This document shows positions 1 to 64,000 of a stretch of 64,000 nt of DNA, one piece after another (position 1 is the stretch's first letter; every line of letters begins with the position of its first letter). The DNA comes from Candidatus Baltobacteraceae bacterium (GTDB lineage: Bacteria > Vulcanimicrobiota > Vulcanimicrobiia > Vulcanimicrobiales > Vulcanimicrobiaceae), in NCBI GenBank assembly GCA_036489885.1, contig DASXEW010000003.1:1674001-1738000 (forward strand), written 5' to 3'. Both the position numbers and the translations under genes were made by a program. The notes beneath the pieces are model-generated. The model saw only the letters and a program-made list of their open reading frames with translations, did no database searches and was not told the DNA's origin.

Positions 1-1
1 C

Positions 2-628
2 GTTTATCGGGGTATCGATGCGGACGCAGCTGCGATGCTGGCGAAAGCAATCGGGCCGAACGTCAAGTTGGAGATCGTCAAAACGACGTGGCCCACATTG
101 ACCGCCGACCTATTGGCCAACAAGTTCGATATTGCGATGGGCGGCGTGAGTTGGAATGAAGCGCGGGCAAAAGTCGGTGAGTTGTCGAGCGCGTACATTC
201 AAGATGGAAAAGTGGCTCTCGTGCGTGCCTCCGACAAAGGAAAGTATAAAACCAACACGCTGGCGGATTTCGATAAGCCGGACGTCTCCGTGCTCGTGAA
301 TCCCGGCGGGACGAATCAAGTGTTCGTCAACGCAAACATCAAGAACGCGAAGGTTGTCGTCGTTAACGACAATCTCGCGATCCCGGGCATGCTCGTCGAC
401 GGAAAAGGCGACGTGATGTTTACGGACGGCGTCGAGGCTCGGTTGAAGGCATCGCGCGATCACTGGCTGTACGCGGTCGATCCCGATCATCCGTTCACGC
501 ACAGCGCGCACGTCTACTTCATGCAGAAGGATCAAACCGCGTTGCTCAATTTCACCAACACGTGGATCGCGCACATGCAATCCGATGGATCGTACAACAA
601 GCTCTTCGCAAAATATATCGGCTCATGA
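2..628 (+). CDS. pheC: Cyclohexadienyl/arogenate dehydratase-like periplasmic binding-fold protein, 5' truncated
   Basis: The frame is open from the left window edge, so the N-terminus and any signal peptide are missing. The visible part is the second half of an SBP_bac_3 (type II periplasmic binding) fold. It reads GIDADAAAMLAKAIG, then FDIAMGGVSWNEARAK, then VNPGGTNQVFVNANIKNAK. The VNPGGTN segment and the ending with HWLYAVDPDHPF match the PheC family (prephenate/arogenate dehydratase, phenylalanine synthesis) better than amino-acid-binding proteins of ABC importers. An ABC solute-binding role is the alternative. The stop overlaps the ATG of the next gene (ATGA), so the two are probably co-transcribed. 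Confidence 0.75.
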   Translation, partial: VYRGIDADAAAMLAKAIGPNVKLEIVKTTWPTLTADLLANKFDIAMGGVSWNEARAKVGELSSAYIQDGKVALVRASDKGKYKTNTLADFDKPDVSVLVNPGGTNQVFVNANIKNAKVVVVNDNLAIPGMLVDGKGDVMFTDGVEARLKASRDHWLYAVDPDHPFTHSAHVYFMQKDQTALLNFTNTWIAHMQSDGSYNKLFAKYIGS

Positions 629-1515
629 CGATCGACATTTGCGACGTCGCCCCGCGCGACGGTCTGCAAAATGACGCAACCCAAACGGCCCCGGAGATGC
701 GCGCCGAGCTTTGCCGGCGTCTCGCCGATGCGGGTGTCCCATACGTCGAGGCCGTGAGTTTCGTCAACGAAAAACGCGTGCCGCGCATGGCGGGGGCTGA
801 AACGGTGGTCTCACTGTTGCCGGTCGACACCAAGACCGAGTTCAATGCCCTTGTTCTCAATGAACGGGGCTACGATCGTGCGCTAGCGACGAGCCTTCAG
901 GCCGTGCATTACGCGTTTCCGGTAACGGACGCGTTCGGCGAGCGCAATCAAGGCGCGAAGGTCGTCGATTCGCTCGCGATTGCGAAGCGCATGATCGAAC
1001 GCGCGCGCACAGACGGGCTGGGCATCTCGATCGGACTCGCGGTCGCATTCGGCTGTCCGTTCGAAGGCACGGTCGATCCGAATCATGTGCTGGAGATTGC
1101 GCATCAAGTTGCGGAGATGGGTCCCGATGCGATTTCGTTCGCGGATACGATCGGCGTCGGCGTTCCCAAGCAAGTCCGCAATCTCGTCGAAGGGATGGCC
1201 GATACGGACATCCCCATAGGCTGCCACTTCCACGACACGCGCAACACCGGCGTCGCCAACGCGCTCGCCGCTGTCGAATCCGGTGCGCAAATGCTCGACG
1301 CGTCGGTCGGTGGCGTCGGCGGCTGTCCTTTCGCGCCGGCCGCGACCGGCAACGTTGCCACGGAAGACGTCGTCTACATGCTGCACGGCATGGGCTACGA
1401 GACGGGCATCGATCTCGACAAGCTGATTTCAACCGCGAAGTGGCTCGAGAAGCAACTCGAGCATTCCGTGCCGAGCGCACTCCATCGCGCCGGCCCGTTC
1501 AAATGCATAGCATAG
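625..1515 (+). CDS. mvaB: Hydroxymethylglutaryl-CoA lyase
   Basis: This 296-aa TIM-barrel protein of the HMGL-like family cleaves 3-hydroxy-3-methylglutaryl-CoA to acetoacetate and acetyl-CoA, the last step of leucine catabolism. Family motifs are DVAPRDGLQN near the N-terminus, the metal-binding GCHFHDTRN with His201 and His203, and the glycine-rich VGGVGGCPFAPAATGN with the expected catalytic Cys234. The ATG at 625 overlaps the upstream TGA; an upstream in-frame extension is only a shadow of pheC. Length is normal for the family. A repeat element begins directly after the TAG stop. Confidence 0.9.
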   Translation: MTIDICDVAPRDGLQNDATQTAPEMRAELCRRLADAGVPYVEAVSFVNEKRVPRMAGAETVVSLLPVDTKTEFNALVLNERGYDRALATSLQAVHYAFPVTDAFGERNQGAKVVDSLAIAKRMIERARTDGLGISIGLAVAFGCPFEGTVDPNHVLEIAHQVAEMGPDAISFADTIGVGVPKQVRNLVEGMADTDIPIGCHFHDTRNTGVANALAAVESGAQMLDASVGGVGGCPFAPAATGNVATEDVVYMLHGMGYETGIDLDKLISTAKWLEKQLEHSVPSALHRAGPFKCIA

Positions 1516-1566
1516 TGTCATCCCGAGCATAGCGCTCTGCAAGAGCGCGTAGTCGAGGGACCGCGA
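1516..1566 (+). repeat. Interspersed hairpin repeat, copy A
   Basis: The conserved left arm TGTCATCCCGAGCATAG and right arm CGTAGTCGAGGGACCGCG flank a perfect 7-bp stem (GCGCTCT/AGAGCGC) with loop GCA at about 1533-1549. The arms recur at 45776, 45837, 49114 and, inverted, at 49194. The element starts on the first base after the mvaB stop and ends where the HAD protein's conserved N-terminus begins. Confidence 0.8.
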
Positions 1567-2205
1567 GCACTACTTTTTGACTTCGACGGCCTGCTTCTGG
1601 ATACGGAAACTCCTGAGTATCGCGCGTGGTGCGAGCTCTACGAGCAGAATGGTCACGTCCTAGAGCTATCGACGTGGTCGCTTGCCGTCGGGACGATTGG
1701 AGGCTTCGATCCGTCGGCGCACCTAACGAGTCTTGGCACGCCGCCAAGCGCCGAAGCGTTGACGGAACAGAGGCGGCGCGTCTTGGAGCTTTGCGAGCTC
1801 GAGGACTTTTTGCCGGGAGTCGATGCACTGCTCGACGTCGCGAGTAGCCGAGGTCTGAAAACGTGCATCGTATCGTCAGGAACGCGCGCATGGATCGAGG
1901 GCCACTTAAGGAGTCGATCCGGACTCGAAAGGTTCGAGGCGATTGTTTGCGCGGATGGCGATCCGGCTCGCGCAAAACCACGGCCCGTGCTTTATCTCGA
2001 AGCGCTTGAGCATCTCGGCGTGGATGCGAACGAAGCAATCGCATTCGAAGATTCGCCGAACGGCATAGCCGCAGCAAAGGCAGCCGGAATATTTTGTGTC
2101 GCCGTACCCAATCCGGTAACTGCCGGCCTCGATCTGAGCAAGGCTGACCTCGTGCTCGACTCGCTAGCTCAATTCGAGCTTCTTGGCCGGCAAAAAGGGG
2201 GGTAG
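1516..2205 (+). CDS. HAD-superfamily phosphatase (beta-phosphoglucomutase-like), start codon not identifiable
   Basis: The core is complete. Motif I is LLFDFDGLLLDTE (DxD nucleophile). It is followed by a helical cap, motif II SSGTRAW, the motif III lysine in AKPRPVLY, and motif IV EDSPNGIAAAKAAG. This is typical of small sugar-phosphate or nucleotide phosphatases of about 220 aa. The frame is open from the base after the mvaB stop, in the same frame, but has no ATG, GTG or TTG before motif I. The only near-cognate option is CTG at 1537, inside repeat A; the next TTG, at 1759, would remove the catalytic motif. The repeat may have replaced the start. Coordinates show the open frame, not a proven start. 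It could be expressed by readthrough, from CTG, or not at all. Confidence 0.6.
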   Translation, partial: CHPEHSALQERVVEGPRALLFDFDGLLLDTETPEYRAWCELYEQNGHVLELSTWSLAVGTIGGFDPSAHLTSLGTPPSAEALTEQRRRVLELCELEDFLPGVDALLDVASSRGLKTCIVSSGTRAWIEGHLRSRSGLERFEAIVCADGDPARAKPRPVLYLEALEHLGVDANEAIAFEDSPNGIAAAKAAGIFCVAVPNPVTAGLDLSKADLVLDSLAQFELLGRQKGG

Positions 2206-2253
2206 CGTGGCGATACGAATGCCACGGGTATCCTACCGTCGAGGTGACGTAAT

Positions 2254-3156
2254 TTGAAGTCTATGACCGATCGCTCGATGAGCGAGCAGATGTCGACGAA
2301 ACCCGGCTTCATTGCCGCGCTCGATCAGAGCGGAGGCTCGACCCCCGGCGCTTTACGTCTTTACGGCATCGCCGACAACGCATACAGCGGCGATGCGGAG
2401 ATGTTCAAGTTGATGCACGAATTTCGCGTGCGCATCATGACGTCACCAGCGTTTACCGGCGATAAGGTCATCGCCGCGATTCTTTTCGAGCGCACGATGG
2501 ACGGAACGGCGCAGGGTAAGCCGGTTCCAAGCTTCTTGTGGGAAGATCGCAAAGTCGTACCATTTCTGAAGATCGACAAGGGTCTCGAAACGGAAAGCGA
2601 CGGCGTGAGCATGATGAAGCCGATGCCGGGACTCGACGATCTGCTCGCACGCGCAGCGAAGTTGGGAGTTTACGGCACGAAAGAGCGCTCGACGATCACG
2701 CTTCCGTCGAAGACCGGGATCAAAGCCATCGTCGAACAACAGTTTGAAGTCGGCAAACAGGTCGCATCTCACGGCCTCATGCCGATCCTCGAGCCGGAAG
2801 TCTCGATCAAGAGTCCGGACAAAGCCGGTGCGGAAGCGATTCTACGCGACGAGATCACGCGTCATCTCGATGCGATGGCCGAGGGACAGGTTATGCTTAA
2901 GCTGACGATTCCGGACAAGACCGACTTCTACGCCTCGTTGATCTCGCACAAGCGAGTCCAACGCGTCGTAGCGCTCTCGGGCGGCTACACGCGCGCCGAT
3001 GCCGACGAAAAACTATCGCATAATCACGGAATGATCGCGAGCTTCTCGCGGGCGCTGGTTCAAGATCTCAAGGCGCAGATGAGCGACGCCGAGTTCAACA
3101 CGGCGCTCACGCAGGCGATCGACGAGATATTCAAAGCCTCGACGGTCAAAGTATAA
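2254..3156 (+). CDS. fda: Fructose-bisphosphate aldolase, class I (bacterial type)
   Basis: This 300-aa protein collinearly resembles the staphylococcal class I aldolase. Shared features are GFIAALDQSGGSTPGAL near the start, TSPAFTGDKVIAAILFE, the strand LEPEVSI, MLKLTIP carrying the expected Schiff-base lysine, and SGGYTRADAD near the end. It cleaves fructose-1,6-bisphosphate in glycolysis/gluconeogenesis without a metal. The TTG at 2254 is preferred because GAGGTGA (2241-2247) lies 6 nt upstream; ATG at 2263 is the alternative. The 3' end overlaps the convergent prenyltransferase gene by 11 bp. Confidence 0.88.
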   Translation: MKSMTDRSMSEQMSTKPGFIAALDQSGGSTPGALRLYGIADNAYSGDAEMFKLMHEFRVRIMTSPAFTGDKVIAAILFERTMDGTAQGKPVPSFLWEDRKVVPFLKIDKGLETESDGVSMMKPMPGLDDLLARAAKLGVYGTKERSTITLPSKTGIKAIVEQQFEVGKQVASHGLMPILEPEVSIKSPDKAGAEAILRDEITRHLDAMAEGQVMLKLTIPDKTDFYASLISHKRVQRVVALSGGYTRADADEKLSHNHGMIASFSRALVQDLKAQMSDAEFNTALTQAIDEIFKASTVKV

Positions 3157-4039
3157 GCGCCACGTAGGCAAGCGTCGATCCGAGGATCGTCACGACGAAC
3201 AGCGCGACGCCGCTTGCTGCGACGTCGGCTACGCTTGCAGTACCCACCCGCTTGCATAAGAACCACGCGATCGGTATCGTCAGAGCGACGAAATAGGCAA
3301 GTGGTATGACGCCGCCGAGCACGATTGCAAGAATCGTTCCGGCGTAGATGGCCCCCACCGCGCCGTAAATCAGATAACGCGAGCGTTCGCGCCCCAGCCG
3401 GGCGATGAGGTTCAACTTTCCGGTCGCGCAATCGGAATCGATGTCCGGATACTCGACGCAAAACATCAAGACGAACATCGCCGCAATAGAAGGCAGGCTA
3501 CTGGCGAACAACCGCAGCGCCGGCACGTGCGCAAACGTCACGTATCCGGCCAGCGGGAAAAGCAGCGCTATTATGACGGCTGTGTCGAGCTCGCCCCAGC
3601 CGCGCGCAAGTAAGCGCATCGGCGGCGCGCTATACGACCAGCAGAGAACTCCGATGAGGCCGCCTACGAGTGCGGGTACGTACGCAGCACTGATTGCGAA
3701 CACAAGAATCGCAAAGGTGCCGACGCCGGCGCAAACGAGCGCCGCATTGAGCGCGATGCGCGGAGAGAGTCCGCCCTCGAGTAGCGCACCGCTGCCACCC
3801 GACCAGGCCGTACGCTCCGCCGATTCATCACAAAACCGGTCGTAGTAGTCGTTGGCGTAGTGCACCATGAGGTGAAAGGACGTCACCATCATCTGTCCGA
3901 GTGCGTACACCTGCCAGTCGATGTACGCGCCGTCGTAACGCGCGATGGCCGCGCCGAGAGCGAATCCTAGTAATCCGCCGGCCAAGAACTTCAAACGTGA
4001 CAAACGGATGAAGGCGCGCAACACAGGATGATTCTTCAT
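3146..4039 (-). CDS. UbiA-family prenyltransferase (MenA-like)
   Basis: This 297-aa integral membrane protein has about eight hydrophobic segments and both Asp-rich motifs of the UbiA superfamily: NDYYDRFCDE near residue 64 and EYPDIDSDCATGK near residue 195. These bind Mg-prenyl diphosphate. The spacing and the second motif followed by LNLIARLG resemble 1,4-dihydroxy-2-naphthoate prenyltransferases (menaquinone synthesis), but substrate cannot be fixed from sequence. No men or ubi gene is adjacent. Start ATG 4039; the divergent ppx gene begins 24 bp away. Confidence 0.75.
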   Translation of the reverse strand: MKNHPVLRAFIRLSRLKFLAGGLLGFALGAAIARYDGAYIDWQVYALGQMMVTSFHLMVHYANDYYDRFCDESAERTAWSGGSGALLEGGLSPRIALNAALVCAGVGTFAILVFAISAAYVPALVGGLIGVLCWSYSAPPMRLLARGWGELDTAVIIALLFPLAGYVTFAHVPALRLFASSLPSIAAMFVLMFCVEYPDIDSDCATGKLNLIARLGRERSRYLIYGAVGAIYAGTILAIVLGGVIPLAYFVALTIPIAWFLCKRVGTASVADVAASGVALFVVTILGSTLAYVALIL

Positions 4040-4063
4040 CCTTCGTGAGAAGGGTCATGCTAG

Positions 4064-5632
4064 ATGCGTATCGGCGCGATCGACGTTGGGACGAATTCCA
4101 TCCACTTGATCGTTGTCGAGGTCGATGCAGAGTCGATGTCGACACGCACCGTCTTCAAGGCGCGCGAAATGGTGCGCCTCGGTGCCGATGATGCGCTCGA
4201 AGGCGGGATGCTCGGGAAGCGAGCGATCGCGCGTGGTGTAGAAGCAATCGCACGCTTTGTCCGGCTCGCGCACGAACGCGACGCCGAGCGCATTCGCGTC
4301 GTAGCAACGTCGGCAGTGCGTGAAGCCCGTAACGGCGCCGAATTCGCGAATGAAATTGAACGTTCGTGCGGTGTTCCGCTTGAAGTGCTCGACGAGCACG
4401 AAGAAGCGCGGCTAATTTATCTCGGTGTAACGCGGAATTTTCCGCTACACGACCGGCTCGCGTGCATCATTGACATCGGTGGCGGCTCAACCGAATGGAT
4501 CGTCGCCGATGATCGGCGTCCGTACTTGCTCGAAAGCGTCAAGCTCGGGAGTCTGCGGCTATACGACGCGTTTTTGCGCGGGGACGAACCGCCGTACGAG
4601 CGATATCCGGAGCTTGTCGGCCACATCAAGACGCTATTGACGCCGCTCGTCGAGCGGCTGCGTCAGTTCGATTGCGATCTAGTGATCGGAACGTCAGGAA
4701 CGATCATGGGTCTGGCTGCGCTCGACGCCGGCGACCAAGGAACGCGTCCGGGAATCCACGGTCACGCACTGACGCTCGAGCGGCTGCGAGTGCTCCAGGC
4801 CAGGATGCTGACGCTGACCGAGGCGCAGCGACGCGCACTACCCGGGATGAACGCGCGTCGCGCCGACATCATCATTGCCGGGGCCGCTGTTTTGATCGAA
4901 GGCTTGGTCGGGATCGGCGCGCGGGAGATCGTCGTCAGCCAGCACGCGCTGCGTGAAGGCGTCGTCGTCGACCTTGTGCAGGCCGACGCCGACATCGTGC
5001 GCCGGCTCGATGTTTTGCGGGCGCGCCGTCGCGAATCGGTTGCTTCGCTCGCGCGGCGCTACCAAAGCAGCGGCCTGCACGAACGCAGCGTCGCGCGTCT
5101 TGCGTTGCGTATCTTCGATGAGCTCTCGCCGCACATCCGGACGAGTCCGGTCGATCGCGAGCTGATTCACGCGGCCGCGCTGCTTCACGATATCGGAAAG
5201 TTCGTGAACCCCAGCGCCCATCACAAACACGGCGCCTACCTTATACGAAGCAGCGCGCTCGACGGTTGGAGCGACCCGGAACGAGAGCTACTTGCAACAA
5301 TCGTGCGCTATCACCGCAAAGCGTTACCAAAAGTGACACACCCCGAATGGATGGCATTCGGAACGCTGGAGCGTGATCGCGTCGCACTCCTGGCAGGAAT
5401 CCTTCGTGTTGCGGATGGTCTTGACGTTCGTCAACAGGGGATTGTGAGCGACGTGCGCGTTCGCTGGGGTCCTGCAGCCGTTGCGATAGAAGTCGAAGCG
5501 AACGACACCCAAAGCAGTGGCGATCTTGCATCTGAGATCGCAGCCGCGGGATACAAGGCGGACCTTCTTGCAAAAGCGCTCGGAATGGCAGTGATTCCGC
5601 GGGGAGTCGCGGCCATCTCGGCAGAAACGTAG
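4064..5632 (+). CDS. ppx: Ppx/GppA exopolyphosphatase with C-terminal HD domain
   Basis: This 522-aa protein has an N-terminal actin/hsp70-fold Ppx/GppA domain. The phosphate loops are IDVGTNSIHLIVVEV near the start and IDIGGGSTEWIV near residue 140. A C-terminal HD-type domain carries HAAALLHDIGKF near residue 370 and RYHRK. It should hydrolyse terminal phosphate from polyphosphate and/or pppGpp. It lies directly upstream of phoB (6 bp gap), tying polyphosphate turnover to the Pho regulon. Architecture and length match the long Ppx class. Confidence 0.85.
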   Translation: MRIGAIDVGTNSIHLIVVEVDAESMSTRTVFKAREMVRLGADDALEGGMLGKRAIARGVEAIARFVRLAHERDAERIRVVATSAVREARNGAEFANEIERSCGVPLEVLDEHEEARLIYLGVTRNFPLHDRLACIIDIGGGSTEWIVADDRRPYLLESVKLGSLRLYDAFLRGDEPPYERYPELVGHIKTLLTPLVERLRQFDCDLVIGTSGTIMGLAALDAGDQGTRPGIHGHALTLERLRVLQARMLTLTEAQRRALPGMNARRADIIIAGAAVLIEGLVGIGAREIVVSQHALREGVVVDLVQADADIVRRLDVLRARRRESVASLARRYQSSGLHERSVARLALRIFDELSPHIRTSPVDRELIHAAALLHDIGKFVNPSAHHKHGAYLIRSSALDGWSDPERELLATIVRYHRKALPKVTHPEWMAFGTLERDRVALLAGILRVADGLDVRQQGIVSDVRVRWGPAAVAIEVEANDTQSSGDLASEIAAAGYKADLLAKALGMAVIPRGVAAISAET

Positions 5633-5638
5633 GCGCTC

Positions 5639-6343
5639 GTGACCACACTCGCCACCACAACAAAACGCATCTTGGTCGTCGACGACGAGTCGGCGATTTT
5701 GCAGACCCTGCGCTTCAATCTCGCGCGAAGCGGCTATCAGGTCAGTACTGCAGGAGATGGGCGTACTGCGCTCGCGCTTGTTGCAAGCGAAGAACCGAAC
5801 CTCGTGATACTCGACATCATGCTGCCGGTGCTCGACGGCATCGAGACGTGCAAAGAGATTCGCCGTCACAGCAACGTGCCGATCATCATGCTGACCGCAA
5901 AAGACCAGGAGATCGACAAAGTCGTGGCGCTTGAGATCGGCGCCGATGACTACGTTACAAAGCCGTTCTCGCTGGCTGAATTCATGGCGCGAGTAAAAGC
6001 GGCCTTACGACGTGCGGAAAAACCGCAGATCAGCGAGCGCGACGAACCGATCGTCGCCGGCGAGATTACCCTCGATCCATCGCGGCATCTGCTGCTGGTG
6101 CGGGGACATGACGTCCAGCTGGCCCCCAAAGAATTCAGCCTGCTGCACGTGCTGATGGAAAACAAGGGCCGGATCGTGACGCGGCAGATGCTGCTCGAAA
6201 AAGTCTGGGGTTACGATTTCGAAGGCGAGCATCAGACGATCAGCGTTCACGTTCGCTGGCTTCGCGAGAAAGTCGAACTCGATCCGAATAACCCGCGGCA
6301 TATCATCACGGTCCGCAGCCGCGGCTACATGTTCCGGGAATAG
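5639..6343 (+). CDS. phoB: Phosphate regulon response regulator PhoB-like (OmpR family)
   Basis: This 234-aa protein has a receiver domain with acidic pair VVDDES (residues 13-18), phosphoacceptor Asp59 in LVILDIMLP, and Lys108 in TKPFS. A C-terminal OmpR/PhoB winged helix follows (KEFSLLHVL to RSRGYMF). The start is GTG 5639. Its stop TAG shares one base with the phoR GTG, so the pair is translationally coupled. Position between ppx and pst genes supports a PhoB role; the name is assigned by context because OmpR-family regulators look alike. Confidence 0.85.
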   Translation: MTTLATTTKRILVVDDESAILQTLRFNLARSGYQVSTAGDGRTALALVASEEPNLVILDIMLPVLDGIETCKEIRRHSNVPIIMLTAKDQEIDKVVALEIGADDYVTKPFSLAEFMARVKAALRRAEKPQISERDEPIVAGEITLDPSRHLLLVRGHDVQLAPKEFSLLHVLMENKGRIVTRQMLLEKVWGYDFEGEHQTISVHVRWLREKVELDPNNPRHIITVRSRGYMFRE

Positions 6344-7500
6344 TGAATTTGGCCGGCGAGCTGTTGGCGTTGCTCGTCGGTGCCGCCGGGGGGTTCTTCG
6401 CAGCACGCTTCGGACGCAAAAGCTTGCAGCCCCAGGCTCCCGACGTTACGGAAAAGCGCACGGAGCAACAGCGCGACGACTCGCTCGAGCAAATCGTGGC
6501 GCTCATGCCTGTCGCAGCCTTGATCGTGGATCGCAATGGTTACCTAAAATTTGCCAACGTCGTTGCGGAACGCACTTTCGAGATGGATGGCGAGCGCGGG
6601 CGCGGACGCGCGGTGATCGAAGCGATCGGTTCCCTCGATCTCGAGCGCCTGGTGCAGCGCGGCCAATTCGGTCAGCACGCTGAAGGCAGGATCGTTCTGC
6701 GCTCCCTCGAGGTCGAGCGCAGTCTTGCCGTTACGGTTCAGCCGCTTGCAAAACACGGCGGCGACATGCTCGTCTTTGGGGAAGACCGTTCGAAAATCGC
6801 CGACAGTGAACGCGTGCGGCGAGACTTCCTCGCCGACGTCTCTCACGAGCTGCGGACCCCGATTTCGTCGATCCGATTGATGGTCGAGACGATTCAGCTT
6901 TCCGATGACGATCCCGAAGCGCTTCGTCTGTTTCTTCCCAAGATGGTCGAGGAGCTCGAGCGCATGACGCGGCTCATCGAGGATTTGCTCGAGCTCGCGC
7001 GCGGTGAAGCCGGTCAGGTCCCACTCCACTTAAGTAAAATCGATCTCTCGCGTTTGGTTGAGGACACCGTCGTCGCCTTTCAAGCCCGCGCCGAAGAACA
7101 AGAGGTCGATTTGCGCTTGGATGCGCCGGGTTTGGTTGAAGCCGAAGTCGATTCGAAGCGCTTGACGCAAGTCATCGTAAACTTGATCGACAATGCACTC
7201 CGCCACACTGCATCCAAGGGTAACGTGCTGGTCGGCGTCGGCGCCGAGAACGGCGAAGCGTTTCTCAGTGTGAAAGACGATGGCGTCGGAATACCGTTCA
7301 AAGATTTGCCGCACATTTTCGAACGTTTTTACGTCGTCGACCGCTCACGTTCGCGAGGTTCGGGCGGTACTGGTCTTGGGCTTGCAATCGTAAAACAAAT
7401 TATCGAAGCGCACGGAGGCAGCGTGCACGTCGATTCGGAGCTCGGTTTAGGCGCGCGTTTTTCGTGCAGGCTTCCCGTTAAGCAGGGGACAACGCCTTGA
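6343..7500 (+). CDS. phoR: Phosphate regulon sensor histidine kinase PhoR-like
   Basis: This 385-aa protein has one N-terminal hydrophobic helix (about residues 4-22) and no periplasmic domain. A PAS-like region (about 50-140) precedes the HisKA domain with DFLADVSHELRTPISS, phospho-acceptor His168. The HATPase domain shows N-box NLIDNALRHT, DDGVGIPF, IFERFYVVDRSRSR and GGTGLGLAIVK. The lack of a sensory loop fits PhoR, which senses phosphate through the Pst-PhoU complex. The next gene is pstB, after a 68-bp gap containing a putative Pho box. Confidence 0.85.
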   Translation: MNLAGELLALLVGAAGGFFAARFGRKSLQPQAPDVTEKRTEQQRDDSLEQIVALMPVAALIVDRNGYLKFANVVAERTFEMDGERGRGRAVIEAIGSLDLERLVQRGQFGQHAEGRIVLRSLEVERSLAVTVQPLAKHGGDMLVFGEDRSKIADSERVRRDFLADVSHELRTPISSIRLMVETIQLSDDDPEALRLFLPKMVEELERMTRLIEDLLELARGEAGQVPLHLSKIDLSRLVEDTVVAFQARAEEQEVDLRLDAPGLVEAEVDSKRLTQVIVNLIDNALRHTASKGNVLVGVGAENGEAFLSVKDDGVGIPFKDLPHIFERFYVVDRSRSRGSGGTGLGLAIVKQIIEAHGGSVHVDSELGLGARFSCRLPVKQGTTP

Positions 7501-7535
7501 TAACACACATGTGCGATGCTCTTTTTGGCGGCTTG

Positions 7536-7563
7536 TTTAAGGCGCCTTAATATTGCCTTAAGG
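7536..7563 (+). promoter_or_regulatory. Putative Pho box upstream of pstB
   Basis: Three TTAA-centred half-sites (TTTAAGG, CCTTAAT, CCTTAAG) have TTAA at 7537, 7547 and 7558, that is 10 and 11 bp apart. Similar elements precede pstS. PhoB-type regulators bind direct repeats with about 11-bp period; assignment to PhoB here is inferred. Confidence 0.5.
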
Positions 7564-7568
7564 ATGGG

Positions 7569-8393
7569 TTGATCGTGCCCACCGATACTCGTAGCGAACG
7601 GATTATGTTGTTGGAAGCGGCACCGGCTGAGACACGGACAGAAGTCAAGCTCGAAGCAAAGACGCTAAACGTCTACTACGGGACGTTCCGTGCGATTAAA
7701 GACGCATCGCTTGCGATGCCGACGAATCGTGTGCAGGCACTCATCGGACCGTCGGGTTGTGGTAAGTCGACGTTTTTGCGGGCACTCGATCGCATGCACG
7801 ATCTCACGCCGGGTGCGCGTATCGAGGGCGAGGTCGAGCTCGACGGCAAGAACATCTACGATGATGACGTGGACCCAGTGATGGTTCGCTATCGCATCGG
7901 CATGGTGTTTCAGCGTGCGAACCCATTCCCGAAGTCGATTTGGGAGAATGTTGCCTACGGCCCCAAAATCCACGGCCTCAAAGACAAGCACAAGCTCGAT
8001 GAAATCGTCGAGCGCTCGCTGCGTCAAGCGGCGCTCTGGGAAGAGGTCAAGGATCGCCTGCATCGCTCCGCATTCGATATGTCGGGCGGACAGCAGCAGC
8101 GGCTTTGTATTGCACGCGTGCTTGCAGTCGAACCCGAGGTCATTCTAATGGACGAGCCGGCTTCGGCGCTCGATCCGATCGCCACCGCGAAGATCGAAGA
8201 CCTCATCGGCGATCTGAAAAAAAATTACACCGTCGTCATCGTAACGCACTCAATGCAGCAAGCCGCGCGCATCTCCGACTTTTGTGCGTTCTTCCATCTC
8301 GGTGAACTGATCGAAAGTGGCCCGACCAACCAGGTATTCACGCGACCAAAAGATCGTCGAACGGAAGACTACATCACTGGACGTTTCGGATAA
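7569..8393 (+). CDS. pstB: Phosphate ABC transporter ATP-binding protein
   Basis: This 274-aa ABC ATPase has Walker [10 protein letters not shown] (residues 60-68), Q-loop [21 protein letters not shown] (the ANPFPKSI stretch is characteristic of PstB), signature [13 protein letters not shown], Walker [14 protein letters not shown] and a switch His in [15 protein letters not shown]. It powers high-affinity phosphate import with PstC and PstA. Possible starts are TTG 7569, GTG 7575 and ATG 7605; AAGGATGG at 7560-7567 fits GTG 7575 best. Having pstB ahead of pstS, rather than after pstA, is unusual. Confidence 0.92.
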
Positions 8394-8394
8394 C

Positions 8395-8433
8395 GTTAAG
8401 GACGATCTCTTCACTTTTAAGACTATGTTAAGG
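8395..8433 (+). promoter_or_regulatory. Putative Pho box upstream of pstS
   Basis: GTTAAGG, TTTAAGA and GTTAAGG have TTAA at 8396, 8417 and 8428, i.e. steps of 21 and 11 bp, in phase with an 11-bp direct-repeat array with one degenerate unit. They lie 60-95 bp before the pstS ATG. The same half-site occurs upstream of pstB. Confidence 0.5.
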
Positions 8434-8491
8434 CTTCCCAGCTATAGTTCAGCCGTTTGCAAAGCAAACTTGCTTCAGCTTTGAGGAGAGT

Positions 8492-9541
8492 ATGAAACCG
8501 CTGCGCATTATATTCGCGCTCCTTGCCTTTTCGATAACTACGACTGCCGCTGCATATGCGGCTGCCGAGCTCCTGGAGACGGGCTCGAGCCTCGTCTACC
8601 CGCTTATGAACCTCTGGGTGCCCGTGTACACCAAGGCGCATTCCGACGTGAAGATCACAACGCAGAGCACCGGAAGCGGAACCGGAATTTCGCAAGCTGT
8701 CGCAGGCGTTGCGCAAATCGGCGCCTCCGATGCGTATATGAGTGACGCCCAGCTTGGCACCACGCATATGCTCAACATCCCGCTTGCGATCAGCGCGCAG
8801 CAGGTCAACTACAACGTCCCCGGCTTGAACGACGTCCATCTGAATCTTTCAGGTCCGGTTCTCGCCGGAATCTACGATGGCTCGATTCATTTTTGGGACG
8901 ACGCAAAGATCAAGGGCTTGAACGGCTCCGTCGCCGGCAAGCTGCCGCATGAAGCCATCATCCCCATCCATCGTGCCGATGGCTCGGGTGATACATTCAT
9001 CTTCACGCAATATCTCACGTTCTCGACGCCGAGCTGGAAGAGCGGCCCGGGCTACGGCACCACGATCAGCTGGCCGTCGGTTCCGAACGGAGTCGGCGCG
9101 AACGGCAACCCCGGTATGGTTCAAGCTTGCCAAGGTGCAAAGTATTCGATCGCATACATCGGCGTTAGCTTCCTGGATCAAACGAATCAAGCCGGCCTTG
9201 GCTACGCCGCGCTGCAGAATGCGTCCGGCAAATTCGTTCTTCCGACGGAGCCCAACATTTTGGCCGCCGCTGCCGCGAAAGACAAATCAACGCCCAAAGA
9301 CGAGCGGATCTCGCTTATCTATGGACCGGGCGCAAACTCATATCCGATCATCAATTACGAGTACGTGATCGTCAATCCGAAGCAAAAGGACGCTGCTACG
9401 GCCTCCGAAGTGAAGAACTTCTTGGGCTGGGCGATTACCGGCGGGCAAGAGAAGTCGTATCTCGAGAAAGTGCACTTCATCGCGCTTCCACCGAGCATCG
9501 TCAACTTGAGCAAAGCTCAAATCGCGGAAATCGGTTCGTAG
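8492..9541 (+). CDS. pstS: Phosphate ABC transporter substrate-binding protein
   Basis: This 349-aa protein has a Sec signal peptide (hydrophobic segment about 5-18, cleavage near AAAYA-AAE). The mature PstS fold has phosphate-binding segments TGSSLVYPL, STGSGTGI, GASDAYMS and HRADGSGDTFIF. It captures phosphate in the periplasm for PstCA. GAGGAGAG directly upstream of the ATG is a good ribosome-binding site. The gap to pstC is 6 bp, so pstSCA-phoU form one transcript. It has no lipobox. Confidence 0.92.
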   Translation: MKPLRIIFALLAFSITTTAAAYAAAELLETGSSLVYPLMNLWVPVYTKAHSDVKITTQSTGSGTGISQAVAGVAQIGASDAYMSDAQLGTTHMLNIPLAISAQQVNYNVPGLNDVHLNLSGPVLAGIYDGSIHFWDDAKIKGLNGSVAGKLPHEAIIPIHRADGSGDTFIFTQYLTFSTPSWKSGPGYGTTISWPSVPNGVGANGNPGMVQACQGAKYSIAYIGVSFLDQTNQAGLGYAALQNASGKFVLPTEPNILAAAAAKDKSTPKDERISLIYGPGANSYPIINYEYVIVNPKQKDAATASEVKNFLGWAITGGQEKSYLEKVHFIALPPSIVNLSKAQIAEIGS

Positions 9542-9547
9542 GAGTAC

Positions 9548-10570
9548 ATGGCAACAGTCGCTTTGAGCGGCGCTAAAAAGCGCCGCTCAGGCGCCGCCCC
9601 ACTCGACATCGCGCTGCGCTACGGATCGACGGCCACCGCCGTCGTAACGGCTACGGTCGTCTTCCTCGTCGCGGCGTTTCTGATCATCTATTCGTACCCG
9701 GCGATCGCGTTCAACGGCTTTGGGATTCTCACGCATCTCGAGTGGAATCTCGGCAACCAGTACGCTAACGGGGTCGAGCGCCACGGCGGGTTCACGGGCG
9801 CACCCGGCGCTTCGTTTGGGGCTGTCGTTTTTATCGCCGGGACCATCATTTCGTCGGCGTTCGCGATGGCAATTGCTACGCCGCTTGCCATTCTGGTCGC
9901 CATTGCGATGCACTATCAAGTTCCGCGCCGTTTGAAAACGCCGGTGAACACGCTCGTCGAGTTGATGGCGGGCGTTCCTTCGGTCGTTTACGGCTTGTGG
10001 GGCATCGGTGTGCTCGTCCCGTGGATTTCGAATTCCGTCGGCCCGTTTTTGGCGGGACACATTGCGTGGCTCCCGATCGTCGGCGGAGGGTCCGCGAGCG
10101 GCAACGGTCTGCTGGCGACGTCGTTCATTCTCGCCGTCATGGTCTTCCCGATCATGGCTGCAACGATGCGCGACGTTCTCTCGACCTTTCCAAAGATCGT
10201 ATTCGAAGGCGCAATCGGTCTCGGTGCGACGCCATGGCAAGCCGTCACGACAATGGTGATCCCGGCGATCCGCACGCAAATGTTTGCGGCCGCCATGCTT
10301 GCGCTCGGTCGCGCGATCGGTGAAACGATGGCAGTCCTGATGGTCTGCGGCTCGGCGCTCAATCAGCTCCCGCAGAATATCTTCGCACCGATCAACACGA
10401 TTGCGGCGGTGATCGTCTCGCAGCTCGACAGCGCTTTGACCGATCCGACCGGTATGGCGGAGCGGTCTTTGGCCGAGCTCGCGTTGATTCTCTTTGCAAT
10501 CACGCTCAGCGTGAACTTGATTGCGCGACTGATTATGCGTGGCGGTGACCGCGTGAAGCGGACGGCATGA
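9548..10570 (+). CDS. pstC: Phosphate ABC transporter permease
   Basis: This 340-aa inner-membrane permease has a cytoplasmic N-terminal tail and six predicted membrane helices. The inner-membrane binding-protein-dependent transport domain carries the coupling loop region FEGAIGLGATPWQAVTTMVIP. The segment LVELMAGVPSVVYGLWGI is typical of PstC. It pairs with PstA. The stop overlaps the pstA ATG (ATGA). Confidence 0.9.
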   Translation: MATVALSGAKKRRSGAAPLDIALRYGSTATAVVTATVVFLVAAFLIIYSYPAIAFNGFGILTHLEWNLGNQYANGVERHGGFTGAPGASFGAVVFIAGTIISSAFAMAIATPLAILVAIAMHYQVPRRLKTPVNTLVELMAGVPSVVYGLWGIGVLVPWISNSVGPFLAGHIAWLPIVGGGSASGNGLLATSFILAVMVFPIMAATMRDVLSTFPKIVFEGAIGLGATPWQAVTTMVIPAIRTQMFAAAMLALGRAIGETMAVLMVCGSALNQLPQNIFAPINTIAAVIVSQLDSALTDPTGMAERSLAELALILFAITLSVNLIARLIMRGGDRVKRTA

Positions 10571-11478
10571 ACCAAGTGGCAATCTCCGGTTCACCCGTAC
10601 AGACGTCTGCCGCACGCTCGATGACGCGCGGCAGCGTACTCGTCACGATTCGACGCAACATCGGCTGGGGCGTCAGTTTGCTCGCGCTTGCCTCCGCGCT
10701 CGCGATCCTGCTCGCGATCTTCTGGTTCGTGCTCTCGCGTGGGTTGCCGGCACTTAAACCGACGCTTTTCACGACGGTCACGTCCGGCATTTCGGGTGGA
10801 CTCGAAAACGCGATCCTGGGTACGCTGATGCTCGTCGTATTCGCGGTGTTCATCGTTGCGATTATCGGTTTTGGTACAGGCATCTGGCTCTCGAGCTATG
10901 CTTCAGAGAAGCCGCGTGCGCTCGTTCGGTTGCTGACGGACGTGCTGGCCGGCGTTCCGTCCGTCGTCGTCGGTTACTTCGGCTACATCTTGCTCGTGAA
11001 GATAGCGGGCTGGCAATTTTCGCTCGCCGGTGGCGCGATCGCGCTGACGATCATCATGTTACCGTACGTCGTGCGTGGCACCGACCTTGCGCTCGAGAAC
11101 GTTCCGCGCGAGCTGCGTGAAGGCGGCTTCGCACTCGGTGCGACCTATACGACCGTATTAATGACGGTTTCGTGGCCGTACGCGCTGCCGAGTGTCCTTA
11201 CGATGCTGTTACTCGCGACCGGAATCGCGCTCGGCGAGACGGCACCGCTCATTTACACGGCGGGTTGGTCCAATTATTTGCCGACGGCGCATTTGACGCA
11301 CAGCCCGGTACCGTACCTGACGTACGTCATCTGGACGTTTATCAGTCAGCCGTTTGCGGAGTCGCACGCGCTCGCGTTTGCGGCAGCCGCGCTCTTGATG
11401 CTGATGATTGTCGTGACCAACGTCTTCGCGCGGTCCTGGCTCGAAAGTCTCGCCCGTAAACAACGCGGCGAACGCTAG
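10567..11478 (+). CDS. pstA: Phosphate ABC transporter permease
   Basis: This 303-aa permease has about six membrane helices. The coupling region is VPRELREGGFALGATYTTVLM, the conserved stretch VLAGVPSVVVGYFGY, and the late segment GIALGETAPLIYTAGWS, which is characteristic of PstA. It overlaps pstC by 4 bp and is followed by phoU after 8 bp. Confidence 0.9.
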   Translation: MNQVAISGSPVQTSAARSMTRGSVLVTIRRNIGWGVSLLALASALAILLAIFWFVLSRGLPALKPTLFTTVTSGISGGLENAILGTLMLVVFAVFIVAIIGFGTGIWLSSYASEKPRALVRLLTDVLAGVPSVVVGYFGYILLVKIAGWQFSLAGGAIALTIIMLPYVVRGTDLALENVPRELREGGFALGATYTTVLMTVSWPYALPSVLTMLLLATGIALGETAPLIYTAGWSNYLPTAHLTHSPVPYLTYVIWTFISQPFAESHALAFAAAALLMLMIVVTNVFARSWLESLARKQRGER

Positions 11479-11486
11479 ATCAAAAC

Positions 11487-12143
11487 GTGGCTATGCTGCG
11501 CGTTGCCTACCATGAAGCTCTCGAGGGGGCTGAAGTTGATCTTGGGACGCTTGGCGCGCTCATGGTCGACGCTCTGCATCATGCCGTCAGAGCCGTCGAG
11601 ACATCGGACGCTGCACTCTCCGCGCGCATCATCACGGGTGCCGATCAAACGGCCGAGCTGGGGCGCCGTATCGAATCAGCCTGCATCGACCTGATCTGGC
11701 GGCAGCAGCCGCTCGCGGATGAGCTGCGCCGCGTCACCGGAATGTTCGAGATCAGCACCGATTTGCAGCGGATCAACTATTATATCGTCGACATCGCAAA
11801 ACACGCGGTTCGTCTTGCGGAGAAAACTCCGGCAGGGGCGCCACGCGAGGCGCTGCGTGAGGTCGCGAAGCTTACGGAAGACGACCTCAAGTCCGCGGTC
11901 GAGGGATATTCAAAGCGCGACCTGTCGTCGGTGCGTAAGGTCCTAGAAGCCGACGAACACTATGAGAAGCTGTACAGCTCCGGAATTCGCAACCTGCAAA
12001 ACGCGATTCGCGCAAACACCGATGTGCTCGCAGCCGCGACCGAGCTTCTGTTTGTTCTTACATCCTTACAACGTGTCGGAGAGCACGCATCGAGCATCGC
12101 CTGGCATACGGCGGAGATGTTCGAAGCTGACGGTCAGGCGTAA
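11487..12143 (+). CDS. phoU: Phosphate transport system regulator PhoU
   Basis: This 218-aa all-helical protein has two PhoU three-helix repeats. Conserved bits are LGALMVDALHHAVRA in repeat one and LQRVGEHASSIAWHTAEM at the end of repeat two, where the usual acidic metal-binding (R/H)xxDH pattern carries Glu instead of Asp. It links Pst to PhoR and represses the Pho regulon when phosphate is ample. GTG 11487 or ATG 11493 can start it. The 3' end overlaps the convergent gene by 10 bp. Confidence 0.88.
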   Translation: MAMLRVAYHEALEGAEVDLGTLGALMVDALHHAVRAVETSDAALSARIITGADQTAELGRRIESACIDLIWRQQPLADELRRVTGMFEISTDLQRINYYIVDIAKHAVRLAEKTPAGAPREALREVAKLTEDDLKSAVEGYSKRDLSSVRKVLEADEHYEKLYSSGIRNLQNAIRANTDVLAAATELLFVLTSLQRVGEHASSIAWHTAEMFEADGQA

Positions 12144-12685
12144 AGCAGTCTGACGTCCTTCCGGATGAGCTCGCGTGGCCGCGAGACTGCGATATCATCC
12201 TGCATCAGAGCGCGATCACCACTGCGCCATGTGACCTTGTATGTTGCCGGAAGAAGGCCGCTGAGCACGTAGCAGCCGTGTCGATCGGTACGCACCGTGT
12301 AGCTCAAGCCTTCAGCGGCGGCTTGCACGATGATGTTCATGATCGGATGGCCGAGCCGATCCAAGCACACGCCGCCGATAGCGCCGGCCGGCTTTTCCTC
12401 GACGCGATCGTTGCCGGGCGTCAGTCCGCGAATAACCTCGACGCGTTGTCCGTCCAAGACGCCCACGCCCCGCAACAGCGTCGACGTGTATCCCCCCGCC
12501 ATGATCATGATATCGTATGCGCCTTCGGGGAGATCGATCGAAACGCGACCGCGAATGTTGGTGTGCTCGGTGATCAAATGTGTAGCGTCTCGGACAATGT
12601 TGATTACAACCGATGCAATAGGAACGGCGGATCTGCGATCGACGACTTGGAGATCGAGCCCCGTCGTCTGTTCCGAGGTTCGCAT
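12134..12685 (-). CDS. Carboxypeptidase-regulatory-like (CarboxypepD_reg) domain protein
   Basis: This 183-aa protein has two beta-sandwich repeats. The first reads VPIASVVINI...GRVSIDLPEGAYDIMIMAGGY and the second GGVCLDRLGHPIMNIIVQA...TVRTDRHGCYVLSGLLPATYKVTW. Both follow the pattern of carboxypeptidase regulatory or Cna-B-like domains. There is no signal peptide or membrane segment, so it is probably cytoplasmic, or the start lies elsewhere. The specific role is unknown. It converges on phoU, and diverges from kbl across a palindrome that contains a Shine-Dalgarno sequence. Confidence 0.6.
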   Translation of the reverse strand: MRTSEQTTGLDLQVVDRRSAVPIASVVINIVRDATHLITEHTNIRGRVSIDLPEGAYDIMIMAGGYTSTLLRGVGVLDGQRVEVIRGLTPGNDRVEEKPAGAIGGVCLDRLGHPIMNIIVQAAAEGLSYTVRTDRHGCYVLSGLLPATYKVTWRSGDRALMQDDIAVSRPRELIRKDVRLLYA

Positions 12686-12715
12686 TCGTCCCTCTCTTGG
12701 CGATGTGAGGTAGTG

Positions 12716-12729
12716 CCTCCTTAAGGAGG
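12716..12729. other. Perfect 14-bp palindrome CCTCCTTAAGGAGG between divergent genes
   Basis: The palindrome reads AAGGAGG on both strands. On the plus strand it ends about 11 nt before the GTG of kbl and serves as its ribosome-binding site. On the minus strand it lies too far (about 30 nt) from the other gene's ATG to act as one. Operator function is possible but unsupported. Confidence 0.45.
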
Positions 12730-12740
12730 GCCGGGTTGGT

Positions 12741-13943
12741 GTGTCGCATCACCCCCGGGTGAACACGCGCTACGATTCCCGGCTGTCTGCCGACCTCGAC
12801 GCGCTCCGCGAGGCCGGCACCTACAAACGTCTACGTCACCTGACGACGCCGATGGCGCCCCATGTGCGGATGGAAGAGGCCGGCGACGTCCTCGTCCTTT
12901 CGAGCAACAACTATTTGGGGCTCTCGGATCAATCCGAGGTCATCGATGCCGGCATCGAGGGATTGCGTCGCTACGGAGCTGGGACCGCGTCGGTGCGCTT
13001 CATCTGCGGAACGTTTGACGTACACCGCGAGCTCGAGGCGCGAATCGCGAACTTTCTTTCCACGGAGTCATCGCTAAGCTACGTTTCGTGTTGGGCTGCC
13101 AACGAAGGGCTGCTACCAACGATCGGCACGGCCGGAACGACGATTCTCTCGGACGAGCTCAACCATGCGTCGATCATTGACGGGTGCCGCTTGGCCGCCG
13201 GTAAGCGCCTCCGTTATAAGCACGACGACATGGGCGACCTCGGGCGGCAGCTTGCAGCCGAACGTGCGCTCGGCGATCACCCGGTCTTCATCGTCACCGA
13301 CGGCGTCTTCTCAATGGAAGGAAGTCTCGCCGATCTTCCGGCCATCGTCGCGCTTGCAAAACGCTACGACGCAGTAACCGTCGTCGACGACTCGCACGGT
13401 ACGGGCGTGATGGGAAAGACCGGTCGCGGCACGATCGAACATTTTGGGCTCGATGGCCAAATCGACATCATCACGGGGACGCTCGGCAAAGCATTGGGCG
13501 GCGCGGCCGGCGGATTCGTCGCGGGATCACACGCGCTCATCGATACGCTCGTCCAACGCTCGCGCACGCAACTGTTCTCGAACGCTCTCCCGCCCACTGT
13601 GGCGTGCAGCGCGCTGGCCGCAATCGAGTATCTCGACGCGCACCCCGAGCTGGTGAAGAAGCTACATGCGAACGTCGCATATTTTCGCGCAGGCCTCGAG
13701 GCGCGCGGCTTTACGCCGCTGGCGGGTCCAAGCGCGATCATCCCGATCATCATCGGACCGACGGCCGGTGCAATCGCGATGAGCGACCGGCTGCTTCGCG
13801 AGGGAATCTTTGTTACCGGGTTCGGTTTTCCGGTCGTGCCCGAAGGCACGGCGCGGATTCGGGTACAGATAAGCGCGGCTCTGGAACGCGATGATCTCGA
13901 CCGTGCACTCGCCGCAATGGAGCGCGCGCGTGAAGCCGGTTAA
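12741..13943 (+). CDS. kbl: Glycine C-acetyltransferase (2-amino-3-ketobutyrate CoA ligase) / AONS-family enzyme
   Basis: This 400-aa protein is a PLP-dependent alpha-oxoamine synthase. Motifs are SSNNYLGLS near residue 55, VRFICGTFDVHRELE near 85-100 (the RFICGT string is typical of Kbl), VVDDSHGTGVMG with His219, and GTLGKALGGAAGG with PLP-lysine Lys250. The likely reaction is cleavage of 2-amino-3-ketobutyrate with CoA to glycine and acetyl-CoA, in threonine catabolism. 8-Amino-7-oxononanoate synthase (BioF) is the closest alternative, but no biotin genes are nearby. Start GTG 12741 has a strong AGGAGGG. It overlaps hom by 14 bp. Confidence 0.8.
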   Translation: MSHHPRVNTRYDSRLSADLDALREAGTYKRLRHLTTPMAPHVRMEEAGDVLVLSSNNYLGLSDQSEVIDAGIEGLRRYGAGTASVRFICGTFDVHRELEARIANFLSTESSLSYVSCWAANEGLLPTIGTAGTTILSDELNHASIIDGCRLAAGKRLRYKHDDMGDLGRQLAAERALGDHPVFIVTDGVFSMEGSLADLPAIVALAKRYDAVTVVDDSHGTGVMGKTGRGTIEHFGLDGQIDIITGTLGKALGGAAGGFVAGSHALIDTLVQRSRTQLFSNALPPTVACSALAAIEYLDAHPELVKKLHANVAYFRAGLEARGFTPLAGPSAIIPIIIGPTAGAIAMSDRLLREGIFVTGFGFPVVPEGTARIRVQISAALERDDLDRALAAMERAREAG

Positions 13944-15240
13944 GATCGGACTTCTCGGCATCGGAACGGTCGGCAGCGGCACGTACCGTGTTCTCGAGCG
14001 CAATCGTGAAGAGATCACACGCCGCGCCGGACGCCGTATCGAGATCGCCTGGGTCGCGGCGCGCAATCTGGCGCGAGCGCGCGAGATCATCGGACCTGAT
14101 GTACCGTTGACCGACGACGTGATGCGCGTTGCGCGCGACCCGGAGATAGACATCGTGGTCGAAGTGATCGGTGGAACGGGCGTCGCCAAAGACGCAATGC
14201 TCGCTGCGATCGAAAGCGGCAAACACATCGTCACCGCCAACAAAGCACTGCTCGCGACCCAGGGTAATGAGATTTTCGCAGCCGCCGGCAAGCGCAACGT
14301 CATCGTCGCGTTTGAAGGCGCCGTTTCCGTGTGCATTCCGATTATCAAGGCGCTGCGCGAAGGGCTGACCGCGAATCGCATCGAGTGGATTGCCGGCATC
14401 ATCAACGGCACGAGCAACTTCATCTTGAGCGAGATGCGTTCCAAAGGCTTGCCGTTCGACGACGTTTTGCGCGAGGCACAGCGTCTGGGTTATGCCGAAG
14501 CGGATCCGACTTTCGATGTGGAGGGCGTCGACGCCGCGCACAAGATTACGCTACTCTCGGCGATCGGTTTCGGGATTCCGGTGCAATTCGATCGTGCCTA
14601 CATCGAAGGAATCTCGCACCTCACGGATCGCGACATCACGTACGCCGAAGAGCTTGGATATCGCATCAAATTGCTCGGCATAACGCGCCGCGCGGCCAGC
14701 GGTATCGAGCTGCGCGTCCATCCGACGTTGATTCCCGCGCAGCGTTTGATCGCGAGCGTCGAGGGTGCGATGAACGCAATTCTCGTCAAAGGCGACGCCG
14801 CGGGCGTGACGATGTATTACGGCGCAGGCGCCGGTTCCGAACCAACGGCATCGGCGGTGATTGCCGACGTCATCGACGTTACGCGGTTGATGGAAGCCGA
14901 GCCCGAAGAGCGCGTTCCGCATCTTGCATTTCAACCGGACGCGCTTTCCGCGGTGCCTATTCTGCCGATGGTCGACGTCGAGACGTCGTACTATCTACGT
15001 TTGCGCGTCCGGGATCAAGTCGGCGCGCTCGCCGATATTGCACGCGTGCTCGCGGACTCGGAGATCTCAATTGACGCGATGTTGCAAAAAGGGCCGGCCG
15101 ACAACGACGGTGAGACCGACATCGTGATTCTCACGCATCGCACGCGTGAGGGAAACCTTCAGCGGGCAATCGGGGGGCTGGTGAAGCTGCCGACAGTGCG
15201 GGAGAGCTACAGCCGAATTCGCCGGGAAGATCTTGGATGA
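13930..15240 (+). CDS. hom: Homoserine dehydrogenase
   Basis: This 436-aa protein has a Rossmann N-terminus KIGLLGIGTVGSGTYRVL and the catalytic domain with AGIINGTSNFIL and EADPTFDVEGVDAAHK. A C-terminal ACT domain (LRLRVRDQVGALADIARVL) is probably for feedback by threonine. It reduces aspartate semialdehyde to homoserine. GTG 13930 is chosen because the Rossmann motif starts five codons later; an ATG at 13891 would only add kbl shadow sequence. It is co-transcribed with kbl. metX at 30 kb takes its product toward methionine. Confidence 0.9.
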   Translation: MKPVKIGLLGIGTVGSGTYRVLERNREEITRRAGRRIEIAWVAARNLARAREIIGPDVPLTDDVMRVARDPEIDIVVEVIGGTGVAKDAMLAAIESGKHIVTANKALLATQGNEIFAAAGKRNVIVAFEGAVSVCIPIIKALREGLTANRIEWIAGIINGTSNFILSEMRSKGLPFDDVLREAQRLGYAEADPTFDVEGVDAAHKITLLSAIGFGIPVQFDRAYIEGISHLTDRDITYAEELGYRIKLLGITRRAASGIELRVHPTLIPAQRLIASVEGAMNAILVKGDAAGVTMYYGAGAGSEPTASAVIADVIDVTRLMEAEPEERVPHLAFQPDALSAVPILPMVDVETSYYLRLRVRDQVGALADIARVLADSEISIDAMLQKGPADNDGETDIVILTHRTREGNLQRAIGGLVKLPTVRESYSRIRREDLG

Positions 15241-15362
15241 AGGCGAGGTGAGAAAACGCTCAGGACCAGCACAGGATCGTTTCCACGTCCTCTAACCTTA
15301 TTCCAAAACCACTCCCAGGGTAAAATCGGTTACTATAAGTAGCGGAAGAAGGCCGCCACCAC

Positions 15363-16193
15363 ATGAATGCAATTATAAAGAAATATTTCAGACCGGCCGC
15401 GAGCGCAGCACTCGCTGCGGCGTTCGCCTTTGCGGCGCTACCGATGGCGGCGTCAGCTCAGCAGGCTGAAGATCAGGAAATCCAGGGGACGGTGCAGTCG
15501 ATCAACTCGACCTTCAACATCACCGTGCTCGATAGTAATGGTAACCTGGATAACGTTGAACTTCACCAGGGCACGGTCATCAATCCGAACGGTCTCACGC
15601 TCGCCCCTGGGATGAACGTGACGGTCGACGGATACGACGACGGCGGTCAATTCGACGCGAACGTGATCCAGACGCCCTATCAATACTCCGGCCCGGCGCC
15701 GACTCCGGAATACTACGGCCCTGGCTGGTGGTATCCGGGCTTCGCGTACGGCTACGGCCCCTCGTTTAGTCTCTTCATCGGCACGGGCGGCGGAAGGTTC
15801 GTCTATCGCCAGCCATGGGGTGGACACTGGTGGGTCAACACTCCGGTTCACACGTTCGTCGGCGCTCGCGGTGGATACGCGGCAGGCGTCCGTTATCCGG
15901 CCACGCGCTACGCCGCCCCGGTAAGCCACTACGCACCCGTTCGCTCGTACGGCGGCAGTTACGGCGCAGCGCGAGTTCCTGAGGCGCGCAGCTACGCAGC
16001 ACCGCGCACGTATTCGGCGCCACGCACGTACTCGGCTCCGCGCAGCTACGCAGCTCCGGCGGCGCGCTACGGCGGCGGCGGGTACTCTGGCGCACGGTAT
16101 CGCGCGACGGCCTCGCACTACAGTGCACCTGCGGCGCACTACTCGGGCGGCGGTTCTCGCGGCGGCGGTGGCTCGGGCGGACGTCATCGCTAG
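15363..16193 (+). CDS. Secreted protein, DUF5666-like N-terminal domain and Ala/Tyr/Gly-rich tail
   Basis: This 276-aa protein has a Sec signal peptide ending near AASA-QQ. Residues about 38-105 form a small beta domain (IQGTVQSINSTFNITVLD...LAPGMNVTVDGYDDGGQFDANVI) resembling DUF5666. Then follows an aromatic/glycine segment (WWYPGFAYGYGP). The tail of about 120 residues is built from short repeats (RSYAAPRTYSAPRTYSAPR, then GGG-rich). It is probably surface-exposed. Function is unknown. A rho-independent terminator follows at once. Confidence 0.65.
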   Translation: MNAIIKKYFRPAASAALAAAFAFAALPMAASAQQAEDQEIQGTVQSINSTFNITVLDSNGNLDNVELHQGTVINPNGLTLAPGMNVTVDGYDDGGQFDANVIQTPYQYSGPAPTPEYYGPGWWYPGFAYGYGPSFSLFIGTGGGRFVYRQPWGGHWWVNTPVHTFVGARGGYAAGVRYPATRYAAPVSHYAPVRSYGGSYGAARVPEARSYAAPRTYSAPRTYSAPRSYAAPAARYGGGGYSGARYRATASHYSAPAAHYSGGGSRGGGGSGGRHR

Positions 16194-16211
16194 GCAGAAC
16201 TAGGTCCATCA

Positions 16212-16245
16212 AAAGAAGCCTCGGCCTCCGCGCCGGGGTTTCTTT
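16212..16245. terminator. Bidirectional rho-independent terminator
   Basis: The stem AAAGAAGCCTCGGC pairs with GCCGGGGTTTCTTT across loop CTCCGC with two G-T pairs, and T-rich tails lie on both strands. It serves the gene ending at 16193 and the convergent gene ending at 16245. Confidence 0.8.
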
Positions 16246-16583
16246 TATTTGCGATTCGTTTTGGGTCGCTTGAGCGGAAAGACCGACGCGCGGGGTTCCG
16301 TGTCGCCATAGCTCGCGGCATAGTAGCCATCACGCAAGTGCGCGAGCTTTACGTCATTGCGCAGCACCGTGCCGTCGCCGCGATAGACGATGACACTCTT
16401 GAACAGCATGACGTAGGCTGCGAGACGAACGGTCTTCCAGTCGGAGATCTTCCATGTGTTCGGCGCCATGACCGGATAGTCGTAATCCGGGATCGTGACT
16501 TTCGAATTGTCAAGCCGCTCGAAGGTTACTTTGAAGCCTTCACGTTGGAAGATCTGATCTTGAAGCGAGCTGATCGTGGCCAT
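16245..16583 (-). CDS. Small uncharacterised protein
   Basis: This 112-aa, mostly beta and basic protein begins MATISSLQDQIFQREGFKV. It has no signal peptide, membrane helix or recognised motif, and ends in a basic tail (KRPKTNRK). The reading frame has host-like codon use and ends at a strong terminator, which supports it as real. Its ATG follows by one base the U-run of the terminator of the upstream gene, and no Shine-Dalgarno sequence is visible, so initiation is unclear. Confidence 0.5.
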   Translation of the reverse strand: MATISSLQDQIFQREGFKVTFERLDNSKVTIPDYDYPVMAPNTWKISDWKTVRLAAYVMLFKSVIVYRGDGTVLRNDVKLAHLRDGYYAASYGDTEPRASVFPLKRPKTNRK

Positions 16584-16584
16584 G

Positions 16585-16615
16585 AAAAAAAGCCTCGCCT
16601 TTATCAGACGAGGCT
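16585..16615 (-). terminator. Rho-independent terminator downstream of the 16645-16950 gene
   Basis: On the minus strand the stem GCCTCG/CGAGGC with an 11-nt loop is followed by seven Ts. The T-run ends one base before the ATG of the next minus-strand gene. Confidence 0.75.
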
Positions 16616-16644
16616 CCTTCTTTGCGGCCGGTCGGAGGAGGTTC

Positions 16645-16950
16645 TTAGTGTCCGTTCATGTTGTAGCTGCTGTTGGTGTGATGGTACTGGCGCCACTGAT
16701 GATCGAAGTTGCTGTAGTTTCCGCTGTTCCAGTCCCCTCGATGCGCGCGATAGTATTTCGGATCGCGCTTCTGGTACCAGACCTGTGCCTGGCTGACGGT
16801 CATGTAATGCCGGTGATGACCGGCATCCCAGTAATAGGGGCGGTTGTTCGTATCCCAATAGAGTTGGACGGAGACCTGAGCCAGCGCCGGTCCCGCACCC
16901 ATCGTGAAGAGCGCGACTAAGGCGACGAGCCGTGTGGCAAGCTTTTTCAT
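16645..16950 (-). CDS. Small secreted Tyr/His/Asn-rich protein
   Basis: This protein of about 101 aa starts MKKLATRLVALVALFTMGAGPALA-Q, a clear Sec signal peptide. The mature part is rich in Tyr, Trp, His and Asn (VQLYWDTNNRPYYWDAGHHRHYMT, then HHTNSSYNMNGH), resembling short YXWDxxxRRYY-type secreted proteins of unknown function. ATG 16950 is chosen because the signal peptide begins there; an in-frame ATG at 16986 would add 12 unlikely residues. A terminator follows. Confidence 0.6.
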   Translation of the reverse strand: MKKLATRLVALVALFTMGAGPALAQVSVQLYWDTNNRPYYWDAGHHRHYMTVSQAQVWYQKRDPKYYRAHRGDWNSGNYSNFDHQWRQYHHTNSSYNMNGH

Positions 16951-17072
16951 GCTGAGGTCGTACCCGCAGGCCCCGTTCACAAACAAAAGGGGCCCTCGCT
17001 TGCCCTAGTTCCAGGAGATCAGACGACCGACAAGGGAAAAATGCCGCCCCCGCGCTCCGGTAGTGAGGCTGT

Positions 17073-17927
17073 ATGCGGCGTTATATATGGCTCGTCGCCT
17101 TGGCATTGGGCGTCGCGATCCTGGGTCTGTCGGCCACGTTGGATGCCGGACGCGCCGCCACGAACAAATTCATGCAGCGGGTCAGGGGTACCGTCGGTTA
17201 CCAGATCGGCGACGCGGGCGCTTTTAACAATGTTGCGTCGATGCTCGATCTTCCGGACGATGCGTTTGCGGTAACACAGGACAAGTCAGCGGCCCTCCTA
17301 CAGCTCCCGGATTCGTCGATCGTATCGCTCGGCATGAACACGAAAGTGCAAGTAGGCGCGTTCGATTCATCGCAAAACGGACCGGGCGCGACGATCACCG
17401 TCGACGGCGGCGCGTTACGTTTCGAAATCAAGCGTCCGCAAGGGAGCGTTGCAAACTATCGCTTTGTAACGCCGACGTCGCAAGTCGGTGTGCGCGGAAC
17501 CGTTGGTCTGTTGGCGTTGCTGAGTGGCCAAACGACGGTTGCGTGTCTCGAGTGCGCGGCCGACAGCATCACCGTCACCGTCGCCGGACAAACGTACGCA
17601 CTCGCGAGCGGTCAGGTCCTAACCGTAACCGCGGCGGGTGCCGTAACGACCGGCGCCGTGACATCATCAACGCTTGGAATTTTTTCGGGCGCATGGGTTA
17701 GCACCAGTGCGGCCACAGGCGTCGCAGCGGCAACGGCAGGTGTTGCCGGCGGAAGCGGCATTCCGCCCGCGGTGCTGACCGGTGCAGGCGCGGCCGCGGC
17801 TGCGGGCATCGCGATTGACGCCGTGGTGGGGCACTCGACACCTGTTCCGGCCGGTACGGTGCAAGGGTCCGTGTCATTGCAAGGACACGCTCCGCAACCT
17901 ATGTCGACGCCGCGTAAGGCGCCGTAG
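17073..17927 (+). CDS. FecR-domain exported protein
   Basis: This 284-aa protein has an N-terminal signal peptide or anchor (IWLVALALGVAILGLSATL). A FecR-type beta domain follows, with DSSIVSLGMNTKVQVGAF, GALRFEIKRP and FVTPTSQVGVRGTVG. The last ~90 residues are Ala/Gly/Thr-rich. Classic FecR proteins signal to ECF sigma factors, but no sigma or fecI-like gene is adjacent; a structural or periplasmic sensor role is possible. The following lipoprotein ATG abuts the TAG, so the two are co-transcribed. Confidence 0.7.
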   Translation: MRRYIWLVALALGVAILGLSATLDAGRAATNKFMQRVRGTVGYQIGDAGAFNNVASMLDLPDDAFAVTQDKSAALLQLPDSSIVSLGMNTKVQVGAFDSSQNGPGATITVDGGALRFEIKRPQGSVANYRFVTPTSQVGVRGTVGLLALLSGQTTVACLECAADSITVTVAGQTYALASGQVLTVTAAGAVTTGAVTSSTLGIFSGAWVSTSAATGVAAATAGVAGGSGIPPAVLTGAGAAAAAGIAIDAVVGHSTPVPAGTVQGSVSLQGHAPQPMSTPRKAP

Positions 17928-19721
17928 ATGCGTTCATTGCATTTCGCGGCAATCGCCGCCTTGACGTTATCGCTCAGCGCGTGCGCCGGCGGAGGATCCG
18001 GCACGTCGAGTCCGTCGAGCAGGTTGGCAACGGCAAAGATTTCCCTGCAAATCCCCACTGGCCAATCATCCGCGTCGACGTCGGCGAAGGTACGCTATCC
18101 ACAATTCGTTTCGCCGAACGCATCATCGGTGGGAATTACGGTGAATGGCGGGACCGCACAAAAATTTGACGTCAGCGCGACCTCGAATTTATGCTCAACG
18201 AGCGACAACGTGCGCACGTGTACGCTATCGCTGAGCGCTCCCTCAGGTAACGATACCTTCAGCTTCACGATTTATCTCGATCCAAATGGAGTAGGCAATA
18301 TCCTCGCGACGGCGACGCAGGCAGAGCATTTGAATCCCGGTTCGCAATTCAGTTTCACGATTGCGATGAACGCCCTCGTGGGCATGGTGATCGCTACCAC
18401 GCAGGGAAGCCAGAATGCGAGTTGCGGTAGCACCACTATCATCCCCTCGATAACGGAGTTGTGTGCGGACACCATCGTTCTTAGTCTGACCACGTACGAC
18501 AGCAGCGGCGCCCCCATTACAGGGTCGACCCCGTATGCGTCTCCATTAACCGTCACTGTGTCACCGACCGATCCATCGCTCAGCGTCTCGCCCGGTACTA
18601 TATCGGCGCCGGAACAAACATCAACGTTGACCTACAGCGGTGCCGCGATGAGCGCATCGGTCACGAACTCTGTTATGCTCACCGTTTATCTCGGTCCGCA
18701 AGAGGATCTCGCATTTTTGCAGATCCCCGTGTTCCGCGAATCGAACAGCGGACTGGGCGTTACACGTTACGCGCTTCCGGGTTCGACGGTCGGTACCGGC
18801 CTCACGAACTTCCCCGAAGAGATCACCGTCGGTCCCGACAACAATCTGTGGATCGTCGAGCGCGTGACGAACAAGGTCGATCGCATCACGACGTCCGGAA
18901 CGATTACGCAGTTTGCGACGGGGTTTGGCGGATCGCCGAATCCGGTTGGTATAGCCAAGGGTAGCGACGGTAACGTCTGGTTCAACGACGGCAATTGCAC
19001 GATCGGACGCATCAGCACGAGCGGTGCGCTTCAGTCGAGCGTTGTCATTCCACCCGGAACCGGGTGCTTTATGACGCAGATGACGCAAGGTCCCGACGGA
19101 AACGTCTGGTTTCTCGCACCCACCCTCAATGCGGTTGGATACGTCGATAGCGGCTTGACGCCGCACGTTTTCACGATACCGACGGGCAGCGCGATCAACT
19201 ACTTCCTCGACGGCATCACTGCCGGGCCCGACAACGCGGTCTGGTTTAGCGAGAACCACGCCAACAAAATCGCGCGGATACCGACGAACGCAACAAGCGG
19301 CTCGCAAATCACCGAATACACGGTTCCGACCAGCAGCTCGGATCCGCTCGGAATTTCGCTCGGCTCGGACGGCAATCTGTGGTTCGTCGAATTTAATTCG
19401 AATCTCTACGCAAAGATTACGACGTCAGGCGTGATCACGGAATATCCGGGCGTCGTCAATCCGGCGGACTTTGCGAACATGGTCGTCATCGCGAGCGGAC
19501 CAGACGGAAATATGTGGATTCCGCAGGGCGGCGGCGTTGTTCGCTTCAACCCGTCGAACCCCACTACGGCCGCGATACCGTTGTTCAACGACACCGCGCA
19601 AACCGACGATCACGGTATTGTGGCCGGGCCGGACGGTAACATGTGGTTCACCGGTGACGGCTCCGCCGGCGGCGGCGGATTCAATCCGACCGCCGACGAG
19701 ATCGCGAAGTTCACGCCTTAA
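17928..19721 (+). CDS. Vgb-like seven-bladed beta-propeller lipoprotein
   Basis: This 597-aa protein has a lipoprotein signal with lipobox LSAC (Cys19). About 240 residues of Ser/Thr-rich, Ig-like sequence follow. The C-terminal half has seven repeats of the type GPDGNVWF / ITTSGTI (GPDNNLWIVE, GSDGNVWFND, GPDGNVWFLA, GPDNAVWFSE, GSDGNLWFVE, GPDGNMWIPQ, GPDGNMWFTG), as in virginiamycin B lyase/NHL propellers. Whether it is enzymatic is unknown; many environmental paralogues of Vgb are not lyases. It is probably anchored facing the periplasm or outside. Confidence 0.75.
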   Translation: MRSLHFAAIAALTLSLSACAGGGSGTSSPSSRLATAKISLQIPTGQSSASTSAKVRYPQFVSPNASSVGITVNGGTAQKFDVSATSNLCSTSDNVRTCTLSLSAPSGNDTFSFTIYLDPNGVGNILATATQAEHLNPGSQFSFTIAMNALVGMVIATTQGSQNASCGSTTIIPSITELCADTIVLSLTTYDSSGAPITGSTPYASPLTVTVSPTDPSLSVSPGTISAPEQTSTLTYSGAAMSASVTNSVMLTVYLGPQEDLAFLQIPVFRESNSGLGVTRYALPGSTVGTGLTNFPEEITVGPDNNLWIVERVTNKVDRITTSGTITQFATGFGGSPNPVGIAKGSDGNVWFNDGNCTIGRISTSGALQSSVVIPPGTGCFMTQMTQGPDGNVWFLAPTLNAVGYVDSGLTPHVFTIPTGSAINYFLDGITAGPDNAVWFSENHANKIARIPTNATSGSQITEYTVPTSSSDPLGISLGSDGNLWFVEFNSNLYAKITTSGVITEYPGVVNPADFANMVVIASGPDGNMWIPQGGGVVRFNPSNPTTAAIPLFNDTAQTDDHGIVAGPDGNMWFTGDGSAGGGGFNPTADEIAKFTP

Positions 19722-19724
19722 CGG

Positions 19725-20132
19725 TTACTGCACGACGGTCGTTCGAGCAGCGCCCTTCGGAATGAAATAACTGATCGCGAGACGTGCCGTCGACGTTCCG
19801 TTGTTTGCAGCGGAATGCCGGTAGCCGGTCTCTTCGGTCGCGCTTTGTCCCGCGGTGAGTACGTGCGAGCCGGCGCCGTCTTTGATCGTGAACTCGCCGG
19901 AGATCACGGTTACGATTACGGGGCCGCCATGGGAGTGGTTCGGAATTGTGCCGCCCGGCGGAATGTCCAGAACCTGATTGACGAGTTCGTAGTCGCCGGG
20001 CGAAGAAACCGTAACGGTCATTACTTTGGTCGCGACGTTGACGGGGGAAGTCTCGGTTTGGCCGGAGGCATGCGAACCCAAAACCGCGATTAAGGCGCTC
20101 AAACAAAAAAGCGCGACGCTCGTACGCTTCAT
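19725..20132 (-). CDS. Exported cupin-domain protein (paralogue 1)
   Basis: This 135-aa protein has a Sec signal peptide ending near HASG-QTE. A single cupin barrel follows with IPNHSHGGPVIVTVISGEFTI (motif 1, His residues) and GYRHSAANNG (motif 2). Cupins of this type bind a metal and act as small dioxygenases, isomerases or sensors. It is closely similar to its upstream neighbour, so a tandem duplication is likely. The 3' end lies 3 bp from the convergent lipoprotein gene. Confidence 0.7.
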   Translation of the reverse strand: MKRTSVALFCLSALIAVLGSHASGQTETSPVNVATKVMTVTVSSPGDYELVNQVLDIPPGGTIPNHSHGGPVIVTVISGEFTIKDGAGSHVLTAGQSATEETGYRHSAANNGTSTARLAISYFIPKGAARTTVVQ

Positions 20133-20168
20133 GCGAATCGTGTTCAGACCCGCGAGCTATTCGCCTTC

Positions 20169-20594
20169 TTACTTGACAATGATCGTGCGGGCGGCGCCTT
20201 CGGGAATAACGTAGGTGACGGCGAGGTGTGCGATCGTCGTACCGTTGTTTGCAGCGGCGTGAACGTACGCGGCCTCTTCGCTCATGCTCTGACCGGACGT
20301 GAGGACGCGCGTGCCCTTGTTGTCCGTAACCGTCAATTCGCCCGAAATCACCATGACGATGACGGGACCTCCGTGATGATGCTCGCGCATATATGCGCCC
20401 GGCATAAGATCCAGCAATTGATTGACGATGTCATAATCGCCGCCTGCGAGGTTGACCGGCATGTCCGCCATTGCGACGCTAAGGGGTGCTTTTAGCTGCA
20501 TCTGACCGTAGGCGCGTAAGCCTACGACGGCGACAAAGGTGCACGCGCAGACCAGAAGAGCGATTGCGATGATCCTCATACGCGTTCGTCTCAA
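20169..20594 (-). CDS. Exported cupin-domain protein (paralogue 2)
   Basis: This 141-aa protein has an N-terminal hydrophobic signal or anchor (IIAIALLVCACTFVAVVGL). Its cupin is like that of its neighbour: REHHHGGPVIVMVISGELTV, VLTSGQSMSEEAAYVHAAANNGT and a near-identical ending (IPEGAARTIIVK versus IPKGAARTTVVQ). It has three consecutive His in motif 1. The two genes are 36 bp apart and oriented alike. Function is unknown. Confidence 0.7.
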   Translation of the reverse strand: MRRTRMRIIAIALLVCACTFVAVVGLRAYGQMQLKAPLSVAMADMPVNLAGGDYDIVNQLLDLMPGAYMREHHHGGPVIVMVISGELTVTDNKGTRVLTSGQSMSEEAAYVHAAANNGTTIAHLAVTYVIPEGAARTIIVK

Positions 20595-20643
20595 CGGAGG
20601 CCTTAAGGGTCCTGCCGAACTTCTGAAGCGTTAAGGAGAGACC

Positions 20644-21144
20644 ATGAGGCGTTCGTTGATATCGGGTTTTGTTTTTGCCATTCTCTTGGGCTCGGGTGCG
20701 TCTGCTGCGCAAACGCCTTTACGAGCTCGGCTGATTGGAACGTGGCGCTACGTCTCGGTTACGGACACGCACAAGGATGGTAGCCGGGTTCAATCCTTCG
20801 GCAAGAATCCCAGCGGCATTGCCGTCTTCCAGCCGAACGGCACCTACGTCATTGTGGTAACGCGACCCGACCTGCCGAAGTTCGCGTCGAACGCGCGCTT
20901 GCGTGGAACGGCCGCCGAAAATACCGTGGCGGTTCGAGGTTCACTCGGACATTTTGGGACCTACACCGTCAACGAGGCAGAGCGCACGTTCACGACGCGC
21001 GCAATCGGCGCGACCTTTCCGAATATGGTCGGCGTCGATCGCAAATACATCGTGGAGTCGATCACGAAGGACGAGATCGTCTGGATTCCGCTCGAGGCAA
21101 CGGGTGGCGGACGAGGCCGCGGTGTTCTTCGGCGCGTTCAATAA
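20644..21144 (+). CDS. Exported lipocalin-like domain protein
   Basis: This 166-aa protein has a signal peptide (SGFVFAILLGSGASA-AQ) and a lipocalin_5-type beta-barrel. It starts RLIGTWRYVSV, passes through GIAVFQPNGTYVIVVTRPDLP, and has the late YTVNEAERTFTTRAIGATFPNMVG. Such proteins are thought to bind small hydrophobic ligands. AAGGAGAGACC upstream of the ATG is a good ribosome-binding site. The stop abuts the next ATG, implying co-transcription with the MmgE/PrpD protein. Confidence 0.7.
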   Translation: MRRSLISGFVFAILLGSGASAAQTPLRARLIGTWRYVSVTDTHKDGSRVQSFGKNPSGIAVFQPNGTYVIVVTRPDLPKFASNARLRGTAAENTVAVRGSLGHFGTYTVNEAERTFTTRAIGATFPNMVGVDRKYIVESITKDEIVWIPLEATGGGRGRGVLRRVQ

Positions 21145-22590
21145 ATGAATCGACGCACCGTTCTCGGGTGGATGGCATCGGTTGCTGCGTTCGCGCCGTC
21201 ATCGTTTGCGAAGCGGGCAAATGCGGCGGTTGGACCCGAGATGACCGCGCTCAGCACATATATGGGTGCCGCGGGCGCGTCGCCACTCCCATCGAACGTC
21301 GTGGAAAACGCGAAGCATCACATCCTGGACACGCTTGCGTCAATGATTTCCGGCTCGCAATTGGGTCCCGGTCAAGCGGCGCAACGCTTTATTCGCACGC
21401 ATGGCGGAAAGGGCTCGTGCACGATCGCAGCGTCGCGTCTGACCGCGTCGCCGGTCGACGCCGCGCTTGCCAACGCCGAGCTGGCGCAAGCCGACGAAAC
21501 CGACGACTCGCATAACGAATCGCATTCGCATCCCGGCTGTTCGATCGTCCCCGCGGCGCTTGCGGCCAGCGAAGAATTCGGCGTCGACGGAACGCGCTTT
21601 CTACGCGCGGTGACGCTCGGTTACGACGTCGGCACTCGCGCGACGATCGCGCTGTTCGGCTCGCTCGGCACATTCAATCCGAAAAGCAGTTTGAGCACGC
21701 ATGCGATCGCGGGGACGTTCGGCTCAGCCGCCGCGGCGGCGTGCGTTGCCGGGCTTGACGCGCACCACATGACGTGGGTGCTCGATTATGCGGCGCAACA
21801 GTCGTCAGGGATTCACGCTTGGCAACGCGACAGCGAGCATATCGAGAAATCGTTCGTTTTCGCCGGAATGCCGGCCCGCAACGGCGTTACGGCGGCGCTG
21901 GTCGTCCAATCGGGATGGACGGGCGTCGACGACATCTTCACGGGAGAAGACAATTTCTTCAAAGCCTACGGCCCGACGGCACAGCCGGAGCGGCTCACGG
22001 AACATCTAGGCGAGCGCTACGAAATCGTCGAGACGGATATCAAAGAGTGGACGGTTGGATCGCCGATTCAAGGCGCGCTCGACGCGCTCGTTGCGATCCG
22101 TAGCCGCAGGCCGTTTGAGGCAAGCCAGGTTCAGGCCGTTACCGTGCGTCTCGCTCCTGAAATCGCGAGAACAGTAGACAACCGCAACATCCCCGATATC
22201 TGCATGCAGTACATGGTCGCGGTGATGCTTCTCGATAAGACGGCGTCATTTCGCGCGGCGCACGATATGGCGCGCATGAGGGATCCGCGGATCCTCGAGC
22301 AACGTGCCAAAATAACGCTCGTGCACGATCCGGATCTCCAAAAAGAGATGCCGGTCCGAGTCGCAATCGTCGAGGTTGCGTTTACCGACGGTACTCGCCT
22401 TTCGGAGCGCGTCACCGCCGTGCGCGGGACGCCGCGTAACCCGATGTCAAAAGACGAAGTGATCGCTAAAGCGCAGGATCTCATGAATGACGTTATCGGG
22501 CGCGAGAAATCGGAACGGCTGATCGAGACCGTCTACGCAATCGAGTCCGTGAAGGACGTCCGAAGCTTGCGACCGCTCCTTCAAACCTGA
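21145..22590 (+). CDS. MmgE/PrpD-family protein with Tat-like signal
   Basis: This 481-aa protein belongs to the 2-methylcitrate dehydratase fold family (MmgE/PrpD). Typical features are HHILDTLASMISGS, ADETDDSHNESHSHPGCSIVPAALA, the helical domain with GTFGSAAAAACVAGLD, and the C-terminal domain FTDGTRLSERVTAVRGTPRNPMSKDEV. The N-terminus MNRRTVLGWMASVAAFAPSSFA has a twin arginine and a hydrophobic stretch, suggesting Tat export, which is unusual for a family with cytoplasmic PrpD members. The substrate is unknown. Confidence 0.75.
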   Translation: MNRRTVLGWMASVAAFAPSSFAKRANAAVGPEMTALSTYMGAAGASPLPSNVVENAKHHILDTLASMISGSQLGPGQAAQRFIRTHGGKGSCTIAASRLTASPVDAALANAELAQADETDDSHNESHSHPGCSIVPAALAASEEFGVDGTRFLRAVTLGYDVGTRATIALFGSLGTFNPKSSLSTHAIAGTFGSAAAAACVAGLDAHHMTWVLDYAAQQSSGIHAWQRDSEHIEKSFVFAGMPARNGVTAALVVQSGWTGVDDIFTGEDNFFKAYGPTAQPERLTEHLGERYEIVETDIKEWTVGSPIQGALDALVAIRSRRPFEASQVQAVTVRLAPEIARTVDNRNIPDICMQYMVAVMLLDKTASFRAAHDMARMRDPRILEQRAKITLVHDPDLQKEMPVRVAIVEVAFTDGTRLSERVTAVRGTPRNPMSKDEVIAKAQDLMNDVIGREKSERLIETVYAIESVKDVRSLRPLLQT

Positions 22591-22592
22591 CG

Positions 22593-23414
22593 CTACGCGT
22601 CGTTCGAAAACATCACCGAAATGCCATCAAGCGGGATGCCGTGCAGTGCCGTGTCCCAGCGCTGCCCTCTCACGGCGGGAAAGGCGCGCGTTAGCGTTCC
22701 GGTCGTGATGATCTCGCCCGCAGCAAGCGGCGGATTGTGCTGGTCGTGCCGCAATAGCTCGATCAGGTGCAGCAAGGCGTGCAACGGACCGTCGATGACA
22801 TTGGAGGCATGCCCGCGATCCATTTTCTCGCCGTTACGGGATAGCTCGATATCGAACGAGCACAACATGCGCGTCCATTCGGCGAGGTCTTGCGGCTGTT
22901 GTCGTTGCGGGCCCAGCAGGAGTGCACCATGCAGGCCGTTCGCGGCGACTGAATCGGCGGCCGTGAATTTCCATCCCGGAAAAATCGACTGGACGATCTC
23001 AAAACCGTGAGTTGCCCACTCGATCGACCCCAACAACTCTTCGGGCGACAAGCCTCCGCGCGGGACAGTGCGTAATTTGAACGCGATTTCCGGTTCGATT
23101 TGCGGTTCGCTGAACGCGTCGAGGGAAAATCCGCCGCCGACGTTCGACAGTTCGTGTGCCGTCGTGTCGTAAACGTAGCCCCAGATTGGGGCGAAAACGC
23201 CGTATTCACTCCAAATCCGTCGATTCGTAAATCCGATCTTGCGACCGACGACGCGTTCTCCTCGCGCCTCACGCAGCTCGCGCATTCGAGCAATGATGGC
23301 GTAAGCCTGATCCAGATCGAACGTCGCGTCCCCCTCTGAGAAGGGGCCGATTTGCTCGCCTCGATCGAGGGCTTCAAGGGTAGATTCCGCGATATCGGCG
23401 ACCGATGTTGTCAT
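22593..23414 (-). CDS. 2-Keto-4-pentenoate / 2-oxohepta-3-ene-1,7-dioate hydratase family (FAH fold)
   Basis: This 273-aa protein of the MhpD/HpaH hydratase family has DLDQAYAIIARMRELREARGERVVGRKIGFTNRRIW at the N-terminus, QIEPEIAFKL with metal-binding acidic residues, and IITTGTLTRAFPAVRGQRW at the end. It would hydrate 2-oxo-4-enoates formed after meta-cleavage of aromatics. The hpa operon at 53-58 kb lacks a hydratase, so this gene could supply the HpaH step; that link is inferred. It converges on the MmgE/PrpD gene with a 2-bp gap. Confidence 0.75.
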   Translation of the reverse strand: MTTSVADIAESTLEALDRGEQIGPFSEGDATFDLDQAYAIIARMRELREARGERVVGRKIGFTNRRIWSEYGVFAPIWGYVYDTTAHELSNVGGGFSLDAFSEPQIEPEIAFKLRTVPRGGLSPEELLGSIEWATHGFEIVQSIFPGWKFTAADSVAANGLHGALLLGPQRQQPQDLAEWTRMLCSFDIELSRNGEKMDRGHASNVIDGPLHALLHLIELLRHDQHNPPLAAGEIITTGTLTRAFPAVRGQRWDTALHGIPLDGISVMFSNDA

Positions 23415-23747
23415 TGCTCCCGATTCTTAGCGTTCACATAAAGAGAGGCCTCGCTTACGCCGACGCCCCCCATTTGCTTGCCCTTGGCAATCTCATAACA
23501 CATAGAAACATCCGATGACGAGCGACGTAAAATGACGTTGTCGACACTGGCCGCTAGCTTTGAGTGAACAGTACCCGACATGGACTCGTTAAGAAAAGAA
23601 CTGCCGACACTTTGAAATTTGCGAGTGAGCGTTCATAGAATAGTCGAATCACTGGAAGGAACTGAAACACACGCGTTGATACGAACGCATATTGTTGGCG
23701 ACGGGCTTCGTGAGAAGCACAGCAAAGTTTCTTATGTGGAAGGGATT
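23415..23747. other. Intergenic region with no recognised gene
   Basis: These 333 bp lie between a divergent hydratase and an exported protein and are less GC-rich than the surroundings. An in-frame extension of the downstream gene reaches back to 23619, but its translation is not protein-like and the signal peptide begins at 23748. I see no clear promoter, repeat or RNA. Confidence 0.5.
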
Positions 23748-24356
23748 ATGAGAGTATCAGGCACCGTGCGGTTTGTCATCGCGTGTATCATGTGTCTTTT
23801 CGGCAGTGCGCTGTGTACAGCGAACGCCTTCGCGCAGAGCACAGCCGGCCCCGAGCCCTCGATCATTAACCTCGCCACGCCAATCCCAGGCGTAGTAACC
23901 GTGAACTTGCCGAGAGATATTCCGCTTGTTGTGGAGACCGCAGAGAGTATTAATTCGTATTCAGCCGCAACGGGCGAGCGAGTCAAATATCGCGTGTTAC
24001 AAGATTTTATCGTAGGCGGATACTTGATTGCAAAAGCCGGCGACGAGGCCGAGGGAATGGTTCAGGAGGGGCAACAAGGCAAAGCTGGGTTCTACGGGAT
24101 CGGCTACAAGGCGGCAAATCTTAGGGTCAGCGTTGATAAGATTTTTACGTTTTGCGGATCAACGCTGCAAGTTGACTTCGATCGGTCAGAATATCGCCGC
24201 CGTCAAGGTTTTATGGGAAGCAACAAAGACGTCGGCGTTGCCAAGGGACAGCAATACGTTCCAACTGTGGATCACCCGCAACAGGTCTGCGCTGTAAAAA
24301 CGGACGAGAAAGCTCTACCGATTCCGAAGGACGCTCTTCACGCAGACAAGGGATAA
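23748..24356 (+). CDS. Exported protein of unknown function
   Basis: This 202-aa protein has a clear signal peptide MRVSGTVRFVIACIMCLFGS continuing to ANAFA-QST. The mature part is beta-rich (VTVNLPRDIPLVVETAESINSYSAATGERVKYRVLQDFIVGGYLIAKAGDEAEG). That pattern recalls periplasmic proteins in which 'resistance to change of state' loops set a surface barrel (compare the gene at 48466), but the family is not recognised. Two Cys (around FCGST and QQVCAV) could form a disulfide. ATG 23748 has AAGGGATT before it. GC is lower than neighbours, which may mean transfer. Confidence 0.6.
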   Translation: MRVSGTVRFVIACIMCLFGSALCTANAFAQSTAGPEPSIINLATPIPGVVTVNLPRDIPLVVETAESINSYSAATGERVKYRVLQDFIVGGYLIAKAGDEAEGMVQEGQQGKAGFYGIGYKAANLRVSVDKIFTFCGSTLQVDFDRSEYRRRQGFMGSNKDVGVAKGQQYVPTVDHPQQVCAVKTDEKALPIPKDALHADKG

Positions 24357-24412
24357 CGCTTGGCTGCCGAGAGCAAAAAAGAAAGAGCCTCCTTTTGATG
24401 CTGCCGCCAACG

Positions 24413-24443
24413 AAAAAGGAGCCTCGACATTTGCCAAGGCTCC
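24413..24443 (-). terminator. Terminator of tRNA-fMet
   Basis: On the minus strand GGAGCCT pairs with AGGCTCC (7 bp, 12-nt loop) and is followed by TTTTT. It begins 5 nt after the tRNA 3' end. Its distal arm can alternatively pair with CTCCTTTT at 24389-24396, so plus-strand transcripts could form a different hairpin. Confidence 0.85.
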
Positions 24444-24448
24444 CTGGT

Positions 24449-24525
<77 letters not shown>

Positions 24526-24534
24526 GCGAACGAC

Positions 24535-24564
24535 AGTATAGGGGTAGGCTCCAGGCGGCGTCAA
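24535..24564 (-). promoter_or_regulatory. Sigma-70-type promoter of tRNA-fMet
   Basis: On the minus strand TTGACG (24559-24564) and TATACT (24535-24540) are separated by 18 bp. The -10 element ends 9 bp before the tRNA 5' end. This is the best consensus-like promoter in the window. Confidence 0.8.
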
Positions 24565-24586
24565 GGGCCCCGATGAAGCGCGCCGC

Positions 24587-25573
24587 GTGACAGCGACCTG
24601 GCTTCGAGATCTTCCAAAGGTACAGCTCCACTGCCACCTTGAGGGCACGGTTCGCCCCGCGACCCTTCGGGAGCTTGGACGGCTCGTAGGTCTCGACGTC
24701 CCGCCCGACTTGTACGAGTTTGCGGACTTCCCGGAGTTCTTGCTCGCTTTCCAAGCCGTTTGCAAGGCCCTCAATGGCCCCGAGCCGTTCGCGCGGATCG
24801 CGCGCGAGTACGTAGAGGATGCAGTCGCGCAGGGTGTGCGCTATGCCGAGATTTTCATCTCGCCGTCGGTGTGGTCGTTCTTTCATCCATCGATCGATGA
24901 AGAAGCATGCGTACGCGCAATTCGCGAAGCGCTTTCGCACGACGCGATCGACGTCGCGCTGATCTGCGACGTCACGCGTAATTTCGGTCCCGAAGCTGCG
25001 GTGAAAACCGTCGAGCGCGTGTCGCGATGGAAAGGGCACGGCGTCATCGGTATAGGTCTCGGCGGCGATGAATCGCGATTCCCAGCGCAACTTTTTCCGC
25101 AAGCGTTCGAACGCGCGCGCAGCGCGGGATTACACACGGTCGCGCACGCCGGCGAAGTCGCTGGTGCGCAGTCGGTGCGCGATGCCGTCGAGATTCTCGG
25201 CGCCGAGCGGATCGGTCACGGCATTCGCGCGCTCGAAGACGATGCGGTCGTAGCGATGCTGGTCGAGCGGCGCATTCCGTTGGAAGTCTGTCCGACCTCG
25301 AATCGCCGCACTGGTGCGTGCCCGGAAGACCAGATTCATCCGCTAGCGCAGCTCGATGAGGCGGGCGTCATCGTCACGATCGACTCGGACGATCCGGCCA
25401 TGTTCCGCTGTACGCTCCTCGACGAGTATGCTCTGGTCGAAGAGACGATGGGCACCGACGCGGTCGTGCGCATCGCGCGCAATGGCATCGAGGCGTCGTT
25501 CGCGTCGCCTAAGCGGAAAGCCGAGCTGCTCCACGCCTTGGAAAGCGCCACAGTCCCCGCGCGGCGAAGCTAA
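24587..25573 (+). CDS. Adenosine deaminase family protein
   Basis: This 328-aa metallo-hydrolase of the amidohydrolase fold has zinc ligands in KVQLHCHLEG (His15, His17), the catalytic HAGE, RIGHGIRAL, and IDSDDPAMF with the late Asp. Deamination of adenosine or adenine is likely. Aminodeoxyfutalosine deaminase (futalosine menaquinone pathway) is a real alternative, because the SDDP segment is shared. Start GTG 24587. A DtxR-type regulator follows 4 bp after the stop. Confidence 0.8.
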   Translation: MTATWLRDLPKVQLHCHLEGTVRPATLRELGRLVGLDVPPDLYEFADFPEFLLAFQAVCKALNGPEPFARIAREYVEDAVAQGVRYAEIFISPSVWSFFHPSIDEEACVRAIREALSHDAIDVALICDVTRNFGPEAAVKTVERVSRWKGHGVIGIGLGGDESRFPAQLFPQAFERARSAGLHTVAHAGEVAGAQSVRDAVEILGAERIGHGIRALEDDAVVAMLVERRIPLEVCPTSNRRTGACPEDQIHPLAQLDEAGVIVTIDSDDPAMFRCTLLDEYALVEETMGTDAVVRIARNGIEASFASPKRKAELLHALESATVPARRS

Positions 25574-25577
25574 CCGC

Positions 25578-26249
25578 ATGCCTGGTCAGCATACGCATTT
25601 CGACGAGTCGAACGAGGAGTATCTCGAGGCGATCTATCGGCTCGAGCGCGAGGGGCCCGGCGTCTCCAATTCCGCGCTGGCTTCTGAACTTGGCGTCGCG
25701 CCCGCGTCTGTCTCCGGGATGCTGAAAAAGTTGGCGGTCGAGGGATTCATCGAGCATCAAGCTCGCGGCGGCATCGCGTTGACGCGCAAGGGTCTTGAAA
25801 CTGCCGTGCGCGTCGTGCGCCGCAATCGCTTGGCTGAAGTTTTCCTGACGCAAATTCTCGGGCTGCCGTGGGATGAAGTTTATGAAGAAGCCTGCCGGCT
25901 CGAGCACGCGATCTCCGCGCGCGTCGAAGAACGGCTCGTCTCGATCCTCGGCGATCCGAAATTTTGTCCGCACGGCCATCCGATTCCATCCGCAGATCTC
26001 TCCGAGCCCGATGTCATCGGTCAGCCGATCGCGCAGCTCGAGGTCGGCGGAAAGGCAAAACTGCACAGCGTCACCGAGCAGATGACCGAATTGCTGAAGT
26101 ATCTCTCCGATATCGGCTTGCAGCGCGGCACCGCGATCGAAGTCGTCGAGAAGGCGCCGCTCGGTGGTCCGATCACGATCGCGTACGACGGACGCCGTCA
26201 AGCGATCTCACTCGATCTCGCAAAGCAACTGACGGTTACCGAACTCTAA
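25578..26249 (+). CDS. DtxR/MntR-family metal-dependent transcriptional regulator
   Basis: This 223-aa protein has an N-terminal winged helix (EEYLEAIYRLEREGPGVSNSALASELGVAPASVSGMLKKL). A dimerisation/metal domain follows with CRLEHAISARVEERL and CPHGHPIP, the IdeR/DtxR metal-site signature. The last ~75 residues form an FeoA/SH3-like domain (IGQPIAQLEVGGKAKLHSV...). It should repress iron or manganese uptake genes; none is adjacent. ATG 25578 is preferred because the upstream in-frame extension is deaminase shadow. Confidence 0.88.
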   Translation: MPGQHTHFDESNEEYLEAIYRLEREGPGVSNSALASELGVAPASVSGMLKKLAVEGFIEHQARGGIALTRKGLETAVRVVRRNRLAEVFLTQILGLPWDEVYEEACRLEHAISARVEERLVSILGDPKFCPHGHPIPSADLSEPDVIGQPIAQLEVGGKAKLHSVTEQMTELLKYLSDIGLQRGTAIEVVEKAPLGGPITIAYDGRRQAISLDLAKQLTVTEL

Positions 26250-26252
26250 ATC

Positions 26253-26891
26253 GTGCTGACGCGGATCCTCATTGTCACGAACATCCTCGTGTTCGTGTGG
26301 ACGTACACGCACAACGCCACGGCAAGCTCGAGCAGCCTTGTGCATTACGGTGCCTTTTATGGTCCCGCCGTTCAGAACGGCGAATGGTGGCGTGCGTTTA
26401 CGGCGGCGTTCGTGCATGACGGCTTTCTGCACATCGCCTTCAACATGTTCGCGCTCTGGCAAATTGGAACGGTCGTCGAGCAACTCTTCGGGACGCCCAA
26501 AATGGCGCTGCTATATGTCTTGTCGATCATCGGCTCGGGCTGGGCGATCTATGAGTTCAATTACAGTGAGATCACGATCGGCGCGAGTGGTGCAATCTTT
26601 GGGCTCTTCGGAGCACTTGTCGCTGCCGGATTGCGGCTGGGCAAGCCCGGACGCCAGTTGGTCCAGAACATGATCGGGCTCGTGCTCATCAACGTTCTGC
26701 TTGGGTTCATGATCCCGAACATCTCGCAAGCCGGGCATCTCGGCGGTCTCGTCGCAGGGTTCTTGCTTGGCATGCTGCTTTATCGCGTCCCCGAACATCT
26801 TCGTCGCCCGATGACCGTTCACGTTCAATCGCAAGGCGCTCCCATCGAAGCAGAGCTGCTCCCGCCGCCGCAACAACCACCGCATCAATGA
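26253..26891 (+). CDS. Rhomboid-family intramembrane serine protease
   Basis: This 212-aa protein has six hydrophobic helices. It has GEWWRAFTAAFVHDGFLHIAFNM in helix 2 (rhomboid HxxxN), the catalytic Ser in GASGAIFGLFGA, and the catalytic His in GHLGGLVAGFLLG. It cleaves membrane proteins within the bilayer. A proline-rich cytoplasmic tail ends the protein. Start GTG 26253. It overlaps dinG by 4 bp. Confidence 0.88.
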   Translation: MLTRILIVTNILVFVWTYTHNATASSSSLVHYGAFYGPAVQNGEWWRAFTAAFVHDGFLHIAFNMFALWQIGTVVEQLFGTPKMALLYVLSIIGSGWAIYEFNYSEITIGASGAIFGLFGALVAAGLRLGKPGRQLVQNMIGLVLINVLLGFMIPNISQAGHLGGLVAGFLLGMLLYRVPEHLRRPMTVHVQSQGAPIEAELLPPPQQPPHQ

Positions 26892-28798
26892 CGATCGACG
26901 AGCTATTCGCGCAAGGCGGAGCGCTCGCGCAGACGCTGCCTGCGTTCGAAGCGCGTCCGGGACAGCTGCAGATGGCGCAGCTGATCGAGCGCGGCTTTCT
27001 CGAGAACGCACACACGATCGTCGAAGCCGGCACCGGCGTCGGCAAGTCGATGGCGTACTTGATCCCCGCGATTCGAAGTAAGCGCAAAGTCGTTATTTCC
27101 ACCGGAACGATCGCGTTGCAAGAACAGCTTATGCGCAAAGACATTCCGATGGCGATCGCCGCGACCGGGATTCCCGCACGCGCCGAGTTGCTCAAGGGGC
27201 GCAACCACTATCTTTGCCGCTCGAAATACGAGCACGCCGTCGGCGAACGGCTCGTGGCGCCGACTGCGGGCCTCGAGCGGCTGTGGCGATGGGCCGAGCA
27301 AACGCCAAGCGGCGACCGCGCCGAGCTTGAATTCGTGCCTCGCGCCGATGAGTGGGAGTCGCTCGACGCCGATGCGGATGATTGCGTCGGCGAATTTTGC
27401 GAACGCTTCAGCACGTGTTGGTTTTTCATGCGGCGCGATGCCACGCGTTACGCCGATCTGGTCGTCGTCAATCACGCGCTGTTCTTCATGGATCTGGCGA
27501 TGGGCGGCGGACTCTTGCCGCCCTACGACTATGTGATCCTCGACGAGGCTCATCAGTGCGAGCGCTACGCCACCGCAGCATTGACCGCGACGCTCTCGCA
27601 GCCGCTCTTGGCGCGAATGATGCGCAAATTGCACGGCGCCTATCATCTGCCCGGGCATCACGACGCCGAGATCACCGAAGGGATTCGCCGCCTAACAAGC
27701 ATTCTTGCGCGGCTGCCCGACGAGCGCGTGCTCTTGCGGGAAGACGAGGAGCTCGACGGGAGTCTGAGCGAGTTGCACGATTCGCTCTTACGGCTCGAAG
27801 ATTGGGTGCACGTAAATTGGGAATCCGGCTTGCGGCGAACGAGCGCAAACGAAGCCGAGCGCGAACGCCGTCGCGAGCTTGCGCTCCGTACGATCACGGC
27901 GCAGCAAACGACCGTGCAGCGCATTCGGCGCAGCTTACAAGCTACCGACATCGAGCCGGACACGATCGCGTGGGTCGAACGCGTCGAGTCCGAAGCGCGC
28001 TACGAGATCAACGCCGCGCCCTTCGAGGTTGCCGACTTCTTGCGCGGCACGCTATTTACGCGCACGCAAAGCGTCGTTTTGACCAGCGCGACGTTGGCGG
28101 AGGGTACGTCGTTTGCGTTTCTCCGCTCGCAGCTAGGCGTCGATGAAGCGCAGGAGCTGGTCGCGCCGTCGCCGTTCGATTATCCGAAGCAGGCGCGGCT
28201 CTATGTTGCGCCGCCGCGCTTCAACCCGAAGAGCCGCGACTTTGCGGAGCTGGTGACGCCGGTCATCGAGGAGTGCCTGGAGCGGACGCGCGGACGCGCG
28301 TTCGTGCTCTTCACTTCCTACGCGCGATTGCACGAAATCTATGCGCTGTTGCGCGAACGGCTGCCGTACCCGGTGCGCCTCCAGGGCGAATTACCCCGCT
28401 CGCAACTCCTCGAGTGGTTTCGCAGCACGAAGAATGCGGTGCTGTTCGCGACCGCGACATTCTGGGAAGGGATCGACGTCGTCGGTGAAGCGCTCTCGTG
28501 TGTGATCGTCGACCGGCTTCCGTTTCCGTCGCCGAGCGATCCCCTCGTTGCTGCGCGCATCGCAGCGCTCGAACGGCGCGGCCTCAGCGGCTTTGAGGGA
28601 TACATGATTCCCGTTGCAACGATGCGCCTGAAACAAGGTTTCGGGCGGCTCATCCGTTCGCAAACGGACACAGGGCTCTTGGCGCTGCTCGATGGAAGAG
28701 CGCTCGGGATGCGTTACGGCGCCACGATTCTTTCAGCCTTGCCGCCTGCCACACGCATCGATGATCTTGACGCGTTGGAGGGTTTGTTCACGCGATGA
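26888..28798 (+). CDS. dinG: DinG/XPD-family ATP-dependent DNA helicase
   Basis: This 636-aa SF2 helicase has Walker A EAGTGVGKSMAYL, four Fe-S cysteines (NHYLCRS, then DDCVGEFCERFSTCWFF), the DEAH box VILDEAHQ, and late motifs LTSATLAEG and RLKQGFGRLIR. It unwinds 5'-3' at DNA damage or R-loops. There is no N-terminal exonuclease domain, so it is the short DinG form. It is the middle gene of a tightly overlapping trio with rhomboid and S1/P1 nuclease. Confidence 0.88.
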   Translation: MTIDELFAQGGALAQTLPAFEARPGQLQMAQLIERGFLENAHTIVEAGTGVGKSMAYLIPAIRSKRKVVISTGTIALQEQLMRKDIPMAIAATGIPARAELLKGRNHYLCRSKYEHAVGERLVAPTAGLERLWRWAEQTPSGDRAELEFVPRADEWESLDADADDCVGEFCERFSTCWFFMRRDATRYADLVVVNHALFFMDLAMGGGLLPPYDYVILDEAHQCERYATAALTATLSQPLLARMMRKLHGAYHLPGHHDAEITEGIRRLTSILARLPDERVLLREDEELDGSLSELHDSLLRLEDWVHVNWESGLRRTSANEAERERRRELALRTITAQQTTVQRIRRSLQATDIEPDTIAWVERVESEARYEINAAPFEVADFLRGTLFTRTQSVVLTSATLAEGTSFAFLRSQLGVDEAQELVAPSPFDYPKQARLYVAPPRFNPKSRDFAELVTPVIEECLERTRGRAFVLFTSYARLHEIYALLRERLPYPVRLQGELPRSQLLEWFRSTKNAVLFATATFWEGIDVVGEALSCVIVDRLPFPSPSDPLVAARIAALERRGLSGFEGYMIPVATMRLKQGFGRLIRSQTDTGLLALLDGRALGMRYGATILSALPPATRIDDLDALEGLFTR

Positions 28799-29787
28799 AT
28801 CTGCGAGTCTGCGCGTTGTTCTGCACGTTTGTTCTCGTTCTGCAACCGGTGGCTGCAAATGCGTGGGGCGAAGTCGGTCATATGATGATAAGCCGCGCAG
28901 GAGCACAGTCGCTTCCGAACAGCGTGCCCGCATTTTTGCGCACGCCGGGCGCCGTCACCGAGATCGCGTTGCTCGGGCCCGAACCGGATAATCTCAAAGA
29001 CGCAGGGACGAGCGAAGATCGCGACGCCGATACGGGCCACTATCTCGACGTCGGCGACGACGGCACGATCGCGGGCGTTCCGCTGAACGCCCTTCCCCCA
29101 ACGCGCGAAGCATACGACACCGCGCTGCGCGCAGCCGGCACCGACGAGTATAAGATGGGTTATCTGCCGTACTCGATTATCGACGGTTTCGAGGTCGTTC
29201 GCAAAGATTTTGCGTACTGGCGTGCCGACGACTACATGGCGCATAATGCGACCGACTCCGGCGCGCGCTCGTATTTCGCCGGGCTGCGCAATTTGCGCGA
29301 GACGCTGACGCTTCGCGACATCGGATGGTGGAGTCACTTCGTCGGCGATGGGAGCCAACCGCTGCACGTGACGCTGCACTTCAATGGTTGGGAGAAGTAT
29401 CCGAATTCGCAGGGACTGCACGCGCGCTTCGAGTCCGATTATGTCGGAAAGTATCTCGATGAAAACACGGTCATCGCACATATGCCGGGCTGGACGGCCT
29501 GCAATTGCACGATCGAAGCCGAAACGGCGCGCTACTTGGCCGCAACGAACGCGCAAGTCGTTCCGACGTACGGACTCTTCGCTCAGGGCAAGTTTGCTGC
29601 GCGCACGGACGCCGGCGTGAACTTCACCGCGGATCGTCTCGCGGCCGGTGCAAGCGAGCTACGTAACCTCATCGTCGAGGCGTGGCGGCAAAGCGAGGAC
29701 GGCAGCGTCGGCTATCCGCTGATCAAAATTCGCGATATTGAATCGGGTAAGGTTATGCCGACGCGGCGCGCGCTGGGAGGCGAATAG
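28795..29787 (+). CDS. Exported S1/P1-type zinc nuclease
   Basis: This 330-aa protein has a signal peptide ending ANA, so the mature protein starts with Trp (WGEVGHMMISRAGAQ); the free N-terminal Trp is a zinc ligand in this family. Other ligand regions are TGHYLDVGDD, WWSHFVGDGSQPLHVTLHF and GLHARFE. P1 nucleases degrade single-stranded DNA/RNA to 5'-nucleotides outside the cytoplasm. The gene overlaps dinG by 4 bp and the convergent metX by 35 bp. Confidence 0.8.
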   Translation: MNLRVCALFCTFVLVLQPVAANAWGEVGHMMISRAGAQSLPNSVPAFLRTPGAVTEIALLGPEPDNLKDAGTSEDRDADTGHYLDVGDDGTIAGVPLNALPPTREAYDTALRAAGTDEYKMGYLPYSIIDGFEVVRKDFAYWRADDYMAHNATDSGARSYFAGLRNLRETLTLRDIGWWSHFVGDGSQPLHVTLHFNGWEKYPNSQGLHARFESDYVGKYLDENTVIAHMPGWTACNCTIEAETARYLAATNAQVVPTYGLFAQGKFAARTDAGVNFTADRLAAGASELRNLIVEAWRQSEDGSVGYPLIKIRDIESGKVMPTRRALGGE

Positions 29788-30811
29788 CCGGGCGTACCAG
29801 CTCGGCTAGATCATCCGAGTCCGCGAGAAACGCGTCGTGCCCGTGATCGGAATGAAGCTCGAAATAATCGCAGCTGAATCCGCGTTCGCGCCAACGGTTC
29901 GCCGCGGCGCGCACGTATTGCGGCAGAAACAGAATGTCCGATGAGATCCCGACGAATGTAAGTTTCGGACGCGTGTCGAGATTCGTGCGATCGCGCGTCT
30001 CGAACAGATCCATCGCGCGGGAGAGCGCGATATACGTGTTCGCATCGAAGCGCGCGGTGAGGCGATTGCCCTGTTCGTCGAGATAGCCCTCGATGTCGAA
30101 GCGCTCGGCCAGCGAACGATACGGATTCTCGCCATTGCGATTCGGCTTGCGTTCGTTGCGCTGCGTGAAGAGCTCGTCGCTCTTGTAGGTGATCATGGCG
30201 ATCTTGCGTGCGAGGCGAAGCCCCGAAAGCGGCGGTTCGCCGTCATAGAAATCGCCGCCGCGAAAATTCGGATCGAGTCGAATCGCTTCGAGGGCGACGC
30301 GGTTGTAGGCGATCCCGAGCGCCGAGAAATGATCGAACGCGCCGACGCAGACGGCATGTCTAACCATGTCGGGGTGATCGAACGCCCACTGCAGCGTTTG
30401 CATTCCGCCGAGTGAGCCACCCATGACGACGGCCAGGCGTTCGATGCCGAGCGCGTGCAGCGCACGGTACTCCGCTTCAACCATGTCTTTGACGGTGACG
30501 AGCGGCCAACGCGAACCAAACGGTTTTCCGTCCGGCGCGAGCGACGACGGCCCGGTCGAGCCGTAACAACCGCCGAGCACATTCACTCCGATCACACACG
30601 TGTCGGCGGGATCGAAGAGCTTACCGGGTCCGACGATTCCGTCCCACCAGTCGCGCACGCGTGCGCTGCCCGTCAGCGCGTGCGGAATCAGAACCGCATT
30701 GCTGCCGTCTTTGCGAAGCTCACCCTCGATGGCGACGAATTGCTCGACGCGCTCGAGTCGTCCGCCGCACGCAAGGTCGAGCGGACCGATGTCGATAGAA
30801 CGCTCGATCAC
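29753..30811 (-). CDS. metX: Homoserine O-acetyltransferase
   Basis: This 352-aa alpha/beta-hydrolase has the oxyanion segment LIPHALTGSARV, the nucleophile elbow GGSLGGMQTLQW (Ser133), the acid in FVGISSDILFLPQ and the catalytic His in HSDHGHDAFL. The string VLGGCYGSTGPSS is MetX-type. It acetylates homoserine in methionine synthesis. Serine or succinyl donors are possible variants in this family. Start GTG 30811 has no clear Shine-Dalgarno sequence. The leader contains two hairpins. Confidence 0.87.
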   Translation of the reverse strand: MIERSIDIGPLDLACGGRLERVEQFVAIEGELRKDGSNAVLIPHALTGSARVRDWWDGIVGPGKLFDPADTCVIGVNVLGGCYGSTGPSSLAPDGKPFGSRWPLVTVKDMVEAEYRALHALGIERLAVVMGGSLGGMQTLQWAFDHPDMVRHAVCVGAFDHFSALGIAYNRVALEAIRLDPNFRGGDFYDGEPPLSGLRLARKIAMITYKSDELFTQRNERKPNRNGENPYRSLAERFDIEGYLDEQGNRLTARFDANTYIALSRAMDLFETRDRTNLDTRPKLTFVGISSDILFLPQYVRAAANRWRERGFSCDYFELHSDHGHDAFLADSDDLAELVRPAIRLPARAASA

Positions 30812-30860
30812 TGAGACGCGACTGTATCATGCCGTGCGAAGAAGGGTCAACGAAAATGGG

Positions 30861-30899
30861 GAGCACCTGGCGGCATCGCCAAGGCAACCGAGCAATCGG
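30861..30899. promoter_or_regulatory. Two small hairpins in the metX leader
   Basis: TGGCG-GCAT-CGCCA (30868-30881) and CCGA-GCAA-TCGG (30888-30899) lie 57-88 bp before the metX GTG; on the plus strand the second loop is a GNRA-type GCAA. They are followed on the minus strand by GGTGCTCCCC. A cis-acting element for methionine control is possible, but I cannot match it to a known riboswitch class. Confidence 0.35.
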
Positions 30900-30919
30900 G
30901 ATCAATTTCGACGATAGAC

Positions 30920-30957
30920 TATACTTTTAGGTGTAGTAGAGTATACTTAAATGTATA
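30920..30957 (+). promoter_or_regulatory. Two 16-bp operators over the promoter of the wHTH-NTase pair
   Basis: TATACTTTTAGGTGTA (30920-30935) and TATACTTAAATGTATA (30942-30957) are direct copies 22 bp apart. Each is also a dyad (TATAC-N6-GTATA; perfect in the second, one mismatch in the first). The second contains a plausible -10 (TATACT, 30942-30947) and ends one base before the ATG, so the mRNA may be nearly leaderless. Confidence 0.6.
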
Positions 30958-30958
30958 T

Positions 30959-31318
30959 ATGACTGCACCTGGACGTATACTAGGCGATCCAGTCCCCGCG
31001 CCGCCTCTGTTCGGAAGTGCAATGCGGACAGGCATGCTTTTGCTCATCGCCGTCCTCCAGGAGACCTATCCAGCCGAGCTCGGACGATATCTCGGGGCCC
31101 AGGTGTCATCCGTCCAGCGCACTCTCGATAGTCTTGAAAACGAAGGCATCGTTGCTACGCGCAAGTTGGTAGTGCGCAGAGTTACGCTCAATCCGCTATA
31201 CCCGGCGGCAAGCGAGCTGAAAGCCTTACTCCTACGAATTGCCGAGGGCTATCCGGAATACGCCGAGATCAAAGAGTCGATTCGAAAACGGCCTCGGCGC
31301 CGGAACAAGCCGTTGTGA
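30959..31318 (+). CDS. Small winged-helix regulator / putative antitoxin
   Basis: This 119-aa protein has PPLFGSAMRTGMLLLIAVLQETYPAELGRYLGAQVSSVQRTLDSLENEGIVATRKLVVRRVTLNP, an ArsR/MarR-like winged helix with recognition helix around SSVQRTLDSL. A basic tail (RKRPRRRNKPL) follows. It overlaps the downstream nucleotidyltransferase by GTGA. By analogy with AbiEi-type antitoxins it may autoregulate through the two operators upstream. ATG 30959 is kept because the conserved LFGS segment precedes the next Met. Flanking DNA is AT-rich relative to the window. Confidence 0.7.
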   Translation: MTAPGRILGDPVPAPPLFGSAMRTGMLLLIAVLQETYPAELGRYLGAQVSSVQRTLDSLENEGIVATRKLVVRRVTLNPLYPAASELKALLLRIAEGYPEYAEIKESIRKRPRRRNKPL

Positions 31319-31875
31319 TTGACGAGAACTCGACGCTCGAAGACGTCTGCTACGCCGTCGCGCGAGCTTTGAGCGAGATAGACAGCGACGTTGTCCTAAC
31401 GGGCGGGAGTGCGGCCGAGATATACGCTCCGGGATTTTACACCTCTCTCGATGCGGATTTCGTCTTCAGAAAGACGCCACGAAAAAATGCCTTAGAGGAT
31501 GCTCTAGCCCGAATCGGATTTACGAAAGCCGCTTCGACCGGAATGTTCGTCCACGCCAAAACGAGTTACACGCTTGATTTTCCCAGGGGCCCACTTGCCG
31601 TAGGTGGTGACTACGTTACCGTCACGCAGAAATTGAAGCGTGGCGATATCACACTTCAGATATTGACGTCAACTGATTGCGTACGCGACAGGCTCGCGCA
31701 TTTCTATTTTTGGGACGACTATACGGCCTTGGCAGCCGCGGTTGCCGTTACCCAGTTGCAAGGCAACGGCATCGATCAAGAGACCATACGGGAATGGACC
31801 GAGCGCGAAAGCCGCAAGAATAATGCCGACTACACGCACAAGCTCACCGAATATCGGAAGCGATGCGGAGCTTAG
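31315..31875 (+). CDS. DUF6036-like nucleotidyltransferase / putative toxin
   Basis: This 186-aa protein has a nucleotidyltransferase-fold signature: VVLTGGSAAEIYAPG with Gly-Ser at 31-32, then LDADFVF (Asp46, Asp48), and a helical tail with CVRDRLAHFYFWDDYTALAAAVAVTQ. This matches small NTases paired with a wHTH partner, related in concept to AbiEii and MNT toxins. Start GTG 31315 overlaps the regulator's stop. Its 3' end overlaps acsA by 4 bp. Toxic activity is not shown. Confidence 0.65.
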   Translation: MIDENSTLEDVCYAVARALSEIDSDVVLTGGSAAEIYAPGFYTSLDADFVFRKTPRKNALEDALARIGFTKAASTGMFVHAKTSYTLDFPRGPLAVGGDYVTVTQKLKRGDITLQILTSTDCVRDRLAHFYFWDDYTALAAAVAVTQLQGNGIDQETIREWTERESRKNNADYTHKLTEYRKRCGA

Positions 31876-33830
31876 TCTTCTTTGCTCGCTTCCATCACGG
31901 CGCGTTTTCGAAGTTCGTCGACGACGCTCGAATCGGCAAGCGTGGTCGTGTCGCCGAGGATTCTCCCTTCGGCGATGTCACGAAGCAGCCGGCGCATGAT
32001 CTTGCCACTGCGCGTCTTGGGAAGCTCCGGCGTAAACGTCAGATACTTCGGGCGTGTGAACTTCCCGAGTTTCGTTGCAACGTGATCGCGGAGCTCGTTT
32101 GCGAGCTCGTTCGAGCCCTTGGCATGACTGCGCAGTGAAACGAATGCGACGATCGCCTGTCCTGTGATCTCGTCGAGTTTTCCGCAGACGGCGGCTTCCG
32201 CGACGGCGGGATGATCGACGAGCGCGCTCTCGACTTCCGTCGTCGAGATGCGGTGACCGCTGACGTTCATCACGTCGTCGATGCGGCCCATAAACCAGAA
32301 GTCGCCGTCTTGATCGCGATTGACGCCGTCGCCGGCCAGATACAAGTGAGGAAATTTCGACCAATACGTTTCTTTGTAGCGTTCGGGGTCGCCCCAAATG
32401 CCGCGCAACATCGACGGCCACGGGCGCTTGAGCACGCAGTAGCCGCCGCCTCCGAGCGGAACGCTTTGGCCCGCATCGTTGACGACGTCGGCAAGAACGC
32501 CCGGGAACGGTTTCGTGGCTGAACCCGGCTTGAGCGTCGTGATGCCGGGCAACGGCGTGATCATGATCGCGCCCGTTTCCGTTTGCCACCACGTATCGAC
32601 GACGGGGCATCGGCTGCCGCCGATGTGTTCGTAGTACCAAATCCATGCTTCGGGATTGATCGGTTCGCCGACCGATCCCAACAAACGCAGCGACTTCATG
32701 TCATGTTTTGCGGGAAGATCATCGCCCCACTTCATGAATGTGCGAATCGCCGTCGGAGCAGTGTAGAGGATCGAGATTTTGTAGCGCTCGATGATCTCCC
32801 ATAACCGGTCACGCTCCGGATAGTCAGGCGTGCCTTCGTAAATCACGCTCGTCGCCGCGTTGCAAAGCGGACCGTAAACAATGTACGAGTGTCCGGTCAC
32901 CCAGCCGATGTCGGCTGCGCACCAATAGACGTCTTCCTCTTTGTAATCGAAGACGAGCTTGTGGGTCGTCATCACGCCGGTCAGATAGCCGCCGGTCGTG
33001 TGCATGATGCCTTTGGGCTTGGCCGTCGTGCCGCTCGTGTAGAGCAGATAGAGCAGATCCTCGGCATTCATCCGCTCGGGCTCGCACGTCACCGGCTGAT
33101 CCCGGGTGAGATCGTCCCACCAGTGATCCCGTCCGCTCTTCATGTCGATCGCTTCACCGGTGCGCTTGGCGACGATCATATGTTTGAGCGACGGCATGCC
33201 TTTCTCGACAGCCGCGTCGCAATTTGCTTTGAGTGCGACTTTGCTGCCGCGCCGCCACGCACCGTCGGCCGTGATGATCGCAACGCACGCGGAATCGTTG
33301 ACACGATCGACGATCGAATCCGGCGAGAACCCGCCGAAGATCACCGAGTGCGCCGCGCCAATTCGCGCGCACGCAAGCATCGCCACCGGAAGCTGCGGAA
33401 TCATGCCCATGTAGATCGCGACGCGATCGCCCTTCTTGATTCCGAGTTTGCGCAGAGCATTTGCAAACTTGCAGACGTCGTCGAGAAGCTGCTGGTACGT
33501 TATCGTCCAGCGATCGCCGGGTTCGCCTTCATAATAGTAGGCGATGCGGGTACCCTTACCGGCTTTGACGTGACGGTCCAAACAATTAACCGACGCGTTG
33601 AGCTCGCCGTCCGCGAACCACGTGGCAAAAGGCTCGTTCCATTCGAGCGTCTGCGTGAAGGGCTTCATCCAGTCCAGCTTGCGCGCCCAGCTAGACCACC
33701 AGGCTACGGGGTCTTTTTCGGCCTCTTCGTAGATCCCAGGTTGCGCATTTGCAGCCTTCGCGAAAGCGGGCGGCGGCGGAAAGCGCCGGCTCTCGACCAG
33801 AAGAGTGTCGATTGCGTCTTTCGTCTGCAT
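31872..33830 (-). CDS. acsA: Acetyl-CoA synthetase (AMP-forming)
   Basis: This ~652-aa ANL-superfamily ligase has YLLYTSGTTAKPKGIMHTTGGY (P-loop), CAADIGWVTGHSYIVYGPL, VDTWWQTETGAIMITPLPG, the ATP/hinge region GRIDDVMNVSGHRIS, and the C-terminal acetylatable Lys in PKTRSGKIMRRLLRD. It activates acetate to acetyl-CoA, feeding the nearby accDA genes. ATG 33830 (MQTKDAIDTL) or 33836 starts it; a longer in-frame extension is not protein-like. Confidence 0.93.
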   Translation of the reverse strand: MQTKDAIDTLLVESRRFPPPPAFAKAANAQPGIYEEAEKDPVAWWSSWARKLDWMKPFTQTLEWNEPFATWFADGELNASVNCLDRHVKAGKGTRIAYYYEGEPGDRWTITYQQLLDDVCKFANALRKLGIKKGDRVAIYMGMIPQLPVAMLACARIGAAHSVIFGGFSPDSIVDRVNDSACVAIITADGAWRRGSKVALKANCDAAVEKGMPSLKHMIVAKRTGEAIDMKSGRDHWWDDLTRDQPVTCEPERMNAEDLLYLLYTSGTTAKPKGIMHTTGGYLTGVMTTHKLVFDYKEEDVYWCAADIGWVTGHSYIVYGPLCNAATSVIYEGTPDYPERDRLWEIIERYKISILYTAPTAIRTFMKWGDDLPAKHDMKSLRLLGSVGEPINPEAWIWYYEHIGGSRCPVVDTWWQTETGAIMITPLPGITTLKPGSATKPFPGVLADVVNDAGQSVPLGGGGYCVLKRPWPSMLRGIWGDPERYKETYWSKFPHLYLAGDGVNRDQDGDFWFMGRIDDVMNVSGHRISTTEVESALVDHPAVAEAAVCGKLDEITGQAIVAFVSLRSHAKGSNELANELRDHVATKLGKFTRPKYLTFTPELPKTRSGKIMRRLLRDIAEGRILGDTTTLADSSVVDELRKRAVMEASKED

Positions 33831-33869
33831 GCGCATGGGTTTCGGTCTGGTCCCAGCGAATACTGCCTT

Positions 33870-34397
33870 ATGGTCGTCGTACGAATCGATCCGCGCTTGA
33901 CATTGTCCGACGGCTTTTACGGCGGGCTGATAGGCGGAGCAGTGCTCTCCGTATTCTTTGCGGTAATCGACTTCTTTTTGCACGAGCCGCTCGATTCGAT
34001 CTACCTATTCATGGCTTCGTCGGTGCTCGGCAAGGCGGCTTTGAATGGCGGTTGGATGCCGCTCGTATTAGGCCTCGCGCTTATGTTTTTGATGGCCTCG
34101 CTTGGCGGAATTTTCTTCGCCGCGTTCGCGCGCAAGTTTACGTTCCTCGCGAAGTCGCCGATCTCGTCGCTAGCCGGCTTGGTGTACGGCTTCATCGTGT
34201 GGTTCGTTTTCGTCGACATCATCATCCCGCTCACGGGGATGCAGCAAACCGTCGATCATCCGCTCTGGATATCTGCGATCGGAATCGGCATCTTTTACGG
34301 CTCGGCGTTGTGTGAATTCTTAGCCAGCGTTTCGCGAAATCGAACGGCGCGGGCCGAACGCGCAAACGAGTCGTCGCCGGGAGGCGCCCCCGCTTAG
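33870..34397 (+). CDS. Four-helix integral membrane protein of unknown function
   Basis: This 175-aa protein has four hydrophobic segments (GLIGGAVLSVFFAVIDFFL, MPLVLGLALMFLMASLGGIFFAAF, SSLAGLVYGFIVWFVFVDIIIPL, WISAIGIGIFYGSALCEFL). Gly/Ala packing and a charged tail are the only other features. No motif is recognised. It is divergent from acsA with 39 bp between start codons. An in-frame extension far upstream lies inside acsA and is not used. Confidence 0.6.
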   Translation: MVVVRIDPRLTLSDGFYGGLIGGAVLSVFFAVIDFFLHEPLDSIYLFMASSVLGKAALNGGWMPLVLGLALMFLMASLGGIFFAAFARKFTFLAKSPISSLAGLVYGFIVWFVFVDIIIPLTGMQQTVDHPLWISAIGIGIFYGSALCEFLASVSRNRTARAERANESSPGGAPA

Positions 34398-34440
34398 CGG
34401 CTCATCCTTGACCCCCGGAGCGGCGGATGATACCCTGAAG

Positions 34441-34467
34441 TTGGCAGTCGTGGCGATTGACTGCTAA
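34441..34467 (+). promoter_or_regulatory. CIRCE-like HrcA operator
   Basis: TTGGCAGTC - 9 bp - GACTGCTAA matches the CIRCE layout (TTAGCACTC-N9-GAGTGCTAA). The arms differ from consensus at three or fewer positions in each half, and the changes keep pairing except for one G/T mismatch. It lies 16 bp before the hrcA GTG, where HrcA would repress its own operon. Confidence 0.8.
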
Positions 34468-34483
34468 GTATGAGTAAGGAAGC

Positions 34484-35527
34484 GTGACGACGACGGCACT
34501 CGACAAGCGTAAGGCGTTCATCCTCCAGACGGTGGTCTACGAATATATCAACACCGCCGAGCCCGTCGGCTCCATGACGCTTACTCAGAAGTATAACCTT
34601 GGCGTTTCATCCGCGACGATTCGCAACGAGATGGCAGAGCTCGAGGCGAGCGGCTATCTCGTGCAGCCGCATACGTCGAGCGGGCGCGTCCCCTCGGACG
34701 CCGGCTACCGGACATACGTTGACGAGCTGATGTCGCCCGAAACCTTGCGGCCCGAAGAGACGCAGCGCATTCGCGAAGAGTTTCGCGCCGCCAGCCGTCA
34801 TCTCGACGACGTCATCGAGCAGACCACGCGACTGCTGGGACAGCTCTCACGCAGCCTTGCGTTCGTGATTGCTCCCGCGCGCTCGACGCAGACGTTCCGT
34901 CATATTCAGCTGATCTGGTTCTCGGAACGAACCGGACTCGCGGTCGTCGTGACCTCGCTTGGAACGCCGACGCAGATGTTGTTCGAGCTGAAATCCGATG
35001 TGAGCGCCGACAACCTCACGCGCCTATCGAATTTGCTGAATGCGCGCTTGGGTGGCCGCCTGCTGGCCGAGATCGCGAGCACCGAAATCTCGTCTGCGGT
35101 CAAGGAACTCGGGCTTGGCGCCGACATGGCCGATGCGGTTCAGCATGCATTTACGGAAGCGGCCGATCCATCCGATCCGCTCATCGCCGCGAGCGGCGCT
35201 CAGAATCTGCTCGATCAACCCGAGTTTCACGATTTGCGCAAGCTGCGTTCGATTCTGCGTATCGTCGAAGAGCAAAAGCGTTTGTACGAGCTCGTCGCCG
35301 AAGGCGTCACGCAGGAAGGGACGCACGTGCGAATCGGTCACGAGTTGGGTACTGATGAAATCTCGGAGTGCAGTTTGGTAACGGTCCCGTATCGCATCGG
35401 AGAACATGCCGTAGGACTTCTGGCAATCCTCGGACCACGCCGGATGCCGTACGGACGCTTGATGGCGCTCGCCGGAAGCACCGCCGACTCGCTCGGTGCC
35501 CACTTACTCGACGTCGAGCTGCCATAA
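34484..35527 (+). CDS. hrcA: Heat-inducible transcription repressor HrcA
   Basis: This 347-aa protein has an N-terminal winged helix (YEYINTAEPVGSMTLTQKYNLGVSSATIRNEMAELEASGYLVQPHTSSGRVPSDAGYRTYVDEL), the GAF-like middle domain and the C-terminal segment RIGHELGTDEISECSLVTVPY. It represses chaperone genes at normal temperature by binding CIRCE. Start GTG 34484 follows AAGGAAGC closely. dnaJ follows after 6 bp. Confidence 0.93.
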   Translation: MTTTALDKRKAFILQTVVYEYINTAEPVGSMTLTQKYNLGVSSATIRNEMAELEASGYLVQPHTSSGRVPSDAGYRTYVDELMSPETLRPEETQRIREEFRAASRHLDDVIEQTTRLLGQLSRSLAFVIAPARSTQTFRHIQLIWFSERTGLAVVVTSLGTPTQMLFELKSDVSADNLTRLSNLLNARLGGRLLAEIASTEISSAVKELGLGADMADAVQHAFTEAADPSDPLIAASGAQNLLDQPEFHDLRKLRSILRIVEEQKRLYELVAEGVTQEGTHVRIGHELGTDEISECSLVTVPYRIGEHAVGLLAILGPRRMPYGRLMALAGSTADSLGAHLLDVELP

Positions 35528-35533
35528 AACAAC

Positions 35534-36664
35534 ATGCCGGCTGACTACTATGACGTCTTGGGCGTCAAGCGCGGCGCATCCGAGACGGACATAAAGCGTG
35601 CCTATCGTTCGCTGGCGCGCAAGTATCATCCCGACGTCGCCGTCGACAAGGCCGCGGCGGAAACGCATTTCAAGGAAATCAACGAGGCGTATTCGATACT
35701 GAGCGATCCGCAGAAGCGGCAAATGTACGATCAGTACGGTCACGCGGGCATCAACGGAGCGGCACAGCCCGGCAGCCCCTTCTCCGGATTCGGCGGCGAA
35801 GGCTTCGGCGACATCTTCGACATGTTCTTCGGTGCCGCGCGCGCCCAAACGCAAACACAACGCCGTCAAGGTCCCGTTCGCGGTCAAGATCTGCGATACG
35901 ATCTGCAGATTACGCTCGAAGAAGCGTTCGAAGGTTCGCAGCGCGAGATTTCATTCAAGCACATGGCGCAGTGCGTCACGTGCAAAGGTACCGGCGCTGC
36001 ACCCGGGACGCCGATTCTAACGTGCGAGCGTTGTGGTGGAACCGGCGCACAGCGCACGGTGCGTCAAACGCCGCTCGGGCAGTTCGTTACGCAGAGCACC
36101 TGCGCGATGTGCAGCGGCTCGGGACAAACGATTCCAAGCCCATGCGCAACGTGCTTGGGACGCGGGCAAACCGAGGCAGACAAGACGCTCAACGTCAAGA
36201 TTCCGGCTGGCGTCGATGATGGTAGCCGCATCCGTATCTCCGGTAACGGCGAATCGGGATTGCGCGGCGGTCCGACCGGTGATCTCTACGTCTTCCTTTC
36301 AATTACGCGTCACTCGACGTTCCGGCGCGATGGTGCCGACTTGTACCTCGATGTGCCGATCAGCTTTCCGCAAGCTGCACTCGGCGCTGCCATCACGATT
36401 CATACGCTCGAAGGCCCGCTCGAGCTGCAGGTTGCTGCCGGAACGCAAACCGGCTCGCTCTATCGTATGCGTGCGCACGGCATGCCGTCGGTGCGCGGTA
36501 CGTCGCGCGGCGACCTCATCGTCACCGTTCACGTGATCGTCCCCACCAAGCTCTCCAAGCAAGAGCGCGATATTCTCGAAGAATACGCGGCTGCAGGCGG
36601 CGATCGGATCGAAGACGCCAAGACGTTCTTCGATCGCGTCAAAGACGCGTTTCGGGCCGACTGA
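35534..36664 (+). CDS. dnaJ: Chaperone protein DnaJ
   Basis: This 376-aa type I J-protein has a J domain with YYDVLGVKRGASETDIKRAYRSLARKYHPDV (HPD motif), a Gly/Phe region (GSPFSGFGGEGFGDIF), four CxxCxGxG-type zinc units (CVTCKGTG, CERCGGTG, CAMCSGSG, CATCLGRG) and the C-terminal substrate domains. It is the Hsp40 partner of DnaK. grpE and dnaK, which normally lie between hrcA and dnaJ, are absent here. The TGA overlaps the putative CTG start of rsmE. Confidence 0.94.
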   Translation: MPADYYDVLGVKRGASETDIKRAYRSLARKYHPDVAVDKAAAETHFKEINEAYSILSDPQKRQMYDQYGHAGINGAAQPGSPFSGFGGEGFGDIFDMFFGAARAQTQTQRRQGPVRGQDLRYDLQITLEEAFEGSQREISFKHMAQCVTCKGTGAAPGTPILTCERCGGTGAQRTVRQTPLGQFVTQSTCAMCSGSGQTIPSPCATCLGRGQTEADKTLNVKIPAGVDDGSRIRISGNGESGLRGGPTGDLYVFLSITRHSTFRRDGADLYLDVPISFPQAALGAAITIHTLEGPLELQVAAGTQTGSLYRMRAHGMPSVRGTSRGDLIVTVHVIVPTKLSKQERDILEEYAAAGGDRIEDAKTFFDRVKDAFRAD

Positions 36665-37389
36665 GCGAACCGCGGTTTTTCATCGAAGGCCGTCACGCGG
36701 CCGGTGATTCGCTAACGCTTTCGAAAGAAGACGCGCACAAGATCGTCGACGTCTTGCGCCGGCGAAGCGGTGATGCGATCGCGGTCGTCGATTCAGCGGC
36801 ACAAGAGTTTCGCGCGACGCTGACGGTTGGACCAAGCAGCGTCGAAGCACGTCTGGATGAGCTCGTGCACGCACGCAATCGCGAGAGTGCACGCGCGATC
36901 ACGCTTGCCCAGATGATTCCGAAGGGGCAAAAGCTGGATTACGTCGTCGAGAAAGCGACGGAACTTGGCATCCATGCTTTGGTCCCGGTGCAATCGTCAC
37001 GATCCGTGGGCGAGGCATCGGCGAATAAGTTGACGCGTTGGCGAAATCTCGCGCGCAGCGCGGCTCAGCAATCGGGGCGAACGCGCATCCCGGACGTCGA
37101 AGGCCCGATTGATTTCCCCGCGCTCGTTGCCCGTATTCGGGATTTTGATGCCGCGATCTTAGCGTGGGAGCTTGCAGAGCAGCCGCTGCGCGCCGCACTT
37201 GCGGCGATTGGGAACGCTCGCTCGATCTTGGTGATCGTCGGGCCCGAGGGTGGTTTCTCGCATGCGGAGGCCGACGCCGCGGTCGCGGCCGGCGCCCACG
37301 CGGTCTCGCTTGGTTCGCGAATCCTTCGCACCGAGACGGCGCCGCTTGTGATATTGACGGCCATCCTCTACGAAGGCGGAGAACTATAG
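36661..37389 (+). CDS. rsmE: 16S rRNA (uracil1498-N3)-methyltransferase, probable CTG start
   Basis: This ~242-aa SPOUT methyltransferase has an N-terminal PUA-like domain (PRFFIEGRHAAGDSLTLSKEDAHKIVDVLRRRSGDAIAVVD). The C-terminal knot has AQMIPKGQKLDYVVEKATELGI, VIVGPEGGFSHAEAD and SLGSRILRTETAPLVIL. No ATG, GTG or TTG precedes the conserved N-terminus; TTG 36754 would cut it off. CTG 36661 overlaps the dnaJ stop as CTGA, mirroring the ATGA couplings elsewhere, so CTG initiation is proposed. Confidence 0.85.
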   Translation: MSEPRFFIEGRHAAGDSLTLSKEDAHKIVDVLRRRSGDAIAVVDSAAQEFRATLTVGPSSVEARLDELVHARNRESARAITLAQMIPKGQKLDYVVEKATELGIHALVPVQSSRSVGEASANKLTRWRNLARSAAQQSGRTRIPDVEGPIDFPALVARIRDFDAAILAWELAEQPLRAALAAIGNARSILVIVGPEGGFSHAEADAAVAAGAHAVSLGSRILRTETAPLVILTAILYEGGEL

Positions 37390-37407
37390 AGAAATGAAGC
37401 AACGCGC

Positions 37408-39108
37408 GTGGCAATAGCAGTACGAGAGCGAACCGGCGGCGCCATTCTGATCGACGCGCTGCGAGCGAACGGCGCCGAGCAGATCTATTGTGTCCCGGGC
37501 GAAAGCTATTTGGATGCGCTCGATGCGTTTTACGATGCGCGTGAAACGCTGCGCTTGATTGTGTGCCGCCAAGAAGGCGGTGCCTCGTACATGGCCGAGA
37601 CGTACGGCAAGCTGACCGGCAAACCCGGAATCTGCTTCGTGACACGCGGTCCGGGCGCTACCAACGGCTCGATTGGAATTCACACTGCGCGCCAAGACTC
37701 GACGCCGATGATCATGTTCATGGGTCAAGTCGATTCATCCATGCGCGATCGCGAAGCGTTTCAAGAGATCTCCGTTCCCGCGATGTTCGGATCGCTCGCA
37801 AAGTGGGCGGCGCAGATTGACGACGCGGCGCGGATCCCCGAATATGTTGCACGCGCATTCCACACCGCTACCTCCGGGCGCCCGGGGCCGGTCGTGCTCG
37901 GTCTTCCCGAAGACGTGCTGGCTGCGCGGACGAACGCCGGCGACGTCGCTGCTGTAGCATCCACGCGCCCCACGCCCTCGGCTGATTCGATCGTCGCGAT
38001 GCGCGAGATGATCGCGCAAGCAGAGCGTCCGATTGCGATTCTCGGCGGAAGCGGATGGACGGAAGCGGCGCGCGCGGACGTAACGAAGTTCCTCGAAGCC
38101 TGGGCTATACCGTCGACCTGTGGTTTTCGCCGGCAAGATCGCATCGACAACCGTTCGTCCGTTTATGCGGGATACGCCGGGATCGGAATCATGCCGCAGC
38201 TCGCTGCGCGCATCCGCGAAGCGGACCTCATCATCGGGATCGGTTCGCGACTTTCGGAAGCAGTCACGCAAGGTTACACGCTGCTCGAAGCGCCGCGGCC
38301 AAAGCAGCGCCTGATTCACGTTCATCCCGATCCGGATGAGCTCGGGCGCGTGTACCAAGCCGATCTTGTCGTCAACGCCGGTATGCCCGAGCTAGGCCTT
38401 GCGCTTCGCAGCATCGCGCCGCCGTCGGTACCGTGGCGCAAATGGACGGGACAGCTGCGAGGCGAGTACGAACATTCGCGGAACATTGCGAATCGCGAAG
38501 CGGTCGCGCGCGATGGTTATGTCGACATGGCGACGGTCGTCGCATACCTCGATGCGAATCTTCCCGATGATGCCATTATTACGACTGGAGCCGGCAACTT
38601 CGCGGGCTGGGTTCATCGCTTCTATCGTTATCGTGGATTCGGTACGCAACTCGGCGCGGTGAACGGCTCGATGGGTTACGGATTGCCCTCCGCGATTGCG
38701 GCAAAGATTACGCACCCCGACCGCATTTGCGTCGCGTTCTGCGGTGACGGCGATTTCCTAATGACGGGCCAAGAGCTCGCGACCGCGATCAAAGAGCGTG
38801 CGTCCGTGATCGCAATCGTCGCAAACAACGCGATGTACGGAACGATTCGCATGCATCAAGAGCGCGAGCATCCCGAGCGCGTCATCGGCACTGATCTCGA
38901 GAACCCCGATTTCGCCAAATTCGCCGAAGCATTCGGTGCTTACGGGGAGCGCGTTTCGCGTCCGGATGATTTTCCGGCGGCGTTCGAGCGTGCGGTACGC
39001 TCGGGCAAACCGGCCGTCCTTGAAATCATGGCCGATCCCGACTTGATCAGTTCACGCGCGACGGTGTCGTCGATGCGCGAGCATGCGAAGCGGCGGAATG
39101 GCACGTAG
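37408..39108 (+). CDS. ThDP-dependent enzyme, acetolactate-synthase-like
   Basis: This 566-aa protein has the three domains of the pyruvate oxidase/AHAS family. N-terminal ThDP-Pyr domain: FCVPGESYLD-type with activating Glu in CRQEGGASYMAE, then TRGPGATNGSIG. The central domain is Rossmann-like. C-terminal ThDP-PP motif: GDGDFLMTGQELATAI to NN. Decarboxylation of a 2-oxo acid is likely. No regulatory subunit (ilvN) or ilvC is adjacent, so a catabolic decarboxylase or carboligase role fits as well as valine synthesis. Start GTG 37408. Confidence 0.8.
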   Translation: MAIAVRERTGGAILIDALRANGAEQIYCVPGESYLDALDAFYDARETLRLIVCRQEGGASYMAETYGKLTGKPGICFVTRGPGATNGSIGIHTARQDSTPMIMFMGQVDSSMRDREAFQEISVPAMFGSLAKWAAQIDDAARIPEYVARAFHTATSGRPGPVVLGLPEDVLAARTNAGDVAAVASTRPTPSADSIVAMREMIAQAERPIAILGGSGWTEAARADVTKFLEAWAIPSTCGFRRQDRIDNRSSVYAGYAGIGIMPQLAARIREADLIIGIGSRLSEAVTQGYTLLEAPRPKQRLIHVHPDPDELGRVYQADLVVNAGMPELGLALRSIAPPSVPWRKWTGQLRGEYEHSRNIANREAVARDGYVDMATVVAYLDANLPDDAIITTGAGNFAGWVHRFYRYRGFGTQLGAVNGSMGYGLPSAIAAKITHPDRICVAFCGDGDFLMTGQELATAIKERASVIAIVANNAMYGTIRMHQEREHPERVIGTDLENPDFAKFAEAFGAYGERVSRPDDFPAAFERAVRSGKPAVLEIMADPDLISSRATVSSMREHAKRRNGT

Positions 39109-39382
39109 ACTCGAGGGCTTGGACGTCGGAACGCCGGTGTTCTGCGGCGAGACGCGTGTCGGCACCGTCGACGGCATCTATGCAGAGGGCAGTGCCGAAG
39201 TCGCGGAATACATGGTCGTGCGTTGGGAGTCGCGCGACAATACTCCCGTGTTGATCGCGACCAAAGATGTCGAAACGCTCGAAGATCGCGGGGTCACCCT
39301 GATGGGAGACGATCCTGCGCAGTACGTCACGGCGCCGAAGTACGAAGACAAACTGTATCCGTCGCTGCGGCGCATCCATTAG
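39098..39382 (+). CDS. Small PRC-barrel-like protein
   Basis: This 94-aa protein reads MARRLEGLDVGTPVFCGETRVGTVDGIYAEGSAEVAEYMVVRW, then VLIATKDVETLEDRGVTLMG. The pattern of a short beta barrel followed by a V-D-E-T-L-like loop resembles PRC-barrel domains that bind RNA or protein partners. ATG 39098 gives an 11-bp overlap with the ThDP gene; ATG 39083 is also possible. Function is unknown. Confidence 0.55.
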   Translation: MARRLEGLDVGTPVFCGETRVGTVDGIYAEGSAEVAEYMVVRWESRDNTPVLIATKDVETLEDRGVTLMGDDPAQYVTAPKYEDKLYPSLRRIH

Positions 39383-39390
39383 AGGCCGCA

Positions 39391-40098
39391 TTGCGCTTTT
39401 CCATCGTCATCCCGACGTATAACGAAGCCGGGGGCATCGAGCGATTGATCGAAGCGGTCGATGCCGTCTTCAAGCAGAATGCGCTTGACGGCGAGATCAT
39501 CGTAGTCGACGACAATTCGCCGGACGGCACCGGTGCAATCGTCGATCGCCTTGCGGACCGCTATCCCGTACGCTGTCTGCACCGTCCGGGCAAGCTCGGT
39601 CTGTCATCGGGCGTGATCGACGGCTGGAAATTTGCGCGTCCGGAATCCGAAGCGGTCGGCGCAATGGATGCGGACTTCAGCCACGATCCTCGAGTGATCA
39701 CGCAAATGGTGCGCGCGCTCGAAAACGGCTACGATCTCGCCATCGGAAGCCGCTACGTTCCCGGAGGGGGAATCGAGAATTGGCCTTGGCGACGCAAAGT
39801 GACGTCGCTCGTTGCGATCGCGCTGGCAAAACCGCTCACGCGAATACGCGATATCACGAGCGGTTTCTTTATGGTCCGCCGTTCGGCGCTTGAAGGCGTT
39901 GAGCTCGATCCGATCGGCTTCAAGATCGGCCTCGAAGTGATTGCGAAGGCCCGTTACCGTAAGGCAATCGAAGTACCGTACGTGTTCACCGATCGGGTTG
40001 CCGGAAGCTCTAAGCTGAACCAAGGTGAGATATTCAACTATTTGCGGCAGCTTAACCGCATCTATCGAAGCAGAATCACCGGAGGCTTGCGCCGCTAG
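39391..40098 (+). CDS. Dolichyl/polyprenyl-phosphate mannose synthase-like glycosyltransferase (GT2)
   Basis: This 235-aa GT-A fold protein has FSIVIPTYNEAGGIERLIEAVD, VVDDNSPDGTG (first DxD region), MDADFSHDP (second DxD), IGSRYVPGG and the C-terminal VPYVFTDRVAGSSKLN typical of DPM1 enzymes. It would transfer a sugar from a nucleotide donor to polyprenyl phosphate on the inner face of the membrane. No C-terminal membrane helices are present. Start TTG 39391; the extension upstream is shadow. It overlaps accD by one base (TAGTG). Confidence 0.85.
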   Translation: MRFSIVIPTYNEAGGIERLIEAVDAVFKQNALDGEIIVVDDNSPDGTGAIVDRLADRYPVRCLHRPGKLGLSSGVIDGWKFARPESEAVGAMDADFSHDPRVITQMVRALENGYDLAIGSRYVPGGGIENWPWRRKVTSLVAIALAKPLTRIRDITSGFFMVRRSALEGVELDPIGFKIGLEVIAKARYRKAIEVPYVFTDRVAGSSKLNQGEIFNYLRQLNRIYRSRITGGLRR

Positions 40099-40973
40099 TG
40101 CCGATGCCGGATTGGCTACGCGTTCGGAAGAACGCGCAGGCGCAGGACGCAGCACAATGGACGAAGTGTTCGGGTTGCGGCGAGCTCGTCTACAAACCTG
40201 ACCTCAAAACGAATCACGAGATCTGTCCGAAGTGCGGCCACTACTTCCGTATGCACGCTGCCGATCGGCTCTCGATGCTGCTCGATGGTGACTTTCTCGA
40301 AGTCGGCGGCGAGATCGAGCCCGGCGATCCGCTCAAATGGGTCGACAAGAAACCGTATCCCGAGAAGCTCGCAAGCGATCGCGCCAAGAGCGGACTCTCG
40401 GAAGCGGTCGTAGCCGGATTTGGTGCGATCGGCGGTTTCCCCGTCGGTATCGCCGTGATGGATTTTCATTTTCGCGGCGGCACGATGGGAACGGTCGTCG
40501 GCGATCGCGTCGCGATGTTGTTCGAACGTGCGCGCGAGCGCAGAGTTCCGGCCCTCGTGTTTTCCGCGAGTGGCGGAGCGCGCATGGAAGAAGGCGTGCT
40601 GGCGCTGATGCAGCTGGCGAAGACGACGAACGCCGTCGAGCGCTTCCGGCGCGACGGTCTTTCATACATATCGGTGTTGACCGATCCGACGACGGGCGGC
40701 GTTTCGGCCAGCTTCGCGTTTCAAGCCGATGTCATCGTGGCCGAAGCACATGCGGCAATTGGTTTCGCCGGGCGACGCGTCATCGAGCAAACGATCCGGC
40801 AGAAGCTTCCAGAGAATTTCCAGCGCGCCGAATTCTTGCTCGAGCACGGCGCAATCGATATGGTCGTCGATCGTCCAAAGTTGCGCGACACGCTGGTGCG
40901 GTTACTCGACTACGGAATCGCTGCTCCGCGCGGCGCCAGCCGTAACGGCGCACTCCAAGGCGGCTCGTCGTGA
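40098..40973 (+). CDS. accD: Acetyl-CoA carboxylase carboxyltransferase subunit beta
   Basis: This 291-aa protein has an N-terminal zinc finger (CSGCGELVYKPDLKTNHEICPKCGHYFRM) and the crotonase-fold carboxyltransferase core with VVAGFGAIGGFPVGIAVMDFHFRGGTMG, FSASGGARMEEG, LTDPTTGGVSASFA and IGFAGRRVIEQTI. With AccA it transfers carboxyl from biotin to acetyl-CoA to make malonyl-CoA. Start GTG 40098 overlaps the previous TAG. It overlaps accA by 4 bp. Confidence 0.95.
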   Translation: MPMPDWLRVRKNAQAQDAAQWTKCSGCGELVYKPDLKTNHEICPKCGHYFRMHAADRLSMLLDGDFLEVGGEIEPGDPLKWVDKKPYPEKLASDRAKSGLSEAVVAGFGAIGGFPVGIAVMDFHFRGGTMGTVVGDRVAMLFERARERRVPALVFSASGGARMEEGVLALMQLAKTTNAVERFRRDGLSYISVLTDPTTGGVSASFAFQADVIVAEAHAAIGFAGRRVIEQTIRQKLPENFQRAEFLLEHGAIDMVVDRPKLRDTLVRLLDYGIAAPRGASRNGALQGGSS

Positions 40974-41950
40974 ACCCGATCGTCGATCGCGAGAAAGGTT
41001 TGCTCGAGCTCGAGCGGCGGATCACCGAGCTCAAAGGGCTCAGCACGTCGCAGAGCGTCGATCTTTCGAGCCAAATCACCGCGCTCGAAGCCGAGTACGC
41101 CAAGATTCAGCGCGAGATATTCGGTGCGCTTTCGCCATGGGAGCGCGTCAATATGGCGCGGCATCCGAAACGTCCAACGGCGGCCGAGTACATCGCCAAG
41201 CTCGATCAATTCGACGAGCTGCACGGCGACCGGCATTTTCACGACGACCCAGCCGTCATCGCCGGCTTCGCCAAGCTGCGTTCGCGGCGCGTCATGGCGA
41301 TCGGTCAGCAACGCGGTCGCGACACGAAGGAGAATCTGCGCGTAAACTTCGGGATGGTCAAGCCGGAGGGCTACCGCAAGATAAAGCGGCTCTTTGGGCT
41401 CGCCTCGAGGCTCGGCTTGCCTATCGTCGCGTTCGTCGATACGAAGGGCGCAGATCCGGGTATTGATTCGGAAGAACGTGCGCAATCGGAAGCTATCGCC
41501 TCCTGTCTGTATGCGTTGGCCGAATCGGTCGTGCCGTCGGTCTCCGTCGTGATCGGTGAGGGCGGCAGCGGTGGAGCGCTCGCGCTCGGGATGACCGACC
41601 GCATTTTGATGCTGGAACACAGTATCTATTCGGTTGCGGGACCGGAAGCGGCGGCTGCGATTCTCTTCTCCGATGCGACCAAAGCCCCCGAAGCGGCTGC
41701 GAGCCTACGGCTGACGAGCGAGGATATCTATCGCTTCGGCATCGCCGACGAGGTCATCAGCGAACCGCTCGGCGGCGCGCACCGTGATCGTGATATTACG
41801 ATCGAACGCGTGCTTTCAGCCATCGATCGGCATCTCAGCGACCTCACGACGCGTACGCCGCAGCAACTGCAAGAAGACCGCTACAGCAAGTATCGGCGCG
41901 TGGGCGCGTTGAATACGAACCAGATGGCCGGCGGAGAATTGCAGCGGTGA
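40970..41950 (+). CDS. accA: Acetyl-CoA carboxylase carboxyltransferase subunit alpha
   Basis: This 326-aa protein has an N-terminal coiled-coil-like helix (LELERRITELKGLS...ITALEAEYAKI), HPKRPTAAEYIAKLDQFDELHGDR, RVNFGMVKPEGYRKIKRLFGLASRLGLPIVAFVDTKGADPGIDSEERAQ and VVIGEGGSGGALALGMTDRILMLEHSIYSVAGPEAAAAIL. Length and order match AccA. Start GTG 40970. The stop overlaps the DivIC-like start. Confidence 0.95.
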   Translation: MNPIVDREKGLLELERRITELKGLSTSQSVDLSSQITALEAEYAKIQREIFGALSPWERVNMARHPKRPTAAEYIAKLDQFDELHGDRHFHDDPAVIAGFAKLRSRRVMAIGQQRGRDTKENLRVNFGMVKPEGYRKIKRLFGLASRLGLPIVAFVDTKGADPGIDSEERAQSEAIASCLYALAESVVPSVSVVIGEGGSGGALALGMTDRILMLEHSIYSVAGPEAAAAILFSDATKAPEAAASLRLTSEDIYRFGIADEVISEPLGGAHRDRDITIERVLSAIDRHLSDLTTRTPQQLQEDRYSKYRRVGALNTNQMAGGELQR

Positions 41951-42261
41951 GCACGCAATCGATCCTTCGAGGGGTCGGTCGCGGCGTGTTCGTCGTAGTC
42001 ATTCTCGGCGTTTTTTCGATGATCGCGATTCAATATGCACGCATCGTTCATCGCAATGTCGTGCTCGCGCATGCGCTCTGGGTAGTCCAAACCGACATTA
42101 CGCGCCTGCAATCCGAAAAGGACCGTCGCACAGCGACCATTAGCCGTCTATCGGATCCGCAGGGTGCGATACCCGAGATTCACGATCGGCTCCATTTGAC
42201 GATGCCGAACGAATCGATCATCTATCTGAAGGGAAACAAACCGCAAAGCGCACCCCAATGA
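41947..42261 (+). CDS. FtsB/DivIC-like septum formation initiator family protein
   Basis: This 104-aa protein has one N-terminal membrane helix (VGRGVFVVVILGVFSMIAI), then a short coiled coil (about 45-70, LQSEKDRRTATISRL). It ends IPEIHDRLHLTMPNESIIYLKG, a pattern like the FtsB/DivIC tail (…LGMVKPGEhVY). It could act in the division septum. Sequence similarity is weak, and other bitopic coiled-coil proteins are possible. GTG 41947 overlaps accA by 4 bp and the next gene by 4 bp. Confidence 0.6.
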   Translation: MSTQSILRGVGRGVFVVVILGVFSMIAIQYARIVHRNVVLAHALWVVQTDITRLQSEKDRRTATISRLSDPQGAIPEIHDRLHLTMPNESIIYLKGNKPQSAPQ

Positions 42262-42650
42262 CGCTGTTGGGAACGGTCATCAACCTTCACCATTTCGGCG
42301 CGGCGGTGCGCCTTGCAGACGGTCGCCTTGCTTCTGTTCCCGCGGCCGAGGTCGATGCGCACCGCGCCATGTTCGAGGAATCGTTTGCGGCTCGGAGGCC
42401 TCTGCGATTGGCCATTAGTGACAGCGACAAAGGCCTGTGCGTCGTGCTTGCGGACTTCGTGTCGGCGGAGCCGCTCGCGATGAACCTGACTGATGATGCG
42501 TTCGAAGAACGTTTGGCCGACTATCTGCGAGAAACGGAAGAGTGGGCGCCGCCCGATCAGCCGCAACCGTTCGAACGCCATCTCACCCGGAAACGCCGCC
42601 GCGCCGCGCAGTTTGACTCATCTGCAGTCCGACCGCGAGCGGAATCGTAA
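42258..42650 (+). CDS. Small protein with S1-like RNA-binding-type domain
   Basis: This 130-aa protein starts TLLGTVINLHHFGAAVRLADGRLASVPAAEVDAHR, which resembles the S1/OB strand pattern (G-V-h-G-A-V-L-G-LV). Then come an acidic middle region and a basic tail (RHLTRKRRRAAQ). The last 68 bp overlap the convergent MFS gene. It may be an RNA-binding protein, but the assignment rests on the first 35 residues. Confidence 0.5.
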   Translation: MTLLGTVINLHHFGAAVRLADGRLASVPAAEVDAHRAMFEESFAARRPLRLAISDSDKGLCVVLADFVSAEPLAMNLTDDAFEERLADYLRETEEWAPPDQPQPFERHLTRKRRRAAQFDSSAVRPRAES

Positions 42651-43755
42651 ACAAAACGAGCGCCGCAACGGCGGCCATCAGCGTTGGGACTCCGTGCGCA
42701 TCGCTTAGCGCACCCGAAAGCACGGGTGAGATCGCACCCGAGCCGATGCCGACCGTATAGAAGATGCCGAAGGCCCGTTGGCGCTGCCGGGGTGCGACCA
42801 GTTCGGGCACGCTTCCATAGAGCACGGAAGACGTACCGTTGAGCGCAACGCCGATGAGCGGAAGAACGGCGAGCGTTGCACCGAGGTTGAGCGGCAAGAT
42901 CGCGAGGATTCCGAGCGCCGTTAGACCCTCGGTAATGCAGACGGTCGCGAGTACGCCGATGCGATCGCCGAGAAAACCACAAATGAACTTTCCGGCCGCT
43001 CCGCCGGCGAAGATCAAGGTCAGTGCGAAGCCGACGGTTTGCACCGGCGTCCCTTTGCCGGTGATGACGAACGGCAGGAATGTGAGAAATCCGGTGCGCG
43101 TCGCGCTGTCGATCGCGCCTATTGCAAGCAAAAGTGCAAAGCCGCGCGTGAACGTGCGCCCGGTAGCAGCGCCGTTAGGTTGCGCATCATCGTGTTCTAC
43201 TACGACGCGCGCCCGCGGGCCAAAGATCAGAATCGCGGCCGCTACGCACAGTCCGATGCATGCGACGATGAGCAAAACCGAGCGCCAAGGCATCACGATC
43301 AAGAGCGCTGCAACGAGCGCCGGAATCGCCATCTTGCCGACGTCGCCCGAGAAGTTGTAGGTTCCGAGCGCTGCGCGTGAGCGCGCGCCCTCGTATGCCT
43401 GCGCGATCAAATTCGAGGAGATTGGGTGTTGTACGCTTGCCCCAATTCCGCCGGCAAAAAGTGCGACTGCGATCGCAACATATGTCGAGCGCGTAGCCGT
43501 AATCGCATAACAGAGTGCAGCCAATGCGGTTCCGATAACGAGTATCGTGCGGGCTCCCACGCGTTCGGCGATGATTGAAGATGGAACCTGAAATGTGGCC
43601 ATCGCGCCGCTGTACAGCGAGCGCAGAAGGCCGACCGTAGCCAGCGATAGCCCGAATTCGTTGCGCCAAATCGGGAGCATGACGTACAAGAGGTCTGTGA
43701 GGCCGTCGTGCATGACGTGAGCCAAACAGGCGACGAGCAGCGTACGGGCTTTCAA
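42583..43755 (-). CDS. MFS transporter (fosmidomycin-resistance-like)
   Basis: This 390-aa protein has twelve hydrophobic helices. The N-terminus CLAHVMHDGLTDLLYVMLPIWRNEFGLS matches the HxxxD entry of the Fsr/YfnK-type MFS group, followed by the MFS motif-A-like loop IIAERVGARTIL and a repeat (FLGDRIGVLATV) in the second half. It is an exporter of unknown substrate. Start ATG 43755. The neighbour RpiR regulator is divergent across a 162-bp region with dyads. Confidence 0.8.
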   Translation of the reverse strand: MKARTLLVACLAHVMHDGLTDLLYVMLPIWRNEFGLSLATVGLLRSLYSGAMATFQVPSSIIAERVGARTILVIGTALAALCYAITATRSTYVAIAVALFAGGIGASVQHPISSNLIAQAYEGARSRAALGTYNFSGDVGKMAIPALVAALLIVMPWRSVLLIVACIGLCVAAAILIFGPRARVVVEHDDAQPNGAATGRTFTRGFALLLAIGAIDSATRTGFLTFLPFVITGKGTPVQTVGFALTLIFAGGAAGKFICGFLGDRIGVLATVCITEGLTALGILAILPLNLGATLAVLPLIGVALNGTSSVLYGSVPELVAPRQRQRAFGIFYTVGIGSGAISPVLSGALSDAHGVPTLMAAVAALVLFTIPLAVGLQMSQTARRGGVSG

Positions 43756-43821
43756 GGCGGGTTCTTTCTCGCGCAGCGCGCGCCGAAGCGAACCTCCAGC
43801 CTTTTATGCCTTAAGTTGTAC

Positions 43822-43909
43822 GACGAAATTCGTCGCTGGCGCCGCTCGGTCGCGGTCCCCGCTCTGCGGGCGGAACCCTAGGCGCTGCGAAGACATTCTA
43901 GAACCCTAG
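43822..43909 (+). promoter_or_regulatory. Dyad and direct repeats between MFS and RpiR genes
   Basis: CGACGAA-A-TTCGTCG (43822-43836) is a perfect 7-1-7 dyad. GAACCCTAG occurs twice, at 43873-43881 and 43901-43909, 28 bp apart, the second 8 bp before the RpiR GTG. These are plausible operator sites for the regulator or for the transporter. Neither is proven. Confidence 0.4.
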
Positions 43910-43917
43910 CATTTTCG

Positions 43918-44868
43918 GTGTCAAGCGTTCTACAAATGTATCGAGGGGGAGAGGAACGAGCGGCGAACGCCGAGGTCGTGAGCACTGTAATCGACGCTGC
44001 TAAACGCACGGCACAAACAGTCAAAGTGCCTGGTTGCTTTGTTCGTATTCAAGGCAGCTACATCTCCCTACGCGCCGCCGAACAGCGCGTTGCCGACTTC
44101 ATTCTCAAGAACGCGGAAGAGCTGATTTATCTGACCGTAACCGAGCTCGCCGAACGCACGGAAACCAGCGAATCGACGGTCGTGCGGCTTTGCCAAAAAA
44201 TCGGCTACAAAGGTTATCAAGAGTTTAAGATTGTTTTGGCTCGCGATCTCGTCGAGCCCACCGATGCGATCTACGAACGCATCGAAGAAGACGATGCACT
44301 CGCCGCCATCAAGACAAAGGTCTTCGCAGCCAACGCGCAAGCGCTGCAAGACACGCTCGAAGTTCTCGACGACGCTGAGCTGCAGCGCGCGATCGACGCC
44401 GTTGCAGCGGCAAAACGCGTCGAGATCTACGGAGTCGGCGGCAGCGGTTCGATCGCGGTCGACGCATACCATAAGCTGCTGAAGCTCGGCATCGCCGCCA
44501 TCGCGATCTCCGATTCCGACCTGATGGGGATGTCGTCCGCGCTCCTTCGCCCGGGAACCGTCGCCCTCGGAATCAGCCACACCGGGATGAGCCGCGACGT
44601 GTGCGAGGCACTCGATCACGCCAAGACCGGCGGCGCCACGACGATCTGCATCACGCACCGAGCGACCTCGCCGATCACGAAGGTTGCCGACATCAAGCTC
44701 TTCACGGCGGCCAAAGAGACCGCGTTCCGAAGCGATGCGATGTCGAGCCGCATCGCGCAGCTTTCGATTATCGACACCATCTATGTCGGCGTCGCACTCA
44801 AAGACTATCAGCACGCCACGCAAACGATCGCGCAGACGCGCGAGGCGACAGCCAAGAAAAGGTACTAG
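43918..44868 (+). CDS. MurR/RpiR-family transcriptional regulator
   Basis: This 316-aa protein has an N-terminal HTH_6 domain (AEQRVADFILKNAEELIYLTVTELAERTETSESTVVRLCQKIGYKGYQEFKIVLARDL). A C-terminal SIS domain follows (RVEIYGVGGSGSIAVDAYHKLLKLG, then GTVALGISHTGMSRDVCEAL). It should sense a phosphosugar. GTG 43918 is the first start; GTG 43978 is an alternative. The gap to the dehydrogenase is 1 bp, so the two are probably one operon. Confidence 0.88.
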   Translation: MSSVLQMYRGGEERAANAEVVSTVIDAAKRTAQTVKVPGCFVRIQGSYISLRAAEQRVADFILKNAEELIYLTVTELAERTETSESTVVRLCQKIGYKGYQEFKIVLARDLVEPTDAIYERIEEDDALAAIKTKVFAANAQALQDTLEVLDDAELQRAIDAVAAAKRVEIYGVGGSGSIAVDAYHKLLKLGIAAIAISDSDLMGMSSALLRPGTVALGISHTGMSRDVCEALDHAKTGGATTICITHRATSPITKVADIKLFTAAKETAFRSDAMSSRIAQLSIIDTIYVGVALKDYQHATQTIAQTREATAKKRY

Positions 44869-44869
44869 C

Positions 44870-45766
44870 ATGGCAGCAAACGGCAAGCCGGTCATCGGCT
44901 TCATCGGCCTCGGCATCATGGGGAAACCGATGGCTCGCAATTTGATGAAGGCGGGCTACTCGCTCGTCGTGCACAATCGCGGCCGCGCTCCCGTCGATGA
45001 GCTCGCGAAGGAAGGCGCCAAAGCCGGTTCCTCCGCCATGGATGTCGCGCAGCAAAGCGACGTCATCATTTTGATGCTGCCGGATTCGCCCGACGTTGAA
45101 GCGGCCGTGCTCGGCAAAGACGGCGTGCTCGAAGGCATGAAGCCTGGCGCGACGCTCGTGGACATGAGCACGATCACGCCGGCCACGGCGCGCCGCGTTG
45201 CGGGCGAAGTTCGCAAGAAGGGCGGCAAAGCGCTCGACGCTCCGGTGAGCGGCGGTGAAAAAGGCGCGACCGACGCAACGCTTTCCATCATGGTGGGCGG
45301 GCCGCAAGATGTTTTCGATGCCGTGCTTCCTATTTTTCAAACGCTTGGAAAAAATATCGTCCTCGTCGGCGATAGCGGTGCCGGACAAATTGCCAAAGCC
45401 TCAAACCAGCTGGTTGTCGGCGTGACGATTGAGGCGGTCGCCGAAGCGCTGGCGCTGGCTGAAGCGGCCGGCGTCGATCCCGCCAAAGTGCGCGCGGTCC
45501 TACTTGGCGGATTTGCGCAAAGTAAAATCCTCGACGCGCACGGACAGCGTATGCTCGACGGCAACTTCGTTCCCGGATTTAAAGCGAAGCTCCATCAAAA
45601 AGACATGCGCATCGTGAATCAAACCGCGCAAGAGTCGGGCCTCGACGTGCCGGCGGCAAAGCTCGCGCTCGACCGCTTCAACAAGCTCGTTGAGGGCGGC
45701 GGAGGCGAGAAAGACCACAGCGCGCTGCGCACCCTGCTCACACTGAAGAGCGCGGCTACGCGCTGA
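44870..45766 (+). CDS. 2-Hydroxy-3-oxopropionate / 3-hydroxyisobutyrate dehydrogenase family
   Basis: This 298-aa beta-hydroxyacid dehydrogenase has a Rossmann motif IGFIGLGIMGKPMARNLMKAGY, DMSTITPATARRVAGEV, the substrate loop LDAPVSGGEKGATDATLSIMVGG, and catalytic Lys in GQIAKASNQLVVG. Tartronate semialdehyde reductase (GarR) or HIBADH activity is possible. ATG 44870 is chosen because the extension into the RpiR gene is a shadow. It lies right after a sugar-phosphate-sensing regulator, suggesting control by that regulator. Confidence 0.88.
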   Translation: MAANGKPVIGFIGLGIMGKPMARNLMKAGYSLVVHNRGRAPVDELAKEGAKAGSSAMDVAQQSDVIILMLPDSPDVEAAVLGKDGVLEGMKPGATLVDMSTITPATARRVAGEVRKKGGKALDAPVSGGEKGATDATLSIMVGGPQDVFDAVLPIFQTLGKNIVLVGDSGAGQIAKASNQLVVGVTIEAVAEALALAEAAGVDPAKVRAVLLGGFAQSKILDAHGQRMLDGNFVPGFKAKLHQKDMRIVNQTAQESGLDVPAAKLALDRFNKLVEGGGGEKDHSALRTLLTLKSAATR

Positions 45767-45775
45767 TCCACCCTC

Positions 45776-45815
45776 TTGTCATCCCGAGCGTAGCGAAGCG
45801 TAGTCGAGGGACCGC
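45776..45815 (+). repeat. Interspersed hairpin repeat, copy B
   Basis: The left arm TTGTCATCCCGAGCGTAG is followed by only GCGAAG, then the right arm CGTAGTCGAGGGACCGC. It is the shortest copy, with almost no central stem. It sits 9 bp after the dehydrogenase stop and 21 bp before copy C. Confidence 0.85.
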
Positions 45816-45836
45816 TAGGCGCTAATTCACGCTTTG

Positions 45837-45894
45837 TGTCATCCTGAGCGTAGCACTCCGAACGAAGTGAGCGGGTGTGGAGTCGAAGGACCGC
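45837..45894 (+). repeat. Interspersed hairpin repeat, copy C (diverged)
   Basis: TGTCATCCTGAGCGTAGCA, then a longer centre containing CACTCCGAACGAAGTGAGCGGGTG, then GTCGAAGGACCGC. It differs from the others at several arm positions and its central stem is imperfect. The small open frame starting at 45875 begins inside it. Confidence 0.75.
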
Positions 45895-46135
45895 GACGAT
45901 CTCGGTGATTGGCGTTTTAAAGTTGCGAATTGCGACCTTGGCGTCGGTGCTCGTTCTCCTGACGCAACTGTTGCCCGCGGTTGCCATTGCGGACTATTCG
46001 CCTTCAGGCAGTCGCGACATAACCCAAAAGAAAGTCGGCTACGGTACGGCTTGCTTTATAAACGGTCTGCGATTCGGTCCACTAAGCTATTTGGTACGGG
46101 ACGCTCAAAAGCGCGCGCCCGTGGATTCCAGCTGA
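45875..46135 (+). CDS. Doubtful small exported protein beginning inside repeat C
   Basis: This 86-aa frame has a signal-peptide-like N-terminus (LKLRIATLASVLVLLTQLLPAVAIA-DYS), then a short tail with no recognised domain. A more natural start would be GTG 45905. Codon use and length give weak support; it may be a remnant of a larger gene or non-coding. It lies between two repeats and a convergent gene. Confidence 0.3.
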   Translation: MWSRRTATISVIGVLKLRIATLASVLVLLTQLLPAVAIADYSPSGSRDITQKKVGYGTACFINGLRFGPLSYLVRDAQKRAPVDSS

Positions 46136-46137
46136 AC

Positions 46138-47226
46138 TTAGGCGCTAATTCGTTTGGCGGCGCGAGCGAGTTTCGCGCGCTCGTACTGTTTGGGCCACGG
46201 CAGATCGAAATCGAGCTCGGCAGCCGCATACATCGGGAAGTACGGATCGCGTAAGAACTCGCGCGCCATCACGATCAAATCGGCTTGGCCGTGGTTGAGG
46301 ATGCGTTCGCATTCTTCGGGCGTCGTGATCAGCCCGACCGCAGCGGTCGGGACTTTGGCGTCACGCCGGATTTGCTCTGCAAATGGAACCTGATAGAGCG
46401 GAACCGCCGGAATCTTGGCGTCTGCGACGTTGCCGCCCGACGAGCAATCGATGAGGTCAACGCCGCGAGCCTTCAGCTGCTTTGCAAGCTCGACCGAGTG
46501 CGTGATGTCCCAACCGCCTTCCACCCAGTCGGTTGACGAAATGCGCGCAAAGAGCGGTAACCGCTCGGGCCAGACTTTGCGGACTGCTTCCGTCGTCTCC
46601 AGCGCGAAACGAATGCGATTCTCGAGCGACCCGCCGTATTTGTCGGTACGCGTGTTGCTGAGCGGTGAATAAAATTCGTGAGCGAGATATCCGTGCGCGA
46701 AATGGAGTTCGATCAGCTCGAAGCCTGCTGCGAGCGCGCGTTTTGCGGCTGCAACGAAATCTTGTGTGATCGCGGCGATTCCGGCTTCGTCGAGCGCGAT
46801 CGGGACCGGATAGTTCGACGCGAACTGCGCGGTAGTCGGGCCGACCGTCGTCCATCCGCCTTCTTCGGGCTTGATGACACCCGCGGGTTGCTCCCATGGA
46901 CGCCGGGTTGAGGCTTTGCGTCCGGCGTGAGCGATCTGCATTGCGGGAATCGCGCCTTGACCCTTGATGAATTTCGTGATGCGCGAGAGCATCTCGATGT
47001 GCTCGTCCTTGTAGATGCCGAGATCTTGCGGCGAGATACGTCCGCGTGGTTCGACTGCGGCAGCTTCGGTGAAGACGACGGAGGCGCCACCGACAGCGCG
47101 GCTTCCGAGATGAACGAGATGCCAATCGTTCGCAAACCCATCCTCGGAAGAGTATTCACACATCGGCGAGACGACGATGCGGTTGCGCAGGGTTAAGTCA
47201 CGGAGCTTATACGGTTCGAATAACAT
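46138..47226 (-). CDS. NADH:flavin oxidoreductase, Old Yellow Enzyme family (YqjM-like)
   Basis: This 362-aa FMN-dependent TIM barrel has a YqjM-type Cys in RIVVSPMCEYSSEDG, AMQIAHAGRKAS, catalytic His pair and proton donor region ELHFAHGYLAHEFYSPLSNTRTDKYGGS, and FMN phosphate-binding MAREFLRDPYFP. It reduces activated C=C bonds. The class usually has HGAH; here it is HFAH. It starts 2 bp after the SDR stop, so the two minus-strand genes form an operon. Confidence 0.85.
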   Translation of the reverse strand: MLFEPYKLRDLTLRNRIVVSPMCEYSSEDGFANDWHLVHLGSRAVGGASVVFTEAAAVEPRGRISPQDLGIYKDEHIEMLSRITKFIKGQGAIPAMQIAHAGRKASTRRPWEQPAGVIKPEEGGWTTVGPTTAQFASNYPVPIALDEAGIAAITQDFVAAAKRALAAGFELIELHFAHGYLAHEFYSPLSNTRTDKYGGSLENRIRFALETTEAVRKVWPERLPLFARISSTDWVEGGWDITHSVELAKQLKARGVDLIDCSSGGNVADAKIPAVPLYQVPFAEQIRRDAKVPTAAVGLITTPEECERILNHGQADLIVMAREFLRDPYFPMYAAAELDFDLPWPKQYERAKLARAAKRISA

Positions 47227-47227
47227 C

Positions 47228-47953
47228 CTATTCCGTTTCGCGTGCGTTGAGATCGACGAGGTCGCCGTTGATGCCGTCGGAGGCCGAGCTCGCTAGAAAC
47301 GCCAGAACACGCGCTACTTCATCAGGGGATGCAGCCTTCTCGAAATCTTCGGCATCCAGGTACGAGCGCGCGGCCTCCGTCGCGACGCCGCCCAGGACGA
47401 CGGCATTTGCGACAATTCCGTCAGCTTTGTGTTCGCGCGCGATGGCCCGCATGAACGTATTCACGGCGGCCTTGGCGGCGCCGAAGAGCCCGAAGCGCGG
47501 TTGCGGGTCCTTCGAGCTGCCCGCAGTTACGGTGACGAGGTGGCCGCGCGAGCGTCGTCCTGGGCGATACTCTTGTTTGAGCATCACGCGCAGTCCGGCG
47601 ACCGCGAGGTTGTAGGCGGTGACGACGAAACCGTCGAGATTGACTCGCAGATCGTCGAGCGTCGAGTCGACGATCGGCACGAACTTGCCGCGTCCCGCCA
47701 TGTTGACGATTGCATCGATGCGGCCGAACTTTTCGGCGGCGTCGGTGACGAGTTTTTCGGTGGAAGCCGCGTCGGCCAGATCGGCGACGAACGGCGTCGC
47801 GCGCTCAAAACCGCTGCAGAGCTTCTCGGCGGCCTCGCGCGTACGCGAGACAACGGCGATTCGGGCCCCGTTTTCGTGCAAAGTCCGCAAGGTTGCGCCG
47901 CCGACACGCCCCGTTGCGCCGGCTAGGATGATGACGTCGTCTTCAAAAAGCAC
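47228..47953 (-). CDS. Short-chain dehydrogenase/reductase
   Basis: This 241-aa Rossmann enzyme has a cofactor motif LAGATGRVGGATLRTL (TGxxxGxG variant), NMAGRGKFVP, VTAGSSKDPQPRFGLFGAAKAAVNTFMRA with a G-x-x-K active site in which Tyr is replaced by Phe (GLFGAAKAA), and a C-terminal LNARETE. The start is taken as GTG 47953, with GGAG 9 nt upstream; a much longer in-frame extension lies under the divergent MaoC gene. Loss of the catalytic Tyr may mean altered activity. Confidence 0.75.
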   Translation of the reverse strand: MLFEDDVIILAGATGRVGGATLRTLHENGARIAVVSRTREAAEKLCSGFERATPFVADLADAASTEKLVTDAAEKFGRIDAIVNMAGRGKFVPIVDSTLDDLRVNLDGFVVTAYNLAVAGLRVMLKQEYRPGRRSRGHLVTVTAGSSKDPQPRFGLFGAAKAAVNTFMRAIAREHKADGIVANAVVLGGVATEAARSYLDAEDFEKAASPDEVARVLAFLASSASDGINGDLVDLNARETE

Positions 47954-47995
47954 GCGGCGAAACTCCGGTGACCATACGGTAAGTCCTGCGGAACG

Positions 47996-48445
47996 ATGAA
48001 AGACGGACCATATTTCGAGGACTTGCCCGTCGGGACGGTTTGCGAGACCGGGACGTACACGATGTCGCGCGAGGCGATCATCGAGTACGCGAAAGTCTAT
48101 GACCCGCAGCCGTTCCACTTGACCGACGAGGGTGCGGCGAAGTCATTTTTTGGCCGGCTCGTCGCAAGCGGTTGGCACAGCGCATCGGTCACGATGAAAT
48201 TGATGGTCGAATCCGGGTTTTTCGGGACGACGGGCTTGATCGGTCTTGGGGTCGACGAGCTGCGCTGGCCAAAACCGGTTTTGCCGGGCGACGTGGTGCG
48301 CGTTCGCGCCGAAGTCACCGAAAACACGCCGACGAAAAGCGGAGGCCGCGCACGATTGCGCTGGGAGACCACGTTGCTCAACCAGCGCGATGAAGTCGTC
48401 TTCTCATTTGTCTCGCTGACGCTCTTCCCAGGACGTCCGCGCTAA
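47996..48445 (+). CDS. MaoC-family dehydratase (hotdog fold)
   Basis: This 149-aa single hotdog protein reads YFEDLPVGTVCETGTYTMSREAIIEYAKVYDPQPFHLTDEGAAKSFFGRLVASGWHSASVTMKLM, carrying the (R)-hydratase Asp and His (DPQPFH, SGWH). It would hydrate or dehydrate enoyl-CoA thioesters. It is transcribed away from the SDR/OYE pair with 42 bp between starts. Confidence 0.85.
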   Translation: MKDGPYFEDLPVGTVCETGTYTMSREAIIEYAKVYDPQPFHLTDEGAAKSFFGRLVASGWHSASVTMKLMVESGFFGTTGLIGLGVDELRWPKPVLPGDVVRVRAEVTENTPTKSGGRARLRWETTLLNQRDEVVFSFVSLTLFPGRPR

Positions 48446-48465
48446 GTCACGAACATTGTTCGTCC

Positions 48466-49107
48466 ATGAGAACATCATCCTCATGGGCTAGTCTGATCAC
48501 CGCCGTCGCACTCGTTTTGTGCAGCTTCGTAGCGGTTCGAGCAGATGTCCCCGCAGGCACCAACGTTTTCGCAACGTTGCAGCAAACGCTCGATACGCGC
48601 AGCGCCAGGTCCGGTGATGCCGTCGTCTTGACGGTAACAGGAGTCGTGCCGCAGGACGCGGCGGACGCCGGCGCCCTACAAGGCGCGACGATTCGCGGTC
48701 ACGTTCAACAAGCTTTTGCCGCAACCCCGACCAAGAAAGCTTACATCGGCATCGCGTTCGACACGATCACGCTTGCAGATGGGCGTACATTTCCGTATCC
48801 CGCGAAGATCCTCGCGTTGCAAAAGAAGAAGAGCGTGAACGCGGTTCAAGCCGCGGGCGAGATCCTCACCGGTATGGTCGTCGGCAACATGCTCTTCAAG
48901 AGCGTCGGATCACCTGCGGGTGGTGCGGTCGGTGCGATGGGCGGCGTCGTGTACGCGTCGCAGATGTCGCAGAATTTCAAGATTCCCGCGAGCTCGACCG
49001 TGAAGATGCAGACGACGGACGTCCTCGGAACGGTGCCGCATCCGCAAGCCCCCGCGAACGGAATGCAGCCTCCACCGGCCATGCCGATGCCCGCAGCGAC
49101 GCACTAG
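48466..49107 (+). CDS. Exported protein with glycine-zipper-like segment
   Basis: This 213-aa protein has a signal peptide (LITAVALVLCSFVAVRA-DVP). A beta-rich domain (NVFATLQQTLDTRSARSGDAVVLTVTGVV, then IGIAFDTITLADGRTFPYPAKILALQKKKSV) recalls the 'range of states' periplasmic barrel of the gene at 23748. Then a Gly/Ala segment (GSPAGGAVGAMGGVVYA) and a Pro-rich tail (PPPAMPMPAATH) follow. The function is unknown. Repeat D begins 7 bp after its stop. Confidence 0.6.
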   Translation: MRTSSSWASLITAVALVLCSFVAVRADVPAGTNVFATLQQTLDTRSARSGDAVVLTVTGVVPQDAADAGALQGATIRGHVQQAFAATPTKKAYIGIAFDTITLADGRTFPYPAKILALQKKKSVNAVQAAGEILTGMVVGNMLFKSVGSPAGGAVGAMGGVVYASQMSQNFKIPASSTVKMQTTDVLGTVPHPQAPANGMQPPPAMPMPAATH

Positions 49108-49113
49108 CCGCGC

Positions 49114-49159
49114 TTGTCATCCCGAGCGTAGCGCCGAAGGCGCGTAGTCGAGGGACCGC
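49114..49159 (+). repeat. Interspersed hairpin repeat, copy D
   Basis: TTGTCATCCCGAGCGTA, then GCGCC-GAA-GGCGC as a perfect 5-bp stem-loop, then CGTAGTCGAGGGACCGC. It faces copy E head to tail in opposite orientation 34 bp away, so the two can pair over their whole arms. Confidence 0.85.
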
Positions 49160-49193
49160 AGTAGTCTTGAGACTGCGGAAGCCTCCATGGTCG

Positions 49194-49241
49194 TTGTCCC
49201 TCGACTACGGAACGCTGCGCGTTCCTACGCTCGGGATGACA
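49194..49241 (-). repeat. Interspersed hairpin repeat, copy E (inverted)
   Basis: Read on the minus strand: TGTCATCCCGAGCGTA, then GGAACGC-GCA-GCGTTCC as a perfect 7-bp stem, then GTAGTCGAGGGACAA. It lies 1 bp beyond the end of the aldehyde dehydrogenase gene. Confidence 0.85.
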
Positions 49242-49242
49242 G

Positions 49243-50748
49243 TTAAATTTTGATGCTGAACGGGTCCCCGGCGACCGGTTCGGTTTCGATCCAGACCGAT
49301 TTCGTCTGCGTCCAGTCGTAGATCGCTTCGACGCCGTTCTCGCGCCCGATGCCGCTGTTCTTGTAGCCGCCGAACGGCATCTGATACGACATTGCTCGGT
49401 ACGTATTGACCCACACCGTACCAGCTTTGATGCCGCGCGCCATGCGGATCGCGCGCCCGATATTCGTCGTCCACACACCTGAGCCAAGTCCATACATCGT
49501 GTCGTTGGCGATGCTGAGAGCTTCGTCTTCATCCGTGAACGGAATCAGCGAAAGAATCGGGCCAAAGACTTCTTCGCGAGCGATCCGCATGGTGTTGTTC
49601 ACGTCTGCGAAGATCGTCGGCTCGTAATAGAAACCGCGCTGCAGGGCGGGGTCGGCCGGACGACGTCCGCCGGCGACGAGCTTTGCGCCGTCGCCTTTGC
49701 CGACCTCAACGTACTGCTGGACCTTCGCGTACTGCGGCTCGTTCGATATCGGGCCCATCTCCGTCTCCGGAAGCAGCGGATCGCCGATCTTGACGGTTTT
49801 GGCGCGTGCCATCAACCGTTCTTGCACTTCGGCGTAAATCTCGCGCTGCACGAGCGCACGCGAACCCGCGATGCAGGTTTGTCCGGCCGCAGCAAAGATG
49901 CCGGAGAGCAGTCCGGAGACCGCCGCGTCGAGCGGTGCGTCGGCGAAGACGATGTTCGGCGATTTTCCACCAAGCTCGAGTCCGACCGTGGCATAGTGTC
50001 CGGCGGCGGCTTGCGCGACACGCGCGCCCGTACCGGCGCTGCCCGTGAACGCGATGCGCGCCACCGACGGATGCTTCGTGAGCGCATCGCCGGAGACGGC
50101 GCCGCTGCCGGTCACGACGTTGAACACGCCTTTCGGGAAACCGGCGGCTTCGATGCATTTCGCGAACTCGAGTGATGAGACCGATGCGAATTCACTCGGT
50201 TTGAGGACGACGGTGTTTCCGGCTGCGAGGGCAGGCGCGAGCGTGAACGCGAGGATGAGGAGCGGCGAGTTCCACGGCGTGATGAATCCGACAACGCCGA
50301 GCGGCTCGCGCAGCGTGAAATTGAAGAGCGTCGGACGTTCCATCGGGATCGTCTCGCCTTCGATCTTGTCCGAGAGGCCCGCGTAGTAGCGATACCAGCC
50401 GGGAATCGCGCGCAATTGCGCGCCCATCTCGCGCAGCAGCTTCCCGTTGTCTCGTACTTCGATCTCGGCAAGCTCAGCGGCACGTGCTTCGATGGCGTCC
50501 GCGAGCTTGTGCAGCAGTCGTCCGCGCGTGGCGGGCGTCGTTTTGGACCACTCGCCTTCGAATGCGCGTTTCGCAGCTCGTACGGCTGCGTCGACGTCCT
50601 CGGCGCTCGCATCGACAATCGTCGCCCACGTCTCGCCGTTGGCCGGATTGATGACGGGAAGCGTCTTCGCGCCGCCCGAGTTCCGGTATTCACCGTCGAT
50701 GTAGAGACCGTACTCGGTGACCTTTGCGTCGCGAACCTCGACTGCCAT
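49243..50748 (-). CDS. NAD(P)-dependent aldehyde dehydrogenase
   Basis: This 501-aa ALDH has PWNSPLLILAFTLAPALAAGNTVVLKPSE, VGLELGGKSPNIVF with catalytic Glu, FAAAGQTCIAGSRALVQ with catalytic Cys, EEVFGPILSL and the C-terminal MPFGGYKNSGIGRENG. In this position it could be the 5-carboxymethyl-2-hydroxymuconate semialdehyde dehydrogenase (HpaE) of the hpa operon on the other strand, but the family is broad. It is divergent from the CitE-like gene; the in-frame ATG of that gene falls 82 bp away. Confidence 0.85.
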   Translation of the reverse strand: MAVEVRDAKVTEYGLYIDGEYRNSGGAKTLPVINPANGETWATIVDASAEDVDAAVRAAKRAFEGEWSKTTPATRGRLLHKLADAIEARAAELAEIEVRDNGKLLREMGAQLRAIPGWYRYYAGLSDKIEGETIPMERPTLFNFTLREPLGVVGFITPWNSPLLILAFTLAPALAAGNTVVLKPSEFASVSSLEFAKCIEAAGFPKGVFNVVTGSGAVSGDALTKHPSVARIAFTGSAGTGARVAQAAAGHYATVGLELGGKSPNIVFADAPLDAAVSGLLSGIFAAAGQTCIAGSRALVQREIYAEVQERLMARAKTVKIGDPLLPETEMGPISNEPQYAKVQQYVEVGKGDGAKLVAGGRRPADPALQRGFYYEPTIFADVNNTMRIAREEVFGPILSLIPFTDEDEALSIANDTMYGLGSGVWTTNIGRAIRMARGIKAGTVWVNTYRAMSYQMPFGGYKNSGIGRENGVEAIYDWTQTKSVWIETEPVAGDPFSIKI

Positions 50749-50830
50749 GACCGCGCTCCTCTCTGCAGGGCGCCGAGCCTTCGCGAAACCAGGCGGAGGA
50801 ATCCCCCGTGGGCTGCTCTATCTCGCGAGC

Positions 50831-51697
50831 ATGAGATCGATGTTGTTCACGCCCGGAAATCATGCGCGCCGGATGGAGAAGACGCTGGAGGTCGATTGCG
50901 ATGGGGTCATTCTCGATCTCGAAGACGCGGTCGCGACTGCGGAAAAGCCCGCAGCGCGTTCGACGATCCTCGACTGGCTGGAGCGGCCGCGCGGTCGCCG
51001 TCTCGCGTACGTGCGCGTGAATGCGCTTGGAACGCCGTTTGCCTTCGACGATTTTGCGGCCGTCATCGTGCCCAAGCTCGATGGCGTCATCCTCCCGAAG
51101 GTCGAGATCGCGAGCGATCTTGCGATAGCCGACTACATCATGGCTGCTCACGAACGTGCGCGCGGAATCGAAATCGGAACGATCGATTTGATGCCGATCA
51201 TCGAAACCGCGAAGGGTGCCCTGAACATGTTCGAGATCGCAAGCGCGGTCAAACGTGTGCGGCGGCTTTGCTTCGGCAGCGGCGATTATACGAACGACAC
51301 CGGAACGGCGTGGACACTCGACAATCCGCTCACGACCCTCTATCGCGCGCAGCTCGTCAACGCCAGTCGTGCGGCCGGGATCGAGCCGCCCATCGATACC
51401 GTGTGGCCGCATCTCGAAGACGAGCCCGGCCTCGTGGTTGAGGCCAAGCAAGGCCGCGCCATGGGGTTCCAAGGGAAGATGTCAATCCACCCCAAGCAGC
51501 TCGAAATCATCAATCGAACCTACTCGCCGACGCCCGAAGAGCTGGCATTTGCTCGCAAGGTCAGCGCCGCGTTCGAGGCTGCAGAGGAGGCCGGCTCCTC
51601 GGCGCTGGTCGTGGATGGGGTCTTTGTCGACTATCCGGTCGTCTATCGGGCCCGAGCCCTGCTGCGGGAAGCGCAGCGGGCCGCGGCCGCGTCCTAA
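50831..51697 (+). CDS. HpcH/HpaI-family CoA-ester lyase (CitE/malyl-CoA-lyase-like)
   Basis: This 288-aa TIM barrel of the CitE type has MRSMLFTPGNHARRMEKTLEVDCDGVILDLEDAVATAEK, then ILPKVE, LMPIIETAKGALNMFEIA (metal-binding Glu), CFGSGDYTNDTGTAWT and GFQGKMSIHPKQLEIIN. It cleaves (3S)-malyl-, methylmalyl- or citryl-CoA-like esters. ATG 50831 is used because the extension to 50717 overlaps the divergent ALDH. A MaoC protein of mesaconyl-CoA-hydratase type lies 7 kb away at 58775. Confidence 0.82.
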   Translation: MRSMLFTPGNHARRMEKTLEVDCDGVILDLEDAVATAEKPAARSTILDWLERPRGRRLAYVRVNALGTPFAFDDFAAVIVPKLDGVILPKVEIASDLAIADYIMAAHERARGIEIGTIDLMPIIETAKGALNMFEIASAVKRVRRLCFGSGDYTNDTGTAWTLDNPLTTLYRAQLVNASRAAGIEPPIDTVWPHLEDEPGLVVEAKQGRAMGFQGKMSIHPKQLEIINRTYSPTPEELAFARKVSAAFEAAEEAGSSALVVDGVFVDYPVVYRARALLREAQRAAAAS

Positions 51698-51732
51698 GGC
51701 CGGCTTTCCCAGGGGCCGATTCTACCTATAAC

Positions 51733-52122
51733 GTGTCTGTAGGTCCGATCGCCGGCATTATCCAGATTCCGCCCGCTATGGTCGCGGCCGCGGAAGCGGC
51801 AGCACAAGAGTCGATGTCGGGCGCGTTACAGCAGGCTGTTCTCCAACAAGAGGCGGCGGCTACGCGTTCGGGAGGCGGCGGTGGCGGTCACGGCGGCCCG
51901 CACAAAGATGCGCTCGATGCGATCACGCGTCTTGCCGCGAGCATCGATGCAAAACCGACGCAGCGCGTCAAGACGATTGCGGAACGTCAAGCCGAAGTCG
52001 AAAAGATGAAGCGCGAAGCGCAACAGAATCCGCAGCAGCGCGATCTCGCCGACGATCGTCAGCCGGACCAACAACAGCAGCAGCAAGCGTTCGAGAAGAA
52101 TCCGCTTCTAGCGTTTTTCTGA
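51733..52122 (+). CDS. Small Gln-rich protein of unknown function
   Basis: This 129-aa protein has PPAMVAAAEAAAQESMSGALQQAVLQQEAAATRSGGGGGGHGG, then a charged coiled-coil-like segment (TIAERQAEVEKMKREAQQNPQQ) and a poly-Gln stretch (PDQQQQQQAF). Its low complexity makes homology hard to judge. Start GTG 51733. It overlaps the convergent psuG by 15 bp. Confidence 0.45.
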   Translation: MSVGPIAGIIQIPPAMVAAAEAAAQESMSGALQQAVLQQEAAATRSGGGGGGHGGPHKDALDAITRLAASIDAKPTQRVKTIAERQAEVEKMKREAQQNPQQRDLADDRQPDQQQQQQAFEKNPLLAFF

Positions 52123-53022
52123 TAGCGCGAGCGCGAGCAGCGCTGCGAGTCGCGCGTTTGCACGCAACAACGCGATGTTCGTTGCGAGACTTCGGCCGGA
52201 TGTCGACGTCGCGATGCGATCGAGGAGAAACGGCGTCAGCGCCTTTCCACTGATCTTGCGCGTCTGCGCCTCTTTTGTCGCGGCTTCGATGTGTGCGGTG
52301 ATCGCGCTGAGCGGGATCTCGTCGGCTTCGGACGCCGGATTTGCGACGATGATGCCGCTGCGGAGCCCCAGCGAGCGTTTCGTGCGAACGATGCGCGCAA
52401 GCTGGTCGACCGATTCGGTTCGGAGTGGCGACGGTATTCCGCTCGAGCGGCTCCAGAACGCGGGGAAATCGTCGCTGCGATACGTGATCAAGGTGACGCC
52501 GAGCGTTTCGAGCATCTCGAGCGTCTTGGGGAGGTCGAGGATCGCTTTCGCGCCGCTGCAGACGACCGTCACCGGCGTCTTTGCGAGCTGCACAAGATCC
52601 GCCGAAACATCGTAGGTCGTTTCGGCGCCGCGGTGTACGCCGCCGATTCCGCCGGTGGCGACGACTTCGATGCCGGCCATCTCTGCGCAAACAATCGTGG
52701 CTGCGACGGTTGTCGCGCCATCGGCGCCAGTTGCCACCGCGTAGGCTAGATCGGCGCTGCTGAGCTTGTGAATTCCCGTTCCGGTTGCGAAACGTTCGAG
52801 CTCGGGATCACCCAGTCCAACGCGAATCCGCCCCGCGAGCACGCCGATTGTCGCGGGCATTGCGCCAAGTCCGCGCACGGCCGCTTCGAGTTCGCGCGCC
52901 GTCTCCAAATTCTCGGGGTGCGGCAATCCGTGACTGATTACCGTCGTCTCGAGCGCGACGACGGGGCCTTTTCGTTCGATGACCGCGCGAACTTCGGGAT
53001 CGATCGAGAGCGCGTCGTTCAC
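52108..53022 (-). CDS. psuG: Pseudouridine-5'-phosphate glycosidase
   Basis: This 304-aa protein has family motifs VVALETTVISHGLPHPEN, ATIGVLAGRIRVGL with catalytic Lys/Asp environment, KLSSADLAYAVATGADGATTVAATIVCA, VVATGGIGGVHRGAETTYDVSADL, YRSDDFPAFWSRSSG and NPASEADEI. It cleaves pseudouridine 5'-phosphate to uracil and ribose 5-phosphate. Start GTG 53022 has GGGGG just upstream. The usual partner psuK kinase is not next to it. Confidence 0.9.
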   Translation of the reverse strand: MNDALSIDPEVRAVIERKGPVVALETTVISHGLPHPENLETARELEAAVRGLGAMPATIGVLAGRIRVGLGDPELERFATGTGIHKLSSADLAYAVATGADGATTVAATIVCAEMAGIEVVATGGIGGVHRGAETTYDVSADLVQLAKTPVTVVCSGAKAILDLPKTLEMLETLGVTLITYRSDDFPAFWSRSSGIPSPLRTESVDQLARIVRTKRSLGLRSGIIVANPASEADEIPLSAITAHIEAATKEAQTRKISGKALTPFLLDRIATSTSGRSLATNIALLRANARLAALLALALSEKR

Positions 53023-53057
53023 GGGACCCCCTTTGCCGTGCTGCGAAGGCGGCCTGC

Positions 53058-54014
53058 ATGCGATTTGCGATTCTTGGTGCGGGTGGTATCGGAGCGTATT
53101 TAGGCGCGCGGCTCGCGACGGCCGGAGAAGACGTCGTTCTCGTCGCGCGCGGCGATCATCAGCGAGCGATGGCGGCGCGTGGCGTGCAAGTGCACGATGC
53201 GGATGGCACGCGTACCGTGAAGCTACCGGCACTCGCGCCGAACGAGTCGTTCGCGCCGGCCGACGTCGTCGTCATCACCGCCAAAGCGCACGACATCACG
53301 GCGATGCTTCCGCAGATTCGCGCGGCCGGAAAACCGAACGCGCTGATCGTTGCTGCGCAAAATGGAATTCCGTGGTGGTATTTTCAGTGTCACGGCGGCA
53401 AGCTCGAAGACCTCGTGCTCGAATCGGTCGATCCCAGCGGAGTACTGGCGAAAGAGATCGATCCGAATCGCGTCGTCGGCTGCGTCATTTATTGTCCGAT
53501 CACGCTCATGGGTCCAGGAATCGTCGAACACCAAGGTCCCAAGCGTCTCGAAATCGGACGGCCCGACGGAAAGATCACGCCGGAGCTCGATACACTCGCG
53601 GAAGCGTTTGAACGCGCCGGCTTCGCCGCGCCGCGCAGTGAAAATTTGCGCAAAGAGATTTGGGTCAAGCTGCTTGCTAACGCACCACTCAACCCGATCG
53701 GCGCGCTCGTGCGCAAGACCTCGGGTGAGATTGCCGAGGTTCCCGCCGGGAAGCAGCTGGTCGGCGAGATCATGCACGAATGCCTGGCGGTCGCCGCCGC
53801 GACCGGCCTGCGGCTCGATATCAGCGTCGAAGCACGTCTGGCGCAGATACCCGGCCAGGTCGGAAGGCACAAATCATCGATGCTGCAAGACGTCGAAAAA
53901 GGCCGGCGCGTCGAAATCGACGGCTTGGTCGGCGCGGTCGTCGAGCTCGGGGATCGCCTCGGCGTCGACATTAAAGCCTTACGCTACGTCTACATGCTTG
54001 CGCAACTGCTTTAA
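53058..54014 (+). CDS. 2-Dehydropantoate 2-reductase family (PanE/ApbA-like)
   Basis: This 318-aa protein has a Rossmann motif MRFAILGAGGIGAYLGARLA, the catalytic-lysine region LRKEIWVKLLANAPLNPIGAL (KxxxKxxxN pattern) and the C-terminal domain with GRHKSSMLQDVEKGRRVEIDGLVGAVVELG. Ketopantoate reductase for CoA synthesis is the reference activity. It is the first gene of the hpa operon (hpaF starts 14 bp later), so a catabolic 2-oxoacid substrate is also conceivable. Confidence 0.85.
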   Translation: MRFAILGAGGIGAYLGARLATAGEDVVLVARGDHQRAMAARGVQVHDADGTRTVKLPALAPNESFAPADVVVITAKAHDITAMLPQIRAAGKPNALIVAAQNGIPWWYFQCHGGKLEDLVLESVDPSGVLAKEIDPNRVVGCVIYCPITLMGPGIVEHQGPKRLEIGRPDGKITPELDTLAEAFERAGFAAPRSENLRKEIWVKLLANAPLNPIGALVRKTSGEIAEVPAGKQLVGEIMHECLAVAAATGLRLDISVEARLAQIPGQVGRHKSSMLQDVEKGRRVEIDGLVGAVVELGDRLGVDIKALRYVYMLAQLL

Positions 54015-54028
54015 GGACGGACCTTACG

Positions 54029-54415
54029 ATGCCGCACATCACGATCGAATGTTCCGAAAACGTACGAGATCACGTCAACGTCGATAAGCTTCTCCGGCAT
54101 GTCCATGACGCAGCGATCGAGACGGGTGTTTTCCCGCCGGACGGAATTCGTTCGCGCATCCACATTCTGGAACATTACCGCGTGGCCGAATCCGGGAAGA
54201 ATGCATTCGTCCACGCCGTACTGCGCATCGGTCCCGGCCGGGATCAGGAAACGAAACGGCGCGTGCTCGATCACGTCTTCGCCGCGCTGACGGAGTCTTT
54301 GCAGAAGATGTATGATTCGCAACCGCTCGCGATCTCGATCGAGCTGCAAGAGCTGGATTCCGATCTGCGGCGCAACCAGAACAATCTCAAAGCGAGCGTG
54401 GCGGCCGCGCGATGA
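54029..54415 (+). CDS. hpaF: 5-Carboxymethyl-2-hydroxymuconate isomerase
   Basis: This 128-aa protein of the tautomerase superfamily reads MPHITIECSENV, so after Met removal the catalytic Pro1 is N-terminal, as in CHMI. Downstream it has VDKLLRHVHDAAIETGVFPPDGIRSRIHILEHYRVAE and ETKRRVLDHVFAALTESL. It converts CHM to OPET (2-oxo-hept-3-ene-1,5-dioate form) in homoprotocatechuate degradation. It overlaps the dapA-like gene by 4 bp. Confidence 0.85.
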   Translation: MPHITIECSENVRDHVNVDKLLRHVHDAAIETGVFPPDGIRSRIHILEHYRVAESGKNAFVHAVLRIGPGRDQETKRRVLDHVFAALTESLQKMYDSQPLAISIELQELDSDLRRNQNNLKASVAAAR

Positions 54416-55323
54416 ATCCTCCCGAATGGCTGCGCGGCTCGATGCCCCCGCTGGTCACGCCGTTCGCCGACGGGAACGTCGATACAGTAGCGTACGCGCG
54501 GCTCGTCGAGCTGCAAATTGCGGGCGGCTCGCAGGGTATCGTGGTCAACGGTACGACCTCTGAGCCTTCGACGCTCTCCGTCGACGAGCGCAACGCGCTG
54601 ATTGACGTTGCGGTGAAGACGGCGAACAAGCGCATTCCGATCGTCGCCGCGACCGGTTCACAGTCGCTTGCCGAGACCGCCCTGTTGACGCAACATGCCA
54701 TGCGCGCCGGCGTCGATGCACTCTTGATCGTGACGCCGTATTATATCCGTCCGCCGCAACGGGGGCTCATCGAATATTATCTGAGCGTCACGCGCGGGCT
54801 GCATATCCCGTGGATGATCTATCACATTCCAGGACGCACGGCAGTAAGCGTCGAGGTGGAGACGGTTCGAAAACTCGCCGAGCTTTCGCCCACGTTCGTT
54901 GGGATGAAACATGCCTCGACCGATCTCGCGTACGTTTCCGATCTGCTCGCACACTTGCCCGAGCTGCGCATCTTCGTCGGGTTGGAAGAACTCAGTTTCC
55001 CGATGATGGCGCTCGGCGCCGTCGGATTGATGAATGCCGTCGGGAATCTCAATCCGCGTGTCCTCGCCGAGATGTGTGATGCCGTCTGGAGCGGCGATCT
55101 CGCGCGCGGGCGCGAGATGCACGAACGATTGCTCGAAGTGAACAAAGCCGTCTTCTTCGATACGAACCCGATCCCGATCAAGTACATGATGAAGCGGCTC
55201 GGCATTCTTGCGCGAAACGAGCATCGTCTGCCGATGGTACCGGCCACGCCGGAGCTTGAGCGAAGGCTCGACGGCGTTTTGGAACGTGCCGGGATGTTGG
55301 CTGAGGCCGCTCGGACGGCGTGA
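54412..55323 (+). CDS. DapA-family class I aldolase in the hpa operon
   Basis: This 303-aa TIM barrel of the dihydrodipicolinate synthase/N-acetylneuraminate lyase family has GTTSEPSTLS (usual GTTGE), the Tyr segment MIYHIPGRTAVS, and the Schiff-base lysine in FVGMKHASTD. The position between hpaF and hpaG suggests it may act on the pathway's 4-hydroxy-2-oxo acid (the HpaI aldolase step) rather than in lysine synthesis. That is inferred; a plain DapA is the alternative. It overlaps both neighbours by 4 bp. Confidence 0.75.
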   Translation: MNPPEWLRGSMPPLVTPFADGNVDTVAYARLVELQIAGGSQGIVVNGTTSEPSTLSVDERNALIDVAVKTANKRIPIVAATGSQSLAETALLTQHAMRAGVDALLIVTPYYIRPPQRGLIEYYLSVTRGLHIPWMIYHIPGRTAVSVEVETVRKLAELSPTFVGMKHASTDLAYVSDLLAHLPELRIFVGLEELSFPMMALGAVGLMNAVGNLNPRVLAEMCDAVWSGDLARGREMHERLLEVNKAVFFDTNPIPIKYMMKRLGILARNEHRLPMVPATPELERRLDGVLERAGMLAEAARTA

Positions 55324-56018
55324 GGGTTGCAGAATTCGAGGCTCAGCGCTTCACGCCGCCGATCGCACTGCGCGGCAAGATATTTTGCATAGGCGTCAAT
55401 TACGGCAATCGAAACGCGGAATATAAGGACGGCACCGACCAACCGAAATATCCGAGCGTCTTCATGCGCACGTCCGGATCGCTCGTCGGCGACGGCGAGA
55501 AGATTCTGCGTCCACCCGAATCGGAGCAGCTCGACTATGAAGGCGAGATCGTGCTCGTGATCGGAAAGCGCGGGCGGCGCATTCCGCGCGAATCGGCGCT
55601 CACCCACATCGGTGGGCTGACGTGCGGCAACGAGGGCAGCGTTCGCGACTGGATGCGTCACGGCAAGTTCAACGTCACTCAGGGTAAGAATTTCGAGCGC
55701 TCCGGTGCGATCGGACCGGCGCTGGTAACAGCCGATGAGTTCAAGCGCTTCGACGATCTTCGTGTCACGACGCGCGTCAACGGCGAGGTTCGCCAAGACG
55801 ACACGACCGCGAATCTGATCTTCCCGTTCGATTATCTGATCTCATATATCTCGACGTTCTCCGAGCTCGCACCGGGCGACGTCATCTTCACAGGCACGCC
55901 CGTAGGCTCCGGCGCGCGTTTCGATCCGCCGCGGTATCTGCGGGCGGGAGACGTGGTCGAAGTCGAAGTAGGCGGGATCGGCGTGCTGCGCAATACAGTC
56001 GCCGACGAGCAGGTGTAA
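55320..56018 (+). CDS. hpaG: Fumarylacetoacetate-hydrolase-family protein (HpaG-like decarboxylase/isomerase)
   Basis: This 232-aa FAH domain has FCIGVNYGNRNAEY, EQLDYEGEIVLVIGKRGRRIP with metal-binding acidic residues, LTCGNEGSVRDWMRHGKFNVTQGKNFERSGAIGPALVTADEF, and PGDVIFTGTPVGSGARF. HpaG decarboxylates OPET (5-oxopent-3-ene-1,2,5-tricarboxylate). E. coli HpaG is a fusion of two FAH domains; this is a single domain. The name is by context. The GTG at 55320 overlaps the previous stop. Confidence 0.78.
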   Translation: MRVAEFEAQRFTPPIALRGKIFCIGVNYGNRNAEYKDGTDQPKYPSVFMRTSGSLVGDGEKILRPPESEQLDYEGEIVLVIGKRGRRIPRESALTHIGGLTCGNEGSVRDWMRHGKFNVTQGKNFERSGAIGPALVTADEFKRFDDLRVTTRVNGEVRQDDTTANLIFPFDYLISYISTFSELAPGDVIFTGTPVGSGARFDPPRYLRAGDVVEVEVGGIGVLRNTVADEQV

Positions 56019-56029
56019 GGAGCAAGCGC

Positions 56030-56896
56030 ATGTCCTACCTCACGAACGTCAACGTCATCCCGTCCCACATCCCGGCCGAGGATCTAAAAACGTTCGGAAC
56101 GCTCGAATCGTACGAAGAGTACATTCAGAATCAGGCGCGCGACACCGAGCAGTTGCTGCAAAAATATCGTGCCGCGAAAGTCCACGACCCCAAGCTTTCC
56201 AAAGAATATCGTGAAGCGATGCGCCCGATCATGGTGACGACGTGTTGGGGCGAAGCCCAGACGGCCAGCCAAGTTGCGCAGATCATCACCAAAACCAACA
56301 AGCCGAGCGTGCAGTATTTCTATACGACGCACGCGATCGACGAAACGCGCCACACGCAAATCGAGTGGCGGCGCATCGAAGACCTGCAGCTGGCGGATTC
56401 GCTCGACGTGCCGTACGAACAAACGGAACTCTTCCGTTTCGTGAACGGGCTGCCGACTTTCCTAGAGATCGTGTACGGTCAAGTCTGCACGCTCGAAGCC
56501 TACTCGGCGCACGTTCTCTTCAACTCGATCATCGAGCTTGCGAAGAATGCTGGTGATCTCGCCACCGCAGTAACCTACGAGCACGTCATGCACGACGAAG
56601 TCCGGCATATCGGCGTCGGCTTACGCCTGGTGCGCGAAGCGATCGAATCGGCGCCCGACCCGGAAGAAGCAAAGTTCCGCATTCTCGATCTCGAGGAGAA
56701 GCTCTTGCCGATTACGATTCGCAAACTCGGCCGCGAGTCGAAGATCGCGGAGTCACTCTACGAGTACGGGCTCATCAAGAGCAAAGCCACCTTCGAAGAA
56801 GACGGCTGGCGGCAATTCCTCACGTTTCGCTCGAAGATCGGCGTTCTGCCGCCGATGCGTTTCAAAGGTCCGTTGCCCGAACCCAGCGTCGCCTAA
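56030..56896 (+). CDS. Di-iron ferritin-fold protein resembling multicomponent monooxygenase alpha subunits
   Basis: This 288-aa all-helical protein has a complete carboxylate-bridged di-iron set: Glu75 (CWGEAQ), Glu105/His108 (DETRHTQIEW), Glu156 (CTLEAYSAH) and Glu190/His193 (HDEVRHIG). Spacing within the pairs (30 and 34 residues) equals that of toluene 4-monooxygenase alpha (E104/E134, E197/E231). The segment LEAYSAHVLF...NAGDLATAVTYEHVMHDEVRH is BMM-like. It is much shorter than BMM alpha chains (~500 aa), and no reductase or coupling protein gene is adjacent. It is likely an oxygenase acting on a phenylacetate or phenolic substrate before HpaD. BoxB- or AurF-type enzymes are alternatives. 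Confidence 0.7.
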   Translation: MSYLTNVNVIPSHIPAEDLKTFGTLESYEEYIQNQARDTEQLLQKYRAAKVHDPKLSKEYREAMRPIMVTTCWGEAQTASQVAQIITKTNKPSVQYFYTTHAIDETRHTQIEWRRIEDLQLADSLDVPYEQTELFRFVNGLPTFLEIVYGQVCTLEAYSAHVLFNSIIELAKNAGDLATAVTYEHVMHDEVRHIGVGLRLVREAIESAPDPEEAKFRILDLEEKLLPITIRKLGRESKIAESLYEYGLIKSKATFEEDGWRQFLTFRSKIGVLPPMRFKGPLPEPSVA

Positions 56897-56901
56897 GCCG
56901 C

Positions 56902-57780
56902 GTGCTCGTCGCAGGTCTGTTCTCGACGCACGTTCCGCGCCTGATGATCCTCGATCCCGAGGCGCGGCGCGCCTACATGGGAAAAAACGTCACGACGTTT
57001 TACGACGCGCTCGAAGAGATTCGTGCCAAACGCATTGCGTCGCTCGATTTCGATACGTTCGTCATCGTTGATACGCATTGGCACACGACCCTGGATTTCG
57101 TCGTGAACGCTGGCGAGCGTTTACAGGGCGTCTATACGTCGGATGAGATTCCCGACATGCTGCACGAGTACGAGTACGACTATCCCGGCGATCCGGAGCT
57201 CGCCGATGCGATCGTAGCCGAGGCGCAAGCCGGCGGCGTCCCGGCCGTTACGTCGCGCCATCGCGGATTGCCGGTACATTACGGGACCCTCAATCCGATG
57301 CACTACTACAACCCGGGTCCGAACAGGAAGCGCGTCCTCTCGATCAGCGTCTGCGACACGGCGGAGGTCGAGCCGAATCTCACGCTCGGTGAAGCGATTG
57401 CTCGTGCGGCGCAACGCATCGGCCGTCGCGCGCTTCTGATCGCGAGCGGCGGAATGTCACATCGCTTTTGGCCGCTTGCGACGATCCGTGCTCGCGCAAG
57501 CGCCGATCCTTCCGATATCTCCTCGCCGAAGTTGCGCGAGTGGGACGAGCGGATCATGGAATGGTGGAAAAACGGCGATCACAAGAGCGTGCTCGCTGCA
57601 GCCGAAGAATTCCGTCGCGAATGTTCACCCGAAGGACGCTTTGCGCACTACCTCGTGCTCGCCGGTGCATTCGGACGCGAGTCGTTCAAGACGCGGGGCG
57701 AGCAATTCGGCCGTTATGAGGCCGCTATAGGAACCGGGCAGAGCAATTTCTGGTTTGCCGTCAATGGATCAGAGCGTTAA
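56902..57780 (+). CDS. hpaD: 3,4-Dihydroxyphenylacetate 2,3-dioxygenase (LigB-type extradiol)
   Basis: This 292-aa protein matches E. coli-type HpaD along its length: STHVPRL (metal His), VIVDTHWHTTLDF, GVYTSDEIPDML, HYGTLNPMHYYNPG, LLIASGGMSHRF, and GTGQSNFWF at the end. It cleaves homoprotocatechuate at the 2,3 bond using Fe2+. Start GTG 56902, 5 bp after the di-iron gene. The 3' end overlaps a convergent gene by 12 bp. Confidence 0.88.
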   Translation: MLVAGLFSTHVPRLMILDPEARRAYMGKNVTTFYDALEEIRAKRIASLDFDTFVIVDTHWHTTLDFVVNAGERLQGVYTSDEIPDMLHEYEYDYPGDPELADAIVAEAQAGGVPAVTSRHRGLPVHYGTLNPMHYYNPGPNRKRVLSISVCDTAEVEPNLTLGEAIARAAQRIGRRALLIASGGMSHRFWPLATIRARASADPSDISSPKLREWDERIMEWWKNGDHKSVLAAAEEFRRECSPEGRFAHYLVLAGAFGRESFKTRGEQFGRYEAAIGTGQSNFWFAVNGSER

Positions 57781-58212
57781 GCGCAATCCCGCGAACACGG
57801 ACGTCGGCCGGTTGCTCCCAAGGTACACGCGGCCTTCGACGGCGAGATGCGGCGCGATCGATTGTGCGACGATTCCGTCGTAGAGAAAGCGCGATTGTCC
57901 GAGTGCCACCTGTCCGATGTTGCCCGCGCCGGCACCGGCGCCGATCGTCGTGCCGCCCAGTTTGAAACGCGCATCGGCGGTTGCAGCGAATCCGTGACCG
58001 TTAAATGGCGCAGCCGCGGTTGCTTCGACGCTGAGCGGTATGACCGGCGTCTTGAACAGCTGGAGTGAGACCGCCGCGCCGACCGATCCATTTCCGCTCG
58101 TATCGAAATAGCCGCCGTCGACGGAGACTTGCGCGCGTGCGGCTTGTGAAGAAGCCACGACGAGCACCGTCGCCAGCGTTGCAACAAATGAAAATTGTGT
58201 GAAGAAACGCAT
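57769..58212 (-). CDS. Small exported outer-membrane-like beta protein
   Basis: This 147-aa protein has a signal peptide (FVATLATVLVVASSQAARA-QVS). The mature part alternates short hydrophobic and Gly/Ala/Thr strands (VDGGYFDTSGNGSVGAAVSLQLFKTPVIPLSVEATAAAPFNGHGFAATADARFKLGGTTIGAGAGAG), ending VFAGLRLTL with a terminal hydrophobic residue, a pattern common in small beta-barrels. ATG 58212 starts the signal; ATG 58230 would add six residues. The function is unknown. Confidence 0.6.
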   Translation of the reverse strand: MRFFTQFSFVATLATVLVVASSQAARAQVSVDGGYFDTSGNGSVGAAVSLQLFKTPVIPLSVEATAAAPFNGHGFAATADARFKLGGTTIGAGAGAGNIGQVALGQSRFLYDGIVAQSIAPHLAVEGRVYLGSNRPTSVFAGLRLTL

Positions 58213-58233
58213 GCTGATTTCCTTCAACAAATG

Positions 58234-58794
58234 CTACGCGAATGCCGCTTCGACGTCGGCCCGCAGCGTCGAATTCTCAGCATTCCAAGCATCCGAGAAA
58301 TGTTTGAGAATTCTCGCCGTCAGGCCCCAGATATGGCGGCCCTCGAAATCGAGCGCGTAGCTGATGCGTCCACGCTCTTTCGTCATCACGGCGTCCTCGT
58401 AGATTCCGTCGCTCGCAAGTATCGTCGCGAGCGGGACGGTGAACACGCCGACGATCTCATCTTGATCGATGGTAAGCGGTGTGCCGGGCTCGATGACGCC
58501 GACGACCGGCGTCACGAGAAAACGATTCGAAACTTGCTGCACGTCGGGCAATCGCCCAACGATGCGAACGCGATCGGGTTTTACGCCGAGCTCTTCGTAG
58601 AGCTCGCGCAATGCGGTCGTCGCAGGCTCGTCGCCGTCGATCGGATCCGCGCTGCCGCCGGGAAGGCCGATTTGGCCCGCGTGTTTGCGAAGATGCGGCG
58701 AACGCTCGATAAAGACGACGGCGTGCGGCGCCGACGCGTAGATCGCCAAGATTACGGCGGCTTTAGTCCAGACCTCAGGTGTTGAGCTCGACAC
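58234..58794 (-). CDS. Nudix hydrolase (CoA pyrophosphatase-like)
   Basis: This 186-aa protein has HAGQIGLPGGSADPIDGDEPATTALRELYEELGVKPD, which covers the LPGG-(x)-REL-xEELG Nudix box. The preceding ERSPHLRKHAGQIGLPGG is the extra signature of CoA diphosphatases (LLTxRSxxLRxHxGQVxFPGG). It probably hydrolyses CoA or acyl-CoA to 3'-phospho-AMP derivatives. It overlaps the MaoC gene by 20 bp at its 5' end. Confidence 0.82.
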   Translation of the reverse strand: MSSSTPEVWTKAAVILAIYASAPHAVVFIERSPHLRKHAGQIGLPGGSADPIDGDEPATTALRELYEELGVKPDRVRIVGRLPDVQQVSNRFLVTPVVGVIEPGTPLTIDQDEIVGVFTVPLATILASDGIYEDAVMTKERGRISYALDFEGRHIWGLTARILKHFSDAWNAENSTLRADVEAAFA

Positions 58795-59275
58795 GCGGAA
58801 TCTTCGGCGCTTGGCCGCGTTTGTACACCATGATAGTGCGGTTGAAGCTGATGACGACGGTTCCGTTTTGGTTGAAGCCGTGCGTCCGTACCGTCACGAT
58901 GCCGACGTTCTTGCGCGATTTGGACTCGCGCTTCTCCAGAACCTCGCTCTGCGAGTAGAGCGTGTCACCTTCGAACACCGGTGCGGGAAGACGAATCTCG
59001 TCCCAGCCGAGATTTGCCATGACGTTCATAGAGACATCAATGACACTTTGTCCGGTTACCAGCGCTAGCGTGAACGTCGAGTCCACGAGAGGTTTCCCGA
59101 ATTCGGTCTGCGCCGCGTAGTGATGGTCGAGGTGAACCGGGGCAACGTTTTGGGTCAGCAACGTGAACCACATGTTGTCCGTGGTAATCACGGTGCGTCC
59201 GAACGGATGTCGATAAATGTCGCCGACTTCGAAATCCTCGTAGAATCTGCCGGACCAGCCAGGTTTTTCACCCAT
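58775..59275 (-). CDS. MaoC-family dehydratase (mesaconyl-CoA-hydratase-like)
   Basis: This 166-aa hotdog protein reads FYEDFEVGDIYRHPFGRTVITTDNMWFTLLTQNVAPVHLDHHYAAQTEFGKPLVDSTFTLALVTGQSV. It has the hydratase Asp/His pair, and the spacing resembles mesaconyl-CoA hydratases rather than FabZ. With the CitE-like lyase at 50831 it could belong to a (methyl)malyl-CoA route. ATG 59275; the TauE/SafE gene starts only 5-11 bp away on the other strand. Confidence 0.8.
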   Translation of the reverse strand: MGEKPGWSGRFYEDFEVGDIYRHPFGRTVITTDNMWFTLLTQNVAPVHLDHHYAAQTEFGKPLVDSTFTLALVTGQSVIDVSMNVMANLGWDEIRLPAPVFEGDTLYSQSEVLEKRESKSRKNVGIVTVRTHGFNQNGTVVISFNRTIMVYKRGQAPKIPRVELNT

Positions 59276-59280
59276 GACGC

Positions 59281-60042
59281 TTGACTATGTTCGACGTGCT
59301 GCATTTCCTCGTTTCGCTCGCAATCGGCGCCGGCGCGGGGCTTATGGGGGGAGTTTTCGGCGTCAGCGGAGGGACGGTCGCGATCTCCGCGATGGCGCTC
59401 CTCGGTTTCAAGCAGCAGCTGGCGCAAGGCACCAGCATGGTGATGCAGCTTCCGAATCTCGCCATCGGGGCGTATCAGTACACGCGCCGCGGAAGCGTCA
59501 ACGTTCGAGCCGCCTTGACGATGTCGGGGGTCGCTCTGCCCTTCACGTTCGCGGGCGCGTTCATTGCAACGCACGTCCCAAGTCACAATCTGCGGATCGC
59601 GTTCTGCTGTTTTTTCTACTTCATAGGGTCGTTCTCGCTATGGAATGCGCTCCGAAAGAAAAAGCAGCTGATGAACCTTCCGCTGCGCTGGTATTACCTC
59701 ACCGTGCTCGGCGCGCTCGGCGGTATCGCAACGGGACTGTTCGGAATCGGTGGGCCGGCGCTCGCGGCGCCGTCGCTGGTCGTGTTCTTCGGATTCACGC
59801 AAACGGCGGCACAGGGCATGTCGATCTATCTCTCTGTCCCTTCGACGATCATCAGCATCACGCAGTACGCGCGAACGCACGACGTCGACTGGCCCGCGGG
59901 GATTCTTCTTGCTATCGGTGGTGCGCTTCTCGTCAATGTGGGAGTTACGATCGCGCACCGGCTATCGGAGAAGGCGCTGCGTATCGCCTTCTCGTGTTTT
60001 ATCTACGGGATGGCCACGCTGCTATTGATCAAAGGGCATTAG
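59281..60042 (+). CDS. TauE/SafE-family anion exporter
   Basis: This 253-aa membrane protein has about seven helices and two Gly-rich repeats typical of TSUP proteins: GAGAGLMGGVFGVSGGTVAI and LGGIATGLFGIGGPALAAPSLVVF. It would move sulfite, sulfonates or related anions across the inner membrane. TTG 59281 or ATG 59287 starts it. The 3' end overlaps sdhCD by 4 bp. Confidence 0.82.
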   Translation: MTMFDVLHFLVSLAIGAGAGLMGGVFGVSGGTVAISAMALLGFKQQLAQGTSMVMQLPNLAIGAYQYTRRGSVNVRAALTMSGVALPFTFAGAFIATHVPSHNLRIAFCCFFYFIGSFSLWNALRKKKQLMNLPLRWYYLTVLGALGGIATGLFGIGGPALAAPSLVVFFGFTQTAAQGMSIYLSVPSTIISITQYARTHDVDWPAGILLAIGGALLVNVGVTIAHRLSEKALRIAFSCFIYGMATLLLIKGH

Positions 60043-60878
60043 CTGCCTCGGACCAGCACAAAGATGCTGGGCAAGACCAGCGCGACCGTGATGATGATGA
60101 CGCACGCGAACGTGCCGATTGCAGCTTTCGAGGTCTGCTGATCGAGGAATTCAAGAATCCATAGGCGCGTGCCGTTGAGCGCATGATAAATGACTGCGCA
60201 TACGAGCCCGATCTCCATCGGCATCAAGAACGGATTTGCGTAGCTCGCAACCGTGGCGTCATAGAGGTTCGGCGCGAGCGGTAAAAGTGCGAGATCGAGC
60301 ACGTGCACGAAGAGGAAGAAGAAAATCCCGATGCCGGTTGCGCGATGCAACGCCCAGGCCCATTGTCCGTGAAACTGCCACCAGCCGATCGGCAAGCGCA
60401 GCGTTGCACGTACGATGAAGGCGATTGCGATTGCAACGATGGCCAGATACGTGATGACGGCCAGCAGACCCAGCAATGTGTCAAGCGTCGGAACGATCCA
60501 GGTCGAGCCCGAGAGCGGGCCGCGGGTTTCTACGCCGCGCGCAACGCTCACGATCGATACGGTTCCGAGAGCCAGAAAGCCGGCAGCGAGCACCCCGAGA
60601 ACGCCTTCGCCGGCGCGGCGGCCAATACGGCTCGGCACCGCATCCGCGATAACATTGCGCATCCCGACCAACCCGTGCGTGAGCGCAAGTAGTAGGAGTC
60701 CCCAGTCGAAGTCGCGCCAGAAGGCGTCGGACCAGCGCACTAGTACGAACGCGCTCGTCGTCCTGGAGGGCGCGTTCGCGTAGTGCATTACGAACAGGTG
60801 TCCGAGCACGAGCGAAATCACGAGCAAGCCCGAAATGCGAAGATACCACCACGCGATTCCCGTCGCGTTAGGTTGCAC
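60039..60878 (-). CDS. Succinate dehydrogenase/fumarate reductase membrane anchor, single large subunit
   Basis: This ~279-aa protein has two cytochrome-b-like modules. The first, GIAWWYLRISGLLVISLVLGHLFVMHY...WGLLLLALTHGLVGMRNV, resembles SdhD. The second, QWAWALHRATGIGIFFFLFVHVLDLAL...LVCAVIYHALNGTRLWILEFLD, resembles SdhC with the quinone/heme HR..G..H pattern. About seven helices with candidate heme His are seen. Start GTG 60878, overlapping sdhB by 11 bp; a longer in-frame extension upstream is sdhB shadow. It replaces separate SdhC and SdhD. Confidence 0.8.
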   Translation of the reverse strand: MQPNATGIAWWYLRISGLLVISLVLGHLFVMHYANAPSRTTSAFVLVRWSDAFWRDFDWGLLLLALTHGLVGMRNVIADAVPSRIGRRAGEGVLGVLAAGFLALGTVSIVSVARGVETRGPLSGSTWIVPTLDTLLGLLAVITYLAIVAIAIAFIVRATLRLPIGWWQFHGQWAWALHRATGIGIFFFLFVHVLDLALLPLAPNLYDATVASYANPFLMPMEIGLVCAVIYHALNGTRLWILEFLDQQTSKAAIGTFACVIIITVALVLPSIFVLVRGS

Positions 60879-61587
60879 TCGCCGACTTTCCGCGTCGCAA
60901 GAGCTGAATTGCGGCGAGTGGCGCGACGCCGGCCGGACAAACGCTGACGCAGTTGCCGATAGAACGGCAGCTATACGCACCCTCGGGGCCACTGATGAGC
61001 GCGAAGCGATCGGCTTCACGATCGCGTTCGTCGGCCGCGAGCGCGAAGGCGCGATTGAGCGCGGCGGGCCCAAGATATGCGGGATTGCTTGCGACCGTCG
61101 GGCAGGCCGAGTAGCATGCGCCGCACGAGATGCAGTCGATCGCGCGATTCGCGCTCTGCCGTAGCGGCTGTGTGGGATCGACGCGCAGCGGCTCGGGCGT
61201 TTGCTCCGCAAACGAGGGCGAGTCTCCGACGAAGAACGGATCGATCTTGCGGTATTTATCGAAGAACGGCGTCATGTCGGTCGTGAGATCTTTGACGATC
61301 GGCAGCGAGCGCAGCGGCTCGACGCTGATCGTCGCACCAAGGTTCTCGAGACGGATCCGGCACGCGAGGCCTTCGCGTCCGTCGATCCGCATCGCACACG
61401 AGCCACACATTCCGGCGCGGCATGAATAACGGAATCCTAGCGTCCCGTCCTGATTTTCGAGAATCGCAAAGAGACCGTCGAGCACGCTGAATTTCGGCTT
61501 GGCTTCGATCGTGTACGTCGCCCAATAGGGATGCGCGTCGTTGCTTGGATCGAAGCGGCGGATGCGAAAGGTCTTGTGAACGCTCAT
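60868..61587 (-). CDS. sdhB: Succinate dehydrogenase/fumarate reductase iron-sulfur subunit
   Basis: This 239-aa protein has a plant-type [2Fe-2S] domain (SCRAGMCGSCAMRIDGREGLAC) and a bacterial-ferredoxin C-terminal domain with CISCGACYSACP and SCRSIGNCVSVCPAG for [4Fe-4S] and [3Fe-4S] clusters. It passes electrons from SdhA to the membrane anchor. Start ATG 61587 overlaps the sdhA stop (ATGA). Length is normal. Confidence 0.92.
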   Translation of the reverse strand: MSVHKTFRIRRFDPSNDAHPYWATYTIEAKPKFSVLDGLFAILENQDGTLGFRYSCRAGMCGSCAMRIDGREGLACRIRLENLGATISVEPLRSLPIVKDLTTDMTPFFDKYRKIDPFFVGDSPSFAEQTPEPLRVDPTQPLRQSANRAIDCISCGACYSACPTVASNPAYLGPAALNRAFALAADERDREADRFALISGPEGAYSCRSIGNCVSVCPAGVAPLAAIQLLRRGKSASAT

Positions 61588-63290
61588 GCCGGGACGGCGG
61601 CATCCGGCTTGAGGCGCGTCATCACGACCGGAACCTCGAAGATGCGATCGTTTTGCAGATGGATGTTGACGAGCCAGCGACCGTCATCGCGCTTCGCGAA
61701 GTCGCTGCGCGCATGCGAGCCGCGCGTCTCGGTACGATGCTCGGCAGCACGGGCGGTGAGCGATGCAACCGTAATCAGATTGCGTACGTCGAGGACTTGC
61801 TGCCACGCGAGATTCCAACGGCGTTCGTTAGGTGCGGCGCAGTGCAGGGCGCGATCCGAAAGCTCGTCGAGCGTCGCACGCGCACGCGCAAGTTGCGGGC
61901 CGCTTCGGACGAGACCCGCATCCTCCCACATCACCGCTTGCACGCGATCGCGAATCGCGAACGGATTCTCACCTTCTGGACGCGTCAGGGGCGCAAGTGC
62001 TGCGTCCAGCGCCGTATTGACTGCGGATGCGTCAACAGCGTGCATGTCAAGTTCGGAACAGATTTGCGCGGCTGTAACGCCGGCGCGTGCGCCGAACACG
62101 CACGATTCGGCAACCCCGTTGCCACCGAGACGATTCGCGCCGTGGACGCCGCCTGAATCCTCTCCCGCGACGAGGAGCCCGGGCATCGCGGTACGGCAGC
62201 GATCGTCGATTGCCACGCCGCCCATGTGAAAGTGCGCGGTCGGAGTGACCTCGACCGGTCTGCGCGTCAGATCGTAGCCGACCTCGGCGCAACGCCGGAC
62301 CATCCCGGGAAAGGTTTTCGCAACGAAATCGGCGCCGAGATGCGATGCATCGATGTAAACGCCGCCCGCGGGCGTGCCGCGTCCTTCCATGATCTCGATA
62401 TATGCCGAGCGTGAGACGACATCGCGTGTCGCGCGCTCCATGCGTTCCGGATCGTAACGCTGCATGAAGCGCTCGCCGTGTGCATTGAGCAGATAGGCGC
62501 CGGCGCCGCGCAAGCCTTCTTCGAGGACCATTCCGGAAAGCCGCGATGCGCCCGCTAAAATCCCCGTCGGATGAAATTGCATCATCTCCATGTCGACGAG
62601 ATCGCAGCCGGCGCGATACGCCATCGCATATCCGTCGCCGACCTTTTCGATCGACGGCGCGGAGAATTTGTACATACGCGGACCGCCGCCGGTCGCCAGC
62701 AACGTCGTTCGCGCGCGCGCCAGCGTGAACGCGCCGGTACGTTGGTGAAGAAGCAGGGCGCCGGCAATGCCGCTGCCGTCTTTGGTTGGAATCAGATCGA
62801 GCGCGCGTGTCTCATCGATCAGCGTGATCTTGCGCGCGAAGAGTTGATCGTGCAGCCGGCTGACGATTTCGATGCCGGTGAGGTCGCCGCGATGAACGGT
62901 GCGATCGAAAGATTGTCCGGCAAATGCCTTCTGATGAATCGTTCCATCCGGACGGCGATCGAAGAAGACCCCAACCTTGGTCTCCAGTTTCCGGATGATT
63001 TCGGGCGCGTCGGAAACGAGCGCCCACGCCAAGTCCTGATTGTTGAGGAAGGCGCCGCCCTTAACCGTATCGAGAAAATGTTTTTCGACCGAGTCTTTCG
63101 GATCGAGCGCGGCGTTGAAGCCGCCTTGGACGAGGCGCGTGCAGCCGCTCTTGCCAACCAGGCCTTTGGCAACGACGACGATGTTGAGGCGCGGATTCAG
63201 ATCGTAGGCGTGCAGCGCCGCCATCAAGCCCGCGCCGCCGCTCCCGATGATCAGAAAATCACAGGTGAGCTCGTCGTAACCGGGGCTCAT
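61584..63290 (-). CDS. sdhA: Succinate dehydrogenase/fumarate reductase flavoprotein subunit
   Basis: This 568-aa FAD protein has FLIIGSGGAGLMAALHAYDLNPRLNIVVVAKG (dinucleotide fold), SFDRTVHRGDLTGIEI, ATGGGPRMYKFS, MEMMQFHPTGILA, PTAHFHMGGVAIDDRC (substrate-binding His) and LVAGEDSGGVHGANRLGGN. At the usual covalent-FAD site (SHTxxAxGG) it reads SGCTRLVQGGFN, so His is absent and FAD is probably non-covalent. Succinate dehydrogenase or fumarate reductase direction cannot be told. Confidence 0.88.
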   Translation of the reverse strand: MSPGYDELTCDFLIIGSGGAGLMAALHAYDLNPRLNIVVVAKGLVGKSGCTRLVQGGFNAALDPKDSVEKHFLDTVKGGAFLNNQDLAWALVSDAPEIIRKLETKVGVFFDRRPDGTIHQKAFAGQSFDRTVHRGDLTGIEIVSRLHDQLFARKITLIDETRALDLIPTKDGSGIAGALLLHQRTGAFTLARARTTLLATGGGPRMYKFSAPSIEKVGDGYAMAYRAGCDLVDMEMMQFHPTGILAGASRLSGMVLEEGLRGAGAYLLNAHGERFMQRYDPERMERATRDVVSRSAYIEIMEGRGTPAGGVYIDASHLGADFVAKTFPGMVRRCAEVGYDLTRRPVEVTPTAHFHMGGVAIDDRCRTAMPGLLVAGEDSGGVHGANRLGGNGVAESCVFGARAGVTAAQICSELDMHAVDASAVNTALDAALAPLTRPEGENPFAIRDRVQAVMWEDAGLVRSGPQLARARATLDELSDRALHCAAPNERRWNLAWQQVLDVRNLITVASLTARAAEHRTETRGSHARSDFAKRDDGRWLVNIHLQNDRIFEVPVVMTRLKPDAAVPA

Positions 63291-63880
63291 GTGATGCCGA
63301 GTTTAGCGTAGATCGACGCGAGACGTTCTTGTGCGGTCGCCGCAACGTCACGGTAAATGCTGGCCCCGTGGGCGTCCATCGCGACTGTAAGCGGTCCGAA
63401 ATCGCGAACGCGAAATTCCCACAGGCACTCCGGCATTAGGTCTTCGAAATAGACGTTTTCGATTGCTTCGACTTGCTCGGTTTCGACCGAGGCAGCTCCA
63501 CCGACGATTGCGAGGTAGACGCCGCCCAGCGATTTGAGCGCCGCGCTAGCTTCCTCGGAGAGCCCGCCTTTCCCGATGATGGCGCGAACGCCGGTTTCTC
63601 GCAGCGATGGTTCCGTGAAACGATCCATTCGCATGCTGGTCGTGGTGCCGACGGTCATTGGTTCGTACTTGCCGTTCGGCAGCTTGCGCACGTTTGGCGC
63701 AACATGCAAGAATACGCTCCCGCTCAGGTCGACGGGGGAGGGTCGCTTGCGATCGTACATGGCGATGTACGTTGCGTCGCGGATGCCCCAGATCGTCCCT
63801 GTGAAATAGACGACGTCGCCCGTGCGCATCGCGCGCACGTCGTCCTCGGAGAGTGGTGGCGTTAGACGATGCTCGGCCAT
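63287..63880 (-). CDS. Fumarate hydratase class I beta subunit (or L(+)-tartrate dehydratase beta)
   Basis: This 197-aa protein starts MAEHRLTPPLSEDDVRAMRTGDVVYFTGTIWGIRDATYIAMYDRK, the beta-domain of class I Fe-S fumarases. Then come APNVRKLPNGKYEPMTVGTTTSMRMD, IIGKGGLSEEASAALKSLGGVYLAIVGGAAS and the end MDAHGASIYRDVAATAQERL. It hydrates fumarate to malate with the alpha subunit upstream. ATG 63880 is used; the in-frame extension beyond it is the alpha gene in another frame. Confidence 0.85.
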   Translation of the reverse strand: MAEHRLTPPLSEDDVRAMRTGDVVYFTGTIWGIRDATYIAMYDRKRPSPVDLSGSVFLHVAPNVRKLPNGKYEPMTVGTTTSMRMDRFTEPSLRETGVRAIIGKGGLSEEASAALKSLGGVYLAIVGGAASVETEQVEAIENVYFEDLMPECLWEFRVRDFGPLTVAMDAHGASIYRDVAATAQERLASIYAKLGIT

Positions 63881-64000
63881 CAGTATCCGAATTCGTATTC
63901 GCCGTCGGCATAGATCTTGGCGCGCCGGCGTTCGCCGCGCCAACATTGGAAATTGATCGCGACGGGATTGCACGTGATGTGCGTCCAGGCAGCTTCGATG
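63880..64000 (-). CDS. Fumarate hydratase class I alpha subunit, truncated by the window edge
   Basis: Only the last 39 codons are in the window: EAAWTHITCNPVAINFQCWRGERRRAK ending in EYEFGY. This is the usual C-terminus of the alpha domain (NPVAxNFQCWRxRRA). TGA overlaps the beta ATG by one base (TGATG). It is the first gene seen of the fum-sdh operon. Confidence 0.82.
   Translation of the reverse strand, partial: IEAAWTHITCNPVAINFQCWRGERRRAKIYADGEYEFGY

Follow-up and report, generated by a model that had tools for sequence, protein, structure and literature searches.

Analysis of a 64,000-nucleotide stretch (the window) from the genome of a soil bacterium of the little-known phylum Eremiobacterota reveals, within a run of genes resembling the hpa genes of homoprotocatechuate meta-cleavage, a gene for a compact di-iron protein. 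We propose, with a probability of about 0.5 from sequence and structure models, that it is a one-subunit di-iron monooxygenase of the BMM-alpha type, making a catechol for the HpaD-like enzyme encoded next to it. It is quite probably an oxygenase of the HpaD pathway, working one step ahead of HpaD, and the chance that its substrate is a hydroxyphenylacetate falls only slightly short of even.

The gene run and its position in the window

The features on which the argument draws are the following.

53058–54014, plus strand: ketopantoate-reductase-like dehydrogenase, head of the gene run (PF02558/PF08546)
54029–54415, plus strand: hpaF-like 5-carboxymethyl-2-hydroxymuconate isomerase (PF02962, 7.6e-37, above cut-off)
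54412–55323, plus strand: DapA-fold aldolase, nearest to 2,4-dihydroxyhept-2-ene-1,7-dioate aldolase (PF00701, 7.4e-73; TIGR02313, 284 bits, cut-off 397)
55320–56018, plus strand: hpaG-like fumarylacetoacetate-hydrolase-family isomerase/decarboxylase (PF01557, 3e-67; TIGR02303, 150 bits)
56030–56896, plus strand: candidate compact di-iron protein of 288 aa with a BMM-alpha-like core (PF02332, ligands, fold searches)
56897–56901, plus strand: 5 bp separating the di-iron gene from the hpaD-like gene (operon continuity); acidobacterial loci carry a 92-aa ferredoxin gene at this place
56902–57780, plus strand: hpaD-like class III (LigB) extradiol ring-cleavage dioxygenase (PF02900, 6.5e-38; TIGR02298, 182 bits, cut-off 316)
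49243–50748, minus strand: aldehyde dehydrogenase, possible stand-in for HpaE (TIGR01804, 544 bits; TIGR02299, 502 bits; both below cut-off)

From the ketopantoate-reductase-like gene to hpaD neighbouring plus-strand genes overlap or are no more than 14 bp apart, and the tight packing that an earlier note on this DNA had claimed is borne out (11 bp from the hpaG-like gene, 5 bp to the hpaD-like gene). That the di-iron gene is more than a chance reading frame is confirmed by an uninterrupted translation of 288 aa with strong GC3 bias across the frame, by its PF02332 match and by the place beside hpaD that it keeps elsewhere.

The families HpaD, HpaE, HpaF, HpaG and HpaI are all represented. Because the window HpaD, HpaG, HpaF and aldolase fall short of the NCBIfam equivalog cut-offs, the hpa names are meant at family level, and homoprotocatechuate is less than certain. 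The hpaG-like protein is 61% identical to the fumarylacetoacetate hydrolase of an hpaE-hpaD-hpaH cluster of Ruegeria pomeroyi, and a gene resembling the ketopantoate-reductase-like one is also annotated in the hpa cluster of Sphingobium TomTYG64. The local aldehyde dehydrogenase may take the HpaE step; the window genome holds no closer HpaE orthologue elsewhere (best identity 43%). Some 30 kb off lies a 2-keto-4-pentenoate-hydratase-family gene (22593–23414, minus strand; the best match is TIGR03220 with 108 bits, HpaH gets 68 bits, and none reaches its cut-off); it may supply the pathway with a hydratase.

Ligands and motifs

The ligands claimed earlier, E75, E105, H108, E156, E190 and H193, stand in the translation at exactly these positions with the in-pair spacings of 30 and 34, which we take to match the numbering of TmoA (for TmoA, AurF, R2 and ADO we use background spacing values, not computed ones). 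All six are invariant in 16 of 16 aligned sequences from two phyla, at identities down to 60%; since about half of the alignment columns are invariant at this depth, ligand invariance alone is weak evidence. It is rather the duplicated DExRH motif, together with the PF02332 match, that carries the case for the family. The motif occurs, invariant, in both half-sites (D104-E105-x-R107-H108 and D189-E190-x-R192-H193), as well as in MmoX, to judge from the alignment, and in a PrmA-like protein of another Eremiobacterota genome (G117). In the predicted model the ligands sit on helices 58–87, 92–118, 144–174 and 177–206. Two E...EXXH half-sites on a predicted four-helix core place the protein in the O2-activating ferritin-like di-iron carboxylate superfamily; the protein would probably hold iron.

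Family and fold

A placement among non-oxygenase ferritins or desaturases would have spoken against the earlier reading; Pfam gives PF02332, Phenol_Hydrox (3.6e-10; 40.3 bits against a cut-off of 24.4); the acidobacterial homologue in locus L009 matches this family separately (E 1.9e-9). Profiles of AurF, DUF455, Ferritin and R2 match below cut-off, PF05138 (PaaA/BoxB) gives no match at E ≤ 1, neither PF03241 nor PF11794 (HpaB flavin monooxygenase) matches, and NCBIfam has no model for the protein. Direct sequence search of the PDB returned marginal matches only and no close solved relative, while a profile search of the PDB put methane monooxygenase alpha (MmoX) first, as a marginal match with DExRH aligned to DExRH.

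Two AlphaFold models, of the window protein and of the acidobacterial homologue, are almost all helical (mean pLDDT 80, pTM 0.78). Their Foldseek neighbours in the PDB are class Ic R2, PhN, T4MO, ToMO and ADO (E about 1e-5 to 1e-3, probability 1.00), the alignments to BMM alpha reaching only about 16–19% identity; with the second, acidobacterial model ADO structures top the matches. Thus the structure prediction suggested by the earlier note confirms, at the level of models, a fold of the O2-activating di-iron branch, but it does not choose among BMM, ADO and R2, which are about equally close. What favours BMM alpha is the 30/34 spacing, together with a DExRH in each half. An hhalign comparison with the PrmA-like alpha subunit of G117 brought only the DExRH neighbourhoods into register, with probabilities of 4% and 13%; given so shallow a profile (Neff 1.4) and an N gap in the contig, this is not independent proof. 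G117 itself lacks the compact di-iron gene and carries a propane-monooxygenase-like BMM (L065, L080, C201) made up of the alpha subunit with the N gap, a reductase and a beta subunit, followed by a chaperonin gene.

With the alpha subunits of BMM (TmoA, TouA, DmpN/PhN, MmoX, PrmA) the protein thus shares spacing, duplicated motif, Pfam family and fold, as well as a setting in aromatic catabolism. It differs in length, having 288 aa instead of an alpha subunit of about 500 aa accompanied by a beta subunit, and the C-terminal half of alpha is missing. What we take to be the position of the BMM active-site Thr is Ala160. BMM systems further comprise beta and gamma subunits, an effector and an FAD/2Fe-2S reductase, whereas no such genes lie near the di-iron gene: no second PF02332 protein was found in the window genome or the other di-iron-bearing Eremiobacterota genomes searched, and neither an MmoB-like effector nor an FAD/2Fe-2S reductase gene in the window or the related loci. 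We infer that a BMM-alpha-like core devoid of these BMM-defining partners would work like a BMM hydroxylase, and we do not file it as a member of BMM.

Other compact di-iron proteins offer partial parallels. BoxB with BoxA, and PaaA (PF05138 epoxidases), are likewise compact oxygenases with electron transfer of the 4Fe-4S ferredoxin type, yet the substrates of BoxB and PaaA are CoA thioesters, BoxA has the form of a fused reductase, and their family is not the one matched here. ADO, class Ic R2 and the R2-like ligand-binding oxidase are single-subunit di-metal proteins of ferritin-like fold, and ADO draws its electrons from ferredoxin, as the proposed enzyme would; however, these proteins show 14–19% identity, another ligand spacing and no tie to aromatic catabolism.

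Distribution and linkage with hpaD

Among 149 genomes of Eremiobacterota, the phylum of the window genome, the di-iron gene is present in 14; it also occurs in two of 396 sampled Acidobacteriota genomes, where the protein is 63% identical. When 84,980 species genomes were scanned with peptide patterns, close relatives turned up in these two phyla only; distant relatives are invisible to such a scan, so the family may be wider. Neither a tblastn search of plasmids with the protein nor a scan of IMG/VR with its profile gave a match.

The linkage with hpa genes in relatives on which the earlier reading depended is present, with hpaD-type genes and in two phyla. HpaD-like genes are found in 14 of the 149 Eremiobacterota genomes, 13 of which also have the di-iron gene, and the two Acidobacteriota genomes with the one gene are also the only two with the other. 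These counts overstate independence, as the genomes are related; the link spans at least four genera and two phyla. Where the flanks are readable, hpaD lies directly 3′ of the di-iron gene (or of the ferredoxin gene) on the same strand in 13 of 15 loci; in one locus (L003) the same genes are divergent, and in G123 (L057) the di-iron gene stands apart from HpaD. In G076, the one di-iron genome of Eremiobacterota outside the shared 13, the di-iron gene lies at a contig end, and the hpaD side is beyond view. The usual cassette in both phyla reads aldolase-HpaE-diiron-(ferredoxin)-HpaD, with HpaE 5′ of the di-iron gene and the DapA-fold aldolase there too in several loci; the acidobacterial HpaE scores 620.8 against an equivalog cut-off of 638.4. 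From one pair of genomes to the next, the divergence of the di-iron protein correlates with that of HpaD (r = 0.97; 0.91 within Eremiobacterota), as would be expected of co-inherited genes.

Several neighbours deserve mention in their own right. In L003, from one Eremiobacterota MAG, flavin-reductase-like and AMP-binding (acyl-CoA-ligase-like) genes follow the di-iron gene at 4870–5418 and 5470–6165. In G123 (L057:3560–5599) the di-iron gene lies beside an acyl/acetoacetyl-CoA-synthetase-like gene, and hpaE-hpaD-aldolase are on another contig (L058). Each acidobacterial cassette is headed by a separate gene for a 270-aa di-iron protein that is PaaA-like (PF05138) (L009:5652–6464, L010:5690–6502). 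It stands alone, with no PaaB/C/D/E genes alongside, and is a further candidate for a compact di-iron oxygenase in the cluster. As an obligate partner of the di-iron protein it was rejected, being matched in only one of the 14 di-iron-bearing Eremiobacterota genomes (G125, 32%).

Electron supply and proposed reaction

The earlier note had also remarked that no reductase or coupling gene accompanies the di-iron gene. This holds within the window but not for the acidobacterial cassettes, in both of which (L009, L010) the di-iron gene is overlapped at its end by a gene for a 92-aa 2[4Fe-4S] ferredoxin, with hpaD next in line. Among curated proteins this ferredoxin is most like the ferredoxin-like N-terminus of BoxA, which passes electrons to the di-iron enzyme BoxB. 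Position and match together suggest a ferredoxin-fed oxygenase, and this ferredoxin is likely to be the electron donor of the acidobacterial protein. The cassettes of Eremiobacterota, the window included, contain no ferredoxin gene; these bacteria presumably use a housekeeping ferredoxin encoded elsewhere.

We infer both the monooxygenase activity and the electron donor. In the proposed mechanism a low-potential ferredoxin would supply two electrons to the di-iron site, O2 would be bound at the E75/E105/H108–E156/E190/H193 centre, and a para-substituted phenol would receive one oxygen atom at the position ortho to its hydroxyl group, giving a catechol. Toluene 4-monooxygenase, which converts p-cresol to 4-methylcatechol, provides an analogue. 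The most likely reaction would be that of 4-hydroxyphenylacetate (or 3-hydroxyphenylacetate) to homoprotocatechuate; HpaD would cleave the resulting catechol, and HpaE, HpaF, HpaG and the aldolase would finish the pathway. The carboxymethyl-hydroxymuconate type of the downstream enzymes favours 4-hydroxyphenylacetate, while another 4-substituted catechol is possible because all of them score below the NCBI equivalog cut-offs. Against the monooxygenase we count the lack of a beta subunit, regulator and reductase, Ala160, a fold search in which ADO and R2 do as well as BMM alpha, the ferredoxin-free cassettes of Eremiobacterota, the unlinked gene of G123, the HpaB-family proteins of G128 and the Acidobacteria, and the lack of a family member of known activity.

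The entry hydroxylase and alternative explanations

The place proposed for the di-iron protein is that of HpaBC, which supplies HpaD with homoprotocatechuate and, as a two-component flavin monooxygenase, belongs to an unrelated family. In the papers covered, the 4-hydroxyphenylacetate 3-hydroxylase is described only as a two-component flavin enzyme (for example PMC10816480, PMC10537072), and flavin hydroxylases for this substrate also figure in PMC7118221; our literature search, with most subscription journals outside its scope, returned no paper on a di-iron hydroxyphenylacetate hydroxylase or on an enzyme such as this one. HpaB is missing from the window genome (95.9% complete; neither PF03241 nor PF11794 matches), as it is from 13 of the 14 HpaD-bearing Eremiobacterota genomes. 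This is a weak argument, since few genomes of the phylum have HpaB at all (3 of 149), since one of these, G128, the only one of the three with HpaD, carries the di-iron gene as well, and since both di-iron-bearing Acidobacteria have HpaB-family proteins. Of the earlier picture of a compact di-iron hydroxylase, the hydroxylase-branch assignment (PF02332 and fold) and the linkage with hpaD-type genes in two phyla stand; co-occurrence with HpaD holds (13 of 14 and 2 of 2), and the supposed lack of hpaB holds for most genomes but lends little weight.

In G094, the only Eremiobacterota genome with HpaD but no di-iron gene, a cytochrome P450 gene (L051:3867–5204) lies divergent from hpaI-hpaG and may encode a replacement hydroxylase. 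More distant HpaD relatives (41%) on plasmids of Streptomyces canus (L091, NZ_CP107732.1) and Novosphingobium sp. EMRT-2 (L092, NZ_CP039697.1) are also clustered with P450 genes; as the G094 enzyme is of a different family from these (27–29% identity), the replacement idea rests on position alone. From such gene neighbourhoods the entry oxygenase beside this kind of HpaD looks exchangeable. The two plasmid clusters further contain glutamine-synthetase-family and acetoacetate-decarboxylase-family genes, with a gamma-glutamyl hydrolase in S. canus, and look like a route for the catabolism of a gamma-glutamylated aromatic amine.

It appears, then, that related HpaD enzymes serve different upper pathways, since these plasmid clusters combine P450, gamma-glutamyl and acetoacetate-decarboxylase-family genes. 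This leaves some room for another reaction of a same-pathway oxygenase, such as O-demethylation of a methoxylated phenol (e.g. homovanillate) or hydroxylation of phenylacetate or a substituted phenol, the catechol of HpaD not coming from 4-hydroxyphenylacetate. The sub-equivalog scores of HpaD, HpaG and the aldolase and the additional PaaA-like protein of Acidobacteria agree with it. Nevertheless we consider it unlikely, as the HpaF-family isomerase, the HpaG-like protein (61%) and the TIGR02313-like aldolase jointly fit a carboxymethyl catechol.

Since HpaD is the most constant partner of the di-iron gene, and the ferredoxin gene lies directly 5′ of hpaD, the protein might instead be a helper of HpaD: a ferritin-like scavenger of peroxide or oxygen, or an iron handler, keeping the Fe(II) dioxygenase active, with the acidobacterial ferredoxin playing an XylT-like part in the reactivation of HpaD. 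Weak matches to the Ferritin and Rubrerythrin profiles would fit such a role, but the DExRH is of BMM type, the Ferritin match lies below cut-off and is far outscored by PF02332, symerythrin as the nearest rubrerythrin-like relative in the PDB reaches only E 0.11, and classical HpaD operons have no helper of this kind, which makes it improbable.

That the protein is instead an N-oxygenase like AurF/CmlI, or an enzyme of the aldehyde-deformylating type, with a nitrogenous or aldehyde intermediate as its substrate, is very improbable: to the weak AurF match (PF11583, 18.8 bits against a cut-off of 29.6, E 0.001), the ADO structures heading the matches of the second model and the aldehyde dehydrogenase genes among the neighbours one can oppose an invariant Val186 at what we take to be the place of the seventh AurF-type ligand His, four residues before the second EXXH Glu, an operon devoid of amino-aromatic genes, and the shorter ligand spacing of ADO (about 28/29).

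Implications

The one-subunit BMM-alpha-type monooxygenase that we favour is, on the sequence evidence, a credible new variant of ring hydroxylase. A broader proposal, that in Eremiobacterota and some Acidobacteria the flavin enzyme HpaBC of the homoprotocatechuate pathway is replaced by an undescribed self-contained family of BMM-like di-iron aromatic hydroxylases, each a single hydroxylase subunit with a ferredoxin, is tentative and somewhat likelier to fail than to hold. BMM hydroxylases acting on methane, toluene and phenol have been studied as multi-subunit machines in which the effector and the beta subunit shape the active site. If our reading is true, BMM chemistry would be possible with neither of them, and a natural version of 288 aa would define the minimum and ease engineering. 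The entry hydroxylase of the homoprotocatechuate pathway would then be exchangeable between flavin, di-iron and perhaps P450 enzymes, and a blank in what is known of how a largely uncultured soil phylum breaks down aromatic compounds would be filled.
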